Below the pieces are notes generated by a model. That model was not told the DNA's origin, searched no databases, and saw only the letters and a list, made by a program, of their open reading frames with translations. A DNA stretch of 64,000 nt from Anaerococcus nagyae. GTDB lineage: Bacteria > Bacillota > Clostridia > Tissierellales > Peptoniphilaceae. The stretch is taken from contig NZ_JAGGLS010000001.1 in NCBI RefSeq assembly GCF_017874535.1, positions 310,001 through 374,000 of the forward strand. The letters are read 5' to 3'. The position numbers and the translations under genes are program-made. Shown here one piece after another: positions 1 to 64,000 of this stretch. Every line of letters begins with the position of its first letter. Positions within the stretch are counted from its first letter, which is position 1.

Positions 1-239
1 GCACTTGCTATATCAAATGTCCTTGTAAAGTTTCTAAAGTTCTTATTTTCTGCTTTTACTTCATCTGAAATTCCATAAACTTTTGACTTAAATGCCTCAT
101 CAAGAGCTTTTATAGATTCAGTGTCACTTGATTTAAAATATTCTTTTCTTTCTGCTTGGCCTAGGCTGATATCTGAATCTACCCAATTTAGGCCAGTAGA
201 ATTCCAAGTATACATTCTCATTTCATTAAGTTTACTCAT
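1..239 (-). CDS. sufD: SufD, Fe-S cluster assembly scaffold subunit (5' part only)
   Basis: Only the first 79 codons are in the window; the gene runs off the left edge. The start ATG (237-239) shares one base with the TGA of sufB (TGATG), the usual translational coupling in suf operons. The N-terminal residues (MSKLNEMRMYTWNSTGLN) lack a diagnostic motif, so the call rests mainly on position behind sufC and sufB, where SufD or a SufD-like paralogue is expected. SufD joins SufB and SufC in the SufBC2D scaffold that builds Fe-S clusters in the cytoplasm. It could instead be a SufB-like second copy; the missing C-terminus would decide. Confidence 0.75.
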   Translation of the reverse strand, partial: MSKLNEMRMYTWNSTGLNWVDSDISLGQAERKEYFKSSDTESIKALDEAFKSKVYGISDEVKAENKNFRNFTRTFDIAS

Positions 240-1651
240 CAGCCATTCGCTCCTTCAAGTTCCATATCTATTAAGTGATTCATTTCTACAGCATATTCTA
301 ATGGTAATTCACGACTAACTGGTTCTGCAAATCCACGTACTATCATAGATTTTGCTTCATCTTCGGGAATTCCACGACTCATTAGATAAAATATTTGTGA
401 TTGATCTAATGATCCAATCTTTGCCTCGTGTCCACAATCCACATCATCATTTCTAATATCGAGTACTGGAATAGTATCAGACTGTGCACCTTCAGTAAGC
501 ATTAGATTTTCACAGTCAACTGTTGAACGACTACCCGCTGAATTTCTCTTCATTTGAACTAGAGATCTAGTCATTGATTTTCCAGTACCACCCGTAATTG
601 ACTTGGTAAGAGCAGTTGAATATGTGTTTGGAGCAAGGTGAATCATTGAGCAACCATTATCAATATATTGACCATCACCTGCAAAAGTAATTCCAGTATA
701 CTCCGCGCTTGCACCTTCTCCAGCTAATACACTTGTAGGATAAAGCATAGAAACTTTTGATCCAAAGGAACCTGATACCCAAATAACCTTGCCGCCCTCA
801 TCTACTATAGCGCGCTTTGTGTTTAGGTTATACATATTCCTTGACCAGTTTTCTATTGTAGAAAATCTAACTTCAGCATTTTTACCAACAAATATTTCTA
901 CAGAACCTGCATGTAAGTTTACAACATTATATTTTGGAGCTGAACATCCTTCTATGAAGTGAACTTTTGCATTATCTTCTGCGATAATCATAGTATGTTC
1001 AAATTGTCCAGCACCTGGAGCATTAAGTCTATAATATGATTGAAGTGGTATATCTACCTTTACTCCTTCTGGAACATATATTAACGATCCACCTGACCAT
1101 ACTGCACCGTGAAGTGCCGCATATTTATGAAGTGTTGGGGGTATTGCTCTTTGAAAGTATTCTTTTACCAAATCTTCATGCTCTTTAAGGGCTGTTGCAA
1201 AGTCCATAAAGATAACACCTTGATCTTCTAAATGCTTTTGAATAGAGAAGTATACTTCCTCACTATCGTATTGGGCACCTACACCAGCTAAAGATTCTTG
1301 TTCAGCTTGAGGTATACCAAGTCTATCAAAAGTAGCTTTTATCTCTTCCGGAAGAGCTTCCCAATTAGATTTCTTATCTGTCTTTGGCTTAACATAGGCT
1401 GTGATATCATCCATATTTAACTCAGATAAGTCTGGACCCCAGTTTGGATTTTCCATTTGAAGGAAAAGCTCAAGAGATTTAAGCCTTCTAAGCCTCATCC
1501 AGTCTGGCTCGCCTTTTTCACGTGAAATTTCATTTACTATATCAGCATTAATTCCTTTTTCTGTAATCTTATCATAGGTAAATTCGTCTATAAAGTCGTA
1601 AAAACCTCGATCTAATTCCTTTAATTTTTCTTCTATATTATTACTTGGCAT
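239..1651 (-). CDS. sufB: SufB, Fe-S cluster scaffold protein
   Basis: This 470-residue protein has the full length and N-terminal features of SufB (about 465-480 residues). The segment KYAALHGAVWSGGSLIYVP and the downstream beta-helix part with FIEGCSAPKYNVVNLHAG are typical, as is the C-terminal SRGIPEDEAKSMIVRGFAEP. Together with SufC and SufD it forms the scaffold on which Fe-S clusters are assembled. It begins 3 bases after sufC and overlaps sufD by one base, so the three form one operon read leftward. Family assignment is secure. No sulfur donor (SufS) or SufU is visible; they may lie beyond the left edge. Confidence 0.97.
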   Translation of the reverse strand: MPSNNIEEKLKELDRGFYDFIDEFTYDKITEKGINADIVNEISREKGEPDWMRLRRLKSLELFLQMENPNWGPDLSELNMDDITAYVKPKTDKKSNWEALPEEIKATFDRLGIPQAEQESLAGVGAQYDSEEVYFSIQKHLEDQGVIFMDFATALKEHEDLVKEYFQRAIPPTLHKYAALHGAVWSGGSLIYVPEGVKVDIPLQSYYRLNAPGAGQFEHTMIIAEDNAKVHFIEGCSAPKYNVVNLHAGSVEIFVGKNAEVRFSTIENWSRNMYNLNTKRAIVDEGGKVIWVSGSFGSKVSMLYPTSVLAGEGASAEYTGITFAGDGQYIDNGCSMIHLAPNTYSTALTKSITGGTGKSMTRSLVQMKRNSAGSRSTVDCENLMLTEGAQSDTIPVLDIRNDDVDCGHEAKIGSLDQSQIFYLMSRGIPEDEAKSMIVRGFAEPVSRELPLEYAVEMNHLIDMELEGANG

Positions 1652-1654
1652 AGT

Positions 1655-2386
1655 CTACACCCATTCATATCCACGTTTTTCGATCTCGTCCATAAGACTA
1701 TCGTCGCCTTCATGAGCAATTTTACCGTCTTTTATAACATGAACGTAGTCCGCTTTGATATTTTCTAATAATTCTCTATGGTGAGTAATAATAATAACTG
1801 CATTATCCTCTGATAGATAATCTTTTATACCACTACTTACTATTCTAACAGCATCAACGTCTAGTCCTGAATCTGTTTCATCTAGCATAGCAAGTTTTGG
1901 ATTGAGCATCTTTAATTGTAAAATTTCTGATTTTTTTCTTTCACCACCAGAAAATCCCACATTAACATATCTTGACGCATAATCTTCAGATAAGTTTAAA
2001 GATTTCATTTCCTTAGCTAAATTTTTGCTAAAGCTTAGCATTTGCGGCTTCTTTCCTGTGATTTGCTCTTCAGAAATTCTTAAAAAATCATTTAATTTTA
2101 CACCCGGGATTTCATCAGGATGTTGGAAACTCATGAAAATTCCACGACGAGCACGTTTATCAACAGATTCTTCTGTGATATCTTCTCCTTCAAAATAAAT
2201 TTTCCCTTCTGTAACTTCATAAACTGGGTTAGCCATAATTGTATTCATTAGAGTTGATTTACCTGATCCATTCGAACCCATAACTACATGAACTTCACCC
2301 TTATTTACTGTTAAATCTATACCTTTTAAAATCTCATTATCTTCTACAGATACATGAAGATTTTCAATTTTTAATAACTCAGACAT
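1655..2386 (-). CDS. sufC: SufC, Fe-S assembly ATPase
   Basis: The protein is a 243-residue soluble ABC-type ATPase. It has Walker A GSNGSGKS (about residues 38-45), the SufC-type signature FSGGERKKSEILQ, Walker B with LDETDSGLDVDA, and the H-loop in IITHH. The DETDSGLD form of Walker B and ERKK after the signature are specific for SufC rather than for transport ATPases. It powers conformational change of the SufBD scaffold. It is the first gene of the sufCBD operon; the start ATG at 2384-2386 follows an AAGAGG-type ribosome site. The 148 bases upstream separate it from ptsH and contain the ptsH terminator. Confidence 0.97.
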   Translation of the reverse strand: MSELLKIENLHVSVEDNEILKGIDLTVNKGEVHVVMGSNGSGKSTLMNTIMANPVYEVTEGKIYFEGEDITEESVDKRARRGIFMSFQHPDEIPGVKLNDFLRISEEQITGKKPQMLSFSKNLAKEMKSLNLSEDYASRYVNVGFSGGERKKSEILQLKMLNPKLAMLDETDSGLDVDAVRIVSSGIKDYLSEDNAVIIITHHRELLENIKADYVHVIKDGKIAHEGDDSLMDEIEKRGYEWV

Positions 2387-2495
2387 TTTTACCTCTTCTT
2401 TTTAATTTATATTAATCGAAAATTCAATTAAAGTATACTCCTTTACTAGGAATTATCAATCAGCTTATAGTCTATATTGTACTCGAAAATATCCA

Positions 2496-2517
2496 TAAAA
2501 AAACGAGCCTAGGCTCG
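2496..2517 (-). terminator. rho-independent terminator of ptsH
   Basis: A perfect 14-base palindrome (CGAGCCT/AGGCTCG, 2504-2517) is followed on the minus strand by a run of seven T (complement of 2497-2503). It lies 17 bases past the HPr stop codon and separates it from sufC, 110 bases further on. Confidence 0.85.
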
Positions 2518-2534
2518 CAAATATCTCTATACTT

Positions 2535-2801
2535 TTAATTTTGATTAATTTTATTTTCTATTACATCTACTAAAGATTTGACAGCTTCTTCTTCCTTATC
2601 GCCGCTAGCTTTGATTGTTAATTCTTCGCCATTAGAAGCACTCATGCTAAGAACTGACATGATAGACTTTGCATTATAGCTTCTTCCATTTTTTTCTACT
2701 GTTATATCACAAGGAAACTGAACAGCGGCTCTGATAAAGATTGATGCAGGTCTTGCATGTAAGCCAATCTCATTAGTTAGTGTGACTTTTTGCTCGTACA
2801 T
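2535..2801 (-). CDS. ptsH: HPr phosphocarrier protein
   Basis: This is an 88-residue cytoplasmic protein of typical HPr length. The active-site histidine is His15 in GLHARPAS, and the regulatory serine phosphorylated by HPr kinase in Firmicutes is Ser46 in NAKSIMSV. It passes phosphate from enzyme I to PTS permeases such as the GlcNAc-type permease at 53.1 kb, and with Ser46 it can take part in CcpA-linked catabolite control. It is monocistronic: its own promoter lies about 35-60 bases upstream and its terminator follows the stop. The ptsI gene is not next to it, which differs from the usual ptsHI operon of bacilli but is common in clostridial relatives. Confidence 0.97.
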   Translation of the reverse strand: MYEQKVTLTNEIGLHARPASIFIRAAVQFPCDITVEKNGRSYNAKSIMSVLSMSASNGEELTIKASGDKEEEAVKSLVDVIENKINQN

Positions 2802-2835
2802 AGTACCTCCTTTTTTTAAATCTTTTTATAAATTA

Positions 2836-2864
2836 ATATTACATTATTTAAGCAAAAAATGCAA
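2836..2864 (-). promoter_or_regulatory. probable promoter of ptsH
   Basis: Read on the minus strand, TTGCAT (2859-2864) and TAATAT (2836-2841) are 17 bases apart, a sigma-A-like arrangement. A strong GGAGG ribosome site follows just before the ptsH ATG. Judged by eye only, in AT-rich DNA. Confidence 0.5.
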
Positions 2865-2923
2865 ACATTTTCACAAATTTATTCAATTATGATTATAAAA
2901 TCTGGCAGTTTACTAGGATTTAA

Positions 2924-2976
2924 CAAAAAAATTAGGACAGTTAAATCTGATAAGCTATAGAAATTAACTATCCTAA
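2924..2976 (-). terminator. terminator of pepD
   Basis: Two 13-base arms, TTAGGACAGTTAA (2932-2944) and TTAACTATCCTAA (2964-2976), pair with one wobble. On the minus strand the hairpin is followed by a run of T (complement of 2924-2930). It sits about 55 bases after the pepD stop. Confidence 0.8.
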
Positions 2977-3029
2977 ATATATAACTTTTATTTAAGCAAT
3001 TATTTATTTATAAAAACTCTAAGCAAAAC

Positions 3030-4442
3030 TTAAATTCTTTTTATAAGCTCTTTTAAGAATTTGTAATTGTTTTCTACTGACTTTATACTAACACGCTCTG
3101 CCGGTGAGTGTGCTCCTTGTATTTCTGGTCCAAAGGAAATCATCTCAACATCTGGCATAACACCCTTAAATAGACCACATTCTAGACCCCCATGAGTGGT
3201 TGCAACTTCCATATCCGTTCCATTTTGCTCTTTCCATATATCATTTGCAATATCTATTAACTTAGTTTCTTCTCTTTGCCATCCTGTGTAAGCACTTTTT
3301 ATCTCTGCCTTACCACCATATAATTTTACAATTTTTGTAGCTATAGCTGCTCTATTAAATTTAGCAGAATCAATTTGTGATCTAATCATTGAGCTCATTC
3401 TAATCTCATCTTCACTTTCTTCTAGTATACCTAGATTTGATGAAGTTATAATCTCATCTTTATATTTTTTATACAAACCATTAGGTAAGGTGTATATACA
3501 GTCAATTATATTTTTAGATAAATTTTGGCTAAGAACTTTTCCATTAAAACTAGTTTCTTCTATACTGATTTGTCCCTTAGGGTCTGTATCTTTTGATTCA
3601 TTTAATATATCCTCTTTTCTGCTATTAATTTCTTCTATAGCACTTTTTTTATCAGATACAGAAACTATGGCATAGGCCGTAGATGGGATAGCATTCCTCT
3701 TTACACCACCATTAAACTCTGCTATTTGTACTCCGTCTATATCTACTAATAACCTAGCCAAACTATTTATAGCATTGATCCTAGCTTTATCAATTTCCAT
3801 TCCAGAATGGCCACCTTCAAATCCTCTTAGGTCAAGTTTAATAAAGTCTCCTTTAGCATCTTCATATTCTTTTTCAAATGTTATTTCTAAATCAAGACCT
3901 CCAGCACATCCTATCGTAAGAGCACCTTCTTCTTCTGAATCTATATTTAATAAATATTTTGCATTTATATCCGTTCCATCAAGAGCATTTGCACCAACCA
4001 TTGATGTTTCCTCTCCTGTTGTAATGATTGCTTCAAGCGGCCCATGTTCTAGTGAATCATCATCAAATATTGCAAGAATAAAAGCCACTCCCATACCATC
4101 ATCGGCACCTAGGGTAGTCTTATCAGCCGTTACCCATTCATCTTCTATCAATAATTTTATAGGGTCTTTACTAAAGTCATGATCAGAATCATCTTCTTTT
4201 ACACAAACCATATCCATATGAGCTTGTAAAGCCACAGTTTCTCTATTCTCACAACCAGATGAAGCATTCTTTTTCATAATTACATTAAGAGCCTCATCTT
4301 GACGTACTTCTAGTTTATGTTCTTTAGCAAAATTTACCAAATAATCTGAAACAGCTTTTTCATCTCCAGAGCATCTAGGAATTTCGCTTAATTCTTTAAA
4401 ATATCTCCAAACTTCTTTAGGATTTAATTCATTATATTCCAT
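3030..4442 (-). CDS. pepD: PepD-type aminoacyl-histidine dipeptidase (M20 family)
   Basis: This 470-residue zinc peptidase belongs to the PepD (beta-Ala-His dipeptidase) branch of family M20. The metal-binding motif QAHMDMVC puts His75 and Asp77 in place, LGADDGMG carries the bridging Asp near residue 114, and TTGEETSMVGA supplies the catalytic Glu pair. The C-terminal HGGLECG and GPEIQGAHSPAERV are typical of PepD. It cleaves dipeptides, often Xaa-His, in the cytoplasm and would feed amino acid fermentation. It starts 38 bases after the upstream glycosyltransferase on the same strand, so the two may be co-transcribed, though no functional link is apparent. A clear terminator follows. Confidence 0.93.
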   Translation of the reverse strand: MEYNELNPKEVWRYFKELSEIPRCSGDEKAVSDYLVNFAKEHKLEVRQDEALNVIMKKNASSGCENRETVALQAHMDMVCVKEDDSDHDFSKDPIKLLIEDEWVTADKTTLGADDGMGVAFILAIFDDDSLEHGPLEAIITTGEETSMVGANALDGTDINAKYLLNIDSEEEGALTIGCAGGLDLEITFEKEYEDAKGDFIKLDLRGFEGGHSGMEIDKARINAINSLARLLVDIDGVQIAEFNGGVKRNAIPSTAYAIVSVSDKKSAIEEINSRKEDILNESKDTDPKGQISIEETSFNGKVLSQNLSKNIIDCIYTLPNGLYKKYKDEIITSSNLGILEESEDEIRMSSMIRSQIDSAKFNRAAIATKIVKLYGGKAEIKSAYTGWQREETKLIDIANDIWKEQNGTDMEVATTHGGLECGLFKGVMPDVEMISFGPEIQGAHSPAERVSIKSVENNYKFLKELIKRI

Positions 4443-4480
4443 TTATATCCTCCATTAATCTTAACTATTATATACAAATA

Positions 4481-5407
4481 CTAATACCCAATTTTTGACT
4501 TTAACCTTTGCTTGTTTAGACTAAGTTTTAAGCTTCTTAAACCAAATGAATGGCTTTTCTTATTTATAATATACTCATACTTATTATAAGTTTCCCTAAT
4601 TTCATCCTTGTTATAACCTAAATTTATAGCTTCTAAGAGTTTATTAACTATATTACCCACCAATTTATGGTTTATTAAGGCCTCTTTTTCTCTTTTTGAT
4701 AGGTGCAAGGATTTATCATTTAAGATCCTATTAGAAAATTCTATATCATCTTCTATTTTTTCTAAGCTAAAGGAAGAAAGAGAAAGCCTATTTGTTTCGA
4801 TTCTATAATAAGTAAGATACTCAGGTACTATCTCAATTTTTTTAGAATTTTTTATTATCCTTACCATAAACTCAATATCTTCTCCATAGGAGCTTTGCTC
4901 ATGAAAAATAATATCATTATCCAATATTATTTCTTTTTTAATTAGAAAATTACTTATATGGAGCTTATTTTTTGTTATTAAGTAATTAACTAAAAAGTCA
5001 CTCTTTACAAAAGAACTTTTCTTTTCAGTAACTTCTCCATCAATCAATTCATTATAGCCACATGTACATAGGTCAGAATTTGTCTGTTCTATTTTTTTAT
5101 ACATCTTTGATAAGTACTTCCTGTCATAGAGATCATCAGAATCTAGAAAGCAAATATATGGGCTAGTTGACTTAGATATTCCAAAATTTCTTGCAGCAGA
5201 AACACCACCATTTTCTTTTTTATAATAATAAATATTATCATACTTTTTGCCTAATTTACCTACTATTTCACATGAATCATCAGTTGAGCCATCGTCAACT
5301 ATAATAATTTTAAAATCATTAAAATCACTTGCTTCTACCGATTCAATAGTCTCACTTATCATACTACTTGCATTGTACATTGGAATTATCACATCAATTT
5401 TCGCCAT
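4481..5407 (-). CDS. family 2 glycosyltransferase
   Basis: This is a 308-residue GT-A fold protein. The start is IDVIIPMYNASSMISETIES, the nucleotide-binding loop is VDDGSTDD (residues 38-44) and the metal-binding DxD is FLDSDDLYD (Asp89-Asp92). NGGVSAARNFGI is typical of the family. No membrane segment is evident, so it probably transfers a sugar from a nucleotide donor at the inner face of the membrane, to a cell-wall polymer or glycolipid; the acceptor cannot be inferred. It is not in a polysaccharide cluster: pepD lies downstream and the divergent C39-like peptidase upstream. Confidence 0.9.
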   Translation of the reverse strand: MAKIDVIIPMYNASSMISETIESVEASDFNDFKIIIVDDGSTDDSCEIVGKLGKKYDNIYYYKKENGGVSAARNFGISKSTSPYICFLDSDDLYDRKYLSKMYKKIEQTNSDLCTCGYNELIDGEVTEKKSSFVKSDFLVNYLITKNKLHISNFLIKKEIILDNDIIFHEQSSYGEDIEFMVRIIKNSKKIEIVPEYLTYYRIETNRLSLSSFSLEKIEDDIEFSNRILNDKSLHLSKREKEALINHKLVGNIVNKLLEAINLGYNKDEIRETYNKYEYIINKKSHSFGLRSLKLSLNKQRLKSKIGY

Positions 5408-5582
5408 AAAACTTACCTCAAAATATATAAACTTATTACAATTATTATAAACTTATATGTTTTTTAGTCAATAATTAAATAAATCAACTATTAAATTAAT
5501 ATTATTGATTTTTAACTCCAATATTGATTAAACATTGAATTTATTATATAATTATTTTTATAAGTTCAGTAAAGGAATAATT

Positions 5583-6443
5583 ATGAGAAAAAGAAAAAAA
5601 AGAAAATTTAAACTTTTAAGGTTAATTGTAATAGCTTTTATAATTTACATTATGGTAAATTTTCTTAGAACTAGAATAAATGACTCACCATATGAGGATA
5701 ATTACTTTAACGAAAAATTAAGTTATTTCAATTCAATCTTTAAATCAAATAAATATAAAACAGATGACATGAACAAACTTAGAAAAAATATAGAAAAAGA
5801 AGCTAATAAAGGCAATGAAAAAGCTCAATGGATTTATGATAATTTAGATTCTTTAGATAATACTTTATTATACCTAAGTGGAAACGACTCTGATACTATA
5901 GAATTTGTCTATAATTATGCAAATGGAATTACAGACTTTGCCTATTATGATGGTCAGTCTGTAGATTTAGGCAGAAAAACACCTTATTTTATTCAATGGG
6001 ACAACAGATGGGCCTACAATAATTTAGGTCATTCCAATATAGGTATAGCAGGATGTGGACCAACCTCAATAGCCATGGTACTTGCAAGACTAAATAACGA
6101 TATCACTATAAGCCCTGATAAAATATCTAAAGACGCCTATGGGTATATGGATGGAAATGGTATATCTTGGTCATTCTTCCAAGATGAGGCAAATAAGTAT
6201 GGATACAGTGTTAGTGATATTCCAAATAATGAAGAAGCTATGATAGATGCTTTAAACTACGGACCTTTAATTGTTTCTGTAGATAAAGGATATTTTACTC
6301 TTTTCGGACACATACTTGTTATAGATTCCTATGAGAATGGTAAATTTATAATTAATGATCCAAATAGTATCAAAAAAAGCCAAATGAAATGGTCATACCA
6401 TCAACTACAAGATCAAATAGCTCATATTTGGTTACTTAGTTGA
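5583..6443 (+). CDS. membrane-anchored C39-like cysteine peptidase
   Basis: The 286-residue protein has a very basic N-terminus (RKRKKRKFK) followed by one hydrophobic segment (about residues 12-27), so it is probably anchored with the catalytic domain outside. The C-terminal half matches Peptidase_C39_2: IQWDNRWAY, then GIAGCGPTSIAMVL with catalytic Cys158, and FGHILVID with His243, then INDPNS. An open frame extends 16 codons upstream to 5535, but the ATG at 5583 has an AAAGGAA ribosome site at the right distance and a proper transmembrane N-terminus. Such domains process bacteriocin leaders when fused to ABC exporters; here it stands alone beside exported proteins. Substrate unknown. Confidence 0.85.
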   Translation: MRKRKKRKFKLLRLIVIAFIIYIMVNFLRTRINDSPYEDNYFNEKLSYFNSIFKSNKYKTDDMNKLRKNIEKEANKGNEKAQWIYDNLDSLDNTLLYLSGNDSDTIEFVYNYANGITDFAYYDGQSVDLGRKTPYFIQWDNRWAYNNLGHSNIGIAGCGPTSIAMVLARLNNDITISPDKISKDAYGYMDGNGISWSFFQDEANKYGYSVSDIPNNEEAMIDALNYGPLIVSVDKGYFTLFGHILVIDSYENGKFIINDPNSIKKSQMKWSYHQLQDQIAHIWLLS

Positions 6444-6494
6444 AATAATTCTTTTACTTACTTAAACTATATAAATAATATAGATTATATTCTT

Positions 6495-6532
6495 ATTGCT
6501 AATAGAAGCTATAAGTTGCTTTTATTAGCAAT
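6495..6532 (+). terminator. hairpin downstream of the C39-like gene
   Basis: Perfect 10-base arms ATTGCTAATA (6495-6504) and TATTAGCAAT (6523-6532) flank an inner partly paired loop. It lies about 50 bases after the stop codon. There is no good T-run after it, so it may stabilise the 3' end rather than terminate. Confidence 0.45.
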
Positions 6533-6770
6533 ATAACCATCTTATAAATTTTATCTTTCAAATTGTATTCAAGTCTATACTCAAATAAGATAAATTATCC
6601 AAATAAATCTTTACTCTACCTTCCTTGTAATAAAAATTTTTTAAGCTATTAATTTAGGCTGCCCTAATTTTTATATTAATTTAGTAGAATTTTTTTGTCA
6701 TTTATATTATAATATCAAATATGAAATCATTATAATAAATAAATTTATTTACAGTAAAAATTAATAAGTG

Positions 6771-6838
6771 AGTATGGCCATACTAATTTCAAGACTTGTT
6801 ATATGATTTTATATAGCTGTCTACTGAAAAGATAGCTA
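6771..6838 (+). promoter_or_regulatory. leader region of the surface-protein genes: palindrome and hairpin
   Basis: The 445-base gap 6444-6888 holds, besides the hairpin at 6495, a perfect 14-base palindrome AGTATGGCCATACT (6771-6784) and a 9-bp hairpin TAGCTGTCT/AGATAGCTA (6814-6822 and 6830-6838) just upstream of the GGGAGG ribosome site. A TATAAT lies at 6708-6713 but lacks a convincing -35. The palindrome could be an operator and the hairpin a 5' UTR structure; both are inferences from symmetry alone. Confidence 0.35.
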
Positions 6839-6888
6839 AAATTAAAATATAAAAATAGAATATGTATATTTTAATAGGGAGGACTTTA

Positions 6889-8835
6889 ATGAATAAAAAA
6901 AATAATTATAGCAATTATAGATTAAGTACCGCATTAGCTTTAATGCTAATTTTTTCAACTAATAATACTGTATTTGCAAGTGAAGAAGGAAATTTAAATA
7001 ATGATGAATTTTTTTCTACTAGTGAAGAAGAATTTTTAAATAAATCAAATGATCAAGAGATAGTAGAAAACAGTGACGATGGTTCTACCGATCTTACTAC
7101 CAGTCCTACAGATACAGATGAAATAAATCAAGCAAATGATAATGCTGAGGATAGTAAAGAAAAGATGAGAGAAGATAGCAATCCCAAAACTAATAATATC
7201 AATGATCCAATAGATATAGATAATGAAAATAAAATAAATAACAATATTGATTCTAAAGAAGAAGTATCAAAAGACACAAATAAAGCAAGCAAAGTAAAAC
7301 TAGATGACGCAAACGAAGAAAATCTAGTTACAGTTGTCAAAGATCCTACTTATCCAAGTTACATACCCCTAGATAAGATAGATCAAAATGAATACTATAT
7401 ATTTGGTCAATATAAAAATAATCGAGATGATGGCGAAGATAGAGCTACTTATACATTTTATATTGATAGAAATGATCCTTACCAAAAAGTTTACATTAAT
7501 TTAAAAAAAATAAATAGTGAAGGAAAAGAATTTGAAAAAGTTTATAGCATAAACTATAACGGCGAACTAAACATCAAGAAATTAGCTACGAATATATCTA
7601 GAAATGAACTAGAAATTTCAGCTTTAGATAAGAAAAACACTGGAGAAAGTACTTTTGGCACTGTAAAAGAAAATACTGATGCAGAAAATCAAGAAAATAA
7701 ATCCACAACTTATGACATCCCCCTAAGAACTCATCACACTACACATTTTTTAGACGCAGATACTGATAATGATATTCATTCTCCTGTTATCGCTTCTGGT
7801 TTCTTTGGACAGGATATCACGCCTCCACAAGCTCCTAAGAATATTAACAAAGATGGAATAACATATGAGTATACTGGCAAGTCTATTGGTTTGGATAAAT
7901 TTAGTGAAAATTATAAAATTCTTCAAGAAGCTAATGATACTTTTGAATACTATATAGGTAAAGATAAAAAACAAAAAGTTGAAGTAAAGAGAGCAGGTGA
8001 TCAATCAATCATAGATATCACAACATATGATCAAGATGGAAATGTTTTAAAAACATATAAAGGTGTTAAAGAAAACGATAAAATTCTAAACGACTTAGAT
8101 CTCTCCTATGAGATTATCAACGAAAATCCTGTTATATATTCTAATACTAGTAAAATTTACTACTATAAAAAATTTGAAAATAAAGCTATTGATAATCCAA
8201 ATAATAAAGATGTAGAAGAAAATTATGTTGATAAAGATTATAAAAAAGAATTTTTAAATAATCTATTAAACTTGTCCAAATTATCAAATACAGAAAAAGC
8301 AAAATTTGAGGAAAGAATCAATTTAGCTAAATCTAATGATGAAATCTATAAAATTTATAACGAAGCTATTAATTTAAATAATGCAAGAACTAAAAATGAA
8401 AGTTCTAACACAGATGACAATTACATCATTGATGATAACAAATCAAAAGAAGTAAATAAATATCCATTTATCAAAGATGAATCAAATGTCGATATATCAA
8501 AAGAATCTATTAATAAAATTAAGGAAGATCATAAAAATTCTAATAATTCCAACAATAGTCACTCTCTAATTTATATTCCAGACGACTATAAATATATCAA
8601 AAAAGGATTCTATTTTAAAGAAGATCTTCTTAAAGATTACTATAACCTTAAACAAGCTATATTAGAAAATGAATGTTTATGTAAAACTTGCCAACACTTA
8701 TTGTCTGATATTTCAAGTTTGAGCAAAAAATATTCTGACAAAATAAACAAACTGATAAAACAATCCAAGTTATTATGTAAAGAAGGAAAAATGGCTTTAA
8801 AAGAATATTGTAAGATTCTAGAAATAGATAATTAA
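6889..8835 (+). CDS. large secreted or surface protein with a GA-module-like segment
   Basis: The start chosen is the ATG at 6889, which follows AGGGAGG by 6 bases; the frame extends 9 codons further up but without a ribosome site. The 648-residue product begins with a signal peptide (hydrophobic LSTALALMLIFS, cleavage near VFAS-E). Then comes an acidic, Asn/Asp/Ser-rich low-complexity stretch to about residue 145, a beta-rich part (about 150-430), and a three-helix-like segment near residues 450-500 (LNLSKLSNTEKAKFEERI, then LAKSNDEIYKIY) resembling the GA albumin-binding module seen in Finegoldia PAB. The C-terminus is Lys-rich with four cysteines and no LPXTG or transmembrane anchor. Probably co-transcribed with the protease 21 bases downstream. 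Function not established. Confidence 0.75.
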   Translation: MNKKNNYSNYRLSTALALMLIFSTNNTVFASEEGNLNNDEFFSTSEEEFLNKSNDQEIVENSDDGSTDLTTSPTDTDEINQANDNAEDSKEKMREDSNPKTNNINDPIDIDNENKINNNIDSKEEVSKDTNKASKVKLDDANEENLVTVVKDPTYPSYIPLDKIDQNEYYIFGQYKNNRDDGEDRATYTFYIDRNDPYQKVYINLKKINSEGKEFEKVYSINYNGELNIKKLATNISRNELEISALDKKNTGESTFGTVKENTDAENQENKSTTYDIPLRTHHTTHFLDADTDNDIHSPVIASGFFGQDITPPQAPKNINKDGITYEYTGKSIGLDKFSENYKILQEANDTFEYYIGKDKKQKVEVKRAGDQSIIDITTYDQDGNVLKTYKGVKENDKILNDLDLSYEIINENPVIYSNTSKIYYYKKFENKAIDNPNNKDVEENYVDKDYKKEFLNNLLNLSKLSNTEKAKFEERINLAKSNDEIYKIYNEAINLNNARTKNESSNTDDNYIIDDNKSKEVNKYPFIKDESNVDISKESINKIKEDHKNSNNSNNSHSLIYIPDDYKYIKKGFYFKEDLLKDYYNLKQAILENECLCKTCQHLLSDISSLSKKYSDKINKLIKQSKLLCKEGKMALKEYCKILEIDN

Positions 8836-8856
8836 AAATAGTTATGGAGGTATATA

Positions 8857-11800
8857 TTGAAAAAAAATCATAATAAATCTATATCATTTATTTTAGCTTT
8901 ATCAATGGTATTTAGCTTTGTAAGTCCATCCTTTGCATCAAAATCAACAAATCCTAAAAAAGATAGTGATTTGATAAATATTAATAGAAGCAAGCAGAAA
9001 AAAAGCAAAATTATCGATGATTATTTATCTAGCGAAGCTAGTATAAAGGCAGATATTGAAAAAGAAGTATATTTTATCGAATTTAATAAGAATGCAGATA
9101 AAAATAAAATAAAAAAAGCATTAAATTCAATCAAGGATACAAAGATCCTCTACGAATATAATATTATATTCAACGGATTAGCAATCTCTACTTATCCAGA
9201 AAACATCGATTATATAAAAACTATTAAAGGAGTTGCAGATGTAGAAAAATCAGAAAAACTCAATCCTTTAATGGAAAATGCCAGAAGCCTAGTAAAGGTA
9301 GACAAGGCAAGTAACTACCTTAAAAATATCAATGCAATAAATCCCAATCTCGGCAAAAATTATGATGGAAGAGGCATGGTAATAGCCAATATAGATACAG
9401 GTATGGATGCAAGCCATAAGGCAATGAGACTCGATGATGATGCAAAAAAAGTCGCCAAGGTAAAATTAGATAACTTATCAGAAGCCGATAAGAACTTCTA
9501 TATTTCAGAAAAGGTTCCACATTCAGTAAATTATCTAAATGGAGGAAAAATAACAACCGAAAAGTACGATGATGGTTCAGATTATCACGATCCTCATGGA
9601 ATGCATATATCAGGAATTCTAGCTGCTAATGATACTATGGAAGATATTAATAAAGGTAAGGGAATCAGAGGTATTGCCCCTAATGCTCAATTGTTTTCTT
9701 ATAAGATGTACTCAGATGCTAGTGAGGGTTTTGCTGGAGATGAAACTATGTTCCATGCCTTTGAAGATTGTATAAAACATGATGTAGATGTAATTTCTAT
9801 ATCCTCAGGTTTTACAGGTACTGGACTTAAGGGAGAAAAATATTGGCAAGCAATCAGAACTCTAAGAAATCATGGCATTCCAGTTTGCGTTGCAACTGGT
9901 AATTATGCAAGCTCAGCTTCTAATTCTTCTTGGGATAGATATGCAAACAATGCCTTAAATATGACAGATACTGGAAATGTAACTAGAACAGCAGCCCACG
10001 AAGATGCCATAGCAGTAGGCTCATCCAGAAATACTAAAATCAATTTTGATGGAATAAATATTGGTGGAAACGACTTTAGATATTCCAGAATAGGAGCTTT
10101 TTTTGATCCCAATAGTTTTAAAAAAGACAAGTATAAGTTTATTTATTTAGGCAAATGTCAAGATGATGATATAGCTGGCAAAAACCTAAAAGATAAAATT
10201 GTAATCATGGATAGAATATACACAAAAGATTTAAAATATTCTTTTAAAAAAGCAGCTGATAAAGGAGCAGCTGGAGTTATAGTTGTAAATACTGTATCTT
10301 ACTATAACCGTGATGATTGGGAAAGCCTTCCAGCTATGGGTTATGAAGAAGATGAAGCTACAAAAGTACAAGTATTTTCCATCTCTGGTATGGACGGTAT
10401 AAAATTATGGTCAATGCTAACTGGAAGATCCGACAAGGTTAATGTCAAATCTAAAAAAGACTCAGACTATAGAATAGATATGAACTTATATAACTCTCAA
10501 AAACCTAAAGTAGGAGAGGAAAAAGAGCTTAATATTAAATTTTTAGATAAAAAAATTCCTTGGCAAGATGTTAATGTTCCTGCCGGATCTACTTCATGGG
10601 GACCTAGAGTAGATCTAATGTTAAAACCAGATGTATCTGCCCCAGGTAAAAATATATACTCTACCTTAAATAAAATAGACGGAAAAGATACCTATCAATA
10701 TATGTCAGGTACGTCAATGGCTACTCCAGTAGTATCAGGTTCAACAGTTATTATTAGACCTAAATTAAAAGAAATGGTAAAAAAACCAGTTATTAAGAGT
10801 AGAGGAATAGATTTGGTATCCCTTACAAAAATAATGCTACAAATAACATCCACTCCTATGATAGATCCTCAAACAGAAGAAAGTGGAACTTATCTTTACG
10901 CATCACCTAGACAACAAGGTTCCGGACTTATCAATGTTGAGAAAGCTCTTAAAAATAATTTAGTAATTTCTTATGATCTAAAGGACTCTAGTGGTCAAAC
11001 AAACTCTTATGGAGCTGTCTCTCTAAAGGAAATAAAAACTAAGAAAAAAGATTTCAGAATTAATATTGATAATCCAACTAATAGGGATATCACTCTTAAA
11101 GTATCATCCTCCCCTATTACTACAGATGGAGAGATTAAAGTAAAAAAATTAGATGAAGAATATGATGAAAAGTCCAAAACTGGAATTCATACAGTTAATG
11201 AAATTCATCCAAAAAAAGTTGACGGAGCTAAGCTAACCTTCGCTAAAAACGAAATAGTAATTCCTGCAAGAGGATCTTATAGTTTAGGTGCAAGCCTTGA
11301 CGTTGGAAGCCTTGTTAACAAAAATAAATTTATAGAAGGATTTATAAACTTTGAGTCAAAAGAAGAAAAAGAAAATACCAGAAAGGATCCTCAACCTTCT
11401 CTATCTATGCCATTTATGGGATTTGCTGGAGACTGGAATAATGAACCTATAATCGATAAATGGGCTTGGGAAGATGGATCTCGTTCAAAGGGCATTGTAG
11501 GTTATGATGATGAAGGCAATCCAAAAATACCTGGAACCTTAAATAGAGGTCGCGGAGGAGAACACGGCATAGATTTATTTAAACCAGCAGGAGTTATCCA
11601 AAATAGAGAAGATGATAATAAGAGCTTAGATCAAGACCCAGATTTATTTGCCTTTAACAATTCACAAGATTGGGATCTAGAATCCACTGGAGAAAGTAAA
11701 CTTATCAAAGATTATGAAACAGATAGAGGCCTTACTCCAAGCCCACTCATTTTAAGATCTGCAGCAGATGCTAAAGTTTCTATAGTAAACAGTGATAATC

Positions 11801-14715
11801 CCAAAAATCAAAATTATTTAAAAGTACTCGATGTAGATCATTTTATAAAGGGAATCTTAAACTCTAAAAGAAATGACTCAAAAGGTATAAAGGGTTCTAA
11901 GCTAAAAGTTTATGGTGATCTGAGATGGGATGGATTAATCTATAATCCTCATTCAGTAGATAAATACGATAAAAATTATGTTGAAGGTAAATTTGAGCCA
12001 ATAGCAGAAGGGCAATATTTCTATAAATTTGAATATAGACTAACCCCTGATTATCCATATCAGATCTCCTATATTCCAGTAAAAATAGATAGAACTCCAC
12101 CTGAGATTGTATCTGTTGATGCATCTAACCCTGATGAAATAAAACTTAAAATAAAGGATAGCTACCATAAGCAAAAAGAAGCCTACAAAAATGAAACTAT
12201 CTTTACCAGAGAACAAGAAAAAAATCCTCAAAAATTTGAAGAAGTTCCTAACAAAGTATGGTTTGCAGGAGCTGCATTTGTAGATGAAAATGGCGAAATA
12301 TTAGATAAACTTAAAGTAGTAAATGTTGGAGAAAAAAATAAATATAACGGCTTTAAACTAGATAAAGATGGTAACAGCTGTTATAAAATATTGGGAGCTA
12401 ATAAAAATCTTTTAGGAAAGACAATAGAAATTGCTGCTTTAGATGGAGCTTCAAACTTTACTGATTTATATCAAGTTAAATTTGACAAAAAAATTATAAA
12501 CGGCAAGCTAGGATACTCTACTGTAAAAAGCTCCTACGATCCTGATATAGATGACTATATTGAAGAAAAAAATTCAGCAGGAAAAATAGACGCCAAGTTA
12601 TTAAAAAATATTAATACAAGTGAAAAAAAATCAGATAAAAATGAAGCTAATAGCTCTGCTAATTTAGAAGGAAAACCAAGTATTAATATAGATACTACTA
12701 AATCTACTATTGAATCACTTGATAATAAAGATCTAAATAGAATTATAAAAGTAAAAAAGATCAAAAAAGAAAATCCGTTAACTGGTATAAAAGAAGAAAG
12801 CTACGATTATGGAGATGAAAAGTCCATAGATGAATATGGACTTCCAAGTAAATATCTTGATGGAAGTAAGATGGAATTTGTAGATAATTCCCTAGATTAT
12901 TTTAAAGATCATAACTATGTAGGAAAGATTATATTAAATGCAAATGGTGGATTTGATATAGAAGGTGTAGTCAAAAACGTAAGTAAAGATGCTAAAATCT
13001 ACTTTAGATCTACTGCTATGAAAAAAACTAACAAGCTAGGCCAAGTGAATACTATTCCATCAACATATAACGAAAAAGATAAGTCAATGTCATTCAATCT
13101 ATGGGCAAATATAAATGATGTCGATAATAATAAAGGTATTGATTATAAGGGAGATATAGAACTATACGTAACCGATAAAAATGGTAGCAGCCAAAGTATC
13201 TATATAAGAATGCCTAAAGAAAAAATCTCTAAGAAGACAGAAGATAAAATACCAAATGTCGAATCTAATTATGGAAATATCATAGAGCTTGGCGGAGCTG
13301 ACCTAAATCATGGATTAAAAGAGAAAACCGATGAGGCCGGCAATATTTATTATGAAATAAGTGATAATTTAAAAATTAAAAATGGATATGCAGTTAAAAT
13401 AATATCTATAAATCCTGGAAAAACCGGATTAGAAGCCTTATCATCAAATATATATACTAACGATAGTAAAGATGTAGCAACTAAAACAGCTAATATAAAG
13501 ACTCTTCAAGGCTTTACCATCTTAAGATATGAAGTCTATAAACTAGAAAAAAATTCTAATGGAGAAGCTATACTAAATGATGAAAATTTAGTAGAAGAAA
13601 TTGGCAAAATTGTATATATAGATAAAGATAAAGTCCAACTTGATATGGATAATGATAGCTTTAATCCTTATACAAATGAAGATAACGCTAATTATGGAGA
13701 ACTTTACATTAGAAAAAGTCCACTAATTTTACGAGGAAAAGTAGGTGATAAAGGTGGATTTAACTGGAACTTTAGAATAAATGAATCCATAGTTGATCAA
13801 TATTTAATTTATGGAGATCTAAACAGTGATAATTCCAAAGACTTCGAAGTAAAAATAGATGCTAACGATGGTGATATCATGGATTGGGCTGTCAAAGACT
13901 ATATAGGCAACGGTGAGCCAGAAGGTATTAGATCACAATACAAGATATTTATCGACAACACTAAACCAGAAATTGAATTAACAAATGAAAAGCTCGATAA
14001 CAGTATCGGACTAAAATATGAGATTGACGGTAAAGATAAGGAAGTAAATTTATCTATAACAGATAAGATAGATAGTGGAAATCCTGGAAGAATTCAACAA
14101 AAATCAATTTTAGTAAATGGAAAAGAATACCAAGCTAATAGCTTATTAAATTCTTATGCTAATTACAATAATCCTGATCAAATAGAAATTAAAGTTATTG
14201 CAACTGATTATGCAAGGAATACCAAAGTACAAATTTATAAGCTTGACTTAAATACAGGAAAAATAGAAAATGTCCAAAATCCAAAAGTAGAGGTCTTAGT
14301 AAATGCTACTACAAATGAAGTAAATTTAGGTGAAGACTTCACTCTTCCAGAATATGAAGGCGCAATACCTGAGGAAAAAGAATTCGCCGGATGGAAAGTT
14401 AGAGATGCTATCAAAAAACCAGGTTTTACTTTTAATACTCAAGCAAATATAGAAATCACACCAGTATTTAAAGATAGAGAAAAAGATTATGTGTCTTTAA
14501 ATTTTGAATCCAATGGAGCGGATGGAGAGATTCCAGAAATGAAAGTTGTGAAAGGAAGCGAAATAAGCCTTCCTGAAAATACATTCATAGCTCCAGATGG
14601 CAAAGAATTTGCTGGATGGCTTGTATCTGGAAATGAAGATATAAATAATCCAAAAGATAAAATAACAGTAAACGATAATATTACAGTTACTGCTATTTGG
14701 AAAGATATTCAGTAA
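8857..14715 (+). CDS. giant secreted subtilisin-like protease (S8; SufA/C5a-peptidase/lactocepin type)
   Basis: This 1952-residue protein starts at TTG (8857) six bases after an ATGGAGG ribosome site; no ATG fits the signal peptide (ending SFAS). After a propeptide-like part (about 40-145), the S8 catalytic triad is Asp180 in NIDTGMD, His247 in HDPHGMHISG and Ser620 in GTSMATPVVSG. A PA-type insert (DKGAAGVIVVNT, about 460-500) lies between His and Ser, as in C5a peptidase and lactocepin, followed by Fn3-like beta domains. Two C-terminal InlB/Flg_new-like repeats carry EFAGWKV and EFAGWLV. It ends at AIWKDIQ with no LPXTG or membrane anchor. It probably degrades host or nutrient proteins; Finegoldia SufA is a plausible relative. 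Confidence 0.92.
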   Translation: MKKNHNKSISFILALSMVFSFVSPSFASKSTNPKKDSDLININRSKQKKSKIIDDYLSSEASIKADIEKEVYFIEFNKNADKNKIKKALNSIKDTKILYEYNIIFNGLAISTYPENIDYIKTIKGVADVEKSEKLNPLMENARSLVKVDKASNYLKNINAINPNLGKNYDGRGMVIANIDTGMDASHKAMRLDDDAKKVAKVKLDNLSEADKNFYISEKVPHSVNYLNGGKITTEKYDDGSDYHDPHGMHISGILAANDTMEDINKGKGIRGIAPNAQLFSYKMYSDASEGFAGDETMFHAFEDCIKHDVDVISISSGFTGTGLKGEKYWQAIRTLRNHGIPVCVATGNYASSASNSSWDRYANNALNMTDTGNVTRTAAHEDAIAVGSSRNTKINFDGINIGGNDFRYSRIGAFFDPNSFKKDKYKFIYLGKCQDDDIAGKNLKDKIVIMDRIYTKDLKYSFKKAADKGAAGVIVVNTVSYYNRDDWESLPAMGYEEDEATKVQVFSISGMDGIKLWSMLTGRSDKVNVKSKKDSDYRIDMNLYNSQKPKVGEEKELNIKFLDKKIPWQDVNVPAGSTSWGPRVDLMLKPDVSAPGKNIYSTLNKIDGKDTYQYMSGTSMATPVVSGSTVIIRPKLKEMVKKPVIKSRGIDLVSLTKIMLQITSTPMIDPQTEESGTYLYASPRQQGSGLINVEKALKNNLVISYDLKDSSGQTNSYGAVSLKEIKTKKKDFRINIDNPTNRDITLKVSSSPITTDGEIKVKKLDEEYDEKSKTGIHTVNEIHPKKVDGAKLTFAKNEIVIPARGSYSLGASLDVGSLVNKNKFIEGFINFESKEEKENTRKDPQPSLSMPFMGFAGDWNNEPIIDKWAWEDGSRSKGIVGYDDEGNPKIPGTLNRGRGGEHGIDLFKPAGVIQNREDDNKSLDQDPDLFAFNNSQDWDLESTGESKLIKDYETDRGLTPSPLILRSAADAKVSIVNSDNPKNQNYLKVLDVDHFIKGILNSKRNDSKGIKGSKLKVYGDLRWDGLIYNPHSVDKYDKNYVEGKFEPIAEGQYFYKFEYRLTPDYPYQISYIPVKIDRTPPEIVSVDASNPDEIKLKIKDSYHKQKEAYKNETIFTREQEKNPQKFEEVPNKVWFAGAAFVDENGEILDKLKVVNVGEKNKYNGFKLDKDGNSCYKILGANKNLLGKTIEIAALDGASNFTDLYQVKFDKKIINGKLGYSTVKSSYDPDIDDYIEEKNSAGKIDAKLLKNINTSEKKSDKNEANSSANLEGKPSINIDTTKSTIESLDNKDLNRIIKVKKIKKENPLTGIKEESYDYGDEKSIDEYGLPSKYLDGSKMEFVDNSLDYFKDHNYVGKIILNANGGFDIEGVVKNVSKDAKIYFRSTAMKKTNKLGQVNTIPSTYNEKDKSMSFNLWANINDVDNNKGIDYKGDIELYVTDKNGSSQSIYIRMPKEKISKKTEDKIPNVESNYGNIIELGGADLNHGLKEKTDEAGNIYYEISDNLKIKNGYAVKIISINPGKTGLEALSSNIYTNDSKDVATKTANIKTLQGFTILRYEVYKLEKNSNGEAILNDENLVEEIGKIVYIDKDKVQLDMDNDSFNPYTNEDNANYGELYIRKSPLILRGKVGDKGGFNWNFRINESIVDQYLIYGDLNSDNSKDFEVKIDANDGDIMDWAVKDYIGNGEPEGIRSQYKIFIDNTKPEIELTNEKLDNSIGLKYEIDGKDKEVNLSITDKIDSGNPGRIQQKSILVNGKEYQANSLLNSYANYNNPDQIEIKVIATDYARNTKVQIYKLDLNTGKIENVQNPKVEVLVNATTNEVNLGEDFTLPEYEGAIPEEKEFAGWKVRDAIKKPGFTFNTQANIEITPVFKDREKDYVSLNFESNGADGEIPEMKVVKGSEISLPENTFIAPDGKEFAGWLVSGNEDINNPKDKITVNDNITVTAIWKDIQ

Positions 14716-14765
14716 AAATAAGTTTTTAGTAATTTAAGATTAACAAGTTCTTTGTTACTTAATAT

Positions 14766-14795
14766 AAAAAGCTGGCATTTATTTGTCAGCTTTTT
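14766..14795. terminator. bidirectional terminator between the S8 protease and hemZ-like gene
   Basis: A 12-bp stem (14766-14777 with 14784-14795, one wobble) begins with five A and ends with five T, so it can serve both convergent genes. Its right arm overlaps the last codon of the hemZ-like gene. Confidence 0.85.
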
Positions 14796-16080
14796 AATTT
14801 GATTCAATCATCATATTTTTATCCCTTATAATATTTTCTATATTTTCTGTGTAATCACGTAAGTTACGAGCATTGCGATATTTTTTACCATTCATAAGTT
14901 TAGTATTAGCGTTCATACCCAGGCCAATTACATTCTCACTCTCCTCGTTAATTACAATATTATATCTTTGACTAGTATCATCTTTCTGATATCCTACATT
15001 CTCTAAATTAGATAAAATATTCTTTTGTCTATAAAGATAATAAGCTTTATATCCATTTTCTTCTGTAAATTTTTTAATGGCTTCATTTATCTTCAAAGCA
15101 TCTTTTACAGAACCTTTTTTATTTTCTTCTCTGTACTTACTCCCACGTTTGCTAGCCAAAGCATGGAAAGTTATATTTTGTGGCTTTAACTTTTCTAGAA
15201 TTTCAAAGTTCCTTATAAAAGAGCAACTATTCTCTCCTACAAGTCCCACAATAAAGTCCATATTTATAATAAATTTCAAATCTTTAGCATATTCATATAT
15301 GGTTATAAAATTATCGTAATCAAAGCTGCGACCTACAGAATTTATAATATCTTCATTAAAAGTTTGAGGATTTAGAGATATTCTCTGCACTTTATTTTCG
15401 CTTAAAATATCAAGTTTTTGCTTATCTAGTGTGTCTTCTCTACCTGCTTCAACCGTAAATTCTCTATAGGTAAATCTCTTATTTATAGTATTAAGCAGCC
15501 TATCAAGATCATATGCTGATATATTTGTAGGAGTTCCCCCTCCTATATAGATGCTATCAAGACTATTGGGTAAGTCTATATTATTTATTTCATAAATTAA
15601 TTTATCAATATATGCACTTCTATCATGATTAATTCCTACTAAGGTAGGATAGGCACAATATCTACATCTTGTAGGACAAAATGGTATATTTATATACAAA
15701 TTAAAATCATTTTTATTAAAGTCTAGCTTATTTTGTTCATTTTCTACACCTTTGAGTAAAGCTAGTTTTTCATCAGAAACAAAGTATTTATCCTTAATCT
15801 GATTTGTACTTTGACTTTTTAAAAGTTTTGATGGTTTTGATCCCGTAAGCATCCCCCATGGAGACTTATAACCAGTTTCTTTTTCAAAAATTTTATATAA
15901 ATTTGCTTTCAATTGGTAATTACTTTCGTAGGGATAAGATTTATCTTTAAAAATAATTTCATCATCTAAAATGTTAATACTAGCTCTATTAGTAAATTCT
16001 ATGTTACTATCATCATAAAAAATATTTAAAATATCATATACAGTTTTTCTTTTATTTTTATCATTTAAACTTATTTTCAT
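14794..16080 (-). CDS. hemZ: HemZ-like radical SAM protein (coproporphyrinogen dehydrogenase family)
   Basis: This 428-residue protein has the radical SAM cluster motif CPTRCRYCAYP at about residues 134-144, with the CX3CX2C spacing and the aromatic residue before the last Cys as in HemN/HemZ, then YIGGGTPTN and VEAGREDTLD. The roughly 130-residue N-terminal extension before the motif and the final GLGMNANTKL segment fit HemZ of clostridia. HemN-type proteins decarboxylate coproporphyrinogen III, but no other haem genes are nearby, so the real substrate is open. The frame extends to a TTG at 16113, but ATG 16080 lies exactly where transcription should start from a TATAAT at 16087-16092, which suggests a leaderless mRNA. 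Confidence 0.8.
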   Translation of the reverse strand: MKISLNDKNKRKTVYDILNIFYDDSNIEFTNRASINILDDEIIFKDKSYPYESNYQLKANLYKIFEKETGYKSPWGMLTGSKPSKLLKSQSTNQIKDKYFVSDEKLALLKGVENEQNKLDFNKNDFNLYINIPFCPTRCRYCAYPTLVGINHDRSAYIDKLIYEINNIDLPNSLDSIYIGGGTPTNISAYDLDRLLNTINKRFTYREFTVEAGREDTLDKQKLDILSENKVQRISLNPQTFNEDIINSVGRSFDYDNFITIYEYAKDLKFIINMDFIVGLVGENSCSFIRNFEILEKLKPQNITFHALASKRGSKYREENKKGSVKDALKINEAIKKFTEENGYKAYYLYRQKNILSNLENVGYQKDDTSQRYNIVINEESENVIGLGMNANTKLMNGKKYRNARNLRDYTENIENIIRDKNMMIESN

Positions 16081-16086
16081 GTGAAA

Positions 16087-16114
16087 ATTATACCATAAGT
16101 AAAATAATTGCAAA
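16087..16114 (-). promoter_or_regulatory. probable promoter giving a leaderless hemZ-like mRNA
   Basis: On the minus strand, TATAAT (16087-16092) ends exactly six bases before the ATG at 16080, so the expected +1 is the A of the start codon. A weak -35 (TTGCAA, 16108-16113, or TTTGCA, 16109-16114) lies 15-16 bases upstream and overlaps the base of the preceding hairpin. No ribosome site exists between -10 and ATG. Confidence 0.5.
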
Positions 16115-16148
16115 GAACTAGCTTATGCTAAACATAAGCTAGTTCTTT
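16112..16148 (-). terminator. long perfect hairpin after the CpXC gene
   Basis: Two perfectly complementary 16-base arms (16112-16127 and 16133-16148) flank a 5-base loop, 10 bases past the CpXC stop. On the minus strand the arm ends in CTTT and continues GCAATT, so the T-run is short. It probably terminates the CpXC transcript and abuts the next promoter. Confidence 0.65.
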
Positions 16149-16158
16149 TATATAAAAG

Positions 16159-16800
16159 TTATTTTATATCTTTTAAAAAATTATAAGCCCAATCTTTATC
16201 TACCTTTTCAGCTTTATCTATTTCTAAAAGTTGGGAATATCGATTTAAAAGGTTATCATATACTTCCCTTACAAATCCTAAGGTATATTCATTACCGTCT
16301 GTTGTAATTATATGGAATTTATCATCTCTTTCTAATCTAAAAGACTCCACATCATCATGCCCTAAGGATAATTCCTCGCTTTCTAAGAGAATGTATTTCA
16401 TAATCTCAACTGCCTTATCAGAAAGGTAATTTTCAAAAATCACAATTTTTTCACAAACTTCATCAAGGTCTGATGTCATACGCGTCAAATACTTATTTTG
16501 CTCATCTTTATGATTCCTATCTAGCAGAGATAAGCTTGACTTAAAAATCATCCTAGCCTTACTATCTACAAACTTAGGATCATTTACTATCATAAATTTA
16601 ATTTCATCATCTGTATAGGCAAATCTATAATTTAAAATAAATCTATGTCCACAAGATGGACAAAGTAATTCTCCAAATTCCTTATTTAATATCTTCTCCC
16701 TATCTTCTGTGGCAGAAAATATAGCTGTATTTAATTCTGTTTCAAAGGAGTGTTTGCATACTGGGCAAGTTACTCCAAATATTTTTTCTCTAGTTTGCAT
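16159..16800 (-). CDS. CpXC-domain protein
   Basis: This 213-residue cytoplasmic protein has two zinc-ribbon-like Cys pairs in its first 60 residues: VTCPVCKHSFETEL and LLCPSCGHRFILNY. That arrangement and the spacing match the CpXC domain family of unknown function. The rest is mixed alpha/beta with an acidic middle and no known motif. The start is the ATG at 16800 with GAGG five bases upstream; the longer frame to 16815 begins with TTG. Its neighbours, the HemZ-like protein and an ECF subunit, give no clear functional hint. Confidence 0.7.
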   Translation of the reverse strand: MQTREKIFGVTCPVCKHSFETELNTAIFSATEDREKILNKEFGELLCPSCGHRFILNYRFAYTDDEIKFMIVNDPKFVDSKARMIFKSSLSLLDRNHKDEQNKYLTRMTSDLDEVCEKIVIFENYLSDKAVEIMKYILLESEELSLGHDDVESFRLERDDKFHIITTDGNEYTLGFVREVYDNLLNRYSQLLEIDKAEKVDKDWAYNFLKDIK

Positions 16801-16958
16801 ATAAACCTCATTCAAATTCTATAGTATTTATGCCTAACTTTTTGTCAGGCTTTCTAGCAAGTCATTCATCTTTTGAATCTAAGAACAATCCTCTTATTAA
16901 ATTTCTTATAATACATAAACTCATCTCTTAAAATAGTTTTTACCCAAATAAGAATCTA

Positions 16959-17498
16959 TTATTCAAATTTGACTGCCTTTAATAAAGGTATAGAAAGTAT
17001 TGATGCAAATATAACAGAAATAAGGCCATTAGTTAAAGAAACTCCACCTTTTTGAACCATCTCTACCCAAGTAGCGGGTCCAGAAAGATCTAATATAAAA
17101 TAATCTTTTATAAAAGTCTTTAGTAAATAAAGAATGATATAAGTTATCTGTCCAAGTATAGATGATAGTATAATCCTAGATTTAGAAGTATCATCTTTCT
17201 TCTTATATAATATAAGTCCTGCTACAGCCGCCATAGCAAACTTATTTATAAAAGTTGTTGGCGCAGAGGTAAAATAGACTGGATCAAATAAATCAAACAT
17301 ACTTGTCCCAATTCCTGCTGCAAGGCCCCCATAAAGTGGTCCTAAAATAATTCCTGATAATAAACAAAATACATTACCCAAATGAAACCTAGTATTGCCA
17401 AAAGGGGTCACAACAGGTATTTGCAAATAATTCGACAAATACGCTAGTGCAGCAAATAATCCAATATAAGCTAATCTTTTTGTTGTTAAATTTTTCAT
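16959..17498 (-). CDS. ECF transporter substrate-binding (S) subunit
   Basis: This is a 179-residue protein with about six hydrophobic segments, the usual size and topology of ECF S components. The first helix KRLAYIGLFAALAYLSNYLQ, the loop PFGNTRFHLGNVFCLLSGII and GGLAAGIGTSMFDLFDP are family-typical. S subunits capture a vitamin or other micronutrient and use a shared EcfAA'T module, which is not encoded here. No riboswitch is visible in the 68 bases upstream, so the ligand cannot be deduced. A GGAGGAG ribosome site precedes the ATG. It is transcribed divergently from the next gene. Confidence 0.85.
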   Translation of the reverse strand: MKNLTTKRLAYIGLFAALAYLSNYLQIPVVTPFGNTRFHLGNVFCLLSGIILGPLYGGLAAGIGTSMFDLFDPVYFTSAPTTFINKFAMAAVAGLILYKKKDDTSKSRIILSSILGQITYIILYLLKTFIKDYFILDLSGPATWVEMVQKGGVSLTNGLISVIFASILSIPLLKAVKFE

Positions 17499-17566
17499 AA
17501 GCTCCTCCTCATTAATTTATAGTATATCATATATATTTATAGTAAAGTAATAATAGAGGTGATATA

Positions 17567-18229
17567 ATGAGCGAATTTTTAGGTCCTATACATTATATGA
17601 TGTATGAAAAGATCAAATTTCAAGATAAAATTACTAATTACTTGCTAGATGGAAATACTAGTGAAGTTGATAGAATAAATAATCCCGTTTCTAATGAACC
17701 ACTAGAAAGTTTAATTGATCAAGACAATATACATGGATGGCTTGATTCTAGAATAGATGTTGTAGAAAATAGACTACACTATGCCCTTACCCACTCAGAA
17801 AATACGAAAGAAAAAATGTATAAACTCGGTGAGGAAAGTGCTAAAGGAAAAGATTTTTCAAATTATAATACAATTTTTTCTGATTTAAATAAATATTTAC
17901 TTGATGGAATGCCATGTGATAATGGTCTTGCCGCCCAAGTAGATGATAAAAATGACTTGTATTTAATTACTAATAACAATATGCATAGTAAGTATGAAAA
18001 AGAAACTATAAACCCAGATAATTCTTTAGATAATACTTGCCAAGGTGGCCATGATCATGACCATCACGAAAACTTTGAAGTAAGTAGTGAAAATCCAATC
18101 AACCTTAAAAAGGAAAATTCAACTTATCACGATTATAGGTATGAATTCTTAAAAGGATACTTTTCTAATAGTCCCTATGATGTAGAGTTGATAAATGGTA
18201 TTAATTACAGAATCCATCCCAAAAATTAA
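17567..18229 (+). CDS. conserved hypothetical protein
   Basis: I do not recognise a named family. The 220-residue product is soluble, acidic and lacks a signal peptide or membrane segment. The N-terminal EFLGPIHYMMYEKI has the look of a conserved clostridial family start; the middle is helical and rich in charged residues; and a histidine/aspartate cluster GGHDHDHHENF (about residues 161-171) could bind metal. The gene has its own GAGGTGAT ribosome site, is divergent from the ECF gene, and is followed by a strong terminator, so it is a single-gene unit. Confidence 0.7.
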   Translation: MSEFLGPIHYMMYEKIKFQDKITNYLLDGNTSEVDRINNPVSNEPLESLIDQDNIHGWLDSRIDVVENRLHYALTHSENTKEKMYKLGEESAKGKDFSNYNTIFSDLNKYLLDGMPCDNGLAAQVDDKNDLYLITNNNMHSKYEKETINPDNSLDNTCQGGHDHDHHENFEVSSENPINLKKENSTYHDYRYEFLKGYFSNSPYDVELINGINYRIHPKN

Positions 18230-18254
18230 GTCAAATAAATTTAGCAAAATAATT

Positions 18255-18300
18255 TGGCCCGAAAAGTTTGAATTTAATTCAACTTCTTAGGGTCTTTTAC
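18255..18300 (+). terminator. terminator of the 17.6 kb gene
   Basis: A long imperfect hairpin (GGCCC at 18256-18260 pairing with GGGTC at 18290-18294, with AGTTGAAT-type inner arms) is followed by TTTT. It lies about 25 bases after the stop codon. Confidence 0.7.
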
Positions 18301-18345
18301 TGTTTACATAATTAAGATTGAACAAGGTAACTAAAAGGAAAAAAC

Positions 18346-19872
18346 ATGAGAAATGATTTTAACCACAAAGAAAAACTAATATTTAGAATGCTTACTGACT
18401 CTATCATAGTAGGGGTTTTTGCAGGACTTTTTTCTGTCTTATATAAGTTTATCATCTCCAAAATGGGAATAGTAAGACATAACTTATATGATGAATTTAG
18501 TATAAGATCAGTTGCAATTATTATATGCTTAGCCATTATAATTTCCTTTATTATATATAGCTTGTTAAAATGGGCACCTCTATCTGGAGGAAGCGGTATT
18601 CCCCAAATACGCGGAGAGATACTAGGCAAATTTCAAATGGAGGAAGTACCTACTATAATTTCAAAAATAGTTGGTGGAGGACTAGGTAATCTAATGGGAT
18701 TTTCTCTAGGTAGAGAGGGTCCTTCTATACAGATGGGCGGTGCAGCTGCAAAGCTTATAGGTAAAATATTAAAAAGACCTCCTGATGAAATAAAGTATAT
18801 GATTACTGCAGGAGCTGCAGCAGGTCTTGCAGCAGCTTTCAATGCTCCACTTGCTGGCTGTATTTTTGCAATAGAAGAATTACATAAATCCTATTCTAGA
18901 TTTGTCTTACTTCCTGCTCTTATAGCATCAATAATCGCAAACTATATCTCCTTTGTAATAATGGGAGTAGATAACGCATTTTCCTTTACCATGGCAAAGT
19001 CACTTCCAATGAATCTCGTATGGGTAGCAATTATAGTAGGACTTTTAACAGGAGTAGTTGGTGGAATTTATAACGAACTAATTTCTAAATTTCAAGATTT
19101 ATTTAAATCTATAAGCTCAAGTGTATCAAAATATGCTCTTTTAATGATTGTAACTATAATCATAGGCTTTACTTTTATTGAGGGAACTGGCGGAGGCCAC
19201 GAGCTTTTAGAAGCTATGGCTGCCAATAGATTTTCTGTAAAATATATATTAGCTATTCTTTTTGTAAAATTAATCTATACTACTTTTTGCTATGGTTCAG
19301 GCGTCCAAGGCGGTATATTTTTACCAGTCCTAGTAATTGGTGGATGTTGTGGGGCTCTCATTTTTGCAATGCTCAATAAAAATATTGCAGTTAATGATTA
19401 TTATATAAACTTTTTAATTTTAGGTATGAGTGGAATTCTAGCATCAGTTGTAAGAAGTCCAATACTTTCTGTAATTTTAGTCTCAGAAATGACCTCTTCA
19501 TTCAGCCATCTCCTATCACTATCCCTAGTAGTAATAACTTCTTTTTATGTAGCCGAATCTCTAAAAATCGCACCAATTTATGATACACTTTTTGAAAGAC
19601 AGCTAAAAGATAGGAACTTATTAGCTACTCATAGAAAAGAACTTGGGGATTATTCAATATTTGAATATACTATAACTGATGGATTAGCTATAGTTGGAAT
19701 GAGTATAAAAGAGATTAATTTCCCAAAGCACATAATAATACTTTCAATTGAAAGAGATAACCATGAATTTGTACCTAGTGCCTTGGATGTAATTTTAATT
19801 GGTGATAAACTAACTGTATTAGTTAATTCAGAAGATGCTTTTGAAATTGACAGTTTCTTTAAAAGAGAATAA
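18346..19872 (+). CDS. ClC-type chloride channel or H+/Cl- antiporter with TrkA-C domain
   Basis: The 508-residue membrane protein shows the three chloride-site motifs of the ClC family: GSGIPQIRG (about residue 85), GREGPSIQMGG (about 123, with the gating Glu) and GVQGGIFLPVLV (about 320). About ten to twelve hydrophobic segments are visible up to residue 410. A cytoplasmic C-terminal domain (about 430-508; GMSIKEINFPKHIIILSI) resembles TrkA-C/RCK-C. It would move chloride across the membrane, perhaps with proton exchange in acid resistance. Monocistronic, with an AAAAGG ribosome site; it converges with the next gene, and a short palindrome separates them. Confidence 0.93.
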   Translation: MRNDFNHKEKLIFRMLTDSIIVGVFAGLFSVLYKFIISKMGIVRHNLYDEFSIRSVAIIICLAIIISFIIYSLLKWAPLSGGSGIPQIRGEILGKFQMEEVPTIISKIVGGGLGNLMGFSLGREGPSIQMGGAAAKLIGKILKRPPDEIKYMITAGAAAGLAAAFNAPLAGCIFAIEELHKSYSRFVLLPALIASIIANYISFVIMGVDNAFSFTMAKSLPMNLVWVAIIVGLLTGVVGGIYNELISKFQDLFKSISSSVSKYALLMIVTIIIGFTFIEGTGGGHELLEAMAANRFSVKYILAILFVKLIYTTFCYGSGVQGGIFLPVLVIGGCCGALIFAMLNKNIAVNDYYINFLILGMSGILASVVRSPILSVILVSEMTSSFSHLLSLSLVVITSFYVAESLKIAPIYDTLFERQLKDRNLLATHRKELGDYSIFEYTITDGLAIVGMSIKEINFPKHIIILSIERDNHEFVPSALDVILIGDKLTVLVNSEDAFEIDSFFKRE

Positions 19873-19890
19873 ATTTTACTACAAAAAGTA

Positions 19891-19931
19891 GCTGTTGCAA
19901 AGATGAATTATCCTTTCAATATTGCAACAGC
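19891..19931. repeat. short palindrome related to the CTGTTGCA repeat family; probable bidirectional terminator
   Basis: Perfect 10-base arms GCTGTTGCAA (19891-19900) and TTGCAACAGC (19922-19931) carry the same end sequence as the long palindromes at 20.7, 38.1, 39.8 and 61.8 kb, but enclose only 21 bases. It lies between two convergent genes and is followed by a T-rich stretch. Confidence 0.75.
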
Positions 19932-19938
19932 CCTAATT

Positions 19939-20583
19939 TTATTTATAGATTGATAAAACTCTCTCTCCTAAGTCAATTAATTCTTGTGCTTCTTTAGCTA
20001 ATTGTCTTAAAAAGACTATATTTTTATTAGAAAAATTAGGAGCTTTCTTTAGTATGATATCTACTGCACTCAAAGTTAATTTAGCTTCACTTATAGCCTC
20101 TCTTAATTCATTAAGATCTTCATTTGTCACTTTCTTTTTGACATCTTTTTCTTCATCAATAGGTGTAGATATTAATTCGTGACTAGAATCATATTTAGGA
20201 GTTTCTTTTTCTATAGTTGAATGAGTACTATTATTAGTATTAGATGAACTAGATCCGCTAGCTCCCCAATAATTTTCTCCTACTTGTCCATCCTTATTTT
20301 TATCTATCATAAAGGGATAAATCCAGTCTACACCGCGTTTAATTGGTAAAGAAAATTTTCCTGATTCAAGTACTTCTTCAATAGTAAGAACTTTATTGTT
20401 ATCAGTATTCATTCTATCTAGTTCTTCTCTTTGCAAATCAGTTAAGTTAATATATGCTTGTCTAGTTTTGTTTGAATAATAGAATGGTGAATTAGTGTTA
20501 ATAGCTGCAAATGATTGACCTACATTTAAAATAGAAAATGAAATAACAAGACCAGCTGCAACGATTTTTTTAGAATTTTTCAT
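19939..20583 (-). CDS. exported protein with EF-hand-like motifs
   Basis: This 214-residue protein has a clear signal peptide (MKNSKKIVAAGLVISFSILN, cleavage near SFA-A). The mature part has two acidic loops: TDNNKVLTIEEVLESG (about residues 60-75) and DKNKDGQVGENYWG (about 93-106). The latter is a good EF-hand/excalibur-like calcium loop, and the combination is seen in small secreted Firmicutes proteins. A Ser/Asn-rich linker follows, then a helical C-terminus (about 150-214). No anchor is visible. A calcium-dependent extracellular role is likely but unproven. It is flanked by two members of the palindromic repeat family. Confidence 0.7.
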   Translation of the reverse strand: MKNSKKIVAAGLVISFSILNVGQSFAAINTNSPFYYSNKTRQAYINLTDLQREELDRMNTDNNKVLTIEEVLESGKFSLPIKRGVDWIYPFMIDKNKDGQVGENYWGASGSSSSNTNNSTHSTIEKETPKYDSSHELISTPIDEEKDVKKKVTNEDLNELREAISEAKLTLSAVDIILKKAPNFSNKNIVFLRQLAKEAQELIDLGERVLSIYK

Positions 20584-20660
20584 AATTTCTCCTTTATAGA
20601 TATATAATATTATATATATTTTATCAAATTTTAAAGACTTAGCAAAATTTAACTATGAAA

Positions 20661-20833
20661 GAGCCTGTTGCAGAATGAATAAAACGTCTTAAAATCATTA
20701 GAAGAATCTCTACGAAAATTTTGCCTTCACGAGCTGACAGGCTAAAATTGGCCCACCAGCCATGGGAAATGAAATTTCCTAAGAGAACCTTCTAATAACG
20801 GGACTATAATTATTCATAGTTTTGCAACGGCTC
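20661..20833. repeat. palindromic repeat element, copy A
   Basis: This 173-bp element starts GAGCCTGTTGCAGAATGAAT and ends TTGCAACGGCTC. Its outer roughly 50 bases on each side are imperfect inverted repeats (AATCATTAGAAG inside the left arm, CTTCTAATAACG inside the right), so the whole can fold into one long hairpin. It lies 7 bases past the end of the ABC permease gene and upstream of the EF-hand-like gene. It has no coding potential. The copies at 39.8 and 61.8 kb share its arms. Confidence 0.85.
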
Positions 20834-20840
20834 CTTTTAT

Positions 20841-22484
20841 CTACACGTCATAAAAACCATCTTCATAAGCTTTAATGGCTAAATGCCTAAATAGAATAAT
20901 TGTCGCAAAAATTATAATTAGATCTATAGAAGATGCCAAAATATAATATCTTCTACCGCTTTCATTAATTATAAATATATATAAGAGGATTATAATTGCA
21001 ACATAGATAAGTCCTGCAAAGTAAAATATAACTCCTTGTATGCCACCTTTGCTAAGTTCCTCAGGTTTTGTCCAATTAGTTTTTATATTTTTGCTTCCTA
21101 TATAAAGTCCTATATTTGTGGCCAAAATTATCGCTAACTCTTGACCTACAAAGAAAGCTAAAGCTCCTATAATTTCAGTCTTTAGTGCAATAGTAGCAAT
21201 GATACTTAAGATTAAACTAAACATACTAGAAGCTATAAAGCTAGTTAAAAATCTAGCCTTGTAATGACTCTTTGGATTTATAGGTAGTGTTTGAAATAAG
21301 TAAAAACTGCTATGTTCACGTGATAAATCATTAGCTGCAAAACCAGAGTTAATCCAGATTAAAACACCTAGACCATACCCTGCTAAAAACATCCAAAATC
21401 TAAATGTGTTCAAATCAGGTCCATTTCCCACATCACTTACAATATCTTTTCCAATATTAAAGGACATGACACCAAATATAATTATCATCATTATAGCTTG
21501 TGAAATAAATGCTATATTAGAAAACAAATTTTTTATATCCCTTTTAAATATAGTCTTAACTTGAGAACTTCTTTTAAAGTCCATATTATCTACTTCTTTT
21601 TTAGAAGATTTACTAAACTTTTTATCCTCTAAAGCATCATAATATAAATTATTTGCCAGCTTATAAAGTATAAATACTAAAACAGCAGAAATTGCAAATA
21701 GTATAAGAGTGTATATGATTTTATTTATAATATTACCGCTAAGGCTCAGTCCATAAAGTTTGGAGTTAAAAAATACATTGGAAATACCTGACAATGTCCC
21801 AATAACAGAATTAAAAACTTGACCATTACTTTCCATTGACGATGAATTATCTTTATTAAAAGAAAAATAGTATAGCATTCCAACTATAAAAAATAAAATT
21901 ATATATCCAATATTTTTAAATAGTTTCCTATGCCTACCTACATTAGTAAATCTCATAATTACTAGTATAAGACCAGTTAAAATCGCATATGGAATCATTA
22001 TCAAACTTACAAAATTAATAATTCCAAAAATTAAAATCTCTAAATCAAATCCTTTAAAATAAAAGTAAACAGCTATACTTATAATAAATAATACATAAAA
22101 ATCTACAAATGAAAATACCGACCCAAATAGTTTACCAATAAAAAGTTCTCCTTGACCTATAGGCAATGTTTTATAAAGATTTGTATCCTTAATAGAAAAA
22201 AATGTAGATAACATTTTTGGCAGATAAAAAATCAATACTGTTAAAGTTAATGCTATGCCAAATAATGTGAAATACATAAGGTCTCCATTTTCTTGGTTTA
22301 AATAAACCTTGCCAATGACATGAGAAAACATAATCGTAAAATATATAAATACAAGATAGGTGAAAGCTAAATATAGAATTCTTAATGGATAAGAATTTGG
22401 AAGATTTGTCGCCCTTTTATTTGGATAATAAGGAAAAAACTGCTCTAAAAATGTATATTTACTAATAGTTTTTATATTATTCAT
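20841..22484 (-). CDS. ABC exporter permease (ABC-2-like)
   Basis: This 547-residue protein has about twelve hydrophobic segments in two halves, each starting with a soluble stretch, like large Firmicutes ABC permeases partnered with single ATPases. It begins inside the last 8 bases of the ATPase gene, so the pair is translationally coupled. FSHVIGKVYLNQENGDLM and NLSREHSS-type elements (here DLSREHSSFYLFQTLP) are characteristic of this group, where the conserved SREH region lies near residue 390. The substrate is unknown; relatives export lipids, peptides or antimicrobials. Repeat copy A follows immediately. Confidence 0.82.
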   Translation of the reverse strand: MNNIKTISKYTFLEQFFPYYPNKRATNLPNSYPLRILYLAFTYLVFIYFTIMFSHVIGKVYLNQENGDLMYFTLFGIALTLTVLIFYLPKMLSTFFSIKDTNLYKTLPIGQGELFIGKLFGSVFSFVDFYVLFIISIAVYFYFKGFDLEILIFGIINFVSLIMIPYAILTGLILVIMRFTNVGRHRKLFKNIGYIILFFIVGMLYYFSFNKDNSSSMESNGQVFNSVIGTLSGISNVFFNSKLYGLSLSGNIINKIIYTLILFAISAVLVFILYKLANNLYYDALEDKKFSKSSKKEVDNMDFKRSSQVKTIFKRDIKNLFSNIAFISQAIMMIIIFGVMSFNIGKDIVSDVGNGPDLNTFRFWMFLAGYGLGVLIWINSGFAANDLSREHSSFYLFQTLPINPKSHYKARFLTSFIASSMFSLILSIIATIALKTEIIGALAFFVGQELAIILATNIGLYIGSKNIKTNWTKPEELSKGGIQGVIFYFAGLIYVAIIILLYIFIINESGRRYYILASSIDLIIIFATIILFRHLAIKAYEDGFYDV

Positions 22485-23199
22485 CAGTAAGCTCCAAAAA
22501 TATAGCTTCTAAGTTTTCTTTATGAGAAGCTTGAGATTTTATTTCATCAAAAGTACCTATAGCAATAATCTTACCCTTATTTATAATAGCTATCCTATCA
22601 CAAAGTTCTTGAGCTACGCTCATAACGTGAGTTGAGAAAAATATAGATTTACCAGCTGATGCTCTTTCTCTTAAGATTTGCTTTAGATTATAAGAACTTT
22701 TAGCATCTAGACCTACCATAGGTTCATCTAATATTAGAACTTCTGGATCGTTAATAAGTCCACCTATTAAGGCAAGTCTTTGAGCCATACCATGAGAATA
22801 AGTTTCTATTTGATCACCCATAGCCATTCTTATGTCAAAGTATTCTAAATAATAGTCCAATCTTTCCTTACGAGTTTTTTCATCAACTCCATAAATATCA
22901 GATAAAAAATTTATATACTCATAGCCTGTGTAATTTTCGAATAATTCTGGATTATCTGGTATGTAAGAAAATTGACTTTTATAAGCCGTTTGGCCTTCAT
23001 CAAGACTTAATCCATTCATTTTTATAGATCCACTTGTAGGCTTATTTATACCCACTATGGCCTTTATAGTACTTGATTTACCAGCACCATTTGGACCGAG
23101 AAAACCAAAAATTTCTCCATCTCTTACATCAAATGAAATATCATCAACTGCAACTTTATTATTACTATAGGTCTTGCTAAAATTTCTAACTTCAATCAT
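22477..23199 (-). CDS. ABC transporter ATP-binding protein
   Basis: The 240-residue ATPase has Walker A GPNGAGKSST (about residues 32-41), Q-loop near YIPDNPE, signature YSHGMAQRLALIG, Walker B VLILDEPMVGLD and the H-loop STHVM. The signature is SHGM rather than SGGQ, as in exporters of the CcmA/NatA type. The start is the ATG at 23199, preceded by AAGGGGG; the frame extends six codons to a TTG but without a ribosome site. It pairs with the overlapping permease downstream to form an exporter. Confidence 0.93.
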   Translation of the reverse strand: MIEVRNFSKTYSNNKVAVDDISFDVRDGEIFGFLGPNGAGKSSTIKAIVGINKPTSGSIKMNGLSLDEGQTAYKSQFSYIPDNPELFENYTGYEYINFLSDIYGVDEKTRKERLDYYLEYFDIRMAMGDQIETYSHGMAQRLALIGGLINDPEVLILDEPMVGLDAKSSYNLKQILRERASAGKSIFFSTHVMSVAQELCDRIAIINKGKIIAIGTFDEIKSQASHKENLEAIFLELTDE

Positions 23200-23302
23200 A
23201 AAAAACCCCCTTTTCAAGGGAGTATATCATAAAAGAATTTTACATAAAACTATCAAATAAGAATATTTTATATATTTTTATTATATTTTATATTTATTTA
23301 TG

Positions 23303-23803
23303 CTAATTAGATTTATATTTTTCTATAAAGTCAAAATCTACTCCATTTACAATTATCGCAGAAATAACACCAATCATCGTATCAAGTGTCCTACTAAAGG
23401 CAAAAACAAAAGCTAAATTACCTTCATTCCCGTGATTTATAGTAATAGATAAAAATACAATAGCCATAATAGAAATAGCCTTAGGTTTACCAGCCATAGC
23501 CATAATCCAAATTATTATACTGGCTAATAAACTAATTAAAATTAATTCTAAAGTTGGTGGTAGAGTGTGGGCTGGTATCAAAAAAAGATAAACTGTACCA
23601 CACACACCACCTAATATCGTTCCTATTATCCTATTCTTCCCTATATCTCTAGACCCCTCTACGTCAGATTTTAAACATATTATAGCTGCAATAGCACTAT
23701 AAAAAGGCAGACCTTCTCCTGGTCTAAAATGTGATATAAGCATGGCTAATGTTACAGCTATAAATGTTTTAATTATTCTAAGACCAGGTCTTCTTACTTT
23801 CAT
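23303..23803 (-). CDS. aromatic acid exporter (ArAE_1/FUSC-like) membrane protein
   Basis: This 166-residue protein has about five hydrophobic segments. The N-terminal pattern RPGLRIIKTFIAVTLAMLIS and GKNRIIGTILGGVCGTVYLF matches the ArAE_1 (DUF939) family, whose members are usually longer (about 300 residues) with a cytoplasmic C-terminal domain; that domain is absent here, so this is a membrane-only version. The start codon overlaps the stop of the nucleoside-hydrolase-like gene by ATGA, so the two are coupled. Substrate unknown. Confidence 0.75.
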   Translation of the reverse strand: MKVRRPGLRIIKTFIAVTLAMLISHFRPGEGLPFYSAIAAIICLKSDVEGSRDIGKNRIIGTILGGVCGTVYLFLIPAHTLPPTLELILISLLASIIIWIMAMAGKPKAISIMAIVFLSITINHGNEGNLAFVFAFSRTLDTMIGVISAIIVNGVDFDFIEKYKSN

Positions 23804-24624
23804 AATAAATTACCTAGAATGAAATCATAAAATGCTTCTTCATTTACCTTATTGGCTAAATAGTTGTTCTTTCGGCTTGAAACACGCTTTAAGGCTCCTT
23901 TTTCTTCATCGCTATCTACCTTAAATCCAGACTCTTCAAATATAAATGCTTCTGGAGCTTGAGTTAGATATAAAAGTAGGGGAGCTTTTAAGAATCTTTT
24001 TTCTTCAGGAACTTTGATAAATTCATCTAATATTGTCTCCAAATCTCTATCTGTATTTCTTAATTTTTCAATCATATCATCTGTCAAAATAACTGATCTA
24101 CTAAGTTCATCAGGGATGATAAATATATCTATACCCGTATTTAAGACTTTATCTATAGCCTTATAATCAGATCTAAAGTTCTCACTAACTTCTGCACCAA
24201 GGCTTCCACCCAATATAAAAATATGAGAAATATAATCTTCTAACCCATCTGCTTCATCTAAAGCCTTAGCTATATTTGTAAGAGGCCCTGTTGTTAGTAT
24301 ATCAAGCTTCCCACAATCATCTGCCTTATCAATTATACTTTCAAAAGCTGGCATATTTTCTATATAATCATCACTTGTTGTTAAAATATCTCTGTCTTCA
24401 TAGGAAAGATCTAAGTCATCCCCTTTGGATACAGATAAATATAGGCCCTCATTTGCACTTAGAGCAACTATATTATCTGCAGCTTTTTTAGGGCTCATTG
24501 TTCCTGAGCTAGTAGAGATACCTACCAGTTCAAAATCAAAAGAATTAAATGCCATTTTTATCATTAAAGCTTCATCAAGCCCAAAATTTGTATCTATAAA
24601 AATAAATGGTTTTTCGTAATCCAT
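23800..24624 (-). CDS. nucleoside hydrolase-like protein with altered active site
   Basis: The 274-residue protein follows the inosine-uridine nucleoside ribohydrolase fold: FIFIDTNFGLDEALMIK at the N-terminus, LVGISTSSGTMSPKKAADNI, and LDILTTGPLTNIAKAL with FILGGSLG. The metal and catalytic motif, normally DxDxGxDD, reads DTNFGLDE here: the second Asp is Asn13 and the last is Glu18. The C-terminal HDP-type Asp also appears to be absent (LKAPLLLYL). Catalysis may therefore be lost or changed. It is the first gene of a coupled pair with the ArAE-like gene. An ordinary IUNH role in purine salvage is possible but doubtful. Confidence 0.75.
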   Translation of the reverse strand: MDYEKPFIFIDTNFGLDEALMIKMAFNSFDFELVGISTSSGTMSPKKAADNIVALSANEGLYLSVSKGDDLDLSYEDRDILTTSDDYIENMPAFESIIDKADDCGKLDILTTGPLTNIAKALDEADGLEDYISHIFILGGSLGAEVSENFRSDYKAIDKVLNTGIDIFIIPDELSRSVILTDDMIEKLRNTDRDLETILDEFIKVPEEKRFLKAPLLLYLTQAPEAFIFEESGFKVDSDEEKGALKRVSSRKNNYLANKVNEEAFYDFILGNLL

Positions 24625-24712
24625 AATACCTCACTTTTTTTTACTATACTAAGGCTATAAATTTTTACCATATTGTGGGCCTAACTGAATCAATTTATAA
24701 CATAACTATCAT

Positions 24713-25543
24713 TTATATAATTTGATTAAGTACATCTTCTTTTATTTTAAAACTGTGATCATCTGTTGGAAAAATACCTTCTTTTACTTCTTTATCATAT
24801 TGATTGAATGCCTCTACTATATCTTCCCCTATATTAGCGAAGTGCTTTACGAATTTTGGTGTAAAGTCATCGTACATTCCAAGCATATCTTGATAAACTA
24901 AAACTTGTCCATCACATCCATCACCTGCACCTATCCCTATAGTTGGTATACTGAGCATTTTGCTTATCTTAGTTGCCAATCCTTTTGGTACACATTCTAA
25001 AACTACAGCAAAGGCCCCTGCTTCTTCTACTGCATTAGCATCTGCAATCAATTTTTTAGCAGTTTCTATATCCTTACCTTGAACCTTAAACCCACCTAGA
25101 GAGTTGATAGATTGAGGAGTCAATCCTATATGAGCACATACTGGTATCTTGGCATCTACAATAGCTTTTATTATTTCTTTTACTTCTGTTCCACCCTCTA
25201 GTTTTACACAATTTGCTCTACCTTCACTCATAAGCCTACCCGCATTTTCTACAGCTTTTGCAATATCTGTATTGGTATATGACATAAATGGCATATCACA
25301 AATAACCATAGTATCCTTTACTCCACGAGCTACAGCCTTACTATGATGAATCATATCTTCCACTGTTACACTAAGGGTATCCTCAAGTCCAAGCATGGTC
25401 ATCCCTAAACTATCACCTACTAGGATTGAATTTATATTAGACTTTTCTACTAGCTTAGCTGTTGTGTAGTCATAAGCAGTTATCATAGTTAATTTTTCGC
25501 CATCTTCTTTTGCTTTTTTAAAAGTCAATGCAGTATTTTTCAA
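24713..25543 (-). CDS. panB: 3-methyl-2-oxobutanoate hydroxymethyltransferase PanB
   Basis: The 276-residue protein has all PanB landmarks: [18 protein letters not shown] near the start, [18 protein letters not shown] with the metal Asp, [29 protein letters not shown] with the catalytic Glu, and [15 protein letters not shown]. It adds a hydroxymethyl group to 2-oxoisovalerate to give ketopantoate in pantothenate synthesis. It starts 2 bases after the upstream DUF2520 gene, so the two form an operon. panC and panD are not in the window. Confidence 0.97.
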
Positions 25544-25545
25544 TT

Positions 25546-26418
25546 TTAATTTTCTCCTTTTTCTTTTTCTAATTTAGAACTTAAATCATTATAATTTCTA
25601 TTTGGATTTTTTTCTTTTGCTATTTCAATCAATAATAAACTTATATCAAGATAAACTTCTTTCTCTATATAGATATCATTTTCTTTAAGATATTCTATGT
25701 GAGAACTGATAGTATTTATATCAGCTCTTTCTATAGGTCCTGTAAGTGAATTAACTACTCCTTTAGCAAAAATATTATCCATATTTTTTTTAGCCAAGCT
25801 CTCTAAGGCTTCTAATGATTCTTTATCTGTAAATCCATAAGATCTTAATATTTTCTCAGCCATATAAGAAAGACCTACTACCATATTGCTTATACACACA
25901 GTAGATAAATGATATCCACTTTTATCTTTTGTAGTTATTATTTTATAAGGATTACCCAGTCTATCAAGGTTTTTAGTAAATATCTCTAGAGCCTTCTTAT
26001 CACCTTCTAATGTAAAAAAGGATCCATCTAAATCCTTATAAGAATTTTCTTTACTAGAAAATGCAAGCATAGGATGCATAGAAATAGGGTGAAAATCCAA
26101 CTTATTTCTTGAAAATATCTGAGAATTTAGACTCCCACTACAGTGACAAATAATCTTACCTGCTATATTATATTTTTTTAAATCTTCCCATACATTTAGA
26201 ATCTGATCATCTGTAGTGGTTATAAAAATAATATTACAGTTATCAACTAATTCCTTTAAATTTTTAAAAGACTTAGTATTGGTTAGTCCTGCGCTATAGT
26301 CTGCACTTTTTTTACTTTTGCTATAATATCCCTCAAGACTTATATGATTGTTATCAAAAAAATAAAGTCCTAAAGAAGTGCCAACCTTCCCAGCGCCTAT
26401 GATTGCCGCTTTATACAT
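25546..26418 (-). CDS. DUF2520 oxidoreductase, probable ketopantoate reductase of the PanG type
   Basis: The 290-residue protein has an N-terminal Rossmann fold ([17 protein letters not shown]) and a helical C-terminal DUF2520 half, with [12 protein letters not shown] and HPMLAFS between. This architecture resembles pyrroline-5-carboxylate reductase-like dehydrogenases, and includes PanG, a ketopantoate reductase described in Francisella as unrelated to PanE; I recall that assignment rather than having checked it. Its position 2 bases before panB supports reduction of ketopantoate to pantoate. The start ATG follows GGAGGGG. Function is inferred from fold and neighbour, not from catalytic residues. 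Confidence 0.75.
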
Positions 26419-26533
26419 ATAACCCCTCCTTTCCTTTTATATTAAATAAGTAAAATTATATTTAAAAACCTATTTACTTATTATAGTAACATAAATTTCA
26501 AAATATTGATATAAATTTATCATACTTACAAAT

Positions 26534-26562
26534 AAAAAAAGATGCGATTAATCTCGCACCTT
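26534..26562 (-). terminator. terminator of the sigma factor gene
   Basis: Arms AAGATGCGA (26539-26547) and TCGCACCTT (26554-26562) pair over 9 bp with one wobble, and on the minus strand are followed by seven T. It begins directly after the stop codon and ends the gltX-to-sigma block before panG. Confidence 0.85.
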
Positions 26563-27642
26563 CTAGTTCTCTGCATCTGAATATTCTTTTAATTTACCTA
26601 AGGCTTGGTTTTCTATTTGTCTTATCCTTTCTCTGGATAGGTCATAGATTGAACCAATCTCTTCTAGGGTTTTTGGTTTTTCGTTATCTAAACCGTATCG
26701 ATAAATTATTATCTGTCTTTCCCTTTCAGTAAGCTGATCTAAAGCTTTCATTAAAAAATTTTCCATATCACGCTCTAGTATCAACATATCTACAGGAGTT
26801 GATTCATCTCCTACCATATCCATAAGCTCATCACCTGTTGAATCTTCACTATCTAAGTTGATATTTAAAGATGTGGAATTTACTTGGTTACGATTTATTA
26901 AAAATAGATCATCAGCTTGCTTTTTATCTATACCTTCTTTTTCTAAGATTTTATAGATTTCTTCATCACTTGCTTCTGGATTAGCTTTTAATATTTGTTT
27001 TAGTTTGTTAAGTTTTAAATATTTACCAGCCGGTATTCTTATAGTGTGGCCTTCCTTATTTATAGCTTTCCTTATGGCCTTATCAATCCATTTATAGGCA
27101 TAAGTTGTAAACTTATAACCTAAAGATAGGTCAAATTTTTCCGCTGCTCTTATCATACCTAACATTCCAGATTGAACTAGGTCTTCTAAGTCTAAATCAT
27201 TACCATGAGATCTATAAAAGTATGATGCTCGACTTCTTACTAAGCCTTGGTTTTTTTCTACTAACGCTGCTAGGGCATTTTGGTTACCTTCTTGAAATTT
27301 TTCTACTATTTCTTCATTGGTAAGATCAGACATTTTCATCATGTCTTTGCGAGTAATAGGAGATATGGCGGTAGATTCACTTCTTTTAGGTGTATCATCT
27401 TCCTCCTCTTCATCCTCCTCTATATCTTCTATTTCATCAATGTCATCATCTACATCATCTTTTATTTCTTCTTCATAGTTTTCATCATCTTCTTCATCAA
27501 TGAACTCTACCAGTTCATCTCTCTCTTCATCGGATAATTCTTCAATGACAATAGCTATTTCTTCTTCACTCATATCTGATGAATTAAAATAACTTCTTAG
27601 TCTATCAACTACCCTTTCATCTTTTAAATTTATTTTATCCAT
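26563..27642 (-). CDS. sigma-70 family RNA polymerase sigma factor with acidic N-terminus
   Basis: The 359-residue protein has an N-terminal part (1-90) with a long Glu/Asp tract (EEEIKDDVDDDIDEIEDIEE), then region 2 (LVQSGMLGMIRAAEKFDLSL and YKFTTYAYKWIDKAIRKAI), region 3 (TIRIPAGKYLKLNKLKQIL) and region 4 (LTERERQIIIYRYGLDN, then TLEEIGSIYDLSRERIRQIE). All promoter-recognition regions are thus present. Region 4 is RpoD-like; region 2 is less standard than in a housekeeping factor. It lies downstream of gltX-cysS-rlmB-yacP, the place of sigH in bacilli and clostridia. It may be a primary or an alternative factor. A terminator follows. Confidence 0.85.
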   Translation of the reverse strand: MDKINLKDERVVDRLRSYFNSSDMSEEEIAIVIEELSDEERDELVEFIDEEDDENYEEEIKDDVDDDIDEIEDIEEDEEEEDDTPKRSESTAISPITRKDMMKMSDLTNEEIVEKFQEGNQNALAALVEKNQGLVRSRASYFYRSHGNDLDLEDLVQSGMLGMIRAAEKFDLSLGYKFTTYAYKWIDKAIRKAINKEGHTIRIPAGKYLKLNKLKQILKANPEASDEEIYKILEKEGIDKKQADDLFLINRNQVNSTSLNINLDSEDSTGDELMDMVGDESTPVDMLILERDMENFLMKALDQLTERERQIIIYRYGLDNEKPKTLEEIGSIYDLSRERIRQIENQALGKLKEYSDAEN

Positions 27643-27672
27643 AGTTCACCCTTGTTTTTTGAATTTATTTTA

Positions 27673-28200
27673 CTAATCTTTATCCAAGTCATCTTTGATT
27701 TGGTCTATTTTATCAATCATTTCTTTTGATAGGGGAAATGATTTAAAATTCCTATTAAAGTCCTTTTTGCGTGTTCGATTGATTTTTCTTTGGTTATTAT
27801 ATATATCTGCTCTAAGCTCATTTGCTGTTACTCTACTAGCTCCTTTGCTTGTAACTAGGACTTGAATCTGTCCATCATCTGTTACTACCTTTAGGTTATG
27901 CTTATGGCTTATTTTTAATATTTGCTTTTCTATATAAGTATCTGCTGTTTGAAATCTCTTGGTATAGACTATCTTAATGCCATATTTTTCTATTATGGTT
28001 TCTTTTGGTCTATCTAAATTATAAGCATCAAATACTATTATAATTTCTTCTCCACTTAGGGATTTATATTCAGCCATCTCATCTATAAGCTTATCTCTAG
28101 CTGCCTCCAGTGAGGATTTTGATATTTCTAATAGATTGGACCACGCATTTATTACATTATAACCATCAACTATGGTTATATTTTTTCTACTGGAAGTCAT
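27673..28200 (-). CDS. YacP/Rae1-type NYN-domain endoribonuclease
   Basis: The 175-residue protein begins ITIVDGYNVINAWSNL and has IIIVFDAYNLDRP and KVVTDDGQIQ, the conserved Asp positions of the NYN/PIN-like YacP family. In Bacillus the homologue Rae1 is a ribosome-associated A-site endoribonuclease; the same role is inferred here. The start overlaps the end of rlmB by 14 bases. This yacP-after-rlmB order is conserved across Firmicutes. Confidence 0.9.
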   Translation of the reverse strand: MTSSRKNITIVDGYNVINAWSNLLEISKSSLEAARDKLIDEMAEYKSLSGEEIIIVFDAYNLDRPKETIIEKYGIKIVYTKRFQTADTYIEKQILKISHKHNLKVVTDDGQIQVLVTSKGASRVTANELRADIYNNQRKINRTRKKDFNRNFKSFPLSKEMIDKIDQIKDDLDKD

Positions 28201-28891
28201 TTTGTCTTAGAACCTCATACATACAGGTAGCTGCTGCTACTGATGCATTTAACGAATTAACTTTACCTAGCATTGGAATTTTTATAAGTTCATCACAATT
28301 ATCTCTAACTAATCTACTTATACCATCGCCCTCGTTACCTACAACTATGGCCACCTTGCCAGTAAGATTTGTAGCTGATAGACTATTTTTTGATTCTCCT
28401 GCTAAACCATAAACCCAAAATCCATCTTTTTTTATAGTTTCTATAGTTTGATTGAGATTAGTCACCATAAAAATTTTTATATTGTTGATAGCTCCAGCAC
28501 TTGTTTTATATACTGTTGGATTTACCTTTGCTGACCTATGTTCTGGGATGATTACTCCATCAAAACCAAAACTTTCAGCAGATCTTATTATAGCTCCAAG
28601 ATTATGAGGATCTTCGATTTTATCTAAAAGTATTAATCTCTTAGCTTCCTTTAAATCTTCTAAACTAGCATATTTAAAAGAATTAACCTCAATCATAACT
28701 CCTTGATGATTGCCATTATAGTTTTCAAAAAAATTTTTATCTACAAATTCAATTTTAACATTTTTTTTATTAAGTTTATCTATAATTTTTTTTACTATAG
28801 GAGTTTTTTGATCTATTATATAAGCTTTGTGAATTTTCTGTCCATTATCTATAGTTTCTAATACTGGTTTTCTTCCATAAATCTTATCCAT
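28187..28891 (-). CDS. rlmB: 23S rRNA (guanosine-2'-O-)-methyltransferase RlmB
   Basis: This 234-residue SPOUT methyltransferase has an N-terminal substrate-binding domain (IYGRKPVLETI) and the three SPOUT motifs: LDKIEDPHNLGAIIRSAESF, IVVGNEGDGISRLV and KIPMLGKVNSLNASVAAA. It methylates the 2'-O of G2251 (E. coli numbering) in 23S rRNA. The chosen ATG at 28891 overlaps the cysS stop as TAATG and has GGGAG eight bases upstream; an in-frame ATG five codons earlier lies inside cysS and lacks a ribosome site. The mini-RNase III gene mrnC, often between cysS and rlmB, is absent here. Confidence 0.95.
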   Translation of the reverse strand: MDKIYGRKPVLETIDNGQKIHKAYIIDQKTPIVKKIIDKLNKKNVKIEFVDKNFFENYNGNHQGVMIEVNSFKYASLEDLKEAKRLILLDKIEDPHNLGAIIRSAESFGFDGVIIPEHRSAKVNPTVYKTSAGAINNIKIFMVTNLNQTIETIKKDGFWVYGLAGESKNSLSATNLTGKVAIVVGNEGDGISRLVRDNCDELIKIPMLGKVNSLNASVAAATCMYEVLRQNDFQ

Positions 28892-30312
28892 TAGATAAGC
28901 TCCCATTTCACACCATCACGTGTGTCCTTTATAGCAACTCCCATTTCTTTAAGTTCATCTCGAATTTGATCAGCCTTATCATAATCTTTATTTTTCTTAG
29001 CCTGATTTCTTTGCTCAATTAGATCTTCTATCTTTGATTCATCTATAGTATCATTTGATTTTTTACGATTTTCTATTCCTAAAACATTCTCTAATTCTAC
29101 TAATTCATCTAAAACAGCTTTTATTAGTTCCTTAGAATTTTTTAAGCTAATCTTTGTATTGGCAAATTTAACTAAATCAAAGACTACTGTTATGGCATCT
29201 GCTGTATTTAGGTCATCATCCATAACTTCTATAAATCTATCACGAAAACTATCTAATTGATCGACTAAAGCTTTTTCGTCCTCTTTAATTTGACTGTTAT
29301 TTGCATTTTCTAGTAATTCCTCTAGTCTAAACACTGAATTATTTATCCTATCTAAAGAATTGCTAGCTCCCTTAATGATTTCTCTAGTAAAGTTGATTGG
29401 TTGTCGGTAATTAGTAGTAAGTAACCAAAATCTAATTACCATTAAGTCGTACTCTTTTTTGATATCATGAAGAGTAAAGAAGTTTCCTAAAGACTTACTC
29501 ATCTTTGTACCATCTACTTGGATCATTCCATTGTGCATCCAATAATTAGCAAAAGTCTTTTCATTAAGTGTTTCAGATTGAGCTATTTCATTTTCATGGT
29601 GTGGGAACTCTAGATCTTCTCCACCAGCGTGGATATCAATAGTTTCACCTAAAATATTTTTACTCATAGTAGAGCATTCTATATGCCAACCTGGACGTCC
29701 CTTGCCCCAGGGAGAATCCCAAGAAATTTCACCTTCTTTTTTTGTCTTTTTCCAAAGAGCAAAATCTACTGGACTTTCTTTTTTGCTAGAATCTGCGCTT
29801 TCAAGTCTATTACTTGCTCCATGAACTAAATCAGCTACATTTTTACCTGACAATTTTCCATAATCATTAGCCTTAGAAACTCTAAAATAAACGTCTCCAT
29901 CTACAACATATGCTGCATCTTTTTCAATAAGACCTTCTACAAATTTTATAATCTCATCCATAAGTTCTGTAGCTCTTGGATGAATAGTTGATTTTTCATC
30001 TAAGTTTAGATCTGATGCATCTTCCATAAAAGCCTTGATGTATTTATCTGTGACCTCTTTTGTAGTAATGCCTTCTGCTATAGACTTATTGATTATCTTA
30101 TCATCTACATCTGTGAAGTTTACAACATAGGTCACATCATAGCCTCTAAATTTGGCATACCTTTTGAATGTGTCAAATACTACAAGAGGCCTTGCATTTC
30201 CTATGTGCATATAATCATAAACAGTAGGCCCACAGACATACATCCTTATTTTATTTTCTTCAATTGGAATAAATTCTTCTGTCTTTCTTGTGAGCGTGTT
30301 ATGAATTTTCAT
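28891..30312 (-). CDS. cysS: cysteinyl-tRNA synthetase
   Basis: The 473-residue class I synthetase has MYVCGPTVYDYMHIGNARP (zinc-binding Cys and the HIGH motif) near residue 28, GWHIECSTMS with the second zinc Cys, HHENEIAQSE and KMSKSLGNF (about residue 265). The C-terminal anticodon domain includes RNQAKKNKDYDKADQIRDEL, typical of CysS. It charges tRNA-Cys in the cytoplasm. It begins immediately after the gltX stop and overlaps rlmB by one base, so gltX, cysS, rlmB, yacP and probably the sigma gene are one transcription unit. Confidence 0.98.
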   Translation of the reverse strand: MKIHNTLTRKTEEFIPIEENKIRMYVCGPTVYDYMHIGNARPLVVFDTFKRYAKFRGYDVTYVVNFTDVDDKIINKSIAEGITTKEVTDKYIKAFMEDASDLNLDEKSTIHPRATELMDEIIKFVEGLIEKDAAYVVDGDVYFRVSKANDYGKLSGKNVADLVHGASNRLESADSSKKESPVDFALWKKTKKEGEISWDSPWGKGRPGWHIECSTMSKNILGETIDIHAGGEDLEFPHHENEIAQSETLNEKTFANYWMHNGMIQVDGTKMSKSLGNFFTLHDIKKEYDLMVIRFWLLTTNYRQPINFTREIIKGASNSLDRINNSVFRLEELLENANNSQIKEDEKALVDQLDSFRDRFIEVMDDDLNTADAITVVFDLVKFANTKISLKNSKELIKAVLDELVELENVLGIENRKKSNDTIDESKIEDLIEQRNQAKKNKDYDKADQIRDELKEMGVAIKDTRDGVKWELI

Positions 30313-31794
30313 TTAAAAATTTTCCTTTACGTAATTAAGTCTTTGTGCTATTTTCTCTTTACCCATTAATACCATAACAGATGATAAGTCTGGGCCGTGT
30401 ACTGATCCTGTGATTGCCGCTCTAACTGGGAACCAAAGATTTTTGCCTTTGATACCTGTTTCTTTTTGTATAATCTTCATAATAGAGCCAGCAAATTCTT
30501 CATCTATTTCATCTATTTTATCTAACTTTTCTATATATGAATCGATAAGTTTCTTAGTATCCTCTTCTTTTAAAACTTCTTTAGCTTCATCTTGCCAATC
30601 TACTTTATTATCATCTAAATAATAATTTTTAGAGAGTTTAGGGGCATCTGAGAACTTATCAATTGCTGATTGCCATGTATTTGCTAATAGTAGTAAGTTA
30701 TGGTCTGAATAATCTTCATCAATTAGGCCAGATTCTACCATGTATGGCTTTATTTCTTTTGCTAAATCTTCTGGGCTCATTTCACGTACATAGTGTCCAT
30801 TTACCCAATCTAGTTTTCTCTTATCAAATACAGCACCAGTTTTATTTACTCTATCAAAGTCAAATTGTCGAGCTAATTCTTTTATAGTAAAGATTTCTTC
30901 TTCACTATCTGGTGACCATCCTAAAAGTGCTAGGAAATTGATCAAACCTTCTGGTGTATATCCTTCTTCTATGAAGTCTTCTACCATCCCATCACCATTT
31001 CTCTTTGAATATTTCTTATGATCTTCATTAAGAACGGTTGGTAGGTGGATATATTCTGGAGTATCCCATCCAAAAGCTTCATATAAATACACATGTTTTG
31101 GAGTTGATGATATCCATTCATCTCCACGTACTACATGGGTAATTTTCATCAAGTGATCATCTACCACTACTGCAAAGTGGTATGTTGGATATCCATCTCT
31201 TTTTATAAGAACTTGATCATCCATATCATTTGTATTAAATGTAATTTTACCCTTAATTCTATCTTCAAATGAGATATCACGATCTTTTGGTAGTTTTAGT
31301 CTAACTGTGTATTCTTCACCATTTGCTACTCTTTGTTTAGCTTCTTCAAGTGGAATAGAACGGCAAAGTCCATCATATCTTGGTGTTAGTCCATCAGCTT
31401 TTTGTCTATCACGAACTTTATCAATTCTTTCTTGAGAGCAGAAGCAATAATAAGCCTTATCTTCTTCTATAAGTTTTTCGATATATTTATTGTAAATACC
31501 TGCTTCAACCCTCTCAGATTGAATATATGGGCCGTATTCTCCTTTTTGGATAACTTCACCATTGCTATCAAGCATTACACCTTCATCTATTTCTACTCCA
31601 GACCATTCTAGAGCCTTTAATAAATTTTCAAGTGCTCCTTCTACAAATCTAGTCCTATCAGTATCTTCTATTCTAAGAACCATAGCTCCATCTGTATGAC
31701 GTGCATATAAATAATTAAATAATGCAGTTCTAAGTCCACCAATGTGTAAATAACCAGTTGGTGATGGAGCAAATCTTACTCTAACATCGCTCAT
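30313..31794 (-). CDS. gltX: glutamyl-tRNA synthetase
   Basis: This 493-residue class I synthetase starts MSDVRVRFAPSPTGYLHIGG, containing the HIGH-equivalent HIGG, and has a KMSKS variant KYSKRNGD at about residue 250. RIEDTDRTRFVEGA and VVDDHLMKITHVVRGDEWI are typical. The ATG at 31794 has AAAAGGAG upstream; the open frame runs 40 codons further through the promoter and a hairpin and is not coding. In organisms without GlnRS this enzyme also charges tRNA-Gln. First gene of the translation block. Confidence 0.98.
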   Translation of the reverse strand: MSDVRVRFAPSPTGYLHIGGLRTALFNYLYARHTDGAMVLRIEDTDRTRFVEGALENLLKALEWSGVEIDEGVMLDSNGEVIQKGEYGPYIQSERVEAGIYNKYIEKLIEEDKAYYCFCSQERIDKVRDRQKADGLTPRYDGLCRSIPLEEAKQRVANGEEYTVRLKLPKDRDISFEDRIKGKITFNTNDMDDQVLIKRDGYPTYHFAVVVDDHLMKITHVVRGDEWISSTPKHVYLYEAFGWDTPEYIHLPTVLNEDHKKYSKRNGDGMVEDFIEEGYTPEGLINFLALLGWSPDSEEEIFTIKELARQFDFDRVNKTGAVFDKRKLDWVNGHYVREMSPEDLAKEIKPYMVESGLIDEDYSDHNLLLLANTWQSAIDKFSDAPKLSKNYYLDDNKVDWQDEAKEVLKEEDTKKLIDSYIEKLDKIDEIDEEFAGSIMKIIQKETGIKGKNLWFPVRAAITGSVHGPDLSSVMVLMGKEKIAQRLNYVKENF

Positions 31795-31833
31795 AGTAAC
31801 TCCTTTTAAATTAATTCTAATATACTTAATTTC

Positions 31834-31863
31834 ATTATAATATATATTTAAACTACTTATCAA
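31834..31863 (-). promoter_or_regulatory. promoter of the gltX operon
   Basis: TTGATA (31858-31863) and TATAAT (31834-31839), read on the minus strand, are 18 bases apart, about 40 bases upstream of the gltX start. No T-box motif follows it. Confidence 0.65.
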
Positions 31864-31887
31864 TAGATTTGCTAATAAGATAATGAA

Positions 31888-31908
31888 AGGGAGTGCAAAA
31901 CACTCCCT
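31888..31908 (-). terminator. terminator of the pepF-M20-FNT operon
   Basis: Perfect 8-base arms AGGGAGTG (31888-31895) and CACTCCCT (31901-31908) with a 5-base loop, followed on the minus strand by TTTCATTATCTT. It lies upstream of the gltX promoter and about 180 bases after the FNT stop. Confidence 0.65.
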
Positions 31909-32089
31909 CCACAATTAACTTATTTAATTATAACATTGCTTACTCTAAAAATCAACTTTGTCAAGGATTTCTATTGTAAGATTTAACTTAACTTATTTTT
32001 ACCCATTTAAAGCTGTAATATTATCTATAATAAAGATCTAATTCTTTAAAGTTTTTCATGTAATTTTTGTCTCTTTTAGCTATTCAATA

Positions 32090-32749
32090 TTATCCTTTCA
32101 GCCTAAAATTATCATCATAAAGCAAGGCTACTGTAGGGATTACTAAGCCTCCTATTATATTTCCAAATAATACCACTAAAAATACAAGTATAGTCTGTTT
32201 GTTAAACTCCCCTGCTAGGAAAAAATAAAAGCTATCAGCTATACTATGTTCAAAACTCGATAATACAAAGGTCATTATTGAAATAAATATAGCTAAATAC
32301 TTGCCAACCTGATAAGGGTTATACTTAAACTGATGGGTCGCGTTGGTCACAAACATATTACAAAATATAGATAAGACAAACATAGATCCTAGGGAGTCTG
32401 AAAGCTTTACAGCTGTTCGTTCTTGAGCTTTCAAAACTAGATCTGGTCCTATTCTAGTAAACTTTATAAGATTTGCTACTAGAAAGGTCCCCAAAAGATT
32501 AGCTATTAATACTACAAACAGTCTTTTACTATAAGATATTTTCTCATTATAAAAAAAGTAACCAATCATACCGGTGAAAAGGTTATATTTAAGACTTAAA
32601 ATTATAAATAAGGCACCAGCAAATAAAAATGCTCCTAGATAAGGATTTTCTGTAGAAAGAAGAACTATTCCACCAAATCCAACAATAATTCCCGCCATAA
32701 GGGCAAGGATAAAATCTTTATATTTATCACTACCTTGTAATTGTTTCAT
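32090..32749 (-). CDS. formate/nitrite transporter (FNT) family channel
   Basis: The 219-residue protein has six hydrophobic segments as in FNT channels. Conserved elements are LKYNLFTGMIGYFF (variant of the LYTGN loop), FCNMFVTNATHQF and SSFEHSIADSFYF, the last carrying the central histidine region. FNT proteins pass formate, nitrite, hydrosulfide or small carboxylates. The start chosen, ATG 32749, follows GAGG by seven bases; ATG 32770 seven codons earlier is possible. It overlaps the M20 gene by 20 bases, which suggests co-translation. Confidence 0.85.
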   Translation of the reverse strand: MKQLQGSDKYKDFILALMAGIIVGFGGIVLLSTENPYLGAFLFAGALFIILSLKYNLFTGMIGYFFYNEKISYSKRLFVVLIANLLGTFLVANLIKFTRIGPDLVLKAQERTAVKLSDSLGSMFVLSIFCNMFVTNATHQFKYNPYQVGKYLAIFISIMTFVLSSFEHSIADSFYFFLAGEFNKQTILVFLVVLFGNIIGGLVIPTVALLYDDNFRLKG

Positions 32750-34034
32750 AAATATCCTCAATTTCTTCATCAGATCTATCTTCTTCTATAAAGAAGTCTC
32801 TTAATCTATTTTTATAAGGCCTATCCGCAAGCTCTATGTCAGAATTTAAGAAATCTACAACGAATCTTGCAGTAGCAGCAGTGCCATGTATAAGTGCTTT
32901 TTCATCCAAATCAAATTTTGGACTATGAAGAGCTGCTCCGCTTCCTTTTTCTTCATTATTTATTCCAAGCATAATATATAAGCTTGGCCACTGATAAGAA
33001 TAAGTTGCAAAAGTATCTGATCCCATAGATGGACTAGCTTCTTTTACGAAATCTTCTCCTAGTTCATCAGTCATAGAAGTAAGAGCAAGAGCCGATAGAT
33101 TTAGGTCATTTATTATTGGGAAACGAGGTTTGGTATAAGTATCAAAAATCACTTTACAATTATTAGCCTTGGACTTATTAATTATTAGAGATTTAAAATC
33201 TTCATAAAATTTATAACCGACTTTTTCCCTATCAAAAAATCTCATACTACCTCTAAATCTTAATTTGTCAGGTATTTGGTTATATTTATTTCCCATTTGT
33301 ACTGCCCCTATGGAATAGGTCATAGGATCAAATGGTGAAAAGTTATTCATTCTAAGAGACTTAAGTCCACTATAAATATCTACAAAGCAATCTAATGGAT
33401 TATTGGCTTCATAGGGACGAGAACCATGTCCACTATTTCCTTTAATAGTTATGTCAAAAGCCAAAGAACCTGCATTGATCCCCCCAGCTCCTATAGCCAT
33501 TACTCCAGACTTATAGTCTGGAGAGACATGGATAGCATAGCAAGCATCTATATTTATATTTTTACTATCAAGGTAAGCAAGAAGGTACTTATAACCCTTA
33601 CCACTCTCTTCTCCTCTTTCAAAGCATAATATTACACTTCCAGCAAAATCATCCTTTACTTCATTTAATATTCTAGCAGCCGTCAAAAGTATAGAGGTAT
33701 GACCATCGTGTCCACAAGCATGCATTACTCCTTCATTTTTACTTTTAACAATGCGTGGCTTGCTTAGGTTATTATCTGGCTCATCAAAGGGAAGAGCATC
33801 AAGATCTGCCCTTAAAAGTATAGTCTTAGGATTATTATTATTTTTATTTCCATCTATAAATCCTAATATTCCTCCCTGGTTGACTATATCGTAAGATACT
33901 CCCATTTGACCTAACTTTTGACAAACAAGTTTTACAGTTTCTTCTTCTTTGCCCGCTAGCTCTGGGATTTTATGCATTTTTCTTCTAATATCTACAGTGT
34001 AATCAAAAAGCTCATTAGCTTTTCCTAAAAACAT
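32730..34034 (-). CDS. M20D-type amidohydrolase
   Basis: The 434-residue metallo-amidohydrolase has RRKMHKIPELAGKEEETV near the N-terminus, LLRADLDALPF, HACGHDGHTSILLTAA with the metal His/Asp residues, and FERGEESGKG with the catalytic Glu. The family includes N-acyl-L-amino acid and hippurate hydrolases and aminobenzoyl-glutamate hydrolase-like enzymes. The lid domain (about 190-300) is present. Its start overlaps the pepF stop by one base (TAATG) and its end overlaps the FNT gene. It probably releases amino acids from N-acylated or peptide substrates in the cytoplasm. Confidence 0.88.
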   Translation of the reverse strand: MFLGKANELFDYTVDIRRKMHKIPELAGKEEETVKLVCQKLGQMGVSYDIVNQGGILGFIDGNKNNNNPKTILLRADLDALPFDEPDNNLSKPRIVKSKNEGVMHACGHDGHTSILLTAARILNEVKDDFAGSVILCFERGEESGKGYKYLLAYLDSKNINIDACYAIHVSPDYKSGVMAIGAGGINAGSLAFDITIKGNSGHGSRPYEANNPLDCFVDIYSGLKSLRMNNFSPFDPMTYSIGAVQMGNKYNQIPDKLRFRGSMRFFDREKVGYKFYEDFKSLIINKSKANNCKVIFDTYTKPRFPIINDLNLSALALTSMTDELGEDFVKEASPSMGSDTFATYSYQWPSLYIMLGINNEEKGSGAALHSPKFDLDEKALIHGTAATARFVVDFLNSDIELADRPYKNRLRDFFIEEDRSDEEIEDIYETITR

Positions 34035-35833
34035 TATTTATACATTCCTAACTTTTGGCAAAGCTCGTCTATTTGATCTACCAATGATCCTATAAAGGCA
34101 ACCGTTTCTGATATAGCTTTTGTATTTGTCATGTCAACACCAGCAGCTTTTGCCAAATCAATTGGACCTACTGATCCACCTAACTTAAGTACATCTATCC
34201 AAGTATCAACATCTTTTTTACTTCCATTTACAATCTTATCAGAAATAACTGTTCCTATTGTCAATCCCGCTTGATATGTGTATGGATATAGTCCCATATA
34301 ATAATGAGGTTGACGCATCCATGTTAATTCTGATCCATCTACCAATTTTACAGAATCTCCCCAGAATTCTTCTAATTTTTTTGTGAAGATTTGATTTAAA
34401 TCATCAGCACTTAGACTCTCGCCAGCTTCTACTTTTCTATAAACCTCTCTTTGGAAAGCAGCTTCTATAAAATGGGTTACAAAGTTATGGTAATAAGTTT
34501 TAGAAATCATTGTAGCAAGTACCCAAAGCTTCTCGCGATCATCACTCGCTTTATTTAATAAAAATCTTTCCATGGTGATTTCATTTGCTGTTGATGGAGC
34601 TTCTACAAAATACATACTCATATCATTATTTAAAGCATTTTGATTACTATTTGAATAATAATATTGTCCAGCATGCCCTAATTCATGGGCTAAGGTCATT
34701 ACTTGGCTCATCTTGTTATTATAAGTTGTCATAATAAATGGATGTGATCCATAAGGACCAGACGCAAAGGCTCCTGTACGCTTACCAATATTTTGAGCAT
34801 AGTCAATCCATCTTTCATCAAAGGCACGATTTAGAACTTGCCCGTACTCTTCCCCAAGATTTGAAAGACCCTCAATAATATATTCGCGAGCACCATCAAT
34901 TGTTACTTCTGGTTCATATTCTGGATCTATAGCAAGTTTTAAATCAGCATAGGTCATCTCATCTAGACCATAAACTCCCTTAATTATCCCAGCGTATTTT
35001 CTCATATGAGGTGCAAGCTCTTCCATAATTGTATCTATATGATTCTCATAAATTTCTTTGTCTACATCTTGTCGTGAAAGTAGGTAATCAAATACTGTAT
35101 CATAACCCCTAATATCCGATATTCTTTTTTCATTTTCTACGTGAGTTGTATAGACAGAAGCATCTGAGTTTTGATATTTTCTTAAAACATCGTGGTATCT
35201 TTTAAAAGCTTCACGACGTAAGTCATCACGAGGATCAGCTTCCAAAAACTCTTCAAAAGTATTATGATTTAATACAATTTCTTCACCATCATATTCAAAA
35301 TCTTCAAAGTCCATATCTGCATAGCGAATATCACTATATGATTTATACGGCGCATCAAATGTTGGAATTAGATTTGCTAAGACCTTTTCTGTTTCGTCAG
35401 ATAGTAAATATTTAGAATTATCAATTACCCTATCAATATAATACTTATATTCTGGATAACTTGTCTTTGTTTCTTCTAGTAAGCTTTTATCAGTTTTTGC
35501 AAGCATTGATTCAAAAAAGCTTAGATTCGCATCGATCTTACTCATTTCATTTGCAAAATTTGCAAATCTCTTCATTACGCTTGAATTTGAAGTATCAACT
35601 TCTGTAGTAATACTTGCAAAAGTTGAAAGTCTATCAGTTAATGCAGCAATCTCTGAATAAGCTTCTAAAGCTTCATAAATTTGATCAGATGAATTACACT
35701 CTTTGTATTTTTTTACAAAAATATCTGACATTTTTTTCAAATCTTCAATGCCATCTAAAAAAACCTCATCACTTTCAAAAAGTTCTTCTATGGCCCATGT
35801 TTCATTTATATCAACTTCATTGCGTTTTTTCAT
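34034..35833 (-). CDS. pepF: oligoendopeptidase F (M3 family)
   Basis: The 599-residue zinc metallopeptidase has the HExxH motif LAHELGHAGQYYYS at about residue 385 and the downstream Glu helix YFVEAPSTANEITMERFLL. YDTVFDYLLSRQDVDKEIY and FDERWIDYAQNIGKRTGAF are typical of PepF. Length agrees with the family (about 600). It cuts oligopeptides of roughly 7-17 residues in the cytoplasm. It heads an operon with the M20 amidohydrolase and the FNT channel; AAAGGGAGG precedes the start. Confidence 0.96.
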   Translation of the reverse strand: MKKRNEVDINETWAIEELFESDEVFLDGIEDLKKMSDIFVKKYKECNSSDQIYEALEAYSEIAALTDRLSTFASITTEVDTSNSSVMKRFANFANEMSKIDANLSFFESMLAKTDKSLLEETKTSYPEYKYYIDRVIDNSKYLLSDETEKVLANLIPTFDAPYKSYSDIRYADMDFEDFEYDGEEIVLNHNTFEEFLEADPRDDLRREAFKRYHDVLRKYQNSDASVYTTHVENEKRISDIRGYDTVFDYLLSRQDVDKEIYENHIDTIMEELAPHMRKYAGIIKGVYGLDEMTYADLKLAIDPEYEPEVTIDGAREYIIEGLSNLGEEYGQVLNRAFDERWIDYAQNIGKRTGAFASGPYGSHPFIMTTYNNKMSQVMTLAHELGHAGQYYYSNSNQNALNNDMSMYFVEAPSTANEITMERFLLNKASDDREKLWVLATMISKTYYHNFVTHFIEAAFQREVYRKVEAGESLSADDLNQIFTKKLEEFWGDSVKLVDGSELTWMRQPHYYMGLYPYTYQAGLTIGTVISDKIVNGSKKDVDTWIDVLKLGGSVGPIDLAKAAGVDMTNTKAISETVAFIGSLVDQIDELCQKLGMYK

Positions 35834-36124
35834 GATTACCTCCCTTTGTAATATTATTTATACATTCATTTGTATTTTATTTTACCATAAAAGCCTAGTA
35901 AAACGATAGTACTGTATGTTAGGTAAAATGACAATTATAAATAGAACAAAGCTTACTAAAAATTACATATATATGTAATTGATTTATGAAACTAGATTAA
36001 TATGCAAAAAAGATGATAAATAATATAAAAAAATTTCTGAAATTTAATCTAATAGTAAAAATAGCTTCTAGCCTACTAGAGACTCTGCCTTTACTCTTAT
36101 ATAAAAATTAACTTATATGTATTT

Positions 36125-36358
36125 TTATAGCAATTGGACTATCAAAAAGATTATAATCCCTACTGTCACTATAGGTATAAACAAATGAATTTTTTTATTT
36201 GTTTCTACATATCTATCCCACTCTTCTACTGCTTGATTCATAAATACAATTCCCATTAAGATAACATAAGTAGATCTTGTCATATCAACCTTTTTTATTA
36301 ATAATATAATGTATAAAACAGAAGCTATAGCAACTATTAATCTCCAAACTTTTTTCAT
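36125..36358 (-). CDS. small membrane protein of unknown function
   Basis: A 77-residue protein with three likely membrane segments (VWRLIVAIASVLYIILLIKK, about 28-45, and IPIVTVGIIIFLIVQLL at the end) and a short charged loop EEWDRYVETNKK. The start has AAAGGAGG upstream, so it is likely real. No family recognised. It stands alone: pepF upstream of it (35.8 kb) is on the same strand but more than 290 bases away, with no clear signal in between, and the M29 gene is divergent. Confidence 0.6.
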   Translation of the reverse strand: MKKVWRLIVAIASVLYIILLIKKVDMTRSTYVILMGIVFMNQAVEEWDRYVETNKKIHLFIPIVTVGIIIFLIVQLL

Positions 36359-36574
36359 ACTAGTCCTCCTTTAATTAAATATAGTGTATTTTGAGTATTA
36401 TATCTAATCAAAAGGTTAAAAAATCAATCATTTTAAATAATACTCTTACTTCCCCATCTATCTACATATTTTAAGAACTCAACGTTATTGCCTTTATAAT
36501 TTTTCTTATTTATATAGTATAGTATTAAAAACAATCTATAATGCAAAATATATTAGCAAAGAAAAGAGGGAACT

Positions 36575-37807
36575 ATGGATAAAAGAATAGAAAATTTTGC
36601 CAAACTTGCAGTAGAATTTGGTATAAATGTAAGAGAAGGAGAAGATGTATTAATCAACACACCTGTTGAAAGTCCAGAGCTTGCAAGACTTATAACAAAG
36701 GCAGCCTATGAAAAGGGTGCACGTAGTGTATCAATAGACTGGCGTGATGATACCATAACAAGGCTAACTTATGATAATCAAAGCCAAGAAACATTAAATG
36801 AAGTTGCTGATTGGAAAATAGAAAAATTAAAATATCAAATTGCTGATAAAAAATCGAATAGAATATCAATATCTGCAGAAGATCCAGACCTTTTAAAGGG
36901 CCTAGATGAAGCTAAAATATCAGAAGCAATTCGTGAGAATTCAAAAGCCACTAAAGAATTTGTAAAATATACTATGAATGATATAGTAAGCTGGCTTGTA
37001 ATATCAGTTCCAACCAAAAAATGGGCTAAGAAAGTTTTTCCAGATTTAAGCGAAGATGAAGCATATGATAAATTATGGAAAACAATTCTAGATGTATCAA
37101 GAGTTGAAGAATCATGGGAAGCCACTAAGAAAAATTGGAAAGATCATATAAATACTCTAGAAGAAAAAGCAGTTTATTTAAATGATCATCAATTTGATAA
37201 AGTTCATTACAAGTCATCAAATGGGACAGACCTATGGGTAAAGCTTCCTAAAGATCATATATGGATGAGCGCAGGATCTAAGAATGCCAAAGGAGATTTA
37301 TTTATTCCAAATATACCTACAGAGGAAGTATTTACAGCACCGCAATATGATGGAGTAGATGGCAGACTAGTTGCAACAAAACCTTTAGTATACAATGGCG
37401 TAATAATAAATAACTTTGAATTTACCTTTAAAGACGGAAAAGTAATTGACTTTGATGCTAAAGAGGGAAAGGATACTCTAGCAAAGATGCTAGACTCTGA
37501 TCAAGGAAGCAAAAACTTAGGAGAAATAGCACTAGTTCCATATGATAGCCCTATTTCCAATTCAAACATATTATTTTATAACACACTATTTGATGAGAAC
37601 GCATCTTGCCATTTTGCTCTAGGTAAGGCATACCCAACTTGCCTTGTAGGTGGTGCAGAACTTAAAGAAAGTGAACTAAATAGTAGAGGAATCAACGACT
37701 CACTAATCCACGAGGATTTCATGGTGGGAAGTAGTGACCTTGAAATTACAGGCTACAAAAACGATGAAGAATTTCCAATCTTTGAAAACGGAAACTGGGC
37801 ATTTTAG
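36575..37807 (+). CDS. M29 family aminopeptidase (AmpS/PepS-like)
   Basis: The 410-residue protein has the M29 (thermophilic aminopeptidase) hallmarks: VNVREGEDVLINTPVES-like start (here GINVREGEDVLINTPVE), IPTEEVFTAPQYDGVDGRLV with the metal Glu, LGEIALVPYDSPIS, LFYNTLFDENASCHFALG and HEDFMVGSSDLEITG. These supply the Glu/His/Asp ligands of the two-metal site. It removes N-terminal residues from peptides in the cytoplasm. A GAGGG ribosome site is present and a terminator follows, so it is a single-gene unit. Confidence 0.95.
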   Translation: MDKRIENFAKLAVEFGINVREGEDVLINTPVESPELARLITKAAYEKGARSVSIDWRDDTITRLTYDNQSQETLNEVADWKIEKLKYQIADKKSNRISISAEDPDLLKGLDEAKISEAIRENSKATKEFVKYTMNDIVSWLVISVPTKKWAKKVFPDLSEDEAYDKLWKTILDVSRVEESWEATKKNWKDHINTLEEKAVYLNDHQFDKVHYKSSNGTDLWVKLPKDHIWMSAGSKNAKGDLFIPNIPTEEVFTAPQYDGVDGRLVATKPLVYNGVIINNFEFTFKDGKVIDFDAKEGKDTLAKMLDSDQGSKNLGEIALVPYDSPISNSNILFYNTLFDENASCHFALGKAYPTCLVGGAELKESELNSRGINDSLIHEDFMVGSSDLEITGYKNDEEFPIFENGNWAF

Positions 37808-37822
37808 TTTAACTTTATATAT

Positions 37823-37857
37823 AGGCAGAGTAATTAATCTGCCTGTATTTTTATTTA
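37823..37857 (+). terminator. terminator of the M29 aminopeptidase gene
   Basis: Perfect arms AGGCAGA (37823-37829) and TCTGCCT (37838-37844) are followed by GTATTTTTATTT, about 15 bases after the stop codon. Confidence 0.8.
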
Positions 37858-37949
37858 TAAAAAGAAAAACAAATAAAAATTGGACTTTTGTGAGATCCAA
37901 TCTTAAAAGTAAGTTCGAAAATCATTTTTCTTTTGCATATCTGAAATAA

Positions 37950-38050
37950 GTAAGATGTGTCGCCATGGTTGGCGTTATCAAAACCCGGCATCGTTAGATG
38001 CTTGAGTTGCTTATTTATATAAAAATAAGGGTAGTAACGCGGAACTTTTC
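37950..38050 (+). ncRNA. truncated T-box riboswitch remnant
   Basis: AGGGTAGTAACGCGG (38028-38042) is close to the T-box antiterminator core AGGGTGGTAACGCGG, and is followed by AACTTTTCG, a common continuation in T-box leaders. Upstream are hairpins CGCC/GGCG (about 37970-37980), GCATC-GTTA-GATGC (37988-38001) and CTTATTT/AAATAAG (38010-38029), fitting the region before the antiterminator. The sequence then stops abruptly at repeat copy B (38051), without the terminator half. No + strand gene follows for over 7 kb. The cognate amino acid cannot be read because the specifier region is not recognisable. Confidence 0.6.
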
Positions 38051-38191
38051 GGGGGCTGTTGTAAAATAGATAAATCGTTTCAAAATCATTCGAATATCCT
38101 CTCAGAAAGTGTCTCTGCTAGCCTATGGGCTAAAATCTCAAACTTTCTGATAGGCCCCGAACGATGGGCATCTATTGATTTGCAACAGCTC
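38051..38191. repeat. palindromic repeat element, copy B (divergent)
   Basis: This element starts GGGGGCTGTTGTAAAATAGA and ends TCTATTGATTTGCAACAGCTC, again with CTGTTGCA-type inverted ends and ATCGTTTCAAAATCATTCG in the left arm. The central part (GCCTATGGGCTAAAATCTC) differs from copies A, C and D, so it is a diverged member. It abuts the truncated T-box remnant. It is followed by a T-run like a terminator. Confidence 0.75.
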
Positions 38192-38584
38192 ATTTTTTAA
38201 TCAATAAATATTGTAATAAATTTTTGGAAGACATAATGAAAAAATTATCGGAAAATTAATTTTTATAAGTTAGAATAATACTATTTGGTTTGCTTTTTGG
38301 AGCTGTAATTTAATCTTCTCTCAACTCTTAGAAAACTAAGCGTGATCTCTATGTATATTTTTTTACTAGCATTCTACATTTTTACTTTCCAAAGTCCTAG
38401 AAAGTTCTAGATCAGCTAGCAAAATAGTACATGAATTCTAAATTAAAATATGAAGGAATTTCCTAATATTTTTTAATAAGACACTCCTTTAATTATCTAT
38501 CTACTTGCTATTATTCTCACTATTGATGAAATACCTACGAAATAATTCCAACATCATTTTTAGAGGCTAAGATTATAAGCATGA

Positions 38585-38876
38585 TTAATAGGTAATATTA
38601 GCAGTAAGTATTGCTATATATCCATTATATACTTTCTTATAATAGTCAATCCTAACACTCTCATCAGATTCTTCTATAAATTTATTATTATATTTTATAT
38701 CAAGTATATTCGGCTCAATACTTTGAATACTAACACCAAAAATTTATAGACTACCCTTTCTATTAGAAAATAATCTACCATGATATACTACATGCTTTCA
38801 AAGCTCACTTTGCTTATATACATTTCTTTTTCTAAGCTCAGCAAGTCTGCTAGATGATTTCAATATTATTCTTCTT
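38585..38876 (-). pseudogene. decayed XRE-type transcriptional regulator
   Basis: Read on the minus strand, around 38876-38800 one frame gives SSSRLAELRKRNVYKQSEL, very like the start of an XRE helix-turn-helix (LAELRKxxGxxQSELA), before a stop. Nearer 38745-38585 another open stretch gives GVSIQSIEPNILDIKYNN and ends YNGYIAILTANITY at a TAA, where GVSIQSI resembles the recognition helix. Stops and frame changes separate the two, so the gene is broken. The rest of the gap 38192-38975 shows nothing else recognisable. Confidence 0.4.
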
Positions 38877-38975
38877 TTAGCAATTTTATTTGTCAATACT
38901 ATATACGCATCAAATATTTATAAAAAATACCAGATATTATGCTCTGAAAATTAGCAATATATAAAATTTTAATAT

Positions 38976-39728
38976 CTAAATACCCAAGTAAACGAACCTT
39001 ATTAAATCAACTAGAGTATGCACAATTATTGCACTAGTAAGATCTACTTTTCTTTGCAATATTGACATAGGTAAACCAAAAAGTAAGATTAAGCATACAA
39101 ATGAATCTAGTCTCATTATTCCGTGAGCTAATACATGGGGAGCTACCATGATCGTATAAATTAAAAATTTTTCATACTTAGTTTTTGCTTCACCTTTTAG
39201 TATGTATATGGCAAGGGCATATAATATGAATCTGATTCCAACCTCTTCCCATATACCAGCATATAATGCCATTGCTATAGCATCTGGAGTCAATACTGGA
39301 TTGTTAGATATGCCAGCTAATTTAATATTTATATATCCTAAAACCAAGCCTAAAATTACTCCAAGTCCTATTGATTTTATATAATTTGTCCTTATAATCT
39401 TATTTCCCGGAACGTATTTTCTAAATACCGAAACTGCTCCCATATAACCACTCATCACCATACCAATGACTAATGGCCCGCTAAAGTAATCCGCTCTTAC
39501 CATTCCATATAATTCTCCTGCATTTGCGAGAATTAATGAAATTATAAGATCTTTTGAATTTGGTTCATTTTTGAATTTGATTAGTAAATATACTGAAGGG
39601 ATGAGAATTGCCAAAGAAAATATAATAGGCTTTGTTATAGTTGTTTTTGCAATAGCAAGTGATGAGAGGATACTTATTAGGATAAATGCGATTGTTATAT
39701 AGGTTAAGCTTTTAGCTTCTTTACGCAT
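38976..39728 (-). CDS. CPBP family intramembrane protease
   Basis: The 250-residue protein has about seven hydrophobic segments. The CPBP (Abi/CAAX-like) motif 1 is IWEEVGIRFILYA, with the Glu-Glu and Arg in place, and motif 2 is APHVLAHGIMRLD, with the His; the last helix has IIVHTLVDLIRF with a third His/Asp. Members are membrane proteases or CAAX-processing-like enzymes, sometimes linked to bacteriocin immunity. It lies alone between the decayed region and repeat copy C. Confidence 0.8.
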   Translation of the reverse strand: MRKEAKSLTYITIAFILISILSSLAIAKTTITKPIIFSLAILIPSVYLLIKFKNEPNSKDLIISLILANAGELYGMVRADYFSGPLVIGMVMSGYMGAVSVFRKYVPGNKIIRTNYIKSIGLGVILGLVLGYINIKLAGISNNPVLTPDAIAMALYAGIWEEVGIRFILYALAIYILKGEAKTKYEKFLIYTIMVAPHVLAHGIMRLDSFVCLILLFGLPMSILQRKVDLTSAIIVHTLVDLIRFVYLGI

Positions 39729-39781
39729 GGCTTTTCCTTTCTCATTGTGTTTTAATTAATATTAACTTTTTACCCCAAAAA

Positions 39782-39934
39782 GGGGCTGTTGCAGAATGAA
39801 TAAACCGTCCCAAAATCATTAAAAGAATTTCTACGGAAATTTTACCTCCACAAGTCGGCAAGCTATGTAAAAAATTTTCCTAAGAGAACTTTCTAATGAT
39901 GGAACGATAATTATTCATAATTTTGTAACAGCCC
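39782..39934. repeat. palindromic repeat element, copy C
   Basis: A 153-bp element running from GGGGCTGTTGCAGAATGAAT to TTTTGTAACAGCCC. The left arm has CCGTCCCAAAATCATTA and the right TCTAATGATGGAACGATAAT, nearly complementary, so it forms one long hairpin with a short unpaired centre. It is very like copies A and D. It lies 16 bases after the nagB stop (nagB is on the minus strand) and could act as its terminator: on the minus strand it ends CAGCCCCTTTTTGG. Confidence 0.87.
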
Positions 39935-39950
39935 TTACTTAATTTTATTT

Positions 39951-40673
39951 TTAGCCATTATAAGCTTCTTCATCTACAAATAAATATGCATTTGGATGTA
40001 AGTGTAAAAAGCTTGCTGGGAATTCTGGATAAATAGTATCTTCTTCTATGATTCTTTTAACAACTTCATGTTTATTCTTGCCATTTGCAAGAACTACTAA
40101 AGTATTGGCATTAAATACATCTTCCATGCCCATAGAAATTGCATATTTTGGAACTTCATCCTTGTTTGCAAAAAATCTTGAGTTTGCTTCTATAGTTTCA
40201 TCTGTAAGTTTTATAATAGAAGTTCTACGATTTAGTTTTTCATAAGGCTCATTGAAAGCTAAATGACCATTTGGACCTAATCCTAGAATTTGAATATCTC
40301 TTTTACCAAACTTATCCAAAAGCTCATCATATTCTTTGGCATACTTCTCATCTGCTTCTGGAGCATATGGAAGATTTGTTGCTCCTTCTTTAAAACTTAC
40401 TTTATTAAATAAATTTTCATTCATAAAATATTGGTAAGATTGATCATTTTCTTTAGAAATACCTATATATTCATCAAGATTAACACTCTTTGAATACTTA
40501 AAACTAATTTCGCCTTCTTTTTCTGCTTCTGCTAATTTTTCATATAGACCTATAGGTGTAGATCCTGTTGCAAAACCAAACTTAGCTTGTGGCTTTTCAA
40601 TCATAAAATTTATTATAAAATCTGCAGCTTTACGACTCATTTCATCATAATCTTTTGCTACTATAACTTTCAT
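39951..40673 (-). CDS. nagB: glucosamine-6-phosphate deaminase
   Basis: This 240-residue enzyme has FGFATGSTPIGLYEKLAE near residue 35, NLDEYIGISKENDQSYQYFM with the catalytic Asp/Glu region, and ILGLGPNGHLAFNEP with the catalytic His and phosphate-binding loop. It converts glucosamine-6-phosphate to fructose-6-phosphate and ammonia. The short form, lacking the allosteric C-terminal tail of E. coli NagB, is usual in Firmicutes. It works with the GlcNAc-type PTS (nagE, 53.1 kb) and phosphoglucose isomerase (45.4 kb); nagA is not in the window. Repeat copy C follows it. Confidence 0.96.
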   Translation of the reverse strand: MKVIVAKDYDEMSRKAADFIINFMIEKPQAKFGFATGSTPIGLYEKLAEAEKEGEISFKYSKSVNLDEYIGISKENDQSYQYFMNENLFNKVSFKEGATNLPYAPEADEKYAKEYDELLDKFGKRDIQILGLGPNGHLAFNEPYEKLNRRTSIIKLTDETIEANSRFFANKDEVPKYAISMGMEDVFNANTLVVLANGKNKHEVVKRIIEEDTIYPEFPASFLHLHPNAYLFVDEEAYNG

Positions 40674-40795
40674 TTTAACTCCTTTATTAGATAAAATTTT
40701 AATTATATTTTACCACTTTTTATGTTAAATGAGTAGTGTCAATTTAGTTAAAATAATAAAAATTTCAAAAACTAATACTTCACAAATCTAGAAAT

Positions 40796-40819
40796 AAAAA
40801 AAACAGGGTCTAAACCCTG
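40796..40819 (-). terminator. terminator of rubrerythrin
   Basis: Perfect arms CAGGGT (40804-40809) and ACCCTG (40814-40819) with loop CTAA, and on the minus strand a run of eight T (complement of 40796-40803). It lies 9 bases after the rubrerythrin stop. Confidence 0.9.
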
Positions 40820-40828
40820 CATTAATTA

Positions 40829-41419
40829 TTAATAATTAAATGGTGCGATCTCAAAGTATGCTTGTGGGTGAGCACATGCTGGACATTTCTTTGGAGCTTC
40901 ATAAGCTTCGATTAAGAAACCGCAGTTACCACACATCCAAACAACTTTTTCATCTCTTTTGAAAACTTGATCATTTTCGATGTTGTATTTAAGTTTTTTG
41001 TATCTTTCTCTATGAGCTTCTTCAACTTTTGCTATATTTCTAAATGCTCTTGCAATTTCATCAAAACCTTCTTCTTCAGCAACGTCAGCAAATGATGGAT
41101 ACATATCTTCTGCTTCATCATTTTCACCATCAATTGCTCCTTGAAGATTTGTTACAGTATCATGCCATACTACTGGCCATTTTGTATAATTCTCATTAAG
41201 TTCTATTTCTTCAAGTTTATATTCTTCTCTTAAAAATTTAAAGAATCTAGCTGCATGTTCTCTTTCATTCATAGCTGTCTCTTCAAAAATTCTAGAAATT
41301 TGAACATATCCTTCTTCTTTTGCAACTTTTGATGCAAGAGTATATCTCATGTTTGCTTGGCTTTCACCTGCAAATGAAGTGATTAAATTTTGAGCTGTTT
41401 TGCTTCCCTTTAATTCCAT
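40829..41419 (-). CDS. rubrerythrin
   Basis: The 196-residue protein has the ferritin-like diiron domain (EESQANMRY-type here [16 protein letters not shown], with [19 protein letters not shown] and [13 protein letters not shown]) in residues 1-145 and a C-terminal rubredoxin domain ([20 protein letters not shown], then [12 protein letters not shown]) with four Cys. It reduces hydrogen peroxide in anaerobes, taking electrons via rubredoxin. It is monocistronic with a consensus promoter and a strong terminator, as expected for an abundant protein. Confidence 0.96.
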
Positions 41420-41466
41420 ATGTATATTCTCCTTTTATCTTCTATAATATATGTATCTTTAGTATC

Positions 41467-41495
41467 ATTATAAGTAATAAGGAAAACTTTGTCAA
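41467..41495 (-). promoter_or_regulatory. strong sigma-A-type promoter of rubrerythrin
   Basis: On the minus strand, TTGACA (41490-41495), exactly 17 bases, then TATAAT (41467-41472): a perfect consensus. The expected start is near 41460, about 40 bases before the ATG. The remaining part of the gap 41496-41746 holds only the terminator of the next gene. Confidence 0.88.
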
Positions 41496-41647
41496 ATGAT
41501 ATTCCAAGTATTATGCTACGGTAATAACGATTATCAGTATCAACATAAAGTGCTTATTATATAGCTCTTCTAACTTATTTATAGCAATTAAGCTTATCCT
41601 ATAAATAAAATTTAAAATTATATTACAGAAATTATTCTAATAAAACT

Positions 41648-41685
41648 GCTCTATAAAGTAAAATAGAAATTTTACTCTACAGAGC
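41648..41685 (-). terminator. terminator of the AspT-like transporter gene
   Basis: Sixteen-base arms (41648-41663 and 41670-41685) pair with two wobbles around a 6-base loop; on the minus strand AGTTTTATT follows. It lies about 60 bases after the stop codon. Confidence 0.7.
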
Positions 41686-41746
41686 AAGTTAATTATAATC
41701 TAAACATTCCAATCAATTTACAAATCATACATCTTGTAATTGTTAA

Positions 41747-42877
41747 CTAATTAATCGGAAAAAACAACGATATTAATTGTGGTAAAAATACCATAAATAT
41801 TGTTGCAGTTGGCTGAGTTGCAGCATAAAATGATGAAACTTTATCATCTTGAGTAACTTGTAAAAGTGCACCTAATGAGGGAGCAGATGTCATTGAACCT
41901 GTAGTTGCCCCAAGAGAAGCAAATAATGGTAACTTAAATACTTTATAAGATAATAAAAATGATAAAAGTGCTGGTACTAAGGTCATTATTACACCTGCAA
42001 AAAATAGCTTAGGACCATATTTGCTTACCACTTCTACAAAGCCGCTACCAGCGCTAACACCTGATTCTAATAAGAAAAATGCTAGACCAAGATCTCTTAC
42101 CAAAGATAATCTTTCTTTGCTAATTGTTAAATTAACTTTACCTACATGTCCATAATTTCCAAGAATTAGACCTGCTATCAAGGATCCCCCACCATATCCT
42201 AAGGAAAGATTTACACTATCTCCTATAGGAATCTTTATTGACCCAATTAATATACCTAATACACAAGCTAGTGATATAGCAAAAAGTCCATTCGGATCTA
42301 AATTAATAAATTCTTTGAAATCTCTACTATTTTTTTCTTGCTTATCTTCTGGCAATATTAACTTGGCATTTTCTTTATCAGTATCTGCATGTAAAAATTT
42401 AGGGATCAATTGTACTATCAAAACAACCCCAACTACACCAAATGCATAAGCAATACCATATCCAACTCCTGGTAAATTAGACTCAGTTAAACTTTTTACT
42501 GTCCCTAACATAGAAGTTGAAGTCATTGCTCCTGAAGAAAGTCCTAATGATAAAGACATTTCTATATTCAATACTCTGGAAAGTATTACAACTAGGACTC
42601 CACCAATCAATGCTGTAAATAATGATATAGCAAGAAATGACCAGCCATTTTTCTTTATATTGGCCATAAAACTAGGACCTGCCATTAAACCTATAGGCGC
42701 AAGAAATAGTACTAATCCAAGCGTTGCAAGAAATTTAGGTACACTATAGCCAAAATGACCGAAAAATAAAGCCACTATTAAAATAGCAGAAGCACCAAAT
42801 CTTATACCAAAAAAATTAATTTTACCTAGAATGTATCCAAGCACCATTATTAAAAATATAACTAAAATTTCATCCAT
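41747..42877 (-). CDS. AspT/YidE-like membrane transporter without TrkA-C domains
   Basis: The 376-residue protein has about ten hydrophobic segments in two homologous halves. The halves carry LGLSSGAMTSTSMLG and LGATTGSMTSAPSLGALLQ, the duplicated motif of the aspartate:alanine exchanger (AAE) family. Family members usually have two RCK/TrkA-C domains between the halves; here there is only a hydrophilic linker of about 25 residues (residues about 185-210). Likely a carboxylate or amino acid exchanger. The ATG at 42877 has AAAGGA upstream; the ATG frame runs ten codons further without a ribosome site. Confidence 0.75.
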   Translation of the reverse strand: MDEILVIFLIMVLGYILGKINFFGIRFGASAILIVALFFGHFGYSVPKFLATLGLVLFLAPIGLMAGPSFMANIKKNGWSFLAISLFTALIGGVLVVILSRVLNIEMSLSLGLSSGAMTSTSMLGTVKSLTESNLPGVGYGIAYAFGVVGVVLIVQLIPKFLHADTDKENAKLILPEDKQEKNSRDFKEFINLDPNGLFAISLACVLGILIGSIKIPIGDSVNLSLGYGGGSLIAGLILGNYGHVGKVNLTISKERLSLVRDLGLAFFLLESGVSAGSGFVEVVSKYGPKLFFAGVIMTLVPALLSFLLSYKVFKLPLFASLGATTGSMTSAPSLGALLQVTQDDKVSSFYAATQPTATIFMVFLPQLISLFFPIN

Positions 42878-42922
42878 AAATATCCTTTCATAAAAACAAA
42901 TAGTCATTTATAAACTCTATAA

Positions 42923-42951
42923 ATATTACTTATGAAATACATAAGTAATAT
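42923..42951. promoter_or_regulatory. inverted repeat upstream of the AspT-like gene
   Basis: A perfect 12-base inverted repeat ATATTACTTATG (42923-42934) and CATAAGTAATAT (42940-42951) with a 5-base spacer lies about 45 bases before the ATG at 42877. It could be an operator or a 5' UTR hairpin. The rest of the 393-base gap (42878-43270) is very AT-rich and shows nothing else. Confidence 0.35.
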
Positions 42952-43270
42952 AAGAAGTTTAAATACCGAATAAGAATAATTACTTTTTTAAATAAATAGT
43001 ATTAAAATCCTTTGCATTATATTTAAATAAAAAAAGCTATTATTATGTGTAAGATTCTTATATAAAATCAATTATAATTTGACTAGAAAAGTTTGATAAA
43101 TATAATACAAGTTACACTATATATTATATTCTTTGTTTTAAAACTAGTCAATATACTCTTATAATATTATATTTATAATATTAAATAAAATTTACTTTTT
43201 AGTTATAGTAGGCTGAGTAATATTAGGCTTGGAAAATAATCATAATACTTTTACTTATCTTAGAGTAAGC

Positions 43271-44191
43271 TTACTTACTCCAAATATTAGCAGGATATAT
43301 TTTATTTTCAAACATTTTTTTAAACTCTTCTTGAGCTGGTTCTAGGTCTTGCTTATATGTAATACCTATCCACTTATCACTAGTTGGAAGAATAGTTATA
43401 TCTGCTTTATCTTCTTCTAACAACTCTCCAATCATTTCTGGCAATACATACTCTGCTTTTTCTAAATTATCCTTATTCTTTTCTAGGTATTTTTCAAAAT
43501 ATTCTTGGCATAAATCAATAAATTCTGGATATGTTGCCCACATATTCATAGATACTAGGGCATCTAGGTGAAGTAGGTCTTGATCTAATCCTTCCTTACT
43601 AGAAAGTTTCCCATCTTCTTCAAGTTTGATTTCATGAGTTTCTAAAATTTTAATTAGTTTGTTATCCTCATTACCTACTGAGACTCCTCTAGTAACAGTT
43701 CCATTATCTGAAAGAGTATTCTTTAGCTTATATCCTGCCATAGCGATTTGTAATTTTTTATTATTTTGATTAGATGGATCTACTAAGAATTCATGTAAAT
43801 CATCAAAAACAGTCTTCCCATAGTAATCATCTGCATTTATAACTAAAAATGGTTCATTTACTATCCCCTTACAAGCAAGAACTGCATGGACTGTCCCCCA
43901 TGGCTTAGTCCTTTGAACAGGATTTTCAAATCTTTTTGGTAGTTCTAGAGTTTGATAAGCATAGTCTATATCAATGACATCTTTGATCCTATCTCCAATT
44001 ATATCCTTGAAGTCCTTTTCTATATCAGGTCTTATTATAAAAACAACCTTATTAAATCCCGCTTTCATAGCATCAAAAATAGAATAATCTATAATTGTAT
44101 AACCATTCTCATCCATTTTTGCTAGTTGCTTTATTCCTGCTCCATATCTTGAGCCAATCCCTGCTGCTAAAACTACTAGAGTAGTATTCAT
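43271..44191 (-). CDS. sugar-phosphate nucleotidyltransferase family protein
   Basis: The 306-residue protein has the nucleotidyltransferase signature LVVLAAGIGSRYGAGIKQLA at the start, a variant of GxGxRxxPxTK, then PWGTVHAVLACKG and FLVINADDYYGKTVF with the metal Asp. The C-terminal part (about 230-306) is unlike standard GlmU or GalU tails. It would transfer NMP to a sugar phosphate; the sugar is unknown. The start ATG 44191 is 4 bases after the galE stop, with GGAAGG, so it is co-transcribed with galE; the longer frame upstream lies in galE. Confidence 0.8.
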   Translation of the reverse strand: MNTTLVVLAAGIGSRYGAGIKQLAKMDENGYTIIDYSIFDAMKAGFNKVVFIIRPDIEKDFKDIIGDRIKDVIDIDYAYQTLELPKRFENPVQRTKPWGTVHAVLACKGIVNEPFLVINADDYYGKTVFDDLHEFLVDPSNQNNKKLQIAMAGYKLKNTLSDNGTVTRGVSVGNEDNKLIKILETHEIKLEEDGKLSSKEGLDQDLLHLDALVSMNMWATYPEFIDLCQEYFEKYLEKNKDNLEKAEYVLPEMIGELLEEDKADITILPTSDKWIGITYKQDLEPAQEEFKKMFENKIYPANIWSK

Positions 44192-44195
44192 ATTA

Positions 44196-45218
44196 TTACC
44201 TTCCTTCATATCCTTTTGGATTATTCTTTTGCCATCTCCATGCATCTTCACACATTTGATCTATACCATATTCTGCTTGCCAATCTATTATTTCTTTAGC
44301 TTTACTTGCATCCGCATAGGACTTATCTATATCTCCTGGTCGTCTTTTTTCTATTTTATAAGGAATTTCTTTGCCTGACGCCTTTTCAAAAGCACGAATA
44401 ACTTCTAATACTGAATAACCATTGCCAGTGGCTAGATTTATTATCTCTACTCCATTTAAATCATCAATTTTTTCAAGAGCCTTTAGATGGCCACGAGCTA
44501 AATCAACCACATGGATATAGTCTCTAACTCCCGTCCCATCACATGTATTGTAGTCATCTCCAAATACATGAACATAACCGAGTTCTCCTGCTGCAACTTT
44601 TGAAACATAAGGTAAGAGATTATTAGGAATTCCCTTAGGATCTTCTCCTATAAGCCCTGATTTATGTGCTCCTATAGGGTTAAAATAACGCAAGAGCACT
44701 ACTTTAAATTCTGGATCAGCTATATTTAGGTCTGTCATTATTTGCTCCATAAAAGACTTACTCCATCCGTAAGGATTGGTGCAAACTCCCTTTGGACACT
44801 TTTCTGTAATAGGTATTATTTCTGGAGTCCCATAAACTGTTGCTGATGATGAGAATATTATTTTTTTTACTTTAGCTTCTTGCATAGCAGTAAGTAAGCT
44901 CAAGGTCCCTGTAAGATTATTATGATAATATTTTAATGGTTTATTAACAGATTCACTAACTGATTTTAATGCTGCAAAATGTATTACAGCATATATATTT
45001 TCTTTTTCAAGAACTTCTCTTAAAAACTCAGTATCCAAAATATCTGCCTCATAAAAAGTTACATTTTTTCCAGTTATCTCTTCGACTCTGTCAATAGCAA
45101 CTTTTGAAGAGTTTAATAAGTTATCATAAATTACTACTTCATAACCACTATCTAAAAGCTCGACAGCAGTATGGCTTCCTATATATCCAGCACCACCTGT
45201 AAGCAATAATTTTTTCAT
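44196..45218 (-). CDS. galE: UDP-glucose 4-epimerase
   Basis: The 340-residue extended short-chain dehydrogenase has the NAD loop LLTGGAGYIGSHTAVELL, VIHFAALKSVSESV, FSSSATVYGTPE, and the YxxxK catalytic motif in NPYGWSKSFMEQI; GTGVRDYIHVVDLARGHL is GalE-typical. It interconverts UDP-glucose and UDP-galactose (or the GlcNAc forms). It leads an operon with the nucleotidyltransferase. The start is ATG 45218, preceded by GAGGTGG; three codons further up is a GTG without support. Confidence 0.96.
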   Translation of the reverse strand: MKKLLLTGGAGYIGSHTAVELLDSGYEVVIYDNLLNSSKVAIDRVEEITGKNVTFYEADILDTEFLREVLEKENIYAVIHFAALKSVSESVNKPLKYYHNNLTGTLSLLTAMQEAKVKKIIFSSSATVYGTPEIIPITEKCPKGVCTNPYGWSKSFMEQIMTDLNIADPEFKVVLLRYFNPIGAHKSGLIGEDPKGIPNNLLPYVSKVAAGELGYVHVFGDDYNTCDGTGVRDYIHVVDLARGHLKALEKIDDLNGVEIINLATGNGYSVLEVIRAFEKASGKEIPYKIEKRRPGDIDKSYADASKAKEIIDWQAEYGIDQMCEDAWRWQKNNPKGYEGR

Positions 45219-45381
45219 GATTCCCACCTCAATTCCTTATAACTTACAATTATTATAGATATTATAAAAATATCTGTCAATAAATTGTAACCTTATTTAG
45301 TATTATTAATTTTGTATTTATAGCCTAAAATTCATTTTGGGGTATAAATTTATTAACCGAAAACTTATACGGAGGTTAATA

Positions 45382-46665
45382 ATGAAAATTGATTATAGTA
45401 ATCTAAAATTAGATAGACTCAATGATTATGAGCAAAAAGCCTTAAATGCTTTTGATGCACTTATGGATGGCTCAGGTGAAGGATCTGACTTCATAGGCTG
45501 GATCGATAGACCTAATGATTATGATAGAAAAGAGTTTGAGAGAATAAAAAAGGCAGCTGCAAAAATTCAATCAGATAGTGATGTTCTAGTTTCTATAGGA
45601 ATAGGAGGATCATATCTTGGAATAAAAGCTGTTGATGTTGCTTTAGATAAATATTTTGATTCCGATAGAAAAGTTAAATTAATCTATGCCGGCAATCAAT
45701 TATCAGGCCAATATATGACTGAACTTTTAGAATATCTCAAAGATAAAGATTATTCTTTAAACGTAATTTCCAAGTCAGGAACAACTACAGAACCTGCCAT
45801 TGCCTTTAGATTCTTAAGGGAATCTTTAGAAGAAAAATATGGCAAAGAAGAAGCCAAAAGTAGAATCTATGCCACAACCGATAAGAAAAAGGGAGCATTA
45901 AAAGATCTAGCCAACAAAGAAGGTTATGAAAGCTTTATTGTACCAGATGATATAGGCGGTAGATTTTCAGTTATATCCGCAGTAGGTCTCCTACCACTTG
46001 CAGCTTGCGGTATCGATATAGATGAATTTATGGCAGGATTTGCTGACGGACGTAATAAATACACTAAACGCGACTTTAAAAATAATGAAGCTATAAAATA
46101 TGCAGCTATTAGAAATATGCTTTATGAAAACGGTAAAGATATAGAGGTCTTAGTAAATTACGAACCAAAGCTTAAGTATATAGCCGAGTGGTGGAAACAA
46201 TTATTTGCAGAATCCGAAGGAAAAGATGGTAAAGGAATATTCCCAGTTTCCGTAAACAATACAACAGACCTTCACTCTCTAGGACAGATGATTCAAGCAG
46301 GTAAGAGAAATCTATTTGAAACCGTAATAGAAATTGAAAATCCACTTAAGGATATAGAAATCAAAGAAGATAGTGAAAATCTAGATGGACTAAACTACCT
46401 AGCTGGCAAGAGTGTAAATTATGTAAATAAGCAAGCCATGGAAGGAACAACTATTGCCCATGTCAAAGGTGACATTCCAAATCTTAGAATAATAGTTGAT
46501 AAAATAGATGCTAGAAATCTTGCTGAATTATTCTATTTCTTTGAAATAGCTGTGGGAGTTGGTGGTTATATGTTAGAAGTAAATCCATTTAACCAACCGG
46601 GTGTAGAAGAGTACAAATCTCAAATGTTTAAACTTCTTGGTAAACCGGGATACGAAAATAAGTAA
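45382..46665 (+). CDS. pgi: glucose-6-phosphate isomerase
   Basis: The 427-residue protein has the PGI motifs: VSIGIGGSYLGIKAVDVAL, VISKSGTTTEPAIAFR, GGRFSVISAVGLLPLA, and HSLGQMIQAGKRNLFETVIE with a C-terminal region KQAMEGTTIAHVKGD. It interconverts glucose-6-phosphate and fructose-6-phosphate. The ATG at 45382 follows GGAGG by eight bases; the frame opens 15 codons upstream without a ribosome site. A strong terminator ends the single-gene unit. Confidence 0.97.
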   Translation: MKIDYSNLKLDRLNDYEQKALNAFDALMDGSGEGSDFIGWIDRPNDYDRKEFERIKKAAAKIQSDSDVLVSIGIGGSYLGIKAVDVALDKYFDSDRKVKLIYAGNQLSGQYMTELLEYLKDKDYSLNVISKSGTTTEPAIAFRFLRESLEEKYGKEEAKSRIYATTDKKKGALKDLANKEGYESFIVPDDIGGRFSVISAVGLLPLAACGIDIDEFMAGFADGRNKYTKRDFKNNEAIKYAAIRNMLYENGKDIEVLVNYEPKLKYIAEWWKQLFAESEGKDGKGIFPVSVNNTTDLHSLGQMIQAGKRNLFETVIEIENPLKDIEIKEDSENLDGLNYLAGKSVNYVNKQAMEGTTIAHVKGDIPNLRIIVDKIDARNLAELFYFFEIAVGVGGYMLEVNPFNQPGVEEYKSQMFKLLGKPGYENK

Positions 46666-46671
46666 ATTCAT

Positions 46672-46700
46672 AAAAGAATCCCCTTATGGGATTCTTTTTT
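46672..46700 (+). terminator. terminator of pgi
   Basis: An 11-bp stem (AAAAGAATCCC, 46672-46682, with GGGATTCTTTT, 46688-46698) and a 5-base loop, ending in T-run. It begins 7 bases after the stop. Confidence 0.92.
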
Positions 46701-46767
46701 ATAAATGCAAAATATTAATAAATATGTTAATATAATAGAGTCGATAAAAAATAAAAAGAGGTAATAT

Positions 46768-47673
46768 ATGAAAAAAATTTCCCTAATAGGTTTGGGTAAT
46801 GTAGGGGCTACTGTAGCTTACACTCTTGTTGAAAGACAACTTTGTGATAGCCTAGCTCTTTTTGATAAAAAAGAAGGATTAGCTGAAGCTGAGCTTAATG
46901 ACCTAAATGATGGAATGGTAAGGCGTGATGGCAATGTAAATATAATTGCCGGAGAAATATCAGATCTTGATGATAGTGACATCATAATCTTTGCCCCTGG
47001 AGATATAAGTATCCTACAAAAATATTCAGATAGACTAGAAGAATTCAAATACACAAAAACTTGCGTAGAAGAATGGGCACCAATAATAAAGAAATCAAAA
47101 TTCGATGGAATTATAGTTTCTATTACAAATCCATGTGATGTAATTGCAGAATATATGCAAAAACTAACAGAACATCCACGTGAAAAAGTAATTGGTACAG
47201 GAACTATTCTAGATACAGCTAGAATGAAAAATGCTGTAGCAAAATTTGTAGACATAGATCCAAATTCTGTCAACGGTTATGTCATAGGCGAACATGGTAA
47301 TAGCCAATTCGTAGCTTGGTCAAATGTATCAATTGCAACTCAACCTATAACAGAAATATTAGATAAGATGACTATAGACAGTATAGAGGCCTCCACAAGA
47401 ATGAAAGCTTTTGAAACAATCAAAGTTAAAGGCTACACTTCTTACGGTATAGCAAATTCTACAGCTATAGTTGTAGAAACAATCTTTAAAGATGCCAAAA
47501 CAATTCTTGCAGTATCCTCTTACTCAAGTGTTGATGGATGCTATATAGGCCATCCAGCAGTTGTAGGAAAAGATGGAGTAATAAGAGATTTTCACCTAAA
47601 ACTTAACGAAGAAGAGAAGGAAAAGTGGGATCATTCAGTAAAAACAATTAAAGAAATCTCACCAAAAAAATAA
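46768..47673 (+). CDS. L-2-hydroxyacid dehydrogenase of the LDH fold, L-HicDH-like
   Basis: The 301-residue NAD-dependent enzyme has the dinucleotide loop SLIGLGNVGATVAYTLV and catalytic His176 in IGEHGNSQFVAWS. It shares with L-2-hydroxyisocaproate dehydrogenase of lactobacilli the pattern GTGTILDTARM, then NSQFVAWS and KGYTSYGIA, and the loop after DISILQKYSDRLEEFKYT lacks the usual Gln-x-x-Gly-Glu-Ser specificity loop of L-lactate dehydrogenase. It therefore more likely reduces branched 2-oxo acids than pyruvate, though lactate activity is not excluded. In an amino acid fermenter this is a reductive branch. Monocistronic, between pgi and a symporter. Confidence 0.82.
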   Translation: MKKISLIGLGNVGATVAYTLVERQLCDSLALFDKKEGLAEAELNDLNDGMVRRDGNVNIIAGEISDLDDSDIIIFAPGDISILQKYSDRLEEFKYTKTCVEEWAPIIKKSKFDGIIVSITNPCDVIAEYMQKLTEHPREKVIGTGTILDTARMKNAVAKFVDIDPNSVNGYVIGEHGNSQFVAWSNVSIATQPITEILDKMTIDSIEASTRMKAFETIKVKGYTSYGIANSTAIVVETIFKDAKTILAVSSYSSVDGCYIGHPAVVGKDGVIRDFHLKLNEEEKEKWDHSVKTIKEISPKK

Positions 47674-47705
47674 GACAAATCTAATAAGACTTGTCTTAAA
47701 TCAAG

Positions 47706-47726
47706 GACCCAAATGGGTCTTTTTTT
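47706..47726. terminator. bidirectional terminator between the hydroxyacid dehydrogenase and the symporter
   Basis: GACCC (47706-47710) pairs with GGGTC (47715-47719), followed by TTTTTTTC for the + strand gene. The symporter gene ends just beyond and is convergent. A second, weaker hairpin (AGACTTGTCTTAAATCAAG) precedes it. Confidence 0.75.
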
Positions 47727-48953
47727 CTATGCAATTTTGCCTTTTTTTCTAAGCCTATTAGAGTTTATTATGGCTGCAGTTGCATCTCCTGTTATGTTTA
47801 GGGTTGTTCTACCCATATCAAAGATTCTATCTATACCTGCTACTAATGCTATGCCTTCTACTGGTAAACCTACTGCTTGAAGTACCATTGCTAGCATTAT
47901 CATTCCTGATCCAGGCACACCTGCTGTACCTATAGATGCTAGTGTTGCTGTTAAAACTATGGTAAGCATTTGGCCAAGGCTTAGATTAATTCCATAGCAA
48001 GAGGCTATAAATACCGCACATACACCTTGGTAGATTGCCGTTCCATCCATGTTTATAGTAGCCCCTAGTGGTAGGACAAAGCTTGTAACATCACGGTCAG
48101 CTCCTAATTCTTCACAGCATTGTAAGTTTAATGGTATAGTGCCCATTGATGATGCTGATGAAAATGCAAACATCATTGCTGGCATCATTCCTTTAAAAAA
48201 TTCTTTAGGACTAAGTCCTCCTAATGTTTTTATTGTAAATGAATAAACGACTAATGCATGTACTATATAAGCAAGATATGCTACTAGTAGTACTGATGCT
48301 AGAGATCCAATAATTTTTGGACCATTTTCAGCTATAACTGGCATTAATAAACAAAATACACCAAAAGGTGATAATTTTAATATAAGTTCCATAACTTTCA
48401 TGAAAATATCATTTAAAATATCTATAGTCTCTATAGCTTTTGCTTGCTTTTTTTCATCGATTAGTAAGATTGCAAAGCCTATTAATACAGATGAAACAAT
48501 TACTTGAAGCATGTTTGTTTCGACTATTGGAGCCAAAAAGTTACTTGGAAATATATTTACTATTGTATCCATAAATGACACATTGCTATCTACCGAATAC
48601 TCTAGACTAGCAGTTGCAATTACAGGAAAGTACTTTTTAAAAATATTAGCAAATCCTAATCCTATAATAATTGCAAAGGCAGTTGTACAGAAATAATAAA
48701 CAACTGTAAATCCACCTACTTCACCAACTTTTTTAATGTCTTTCATTGATATGATTCCACCCATTATTGAAAATAATACTATAGGTGTTACTATAAATTT
48801 AAGTAAATTAAGAAAGATATCTCCGAGAGGTCTAACATAGCTATTAAGTGCTTGAGAATAATTTTGTAATAGTAATCCTAATATAATAGCTAAAATTAGT
48901 GCAATGAATATGCTTTTAGCTAAGTTCGACTTTTCCTTAGTTTGTGTTTCCAT
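47727..48953 (-). CDS. dicarboxylate/amino acid:cation symporter (DAACS)
   Basis: The 408-residue protein has about eight hydrophobic helices plus re-entrant loops of the GltPh fold. Conserved parts are FAFSSASSMGTIPLNLQC (the serine-rich HP1 loop), LPLGATINMDGTAIYQGVCA (TM7 NMDGT) and ATLASIGTAGVPGSGMIML (HP2). It imports glutamate, aspartate, serine or C4-dicarboxylates with sodium or protons. The ATG at 48953 has AAAGGAG. Monocistronic. Confidence 0.93.
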   Translation of the reverse strand: METQTKEKSNLAKSIFIALILAIILGLLLQNYSQALNSYVRPLGDIFLNLLKFIVTPIVLFSIMGGIISMKDIKKVGEVGGFTVVYYFCTTAFAIIIGLGFANIFKKYFPVIATASLEYSVDSNVSFMDTIVNIFPSNFLAPIVETNMLQVIVSSVLIGFAILLIDEKKQAKAIETIDILNDIFMKVMELILKLSPFGVFCLLMPVIAENGPKIIGSLASVLLVAYLAYIVHALVVYSFTIKTLGGLSPKEFFKGMMPAMMFAFSSASSMGTIPLNLQCCEELGADRDVTSFVLPLGATINMDGTAIYQGVCAVFIASCYGINLSLGQMLTIVLTATLASIGTAGVPGSGMIMLAMVLQAVGLPVEGIALVAGIDRIFDMGRTTLNITGDATAAIINSNRLRKKGKIA

Positions 48954-49036
48954 AATTTCTCCTTTCAATAGTTAATAAATTATATGTATTTTAATCCAAA
49001 TATGATATCTTGTAAAGTATTTATTGTAAAAAACAT

Positions 49037-49065
49037 TTGACAAAATGATTTAAATCTTTTAAAAT
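49037..49065 (+). promoter_or_regulatory. promoter of the uracil permease gene
   Basis: TTGACA (49037-49042), 17 bases, TAAAAT (49060-49065). The expected start is near 49072 and leaves only about 26 bases of leader with a GGAGG site, so there is no room for a pyrimidine attenuator. Confidence 0.8.
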
Positions 49066-49097
49066 ATTGAAGATTTGAGAAAAAATATGGAGGTCTT

Positions 49098-50366
49098 ATG
49101 CAAAAAAAGAAAATTTATAATGTGAATGATGATGTTCCTGGGAAATTATTGATTCCACTGGCTTTACAGCATACTTTTGCTATGTTTGGTGCCTCTGTTC
49201 TTGTTCCTATTTTGTTTGGTATCAATCCTGGTATTGTACTTTTGATGAATGGCATAGGTACTTTACTTTTTATTTTAATTACAAAAGGCAAAGCTCCAGC
49301 ATACTTAGGGTCTAGCTTTGCCTTTCTAGCTCCAGGTATAGCTATAATTCAATCTCAAGGATTCGAATACGCTCAGGGCGCTTTTGTTGTCGTTGGAATC
49401 TTAGGTTGCCTGCTTTCTTTTATTATCTATAAGTTTGGAACTAGCTGGATTGATATAGTATTGCCACCAGCTGCTATGGGAGCTGTTGTAGCCCTAATAG
49501 GATTTGAACTTGCTAGCAATACAATTTCTGGTGGTAGTATAGGTGCCAACATTATGACAGATACTGTAACTAAATACGACTGGATAGTATTTTTAGTAAC
49601 ACTTCTTACAGCAATACTTGGATCTATAATGTTTAAAGGTTTTCTATCAACAATTCCTATCTTAATAGCTATTATAATTGGCTATATAGTTGCATATAGT
49701 TTTGGGCAAGTAGATTTAACACCTGTAAGAGAAGCTTCATTTTTCACCCTACCTCACTTTCAGTTTGCCAAATTTTCTAAAGAGGCAATATTTGCTATGC
49801 TACCAGTTCTCTTGGTAATTGCAGCTGAGCATATAAGCCACCAAGTAGTAACTAGTAATATTATTGGTAAGGATCTTCTAAATGATCCTGGACTTCATCG
49901 TTCCATATTTGCAGATAACTTTTCTACAGCTATCTCAGGTTTAATAGGTGGAGTACCGACTACAACCTATGGAGAAAATATTGGCGTAATGGCTATTACT
50001 GGAGTTTACTCTGTAAAAGTAATAGGTGCTGCAGCAGTCATATCAATCCTAATGGCATTTATAGGACCACTATCAGCTTTGATTTCTACAATACCTGGTA
50101 ATGTTATAGGAGGTGTAACCTTCTTGCTTTATGGAATGATTGGTACAAGTGGTATTAGACTTTTAGTAGATCAAAAGGTAGATTACTCTAAGTCTGATAA
50201 TCTAATCTTAACTTCTGTAATATTTATAGCAGGCCTGAGTGGTTTATCTATCAAGTTTGGATCTATACAATTAACAGGGATGGTATTATCCTCAGTAGTT
50301 GCAATAATACTATCATTGTTGATTTACCTAATTAAAAAAGCTGGCTGGTCAAATCTTATCGATTAG
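49098..50366 (+). CDS. uraA: uracil/xanthine permease family protein (NCS2)
   Basis: The 422-residue protein has the 12-14 hydrophobic segments of NCS2 permeases. LIPLALQHTFAMFGASVLVP is the typical N-terminal signature, PAYLGSSFAFLAPG the UraA half-helix, LLVIAAEHISHQVVTSNIIG carries the substrate Glu/His, and GGVPTTTYGENIGVMAITG the second half-helix. These agree best with uracil permeases. It takes up uracil with protons. Monocistronic, followed by a terminator shared with the next gene. Confidence 0.9.
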   Translation: MQKKKIYNVNDDVPGKLLIPLALQHTFAMFGASVLVPILFGINPGIVLLMNGIGTLLFILITKGKAPAYLGSSFAFLAPGIAIIQSQGFEYAQGAFVVVGILGCLLSFIIYKFGTSWIDIVLPPAAMGAVVALIGFELASNTISGGSIGANIMTDTVTKYDWIVFLVTLLTAILGSIMFKGFLSTIPILIAIIIGYIVAYSFGQVDLTPVREASFFTLPHFQFAKFSKEAIFAMLPVLLVIAAEHISHQVVTSNIIGKDLLNDPGLHRSIFADNFSTAISGLIGGVPTTTYGENIGVMAITGVYSVKVIGAAAVISILMAFIGPLSALISTIPGNVIGGVTFLLYGMIGTSGIRLLVDQKVDYSKSDNLILTSVIFIAGLSGLSIKFGSIQLTGMVLSSVVAIILSLLIYLIKKAGWSNLID

Positions 50367-50386
50367 CATATGCTGTTAAATTTTGC

Positions 50387-50424
50387 ATTTTAAAATAGCC
50401 TTTAATACAAGGCTATTTTAAAAT
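50387..50424. terminator. bidirectional terminator after uraA
   Basis: Perfect 16-base arms (50387-50402 and 50409-50424) with a 6-base loop and A/T-rich ends serve both convergent genes. Confidence 0.88.
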
Positions 50425-50432
50425 ATTTTCTT

Positions 50433-51341
50433 CTAATATATATAATTTTTATTTCTTTTAATTTTACTAATTAATATAAATACTACTGTAAGCTCTATAA
50501 TAAACGTTATTAGTCCACCTTCTATACCAAACAAACCACCAGTTAAAATCGGATTTCCAGATATTTTAGTCCTTATTAAGGTTGTCTCAGATTTACTAAT
50601 TCCAGAAACATTTATCCCATATATATTTCCTTGAGCGAAATTCCGAAAGCTATGTGCTGCTGCTGGTAAAAATACATCATCTGATATGTAAAATAAAAGT
50701 GAAAATATACTTCCTAATAAAAATATATTTATAAAAGCCAATACTCCAAAACCTGGATTATTTATATGCAAAATAGAAAATATCAAGCTATTAGTTATTA
50801 TAGCAGAGGCTACTCCATTAAACGATGCAAAGTAGTTCATAAGTACCGACCTACACAAAAGCTCCTCTTGGAACCCTTGAAAAACCCATCCTATAAAGAA
50901 AGCTATAAACATCAATACTTTGATATTTTTAAAATTATAGCTACTCTTAGTTAATCCCAAAGCCTTTAGTAGTAAAAAAGCTACTGTAATCATTAATAGA
51001 CCTATGAATGCTCCCTTTAGATAATTTTTAATCTTATTAGGATTCTTTAAACCTAGTGAGGAGTTGTTTCTTTTTAAATAATACTTTGCTAATAAATAGA
51101 CTAAAATGCTAGTCAAAATGGTACTATATAGATTAGTAAGTAATAAAATATCTCCTGATAAATGATGTGACAAAGACTCTTGACTAATAAATCTCCCATC
51201 TTCTATTTGCACATGCAAAATAAAAGAAAGTAAAAACTTAGGTACTAATGTAAGAATTATCAAAAGCACAACAAGAACTACTGCATTCCTATCTTTTTGA
51301 CTCCCCTTTGTCTCTTTTATAGAATAATTATCTTTGAGCAT
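50433..51341 (-). CDS. CPBP family intramembrane protease
   Basis: The 302-residue protein has about eight hydrophobic segments. The CPBP motifs are FQGFQEELLCRSVLMNYF (EExxxR) and SLIFSILHINNPG (the FxxxH motif), with PAAAHSFRNFAQGN in the third. A second member of this family lies at 39 kb; the two are not close in sequence. The role is unknown, perhaps surface-protein processing or self-protection. It starts 83 bases downstream of the next minus-strand gene. Confidence 0.82.
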   Translation of the reverse strand: MLKDNYSIKETKGSQKDRNAVVLVVLLIILTLVPKFLLSFILHVQIEDGRFISQESLSHHLSGDILLLTNLYSTILTSILVYLLAKYYLKRNNSSLGLKNPNKIKNYLKGAFIGLLMITVAFLLLKALGLTKSSYNFKNIKVLMFIAFFIGWVFQGFQEELLCRSVLMNYFASFNGVASAIITNSLIFSILHINNPGFGVLAFINIFLLGSIFSLLFYISDDVFLPAAAHSFRNFAQGNIYGINVSGISKSETTLIRTKISGNPILTGGLFGIEGGLITFIIELTVVFILISKIKRNKNYIY

Positions 51342-51423
51342 ACATAATCCTTTAAAGTTTATTTAAATAAAAAAGTTCTAATCTTACATTAACATATATC
51401 CAAAAGATAAAAACACGAACTTA

Positions 51424-52074
51424 CTAGTGTAAGTTATTAGAACTTTCGCTAGCATCCTTATTATTTTGAGATAAGTCTTCTCCATCTTCGGCGTATTCCA
51501 AGGCTCCTCCTAAAATAGCATTTACAAATTCTCTTGATTCATTAAACTTATATCCATTAAACTTTCTTTCAAAATAAACTGTAGCTTTTCTAGTATTTAG
51601 CTCTTGATTAGGATCAGATAGGGCTACCATATAGTCTTTATGAAGCTTTACATCATCTGCATCTTCTGGCAGCTTTTCAAAGACATCTATATAATTTACA
51701 TTGCTCACTTCAATAGTAACTTCCTTACCATTTGACTTTTTAGACTCACCTATAACTTTTACTTTAAGATTCTTGAAATTATTATCATAAAATTCTTTTT
51801 GTTTATTAGGATCTTCCGAATAAGACTTTTCAAGAACGTCTAGAATTATAGGCAACCTATCGGTCTTTTTTTCTAGATATTCCATATCTTGATTTTGAAT
51901 AGCTTCGGTGAGCTTATCTACATTCCTATTTACATTTGATATGTAAAGTTGATAGATAGCAAATGGGATTCCTATTATCAAAAGTGCTATGATTATATAA
52001 GGAAATATATATACTTTCCTATGTTTTGGTCTTATATGTGTATTTTTTTGTGGGTTTCTTGCTTTTTTTGCCAT
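51424..52074 (-). CDS. membrane-anchored protein of unknown function
   Basis: The 216-residue protein has a basic N-terminus (KKARNPQKNTHIRPKHRK), one membrane segment (about residues 24-44) and an extracellular domain of about 170 residues with alternating helices and strands, reminiscent of DUF4878/NTF2-like lipoproteins but without a lipobox. No family is certain. It has a GGAAATT-type start and is divergent from the 52.1 kb membrane protein. Confidence 0.6.
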   Translation of the reverse strand: MAKKARNPQKNTHIRPKHRKVYIFPYIIIALLIIGIPFAIYQLYISNVNRNVDKLTEAIQNQDMEYLEKKTDRLPIILDVLEKSYSEDPNKQKEFYDNNFKNLKVKVIGESKKSNGKEVTIEVSNVNYIDVFEKLPEDADDVKLHKDYMVALSDPNQELNTRKATVYFERKFNGYKFNESREFVNAILGGALEYAEDGEDLSQNNKDASESSNNLH

Positions 52075-52142
52075 AATTTCCTCTTTATACTTAATTATAC
52101 CATCTATTAGCTAAATTCATGAAATAATGATATGATAAACTT

Positions 52143-53015
52143 ATGAAAAGATTTGAAATTTATTTTATGGATTTATTAGCATTAATACTTTTAGTAGGGT
52201 CATTTTTTCTTCCTTACCTAGGAAACTTTACTGGAAAACTCGCCATAAGTAATGACTCAATCCTCTTGCTCATAAACTGTTATTTAATAGCTTATTTAGC
52301 ATACATTATATCATTTATGGATACAAAAAAGGTAATTCTTATGGCACTACCCCTTTTAATTTACTCAATATTTTTAATATTTTTTATGAGAAACTTCAAT
52401 TTTTCTTTAGAAAAAGAAATGATAAACGACTTAAAATATATAGTGACCAATTTATTTGATTTGGTTTTTGTTGTATTTATATTTTTTCTCATAGACCTTA
52501 TTTTAAATAGACTTTTAGGTAATAAGCTTGCAGGTGCTATAGCAATTATAGGACTCATACTCTACCTTGTTATGCAAAATACTAACTATTTACCCCTTGA
52601 TTTTTATTATAAGGATACTCTGGCTTATTTTGCATTTTATGTAATGGGAGCTAGGATTAGACCTGCAAATTCTATGAAGAAAGGACTATTTATATTAGCA
52701 ATATTATTATTGGCGGGAGAAATTTACCTTAATTACTACTTTAAATACTACCCTAACATTAACTTCTCACTTTTCGTAATTACTTATCTTATTTTAAAAG
52801 ATAGTGCGAATGTTGATATAATGAATCGTGACAGATACTTAGTCTTTGCCTATATTTATCCCTATAAGATAATTTATATATTGTTAAAATCACTAATAAA
52901 AGCAAGTCCTATTGTTATTACACTCCTTACAGTTCTAAGCGTATTTTTATTAGGAGAACTTCTATATAAGCTTAGAGTTAAATTTTTAGATTATATCTTA
53001 GTTGGGATCCATTAA
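52143..53015 (+). CDS. polytopic membrane protein of unknown function
   Basis: The 290-residue protein is almost wholly hydrophobic, with about eight to nine segments. It lacks motifs I can name; the overall look (SFMDTKKVILMALPLLI and YLVFAYIYPYKIIYIL) resembles TraX-like or acyltransferase-like membrane proteins, but this is not strong enough to assign. It lies 82 bases before nagE on the same strand and may be co-transcribed, although nagE has its own leader. Confidence 0.6.
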   Translation: MKRFEIYFMDLLALILLVGSFFLPYLGNFTGKLAISNDSILLLINCYLIAYLAYIISFMDTKKVILMALPLLIYSIFLIFFMRNFNFSLEKEMINDLKYIVTNLFDLVFVVFIFFLIDLILNRLLGNKLAGAIAIIGLILYLVMQNTNYLPLDFYYKDTLAYFAFYVMGARIRPANSMKKGLFILAILLLAGEIYLNYYFKYYPNINFSLFVITYLILKDSANVDIMNRDRYLVFAYIYPYKIIYILLKSLIKASPIVITLLTVLSVFLLGELLYKLRVKFLDYILVGIH

Positions 53016-53097
53016 AATCTACCAAAATCTAACAAATTGTGATAATATAATAATGTATAAATGTTTTGTTTAATATTTTTTATTATTGGGGGTAGTT

Positions 53098-54648
53098 ATG
53101 AAGGAAAAACTTCAAAGATTGGGTCAGTCTCTAATGCAGCCAGTTGCAGTAATGCCTCTTGCAGCGCTACTTATGGGAATCGGTTACTTAATCGATCCAG
53201 AATTTTGGGGTGCAGGTTCACCTGTAGCAGCATTTTTCATTTCTGCAGGTGGTGCAATTTTAGATAATTTAGGTATTTTATTTGCTGTAGGTATTGCATT
53301 TGGTATTGCAAAGGAAAATCATGGTGCTAGTGCTTTGGCAGGACTTGTAGCATTTTTAACCTTATCAAAGATGCTTTCTACTGATACCATAGCACAACTA
53401 AGATCTCTTGATCTTGAAGCATGGAAACTTGCAGAGCCTTATAAGGTTGCAGCTTTTGATGCTATAAATAACAAAAACGTACTTATTGGTATACTATCAG
53501 GTATCCTAGGTGGAAAGGCTTATGATAGATTCCACGGCACGACACTTCCTGATTTCTTAGCATTTTTTTCAGGTAGAAGACTTGTTCCAATCATGGCATC
53601 TTTATATGCACTTATCTCATCAGTCATTCTAGTATTCATATGGCCTTTTATTTTTGCAGGACTTGCAAAATTTGGCTCAACACTAACAAAAATGGGAGCT
53701 CTTGGAGCTGGACTATATGGTTTCTTTAATAGACTATTAATTCCAACAGGACTCCACCATGCCCTAAACCAAGTATTCTGGTTTGATCTTGCAGGAATAA
53801 ATGATATACCAAACTTTATCGGTAATGTCAAAGACTCAATAACAGCTACCTATCATCCAGGTATGTATCAAGCAGGATTTTTTCCAATAATGATGTTTGG
53901 CTTGCCAGGTGCAGCTTTGGCAATAGCAAATAGCGCAGATGAAGATAAGAAAAAAACTACAAAAGCTTTAATGCTTGCAGGTGCTCTCGCATCATTCTTA
54001 ACAGGAGTAACAGAACCTCTTGAGTTTGCATTCATGTTCGTAGCTCCCCAATTGTATTTTGTTCATGCCTTATTAACAGGTATTTCTGTATTCCTTGCAA
54101 CTAAATTACAAACTTATGCAGGATTTGGATTTTCAGCAGGATTAATAGATTTATTCTTATCATCTAAAAATCCAATGAGAAGCAAAATATGGATACTCAT
54201 AGTAATGGGTATAGTATTCTTTATCCTATACTATTTTATCTTTAAATTACTTATTGAAAAATGGGATATAGCAACACCAGGTAGAACAGCTAAAGCTAAT
54301 AGTGATACGACAGTTATCCACACAGAGGATAAGGGAAGAGTATCAACAGCTGATAAATCAGAAAAAGAAGAAAGAGCTGAACAAAAAGTAAGCTTATCAA
54401 GCTCACATAAAGAGGCTGCTAAAATTATACTAGAGGGCTTAGGCGGTTCAGAAAATGTGGATACAACAAGTTATTGCACAACAAGGCTTAGACTAACAGT
54501 CAATGATCCAAACAAAGTAGATGATGAAAAAATAAAATCTGCAGGGATAGCAGGTCTTATAAAACCAGGTTCTAAGACAGTTCAAGTAATAATTGGCCCA
54601 CAAGTACAAGCAGTCCATGATGAATTTGTGGAGTTATTAGATAAATAA
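53098..54648 (+). CDS. nagE: PTS permease IIC-IIB, N-acetylglucosamine type
   Basis: The 516-residue protein joins an EIIC membrane domain (about residues 1-390) to a C-terminal EIIB domain (about 430-516). EIIC has LGQSLMQPVAVMPLAALLMG and FNRLLIPTGLHHALNQVFWF, typical of NagE and glucose IIC; NQVFWFDLAGIND fits the GlcNAc branch. EIIB has the phosphorylated Cys in TTSYCTTRLRL. There is no IIA domain, so IIA comes from elsewhere. HPr is at 2.5 kb and NagB at 40 kb. The ATG at 53098 follows GGGGGTAG; the TTG start four codons earlier is less likely. Its terminator is the first of three near-identical ones in this region. Confidence 0.9.
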   Translation: MKEKLQRLGQSLMQPVAVMPLAALLMGIGYLIDPEFWGAGSPVAAFFISAGGAILDNLGILFAVGIAFGIAKENHGASALAGLVAFLTLSKMLSTDTIAQLRSLDLEAWKLAEPYKVAAFDAINNKNVLIGILSGILGGKAYDRFHGTTLPDFLAFFSGRRLVPIMASLYALISSVILVFIWPFIFAGLAKFGSTLTKMGALGAGLYGFFNRLLIPTGLHHALNQVFWFDLAGINDIPNFIGNVKDSITATYHPGMYQAGFFPIMMFGLPGAALAIANSADEDKKKTTKALMLAGALASFLTGVTEPLEFAFMFVAPQLYFVHALLTGISVFLATKLQTYAGFGFSAGLIDLFLSSKNPMRSKIWILIVMGIVFFILYYFIFKLLIEKWDIATPGRTAKANSDTTVIHTEDKGRVSTADKSEKEERAEQKVSLSSSHKEAAKIILEGLGGSENVDTTSYCTTRLRLTVNDPNKVDDEKIKSAGIAGLIKPGSKTVQVIIGPQVQAVHDEFVELLDK

Positions 54649-54658
54649 AATCAACAAT

Positions 54659-54689
54659 AAAGACAGTAGTTGGAGCTACTGTCTTTTTT
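54659..54689. terminator. terminator of nagE, shared with an antitoxin-like unit
   Basis: Arms AAAGACAGTAG (54659-54669) and CTACTGTCTTT (54676-54686) form an 11-bp stem, followed by T-run on the + strand; the A-rich left side allows minus-strand use. The same arms recur at 54980 and 56145. Confidence 0.9.
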
Positions 54690-54753
54690 AATGATTTTAT
54701 ATTCTGTTTCGATTCTCATTCTTATTGCTTAGGGCTTTGCTTCTCTTAAGTTC
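54659..54753 (-). ncRNA. second antitoxin-RNA-like unit without a toxin
   Basis: Read leftward from a TATAAT (54754-54759), the region gives TAAGAGAAGC then AAAGCCCTAAGCAATAAG before the nagE terminator. The true antitoxin RNA at 55.0 kb reads TAAGAGAAGCCACC then AAAGCCCTTGGCAACAAGG in the same order and ends at the same kind of terminator. A toxin ORF is absent. The -35 is weak, so activity is uncertain; this may be a relic of a duplicated locus. Confidence 0.4.
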
Positions 54754-54879
54754 ATTATAGCTTATTTTACGTATTATTAAATGTAAGCATACCGTATGTA
54801 TACTATACTATGTGGAAAACTAATACTGTGCTATAATTAAATAGCCACTTTACTAAGTGGTGAGAGGGGGTGATATGAA

Positions 54880-54972
54880 ATGTTACCATCAGTAATGGAA
54901 AATTTTATTTTCCCCTTGCTAGTTGGAATTATACTTTTGATAATATCAAAGTATATAAAATCAGAAAACTAG
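54880..54972 (+). CDS. Fst-family type I toxin (30-residue membrane peptide)
   Basis: The 30-residue peptide is hydrophobic in its middle: FPLLVGIILLIISKYI, then KSEN. It fits the Fst/Ldr pattern (Ile-x-Pro, Val-Gly, hydrophobic, Ile-Ser-Lys/Arg); the pAD1 Fst peptide has APIFVGLVLEMISRVL at the same place. Such peptides disturb the membrane when not repressed. The AGGGGGTG ribosome site is 7 bases upstream and next to a stem CCACTT/AAGTGG (54844-54859) that could hide it. The promoter is an extended -10, TGCTATAAT (54829-54837). An overlapping 6-codon frame (MKCYHQ) starts at 54875. Antisense RNA: next entry. Confidence 0.7.
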   Translation: MLPSVMENFIFPLLVGIILLIISKYIKSEN

Positions 54973-54977
54973 CAAAG

Positions 54978-55010
54978 AAAAAGACAGTAGTTCGCACCTA
55001 CTGTCTTTTT
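54978..55010. terminator. shared bidirectional terminator of the toxin and antitoxin RNAs
   Basis: Arms AAAGACAGTAG (54980-54990) and CTACTGTCTTT (54998-55008) with a 7-base loop. A-runs on the left and T-runs on the right give termination on both strands, as in par-type loci. Confidence 0.88.
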
Positions 55011-55081
55011 TAGTGAGTAATACTACTCTGTTACCATCAGTTTTCCTTGTTGCCAAGGGCTTTGGTAGAGGTGGCTTCTCT
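54978..55081 (-). ncRNA. antisense antitoxin RNA (RNA II-like) of the Fst locus
   Basis: A promoter on the minus strand (TTGAAA 55111-55116, 17 bases, TATAAT 55088-55093) should start an RNA near 55081 that runs toward the toxin gene and ends in the shared terminator, about 100 bases long. The sequence contains the complement of TGTTACCATCAGT (55029-55041), an exact 13-base copy of the toxin start region (54881-54893), so it can pair with the toxin mRNA at its start codon as well as through the terminator loop. This is the arrangement of pAD1-type par loci. No RNA has been shown. Confidence 0.65.
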
Positions 55082-55087
55082 TACCTT

Positions 55088-55116
55088 ATTATATACCACT
55101 ATTAGTGGTTTTTCAA
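55088..55116 (-). promoter_or_regulatory. promoter of the antitoxin RNA
   Basis: TTGAAA (55111-55116), 17-base spacer, TATAAT (55088-55093) on the minus strand; the spacer also holds the inverted repeat CCACTATTAGTGG (55097-55109). Confidence 0.7.
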
Positions 55117-55163
55117 TAATAATAATCCTTTAAAGATGGGTAGGAATACTAAAAGGAGTAGAA

Positions 55164-56088
55164 ATGAAAAGACTATTAAACTTTCAAGGAGCAGACTTTT
55201 TAAATGCAAGTCCCCTAGAATTAAAACAAGCGATCCTAGCCAACGAGGGCAGGGTTATCGTTTCAGAATCAGTTGTGACCTACCAGCCTTATGTAAATGG
55301 TGTAAGCAATGCAGAAATAGAAAAAGCCTTCGGTGCAGATATTTTACTATTAAATGCTCTCGATTTAGAAAATCCTAAGATAGAAGGTGTACCAGATCAA
55401 GAAATAAACCACATAGGCTGGCTTAAAAAAGCTACATCAAGACCCTTGGGAATAAACCTAGAACCAGTAGATGAAAGTGCAAAAATGACCCAAGGCAGAG
55501 AAGAAATATCAAAAGGACGTAATGCAAGCATAGAAAATTACAAAAAAGCCAATGATTACGGCCTAGATTTAATATGCCTAACAGGTAACCCAGCCACAGG
55601 AGTGACAAACAAAGCAATATTAAAAGCAATTAAAGAAGCAAAAGAAAACTTTAACGGCCTAGTTATAGCCGGCAAAATGCATGCAGCAGGTACTGATGAA
55701 GTTGTAATGAACCTAGAAATAGCCAAAGAATTTATAAATGCAGGCTGCGATATACTTCTAGTGCCAGCCCCATACACCATCCCCCCACTTTAACGAAAAT
55801 GACCTAAGAGAAATAGCCGACTATATTAGAAATTATAATAAAAACAAAGATATAGATAAAAAAGTACTAATAATGACTGCCATAGGTACCAGCCAAGAAA
55901 CATCAGACAAAGACACAATAAGAAAAATAGCTTTAGCAGCAAAAGCAAACGGCGCCCACCTCCAACACATAGGAGATGCTATGAATGGCATATCCTTGCC
56001 AGAAAATATTTATACTATGGGAGTAGCTATTAGAGGAGTAAGATGGCAAATTTATCAGATGAGTTCTTCAATAATTAGAAATAAGTAA
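55164..56088 (+). pseudogene. DUF7916-family protein gene, broken by a frameshift
   Basis: The first frame gives 209 residues starting MKRLLNFQGADFLNASPLEL, a start shared by a conserved Firmicutes family (DUF7916, TIM-barrel-like, often beside PTS genes). At a run of six C (55781-55786) the frame breaks: ...PYTIPPL then stop. In the +1 frame the sequence goes on without a break as HFNENDLREIADYIRNYNKN through MTAIGTSQETSDKDTI to WQIYQMSSSIIRNK. Five C in place of six restores one protein of about 307 residues. AAAAGGAG precedes the start. The cause is a real mutation, phase variation at the C-run or an error; function is unknown. Confidence 0.82.
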
Positions 56089-56140
56089 AATTATAAAATC
56101 TTACTTATATATAGAAAAAAACCAAAAATTTTCCCGAAAG

Positions 56141-56172
56141 AAAAAAAGACAGTAGTTTATGCTACTGTCTTT
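56141..56172 (-). terminator. terminator of the MATE gene
   Basis: Arms AAAGACAGTAG (56145-56155) and CTACTGTCTTT (56162-56172); the right arm lies inside the last codons of the MATE gene. On the minus strand seven T follow. Third copy of the stem found at 54659 and 54980. Confidence 0.85.
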
Positions 56173-57539
56173 GCTGGTTCTAGGGTGTCTATCTTATTTC
56201 TAACTTCTTTTCTTAGCATCCATGTACATAAAACTGTGTTTAATGATTCTGCTATTACGAAAGCCCACCATGCTATATTTAGGTTGCCTGTGCGGCTTAG
56301 GGCGTAAAATATTGGTATTAGGATTATTAATTGTCTTAGGAACGATTGGAAGATAGCTATTTGCCAGTTTCCTAGAGATTGGAAAACTCCTCCTACTGCT
56401 ACTATAGATGGGACTGCTGTGATGTAGGATAGGGAAACTATTCTCATCATTGGCACCCCTATTTCTATCATGGATTCTGTTGCATTAAAAAATCCTAATA
56501 ATTGTTTTGGGAATATCCACATTATTAGTACTGATATTGTCATTAGAACAAAAGAGCTTTTTATAGCTAAACCAATAGACCCTTTTATTCTTTCTTTTTT
56601 TCTTGCTCCATAATTATAGGAAACTATAGTTGTTAGTGCATTTGATATACCAAATACTGGCAAGAATGCAAAGGACTGAAATTTAAACATTACACCAAAA
56701 GCTGCTATAGCACTTGCTCCAAAGTCTCTTAGAATTAAGTTTATAACAAAAACTACTATAGATCCTATAGTATTCATAACTGTAGTTGGTAGACCTATCA
56801 TAAAGATTTGTTTTACTATGTCTCCGTGGAATCTAAATTTTTTTGTAGTAAATTTGATGTCGGTATTTTTTGTTTTATTAAAATAAAAACCTATTAATGC
56901 TCCACCTAATTGTCCTATTACTGTTGCAATGGCAGCTCCTTTTACTTCAAGCCTTGGAAATCCAAAGAGCCCAAAAATTAATATTGGGTCAAGTATTAGA
57001 TTTATGACTGCTCCTGATATTTGGGTAATCATTGAGTAAGTAGTAAGAGATGTTGCTTGGAGTAACTTTTCTGCAAGCACTTGGAAAAATATCCCCATAC
57101 TAAAGATAGTTACAATATACATATATTCTTTAGTATAGGTTGTAACCGCTGCATTTTGTCCTTGGGCGTTGGCAAATGAGTTTGTAAATAATATACCAAC
57201 CAAGGCAAATATTACATATGTGATGGCAGATATTACTACTCCGTGGATAGCTACTGACCCTACCCTATCTCTATTATTTTCTCCCAAAAACCTAGATAAT
57301 AATGCTGAAGCTCCTACTCCTATACCTACTGCAAAGGCAATTAGGATATTTTGCACAGGAAATGCAAGAGATACTGCTGTCAGTGCATCTTCTGATATCC
57401 TTGATACAAACATTGAGTCTACTATATTATAGATTGATTGAACGAGCATTGAAATAACCATTGGTATTGCCATTTCTAGCAATAGTCTATCAATTGGTAA
57501 TGTTCCTAGTTTATTTTCTGTTATCTGTATTTCTTCCAT
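56157..57539 (-). CDS. MATE family multidrug/Na+ exporter
   Basis: The 460-residue protein has twelve hydrophobic helices in two halves. PIDRLLLEMAIPMVISMLVQ and NIVDSMFVSRISEDALTAVS at the N-terminus and NALTTIVSYNYGARKKERIK in the second half are typical of DinF/NorM-like MATE proteins. It expels organic cations or drugs using sodium or protons. Monocistronic. Its C-terminal codons overlap the terminator. Confidence 0.93.
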   Translation of the reverse strand: MEEIQITENKLGTLPIDRLLLEMAIPMVISMLVQSIYNIVDSMFVSRISEDALTAVSLAFPVQNILIAFAVGIGVGASALLSRFLGENNRDRVGSVAIHGVVISAITYVIFALVGILFTNSFANAQGQNAAVTTYTKEYMYIVTIFSMGIFFQVLAEKLLQATSLTTYSMITQISGAVINLILDPILIFGLFGFPRLEVKGAAIATVIGQLGGALIGFYFNKTKNTDIKFTTKKFRFHGDIVKQIFMIGLPTTVMNTIGSIVVFVINLILRDFGASAIAAFGVMFKFQSFAFLPVFGISNALTTIVSYNYGARKKERIKGSIGLAIKSSFVLMTISVLIMWIFPKQLLGFFNATESMIEIGVPMMRIVSLSYITAVPSIVAVGGVFQSLGNWQIAIFQSFLRQLIILIPIFYALSRTGNLNIAWWAFVIAESLNTVLCTWMLRKEVRNKIDTLEPAKTVA

Positions 57540-57630
57540 AAAATCTCCCTAAAAAATAATTATACATTATATTTAAGCTTATACAGTAAACCCGACTTGC
57601 AAATTTATGTCAATAGTGGCTAGGTAAAGT

Positions 57631-57665
57631 AAAAAAGCCTAGGAATGTTTTCCCAGACTTTTTTG
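57631..57665 (-). terminator. terminator of thrS
   Basis: Eleven-base arms AAGCCTAGGAA (57635-57645) and TTCCCAGACTT (57650-57660) pair with two wobbles; A- and T-runs flank both sides. Confidence 0.75.
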
Positions 57666-57678
57666 CATAATTTTTTGC

Positions 57679-59601
57679 TTAGAAAGCAGGATTTACTGAT
57701 TTGCTATCTCTTTCTTCACTTAATTTTTCGATTAAGTTTTCTAATGAAATTTCTGGTGTTTCTTCACCATCTCTGTTTCTAACTGTAAGTAGTTTTGATT
57801 CTTCTTCTTTTTCCCCTACTACTAGCATGTAATTTGCACGCATTAGTTGGGCTTGTCTGATTTTATAGCCTACTCCCTCGCTTCTTTTATCTACAGATAC
57901 TCTAAAGCCAGCTTCTTTAATTTGTTTTTCTAAACCTTCTGCTGTATCTAGGAATTTATCTGATACTGGGATGATTACTACTTGTTCTGGGTTAATCCAT
58001 AGTGGGAATCTACCTGCAAAGTGTTCTGTAAGTACACCTATAAATCTTTCTACTGATCCTAGTAGAGCTCTGTGTAGCATAACTGGTCTTTGTTTTTCGC
58101 CATGTTCATCGATGTATGTTAAATCAAAGTTTTGTGGTAATTGGAAGTCTAGTTGGATAGTACCACATTGCCATGTTCTTTTAGCTGCATCTTCTAAGTG
58201 GAAGTCGATTTTTGGACCGTAAAATGCACCATCACCTGGGTTTAACTCATAATCTATACCACGTTCTTCGAGGGCAGCTTTAAGTTGTTCTTCTGCAAAA
58301 TCCCAATCTGCGAGTTCTCCCATATAGTCATCTGGCCTTGTTGATAATTCTAATGAATATTTAAATCCAAATGTTGAATAAAGAAGGTCAGCTAGGTCTA
58401 TCATTCTATAAACTTCGTCTTTGATTTGGCTAGGTAAGCAATATACATGGGCATCATCTTGAGTAAATGTTCTTACTCTGAAAAGTCCATGAAGAGTTCC
58501 TGAAAGTTCGTGTCTATGAACTTGTCCAAATTCTGCAAGTCTAATTGGTAGGTCTCTATAAGAATGTTGGTTTGATGCGTATGTCAATACTGAACCTGGA
58601 CAGTTCATTGGCTTAATAGCATAGTCCTCCTCATCAATTTTTGTAAAATACATATTTTCTTTATAGTGGTCCCAGTGACCTGACCTATGCCATAGTTCTT
58701 CATTCATAATAAGTGGAGTTTTGATTTCTCCATATCCACGTTCTTCTAATACATCTCTCCACCAGTCTAACAATTCATTCATCAAGATCATTCCATTTGG
58801 ATGGAAGAATGGAAATCCTGGTCCTTCTTCATGGAATGAGAATAAATCCATTTCACGACCTATTTTTCTGTGATCACGACGTTCGATTTCTTTTTGTAAT
58901 TCTTCCCATTCTTCAAGTTGTTTTGCCTTTTCAAAAGAAATACCATAGATTCTTTGAAGCATTTGACGATCGGAATCACCTCTCCAGTAAGCACCAGCTA
59001 TAGTTTTAAGTTTAACCGCTTTAATTTTTTTAGTAGATTCTAAGTGTGGACCACGGCATAAATCTGTAAATACATCTCCCATCTTGTATAAGGTAATTAG
59101 TTCATCTTCAGCAAGATCATTTATAAGTTCTACCTTGTAGTCTTGGCTTTCTTCTTTAAACATCTTTAAAGCTTCATCTCGGCTAACTTCTAGCCTTACC
59201 ATTTTCTTATCATCTTTAGCTATTTCTAGCATTTTTTCTTCTATCTTTTCTAAATCTTCTGGGACAAATCTATGGTCTGTTTCCATATCATAGTAAAAGC
59301 CATCGCCAATAGCAGGCCCTATCGCAAACTTTGTATCTGGCCATAGTTGCTTGATTGCTGCTGCCATTACATGGCTTGTTGTATGCCAAAAGATTTCCTT
59401 TCCTTCTGGATCATCAAATTTTACTACTCTAAAATCACAATCTTCTGTTAATGGTTCAATATAGCCCATTACTTTGCCATTTACTACAGCACCTACTGCT
59501 TGTCTATATAAGCCATTTGAAATATCTTTTGTTACATCTCGAACTAATATTCCTTCTATATATTCTTTTACAGAATTATCAGGTAATGTTACTTTAATCA
59601 T
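57679..59601 (-). CDS. thrS: threonyl-tRNA synthetase
   Basis: This 640-residue class II synthetase has an N-terminal TGS domain (IKVTLPDNSVKEYIEGILV), the editing domain with HTTSHVMAAAIKQLWPD and YCLPSQIKDE-type features (HVYCLPSQIKDEVYRM), core motifs KPMNCPGSVLTYASNQH and FRVRTFTQDDAHVYC, and a C-terminal anticodon domain (VVIIPVSDKFLDTAEGLEKQ). It charges tRNA-Thr. The ATG 59601 follows AAAAGGAGAAAAA; the frame runs nine codons further. Expression should be set by the T-box upstream. Confidence 0.98.
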   Translation of the reverse strand: MIKVTLPDNSVKEYIEGILVRDVTKDISNGLYRQAVGAVVNGKVMGYIEPLTEDCDFRVVKFDDPEGKEIFWHTTSHVMAAAIKQLWPDTKFAIGPAIGDGFYYDMETDHRFVPEDLEKIEEKMLEIAKDDKKMVRLEVSRDEALKMFKEESQDYKVELINDLAEDELITLYKMGDVFTDLCRGPHLESTKKIKAVKLKTIAGAYWRGDSDRQMLQRIYGISFEKAKQLEEWEELQKEIERRDHRKIGREMDLFSFHEEGPGFPFFHPNGMILMNELLDWWRDVLEERGYGEIKTPLIMNEELWHRSGHWDHYKENMYFTKIDEEDYAIKPMNCPGSVLTYASNQHSYRDLPIRLAEFGQVHRHELSGTLHGLFRVRTFTQDDAHVYCLPSQIKDEVYRMIDLADLLYSTFGFKYSLELSTRPDDYMGELADWDFAEEQLKAALEERGIDYELNPGDGAFYGPKIDFHLEDAAKRTWQCGTIQLDFQLPQNFDLTYIDEHGEKQRPVMLHRALLGSVERFIGVLTEHFAGRFPLWINPEQVVIIPVSDKFLDTAEGLEKQIKEAGFRVSVDKRSEGVGYKIRQAQLMRANYMLVVGEKEEESKLLTVRNRDGEETPEISLENLIEKLSEERDSKSVNPAF

Positions 59602-59629
59602 TTTTTCTCCTTTTCTGGCAAATCCCAAA

Positions 59630-59833
59630 CAAAAAACCGTCCTCTATCGACTAGTCGATAAAAGGACGGATTATTCCCGTGGTTCCACCTAAATTTGTGC
59701 TCATTAAGGTCTTAACGCGACCTAACGTTTTAATTTCTTAAAAAAACTCAAGGGTGGTTTTCGTTAATTACTAGACCAAGACTTCTCAGCTACTGTCTTT
59801 CTCTGTAGGTATTTGCAATTACTACTGTCCCTA
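59630..59833 (-). ncRNA. T-box leader of thrS
   Basis: On the minus strand the leader carries the T-box AGGTGGAACCACGGG (59676-59690) and an antiterminator-to-terminator region: CCGTCCT (59637-59643) pairs with AGGACGG (59663-59669), with an inner ATCGACTAGTCGAT, followed by a T-run. The promoter is TTGAAG (59863-59868), 17 bases, TATTAA (59840-59845). Uncharged tRNA-Thr should allow read-through into thrS. The specifier codon was not identified with certainty. This explains the 439-base gap 59602-60040 on the minus strand. Confidence 0.9.
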
Positions 59834-60040
59834 TCATAGTTAATATTCTAATCTTAGTTTACCTTCAAAATTAGTTTTTGCAAGTTACATAATTCTAACG
59901 AATAGAATATTTACTTTTGCTAGGATGTTTATAAAGGCCCCTCATCTTTTCATGACTTTTAATATATAAGTAAACTAGGTAAATAGGGTAAATATGTTAT
60001 AGTAATTAAGTTAAATAAGTGAAATTATAAGGATAAATTT

Positions 60041-61702
60041 ATGAAAGTAGTAATAGTTGGAGCTGTTGCTGGTGGAGCTACTTGTGGAGCAGCCCTTAGA
60101 CGATTAGATGAGAACATTGAGATCGTAATGTTTGAGAAAGATAGGGATATGAGTTTTGGCAATTGTGAGTTGCCTTATTATCTATCCTACGAAATCAAAG
60201 ATAGCTCACTTTTAGTGCATAGAAATAGTGATATATTTAAGAAAAATTATAATATTGATGCATATAACTATCATGAAGTTATAGATATAAATAGAAAAGA
60301 AAAATATGTAAAAGTTTTAGATAAACGATGCGGTAAAGAATTTAACGAGTCATATGATTACTTAGTGCTAGCTCCTGGTGCTAGTCCTAACTTACCAGAA
60401 TCCATAAAGGGAACTAACAAGTCCCATGTATTTTCTATAAAAAATGTCGTAGACGTAGAAAACATAAGAGCTTATTGTGAGAAAAATCATCCAAAGGAAA
60501 TTTTTGTTGCAGGAGGAGGATTCATAGCAATAGAAGCTGCTCATGCCCTAAATAAACTTTCTAATACACACGTAACCATGTTCATCAGGGGAAAAATTTT
60601 AGGGGTAGTAGATGATGAACTAAAAGCTTTTATAGAAGAAAATATTATAGACAATAATGTAGATATAGTTCATGAAAAAGAACTTATCGAAATAAATGAT
60701 AAAGAAGTGATTTTTGCATCTGGCAAAAAAGTCCCAGCAGATCTTGTGATCCTAGCTTTAGGTATGAACGCAAATAATAAATTAGCCAAAGATGCTAACC
60801 TATCCATTACAGATAAGGGGTCAATTGTAACTAACGACTTTTATCAGACTGATGATCCAAATATCTATGCCATAGGCGATGCAATTGATATAACAAATTT
60901 CATAACTGGCGAAAAGCAAAATCTAAAACTAGCATGGCCTGCTCATAGGCAAGCAAAGTTTGTTGCAAAGCATATATTAGGGTTAGATGATAAAGCCTTA
61001 AAATACATAGGCACTTTCTCAATCAAATCATTTGATTTAAATATTTCAGTAACAGGACTTGGCGAAAATATCCTGAAAAAAGAAAACTATGCTTACGATA
61101 CAACTCTCATATCACACTCAGATATAGTAAGTATAATGCCCGATTCAAAAATGATATATATGAAGCTTCTCTTTGATAAAGAAACAGGCAAGATTTATGG
61201 AGCTCAAGCTCTTGGTAAAGGAATAGTTGATAAGAGAATAGATGTAATAGCTACTCTTATAAAAATGGGAGGAACAATCTATGACCTATACGATTTAGAG
61301 TTAGGCTATCAGCCATACTATTCCACTACAGAAGATGCTAACAACGTAATAGCTAGCCAAGCAATTAATATAAAAGAAAACAGGCTAAAACATGTTAGAT
61401 TGTCTGAGCTTAAAAATATTAAAGACGAATATGATATATACGATATCAGAAACGAAGTTTACTTTAATGAGTGTCATATAAAAGACGCTAAGTTACTTGA
61501 TAGTAAGAATCTAAAAGAAAAAGTCAGTCAACTCCCAAAAGATAGAAAAATATTATTTTATGATGAAACGGGAACCCAAGTATCCAAACTTATAAAAATG
61601 ATGGATAACTTAGGTTTTGATAATATATATATGCTAGATGGCGGCATGCTTTTCCTTAGAAAATATAATGATTACTTGAAGCTAGATTTAATTACAGATT
61701 AA
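60041..61702 (+). CDS. CoA-disulfide reductase-like flavoprotein with degenerate rhodanese domain
   Basis: The 553-residue protein has an FAD domain (VVIVGAVAGGATCGAALRRL), the active-site Cys42 in SFGNCELPYYLS, an NAD motif (EIFVAGGGFIAIEAAHAL), NIYAIGDAID, and a dimerisation domain, as in CoA-disulfide reductases and NADH oxidases. Residues about 470-553 form a rhodanese domain (YDIYDIRNEVYFNECHIKDA, then NIYMLDGGML), but where the catalytic Cys should be the sequence is FYDETGTQ, with Asp508. The pair is known as CoADR-RHD. It may reduce CoA disulfide or per/polysulfides; the rhodanese part cannot act as a sulfurtransferase. Confidence 0.87.
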   Translation: MKVVIVGAVAGGATCGAALRRLDENIEIVMFEKDRDMSFGNCELPYYLSYEIKDSSLLVHRNSDIFKKNYNIDAYNYHEVIDINRKEKYVKVLDKRCGKEFNESYDYLVLAPGASPNLPESIKGTNKSHVFSIKNVVDVENIRAYCEKNHPKEIFVAGGGFIAIEAAHALNKLSNTHVTMFIRGKILGVVDDELKAFIEENIIDNNVDIVHEKELIEINDKEVIFASGKKVPADLVILALGMNANNKLAKDANLSITDKGSIVTNDFYQTDDPNIYAIGDAIDITNFITGEKQNLKLAWPAHRQAKFVAKHILGLDDKALKYIGTFSIKSFDLNISVTGLGENILKKENYAYDTTLISHSDIVSIMPDSKMIYMKLLFDKETGKIYGAQALGKGIVDKRIDVIATLIKMGGTIYDLYDLELGYQPYYSTTEDANNVIASQAINIKENRLKHVRLSELKNIKDEYDIYDIRNEVYFNECHIKDAKLLDSKNLKEKVSQLPKDRKILFYDETGTQVSKLIKMMDNLGFDNIYMLDGGMLFLRKYNDYLKLDLITD

Positions 61703-61721
61703 GCCACCATTCATAAAAAAT

Positions 61722-61887
61722 GAGCTGTTGCAGGAGATGAATAAATCGTCCCAAAATCATTAGAATAACTTCTACGGAAACGTTGTTTCCACGAGTCAGC
61801 AGGCTATGCAAAAAATTTACTAAAGAAATTTATTAAGAGAACCTTCTAATGATGGGATGATAATTATTCATAGTTTTGCAACAGCAC
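61722..61887. repeat. palindromic repeat element, copy D
   Basis: The element runs from GAGCTGTTGCAGGAGATGAA to TTTTGCAACAGCAC. The left arm has ATCGTCCCAAAATCATTAG and the right TTCTAATGATGGGATGATAA. The middle (CCACGAGTCAGCAGGCTATG) is shared with copy C. It lies between two convergent genes and ends in a T-run, so it may also terminate. Confidence 0.87.
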
Positions 61888-61924
61888 CTTTTTATAAAAA
61901 TCATTTTTTTACTATTACTTTAAA

Positions 61925-62851
61925 TTATTTCCTATTTAAATTTCTATATTTACTAGGACAAAGTCCAGTATATTTTTTAAAAGATCTTGTAAAATTTGAT
62001 GGATCCGTATAGCCTAATACGTTTGAAATCTGAATTATATCATTGTCTGTATTTATTAAAAACTCTTGAGCTTTAATCATCCTAAGATTATTTAGATATT
62101 TCATAGGGGTATGTTGATACTTTCTAATAAATTTGGTATTTAAATTTGTCTTTGAGATACTAAATTTATCACATATTAAATCCAGATTAATATTTGCCGA
62201 TAAATTCTCTCTAAAATATTTTTCTATCAAAATGATTTTATCATCCTCGCTTTGTTGATAATACTTAAGCCTATTATCATACACTTTCCCCTTGGAAATT
62301 AAATATATTAACTCTAAAGTTTTTAATGAAATTAATAGCTTATCTTCTTCTTTTAGTGATAATATAAGTTCATCAGCTGTATTCAACGCTTTTGGGCTAG
62401 ATAAAATACATCCTATATCTCTTACATTTTTATAAGAATCTAAAAAATTATTAATGATATCATAATAGAAAATACTTTCATCTAAGTTATTAGGGGTTAT
62501 CACTATATTAAAAGCAGTCGTTCTATCTCTATTAGTGTATGATTGTTTAGAGTTAGGAATATACTTACCTATAAATAACTGTCTATTAATCAACACTTTA
62601 GAATTATTTATATAAGTAAAATAATTACCCTCATATGAATAAGCTATCCTATAGCCATAATTTCCATTTTCAAATGAATTTTCAGCCATATATTTTTCTT
62701 TAAAATCTATATATATTATATAAACTCCTGGAAATATTAAATATCCTCTCATTTTATTCTCCGAACAAATTATAGATTTATAATCAAAAATTTCTTTATC
62801 TTCTGTAGGATAAGCCCTAAATCCCCAGCTTTCTATACCCTTAACATTCAT
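61925..62851 (-). CDS. AraC family transcriptional regulator
   Basis: The 308-residue protein has a C-terminal two-helix-turn-helix DNA-binding domain (about 210-308): LDLICDKFSISKTNLNTKFI and NTDNDIIQISNVLGYTDPSN, then FTRSFKKYTGLCPSKYRN, typical of AraC/XylS. The N-terminal 200 residues are a ligand or sensing domain without clear family. Its start overlaps the ABC gene stop by 11 bases, so it probably controls that transporter. Confidence 0.9.
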   Translation of the reverse strand: MNVKGIESWGFRAYPTEDKEIFDYKSIICSENKMRGYLIFPGVYIIYIDFKEKYMAENSFENGNYGYRIAYSYEGNYFTYINNSKVLINRQLFIGKYIPNSKQSYTNRDRTTAFNIVITPNNLDESIFYYDIINNFLDSYKNVRDIGCILSSPKALNTADELILSLKEEDKLLISLKTLELIYLISKGKVYDNRLKYYQQSEDDKIILIEKYFRENLSANINLDLICDKFSISKTNLNTKFIRKYQHTPMKYLNNLRMIKAQEFLINTDNDIIQISNVLGYTDPSNFTRSFKKYTGLCPSKYRNLNRK

Positions 62852-64000
62852 CTATAAACTCCACAACATTTTCATTAGCTATCTTTATAAATTCATAATC
62901 ATGGGTTACAATTATTACTACTTTTCCCATCTCTTTCATTTCTTTAATTATTTCAATTATTTTTTTCATATTTGTCATACAAAGACCAGATGTAGGTTCA
63001 TCTAAGATAACAATTTTCTTTGGACTTGCATATGCTAAAGCTAGGGCAAGTCTTTGTTTTTGTCCACCAGATAAGCTTTGAGGATGTATATTTTTCTTAT
63101 CTATTAAGCCAAGTTTAGAAAGACTTTCATCTTTTATTTTTTCATCCTCTGTAACTATTGAAATCTCTTTATATACGCTCTCTGTAAAAAGCTGATAGTT
63201 TACATCTTGCATTACAAGGGATATATAATCTCCACTTGACTTAATTTTCTGACCTTTATAGTAAACTAAAGACTTTTGCCTCTTATTTAGCTTACACAAA
63301 TTCCTAATAAAGGATGTTTTTCCTATGCCATTTTTACCAATTATAAAATATATCCCAGGATCAAAAGAAATATTAAAGTCAAATAAAACTCGCTTACTAT
63401 TTTTATATTTGCAATAAAAATTAATACATTTTAATGCATGATTATGATCATATGACTTATCATCTAAAGACTTTCTAGTCCATTTTTCATTTTTTATTTC
63501 ATTAATCCCTATTTCATCTAATCTTCTTAGATTATAAGTCTTTATCAAATCATTATTTACTTCTTCTTTATCATATTCTATAAGATTATTTTCTTTAATT
63601 ATACAAAGCTTATCTAGTATATTTTTTAAATAATAAAGTCTATGCTCAGCGATAATTATAATCTTACCCATATATTTTAAGATTTTAATAACATTTGCTA
63701 GCTTTTCAATTGCTTTTTTATCAAGAGAGGCTGAGGGTTCATCAAATACATATATATCATTATCTAAAACTGCTACAGAAGTAATTGCCACTAATTGTTT
63801 CTGTCCACCTGATAATTTTAATAAGTCCTTATCAAGAAGTTTTTCTGTACCTAATATATTGCTATATCTATCAATAGTTTGAAATATTTCATCTCTTTCT
63901 ATATTTCTATTTTCCAAAGCAAAAGCTATCTCATCAAGAGAATTTACTGCATAAAATTGATTTTTAGGATTTTGAAATACCGTAGATATAAACTTACTTC
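62841..64000 (-). CDS. double-ATPase ABC protein (3' part; runs off the right edge)
   Basis: The frame continues to the window end (FQNPKNQFYAVNSLDEIAFA upstream of the first Met at 63917), so at least 386 residues are visible. The first ATPase has Q-loop FQNP, signature LSGGQKQLVAI and Walker B YVFDEPSASLD. The second has Walker A GKNGIGKTSF, LSGGQKQRLALALAYAS and VILDEPTSGL. Two fused ATPases are usual for ECF-type uptake systems such as YkoD or CbiO-like. Walker A of the first half is off the window. The AraC gene overlaps its end. Confidence 0.88.
   Translation of the reverse strand, partial: SKFISTVFQNPKNQFYAVNSLDEIAFALENRNIERDEIFQTIDRYSNILGTEKLLDKDLLKLSGGQKQLVAITSVAVLDNDIYVFDEPSASLDKKAIEKLANVIKILKYMGKIIIIAEHRLYYLKNILDKLCIIKENNLIEYDKEEVNNDLIKTYNLRRLDEIGINEIKNEKWTRKSLDDKSYDHNHALKCINFYCKYKNSKRVLFDFNISFDPGIYFIIGKNGIGKTSFIRNLCKLNKRQKSLVYYKGQKIKSSGDYISLVMQDVNYQLFTESVYKEISIVTEDEKIKDESLSKLGLIDKKNIHPQSLSGGQKQRLALALAYASPKKIVILDEPTSGLCMTNMKKIIEIIKEMKEMGKVVIIVTHDYEFIKIANENVVEFIDEC

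Follow-up and report, generated by a model that had tools for sequence, protein, structure and literature searches.

In Anaerococcus nagyae, the region with a PTS EIIC/EIIB gene on one side and a DUF7916 gene on the other raises the question of whether a 30-codon ORF that faces a promoter on the opposite strand is one half of a toxin–antitoxin pair. The window, that is, the whole 64,000-nucleotide stretch of DNA that was analysed, is part of a 432,869-base contig from a genome of 1.75 Mb, and the content of the contig is chromosomal (PTS, DUF7916, MATE and a threonyl-tRNA-synthetase-like ORF, the last named by eye). The original prediction described here an Fst-type type I locus consisting of the ORF, a 5′ stem near its ribosome site, a bidirectional terminator, a minus-strand promoter and a pair of exact 13-base direct repeats. 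Each of these elements is present, and comparison with related genomes argues strongly that together they form a chromosomal par-like type I toxin–antitoxin locus, in which an antisense RNA would control a membrane peptide by pairing at its start site. The elements are as follows.

54829–54837, plus strand: toxin promoter, with an extended −10 (TGCTATAAT) and a weak −35; a TG-extended −10 is found in 24 of 27 loci examined.
54844–54861, plus strand: predicted 5′ hairpin of the toxin mRNA, GCCACTT-TACT-AAGTGGT, directly 3′ of the extended −10, with covarying arms in relatives.
54865–54870, plus strand: Shine–Dalgarno sequence AGGGGG, read from the sequence, 9 nt 5′ of the ATG.
54869–54887, plus strand: possible start-codon hairpin, GGTGATAT-GAA-ATGTTACC, from a fold of the leader.
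54880–54972, plus strand: toxin ORF of 30 codons with an ATG start, from the ORF list, profile and alignment; peptide MLPSVMENFIFPLLVGIILLIISKYIKSEN, with one hydrophobic helix and a P-L-L-V-G motif.
54881–54893, plus strand: toxin copy of the direct repeat DRb, TGTTACCATCAGT, starting at the T of the start codon and identical to the antisense copy at 13 of 13 positions.
54978–55010, both strands: shared bidirectional terminator, a perfect 13-bp stem that covaries in relatives, with a 7-nt loop, TTCGCAC on the plus strand.
54978–55081, minus strand: predicted antisense RNA (antitoxin) of about 104 nt, scoring 101.1 bits with the antisense-RNA model R1, of which its own sequence is part.
55015–55028, minus strand: predicted antisense-RNA hairpin, whose GUAUUACUC can pair, with G–U pairs, with GGGUGAUAU of the toxin ribosome site (a weak DRa), by fold and duplex prediction.
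55029–55041, minus strand: antisense copy of DRb, TGTTACCATCAGT, identical to the toxin copy at 13 of 13 positions.
55045–55081, minus strand: predicted 5′ domain of the antisense RNA, with hairpins at 55067–55081 (AGAGAAGCCACCUCU) and 55045–55058 (CCUUGGCAACAAGG).
55088–55116, minus strand: antisense promoter TTGAAA-17-TATAAT, with 11 of 12 consensus matches.
54657–54747, minus strand: decayed, toxin-less antisense copy (R1, 53.8 bits) with the repeat TGTTTCGATTC at 54705–54715; this degenerate second antisense half was absent from the original prediction.

Single signals of these kinds are common in A+T-rich DNA, and the case for the locus therefore rests on comparison. The antisense promoter is the best of six promoter-like sites between 54000 and 56400, and shuffles of that region hold 9.3 on average, so a promoter-like site by itself is not beyond chance. 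Nor is the leader hairpin of the window locus, which is equalled by 26 of 200 shuffles. The repeat of 13 bases compares with a longest chance repeat of 12 in 6000 shuffled comparisons over 30 loci. Folding gives z-scores of −3.98 for the antisense RNA and −6.36 for the toxin mRNA, of which the terminator accounts for part. An Rfam scan of 54000–56400 at E up to 5 returned ten matches, none of them at the gathering score and most of them to eukaryotic families.

A search profile built from 19 toxins of the window type finds 32 strong places (E below 1e-6) in 17 of 31 Anaerococcus genomes, with one to three per genome. The layout is complete (ORF, shared terminator, convergent antisense promoter and repeats) at 30 of these places; in one of the remaining two, inserted DNA separates the toxin from its antisense RNA, and in the other the toxin is truncated. 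Twenty-seven of the 32 loci were anchored by script, and three of the five that gave no terminator were added by hand to reach the 30. When the best site within a range is taken, the antisense promoter has 10–12 of 12 consensus matches in all 27 script-anchored loci, and the toxin promoter has a TG-extended −10 in 24 of them. Conservation of the ORF with its flanking signals in relatives had been set beforehand as a test, and the outcome was these 30 complete layouts. Because the same layout recurs at 30 loci in related genomes, the combination of elements is not attributable to chance. The suggestion of a chromosomal par homologue in an anaerobic coccus is thus supported by the host genus, the chromosomal gene content and the retention of the layout.

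Nine related loci lie in named genomes, eight of them in seven Anaerococcus species (provencensis, jeddahensis, obesiensis, ihuae, vaginalis, degeneri and, twice, sp. Marseille-P3915) and one in a Peptoniphilaceae MAG. In four genomes there are two copies, separated by about 310–325 bp. An order-wide toxin search of 249 genomes matched the same 17 genomes and one of another genus (G143, E 4.6e-4). The G143 place was rejected as a locus outside the genus: the 500 bases read there, a stretch that contains masked bases, show no such layout. Across the family, R1 has matches in 25 of 130 genomes, and the only one outside the genus is in G123 (C6:77679–77792, E 4.2e-5), which may mark such a locus in a further genus of the family. 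Searches by protein of plasmids and phages gave no match, and none of the 110 stretches of IMG/VR that matched the peptide pattern was confirmed; these collections therefore give no sign of a mobile carrier.

Covariation of the repeats is the decisive evidence for the locus. The toxin start shares at least 8 identical bases with its own antisense region in 29 of the 30 loci (mean 11.3), the lone exception being a locus in G029 (C6) with a repeat of 6. Swapped pairs reach 8 bases in only 36 of 870 cases (mean 5.2), even with near relatives of the same address included, and shuffled comparisons in 121 of 6000 (mean 5.05). The 30 loci fall into 23 repeat groups when repeats sharing at least 8 bases are merged. 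Since the repeats differ between loci yet match within each locus, they are kept for base pairing. The terminator stem behaves similarly, with 5 of its 12 pairs changed on both sides among 26 aligned loci; this alignment of antisense RNAs covers 26 of the 30, three with long apical loops and the one at G008, 1378746 being left out. Conserved layout, paired repeats and terminator stem are established here by comparison of sequences.

Each repeat can be regarded as the address of its locus. Predicted duplex energies average −32.6 kcal/mol for own pairs and −17.2 for swapped pairs, and the own partner is the best for 26 of 30. Among ordered pairs within the same genome the cognate duplex is the stronger in 32 of 32, by just 0.6 kcal/mol in one of them. 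For the window locus a duplex of −32.1 kcal/mol is predicted; its pairs include 13 that span the start codon and 9, G–U pairs counted, that span the ribosome site. Because the repeat lies within the coding region, the first residues differ from toxin to toxin, but the ENFxFPLL core keeps its E, N, F, P and L in all 19 aligned toxins. At one site, between gene clusters c2 and c3, six loci from five genomes carry five different repeats, and the address therefore changes in both copies at a fixed place. The second repeat, DRa, is less regular: an exact repeat of at least 6 bases occurs in 16 of 30 loci, against 167 of 870 swapped pairs, and in the window the exact repeat is just 5 bases long, although a match of 9 pairs, some of them G–U, is predicted.

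The remaining hairpins and the RNA duplex are predictions of folding models. The hairpin in the toxin leader occurs with 11 different pairs of arms among the 30 loci (for example CTATT/AATAG, CCTAA/TTAGG, CACTT/AAGTG and TCTCC/GGAGG) and is equalled by at most 10 of 200 shuffles in 16 loci, the window locus lying outside those 16. The 5′ end of the toxin mRNA is thus predicted to be closed in a helix. In a fold of the leader the start codon lies in a hairpin; when the whole mRNA is folded, it is the ribosome site that is paired, with the Phe-Pro-Leu codons as its partner. In 26 of 30 loci the antisense RNA is predicted to form a hairpin between its repeat and the terminator. It was also considered that the CCACCUC loop of the antisense 5′ hairpin might pair with the toxin ribosome site as an anti-Shine–Dalgarno sequence. 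ACCTC occurs within the first 20 nt of the antisense RNA in 23 of 30 loci; the idea was dropped as a general mechanism because the other seven RNAs have another loop.

A mechanism of the following kind is likely. The plus strand would give a short mRNA encoding a membrane peptide of 30 residues; this mRNA would be closed at its 5′ end by the hairpin and would have its ribosome site or start codon paired internally. The minus strand, from a near-consensus promoter, would give an antisense RNA of about 104 nt that ends in the common terminator; the transcription of both RNAs is presumed from their signals. First contact between the two would probably be made through the complementary loops of the terminator, where the UUCG of the toxin loop fits a YUNR U-turn; YUNR is present in the terminator apex of 18 of 30 loci and absent from 12. 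Pairing could then spread along the 13-base repeat to cover the start codon and, with the help of G–U pairs, the ribosome site as well, so that translation would be blocked. Should the antisense RNA drop, the peptide would be made, enter the membrane and, by analogy with Fst, arrest the cell. By the same analogy the peptide is very probably toxic to its own cell.

How far the name Fst-type is justified depends on whether it is applied to the locus or to the peptide. For layout and mechanism, which are par-like, the name holds. For the peptide it is tentative, since the search with the Fst_toxin profile that had been proposed as a check gave a score well below threshold: the window toxin scores 15 bits with Pfam Fst_toxin (PF13955; E 0.025) against a curated cut-off of 36. 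The same profile matches just 3 of the 19 window-type toxins at E up to 1. Over 61 genomes it matches 16 at E up to 1, none above the cut-off, and it is unhelpful here by itself because control genomes match as well (7 of 14). In NCBIfam the window toxin has one weak match, to a sporulation protein, far under the cut-off. The better of two matches in a PDB sequence search is 2kv5 (E 0.21, not significant alone), deposited as a protein of RNAI and corresponding to Fst of pAD1. The peptide has the P-x-x-x-G motif in the form PLLVG; its P is invariant in 19 of 19 aligned rows and its G is replaced by A in some. The peptide also fits P-U-U-(A/V)-G-U-U, where U is a hydrophobic residue, which is the motif given for Fst-Sm in excerpts of PMC3543317 minus its leading A. 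A tryptophan before the charged tail is named as a signature of the superfamily in excerpts of an Fst/Ldr review (PMC7472228). The window toxin has no tryptophan between helix and tail, and Fst of pAD1 likewise lacks one (PMC7472228, excerpts). Membership of the peptide in the Fst toxin family is thus only suggested by its sequence.

The peptide might instead be a small membrane protein with a regulatory role, such as modulating the sugar transporter encoded next to it, with an antisense RNA that just tunes its level. This reading draws on the neighbourhood: the window locus has the PTS EIIC/EIIB gene upstream and the DUF7916 gene downstream, the locus in G025 is likewise flanked by these two genes, and PTS neighbours are reported for par-EF0409 in excerpts of PMC7472228, where the function of chromosomal systems of the Fst/Ldr kind is called obscure. 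A link with sugar transport fits the window site, but this PTS or DUF7916 cluster lies within two ORFs on each side of only 4 of the 32 loci, other neighbours being unannotated, and a PTS neighbour as a general rule is unsupported. Furthermore, 10 of 40 strong antisense-RNA matches lack a recognisable toxin, and this is easier to reconcile with a harmful peptide than with a useful one. We consider a regulatory role improbable for these reasons.

It is also conceivable that the antisense RNA and terminator serve mainly the flanking genes, ending PTS transcripts and insulating the DUF7916 gene, and that the ORF is incidental. A terminator-like hairpin of the GACAGTAG type, as at the toxin locus, does occur again at 56145–56172, where it separates the DUF7916 gene from the MATE gene and no toxin ORF is seen beside it. 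This explanation seems very remote when set against the retention of ORF, start and repeats across 30 loci at several unrelated sites and against the invariant residues of the ENFxFPLL core. A chance assembly of A+T-rich promoters, terminator and repeat, although shuffled sequence holds promoter-like sites at least as often, is refuted by a layout conserved at 30 loci with covarying repeats and may be regarded as negligible.

R1 also retrieves loci with other peptides, of at least three further toxin types. Type 2 (LPLL..ILFELWKEKRNKD) is matched 9 times, in 7 of 31 genomes, at E up to 0.1, and type 3 (HYIIKWLDRYIKNDN) has peptide matches at E up to 0.01 in 19 of 31, the layout being checked for part of them; type 4 is seen in loci L194 and L196. 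The tryptophan before the charged tail is found in 7 of 9 type 2 rows and in 19 of 20 type 3 rows, of which the remaining one is in the wrong frame; one more type 3 toxin, in L193, is without it. Cognate repeats of at least 8 bases occur in 24 of 29 type 2 and type 3 rows, against 114 of 812 swapped pairs, where the 29 include one wrong-frame row (L223) and two near duplicates (L235 and L236). None of ten proteins of types 2–4 searched in Pfam (seven of them also in NCBIfam), and likewise not the window toxin, exceeds a curated cut-off; for type 4, NCBIfam gives a single weak match, a C. difficile type I toxin (15.3 bits, cut-off 60). Type 3 loci stand in tandem at L193 (G030; three loci) and L195 (G008; two loci), with repeats that differ around GGTACC, GATTCG or GAGTCG.

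Antisense RNAs without a recognisable toxin also occur in the genus. The R1 matches of at least 64 bits, 40 in number, were classified, and three weaker ones (G000, G030 and G005) were also read. Of the 40, 27 have an intact type 1 toxin beside them, one (G024, 547409) has a toxin of another kind, and two have one that is split or truncated. The remaining 10 have no toxin-like ORF ending near the terminator, a definition that a novel toxin type could escape. Their best promoter has 10–11 of 12 consensus matches in nine cases and 9 of 12 in one. The decayed copy in the window is an eleventh such RNA, with part of the 5′ hairpin missing and a poor −35 (TTTAAT). Its repeat is identical to that of the toxin locus in G025, which lies between the same two genes, and G012 has a toxin-less RNA with the same repeat, again between those genes.

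Some of these RNAs could be under selection. Over 101 nt, the toxin-less RNA in G012 shares 98% identity with the antisense RNA of G025, compared with 62% in the adjoining 45 nt, which form the promoter, and 83% beyond. Corresponding values are 87% for the decayed window copy and the G025 RNA, with 60% beside it; 89% for the toxin-less RNA in G027 and G020, with 78–86% in nearby DNA; 91% in G027 and G029, with 93–96% in downstream DNA; and 94% in G018 and G006, with 99% in downstream DNA. Selection is thus suggested at one site, and the other three comparisons show no clear excess. One toxin-less RNA, in G029, bears the 8-base address of a toxin 1.5 kb away. It is tempting to view the Anaerococcus loci as self-diversifying type I locks, in which one RNA chassis would serve swappable membrane toxins, and an address of about 8–17 bases in the first toxin codons would turn over in both copies at fixed sites so that paralogues in one cell do not silence one another, with the antisense RNAs that outlast their toxins as ready-made immunity against the loci of relatives. 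We offer this wider scheme tentatively, as a possibility that we would not expect to hold in full.

Insertions accompany two loci of this group. About 2.6 kb has been inserted between toxin and antisense RNA at L183 (G027 C1), and at L181 (G029 C8) the inserted DNA beside a toxin-less RNA carries a 364-codon ORF.

The closest parallel to the window locus is par of pAD1 (Fst/RNA I/RNA II) from Enterococcus faecalis. Both have convergent promoters and a common two-way terminator, repeats that cover the toxin start and recur within the antisense RNA, and a 5′ hairpin (the 5′ upstream helix of RNA I), and both encode a hydrophobic peptide of about 30 residues with P-x-x-x-G and no tryptophan (PMC7472228, excerpts). 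The window locus differs in being chromosomal, in its weak DRa, and in a peptide too distant for the Pfam cut-off; its antisense RNA of about 104 nt has an extra 5′ domain of two hairpins, in contrast to the roughly 40 nt of RNA II (PMC7472228, excerpts). The fst-Sm/srSm locus of Streptococcus mutans is likewise a chromosomal type I system with repeats over the toxin start, a bidirectional terminator and P-U-U-(A/V)-G-U-U. Its host belongs to another bacterial class, and genus-wide copies with different repeats are not described in the excerpts of PMC3543317 consulted here.

Like the window locus, par-EF0409 of E. faecalis is chromosomal and lies beside sugar PTS genes. Its neighbours are two mannitol PTS operons, whereas the window has a single PTS EIIC/EIIB neighbour and the neighbourhood is absent from 28 of the 32 related loci. 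The par-EF0409 and pAD1 systems do not cross-protect, presumably since their DRa and DRb differ (PMC7472228, excerpts). Clostridia are named among the hosts of the Fst subfamily in the same excerpts. Type I systems of Clostridia also resemble the window locus in pairing a small membrane toxin with an antisense RNA, and excerpts of PMC6563280 mention Fst-like sequences in C. bolteae and C. asparagiforme but not in Anaerococcus. The design (pAD1 par, fst-Sm/srSm) and the differences of address between par systems are thus already known, on the strength of excerpts of PMC7472228 and PMC3543317. New, as far as the literature was searched, are the expansion in Anaerococcus, the several toxin types on one RNA chassis, the antisense 5′ domain and the toxin-less copies. 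The literature search, whose broader part was covered to a small extent, found no report of par-like toxin–antitoxin loci in Anaerococcus.

The range of par-like loci thereby comes to include Anaerococcus, whose members are human-associated anaerobic cocci. The 30 complete copies found in nature, several of them at one site in different species, provide a ready series for the study of address turnover and cross-talk. They bear on how a toxin–antisense pair could change its recognition sequence without a lethal intermediate.

Two further features of the window's genome deserve mention. A degraded further locus lies at 3640–4030 of L147 (C1, about 114445–114835), with a broken toxin frame and a large inverted repeat at the place of the terminator. 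The DUF7916 gene, at 55164–56088, is in two pieces, 55164–55793 and 55873–56088. The first matches the front part of a single Pfam model and the second its back part, which suggests a frameshift close to a run of C at about 55785. DUF7916 is one longer ORF in other genomes, and the break in the window may be genuine or may stem from the assembly. A complete toxin locus directly follows the DUF7916 gene in G020 and G029.
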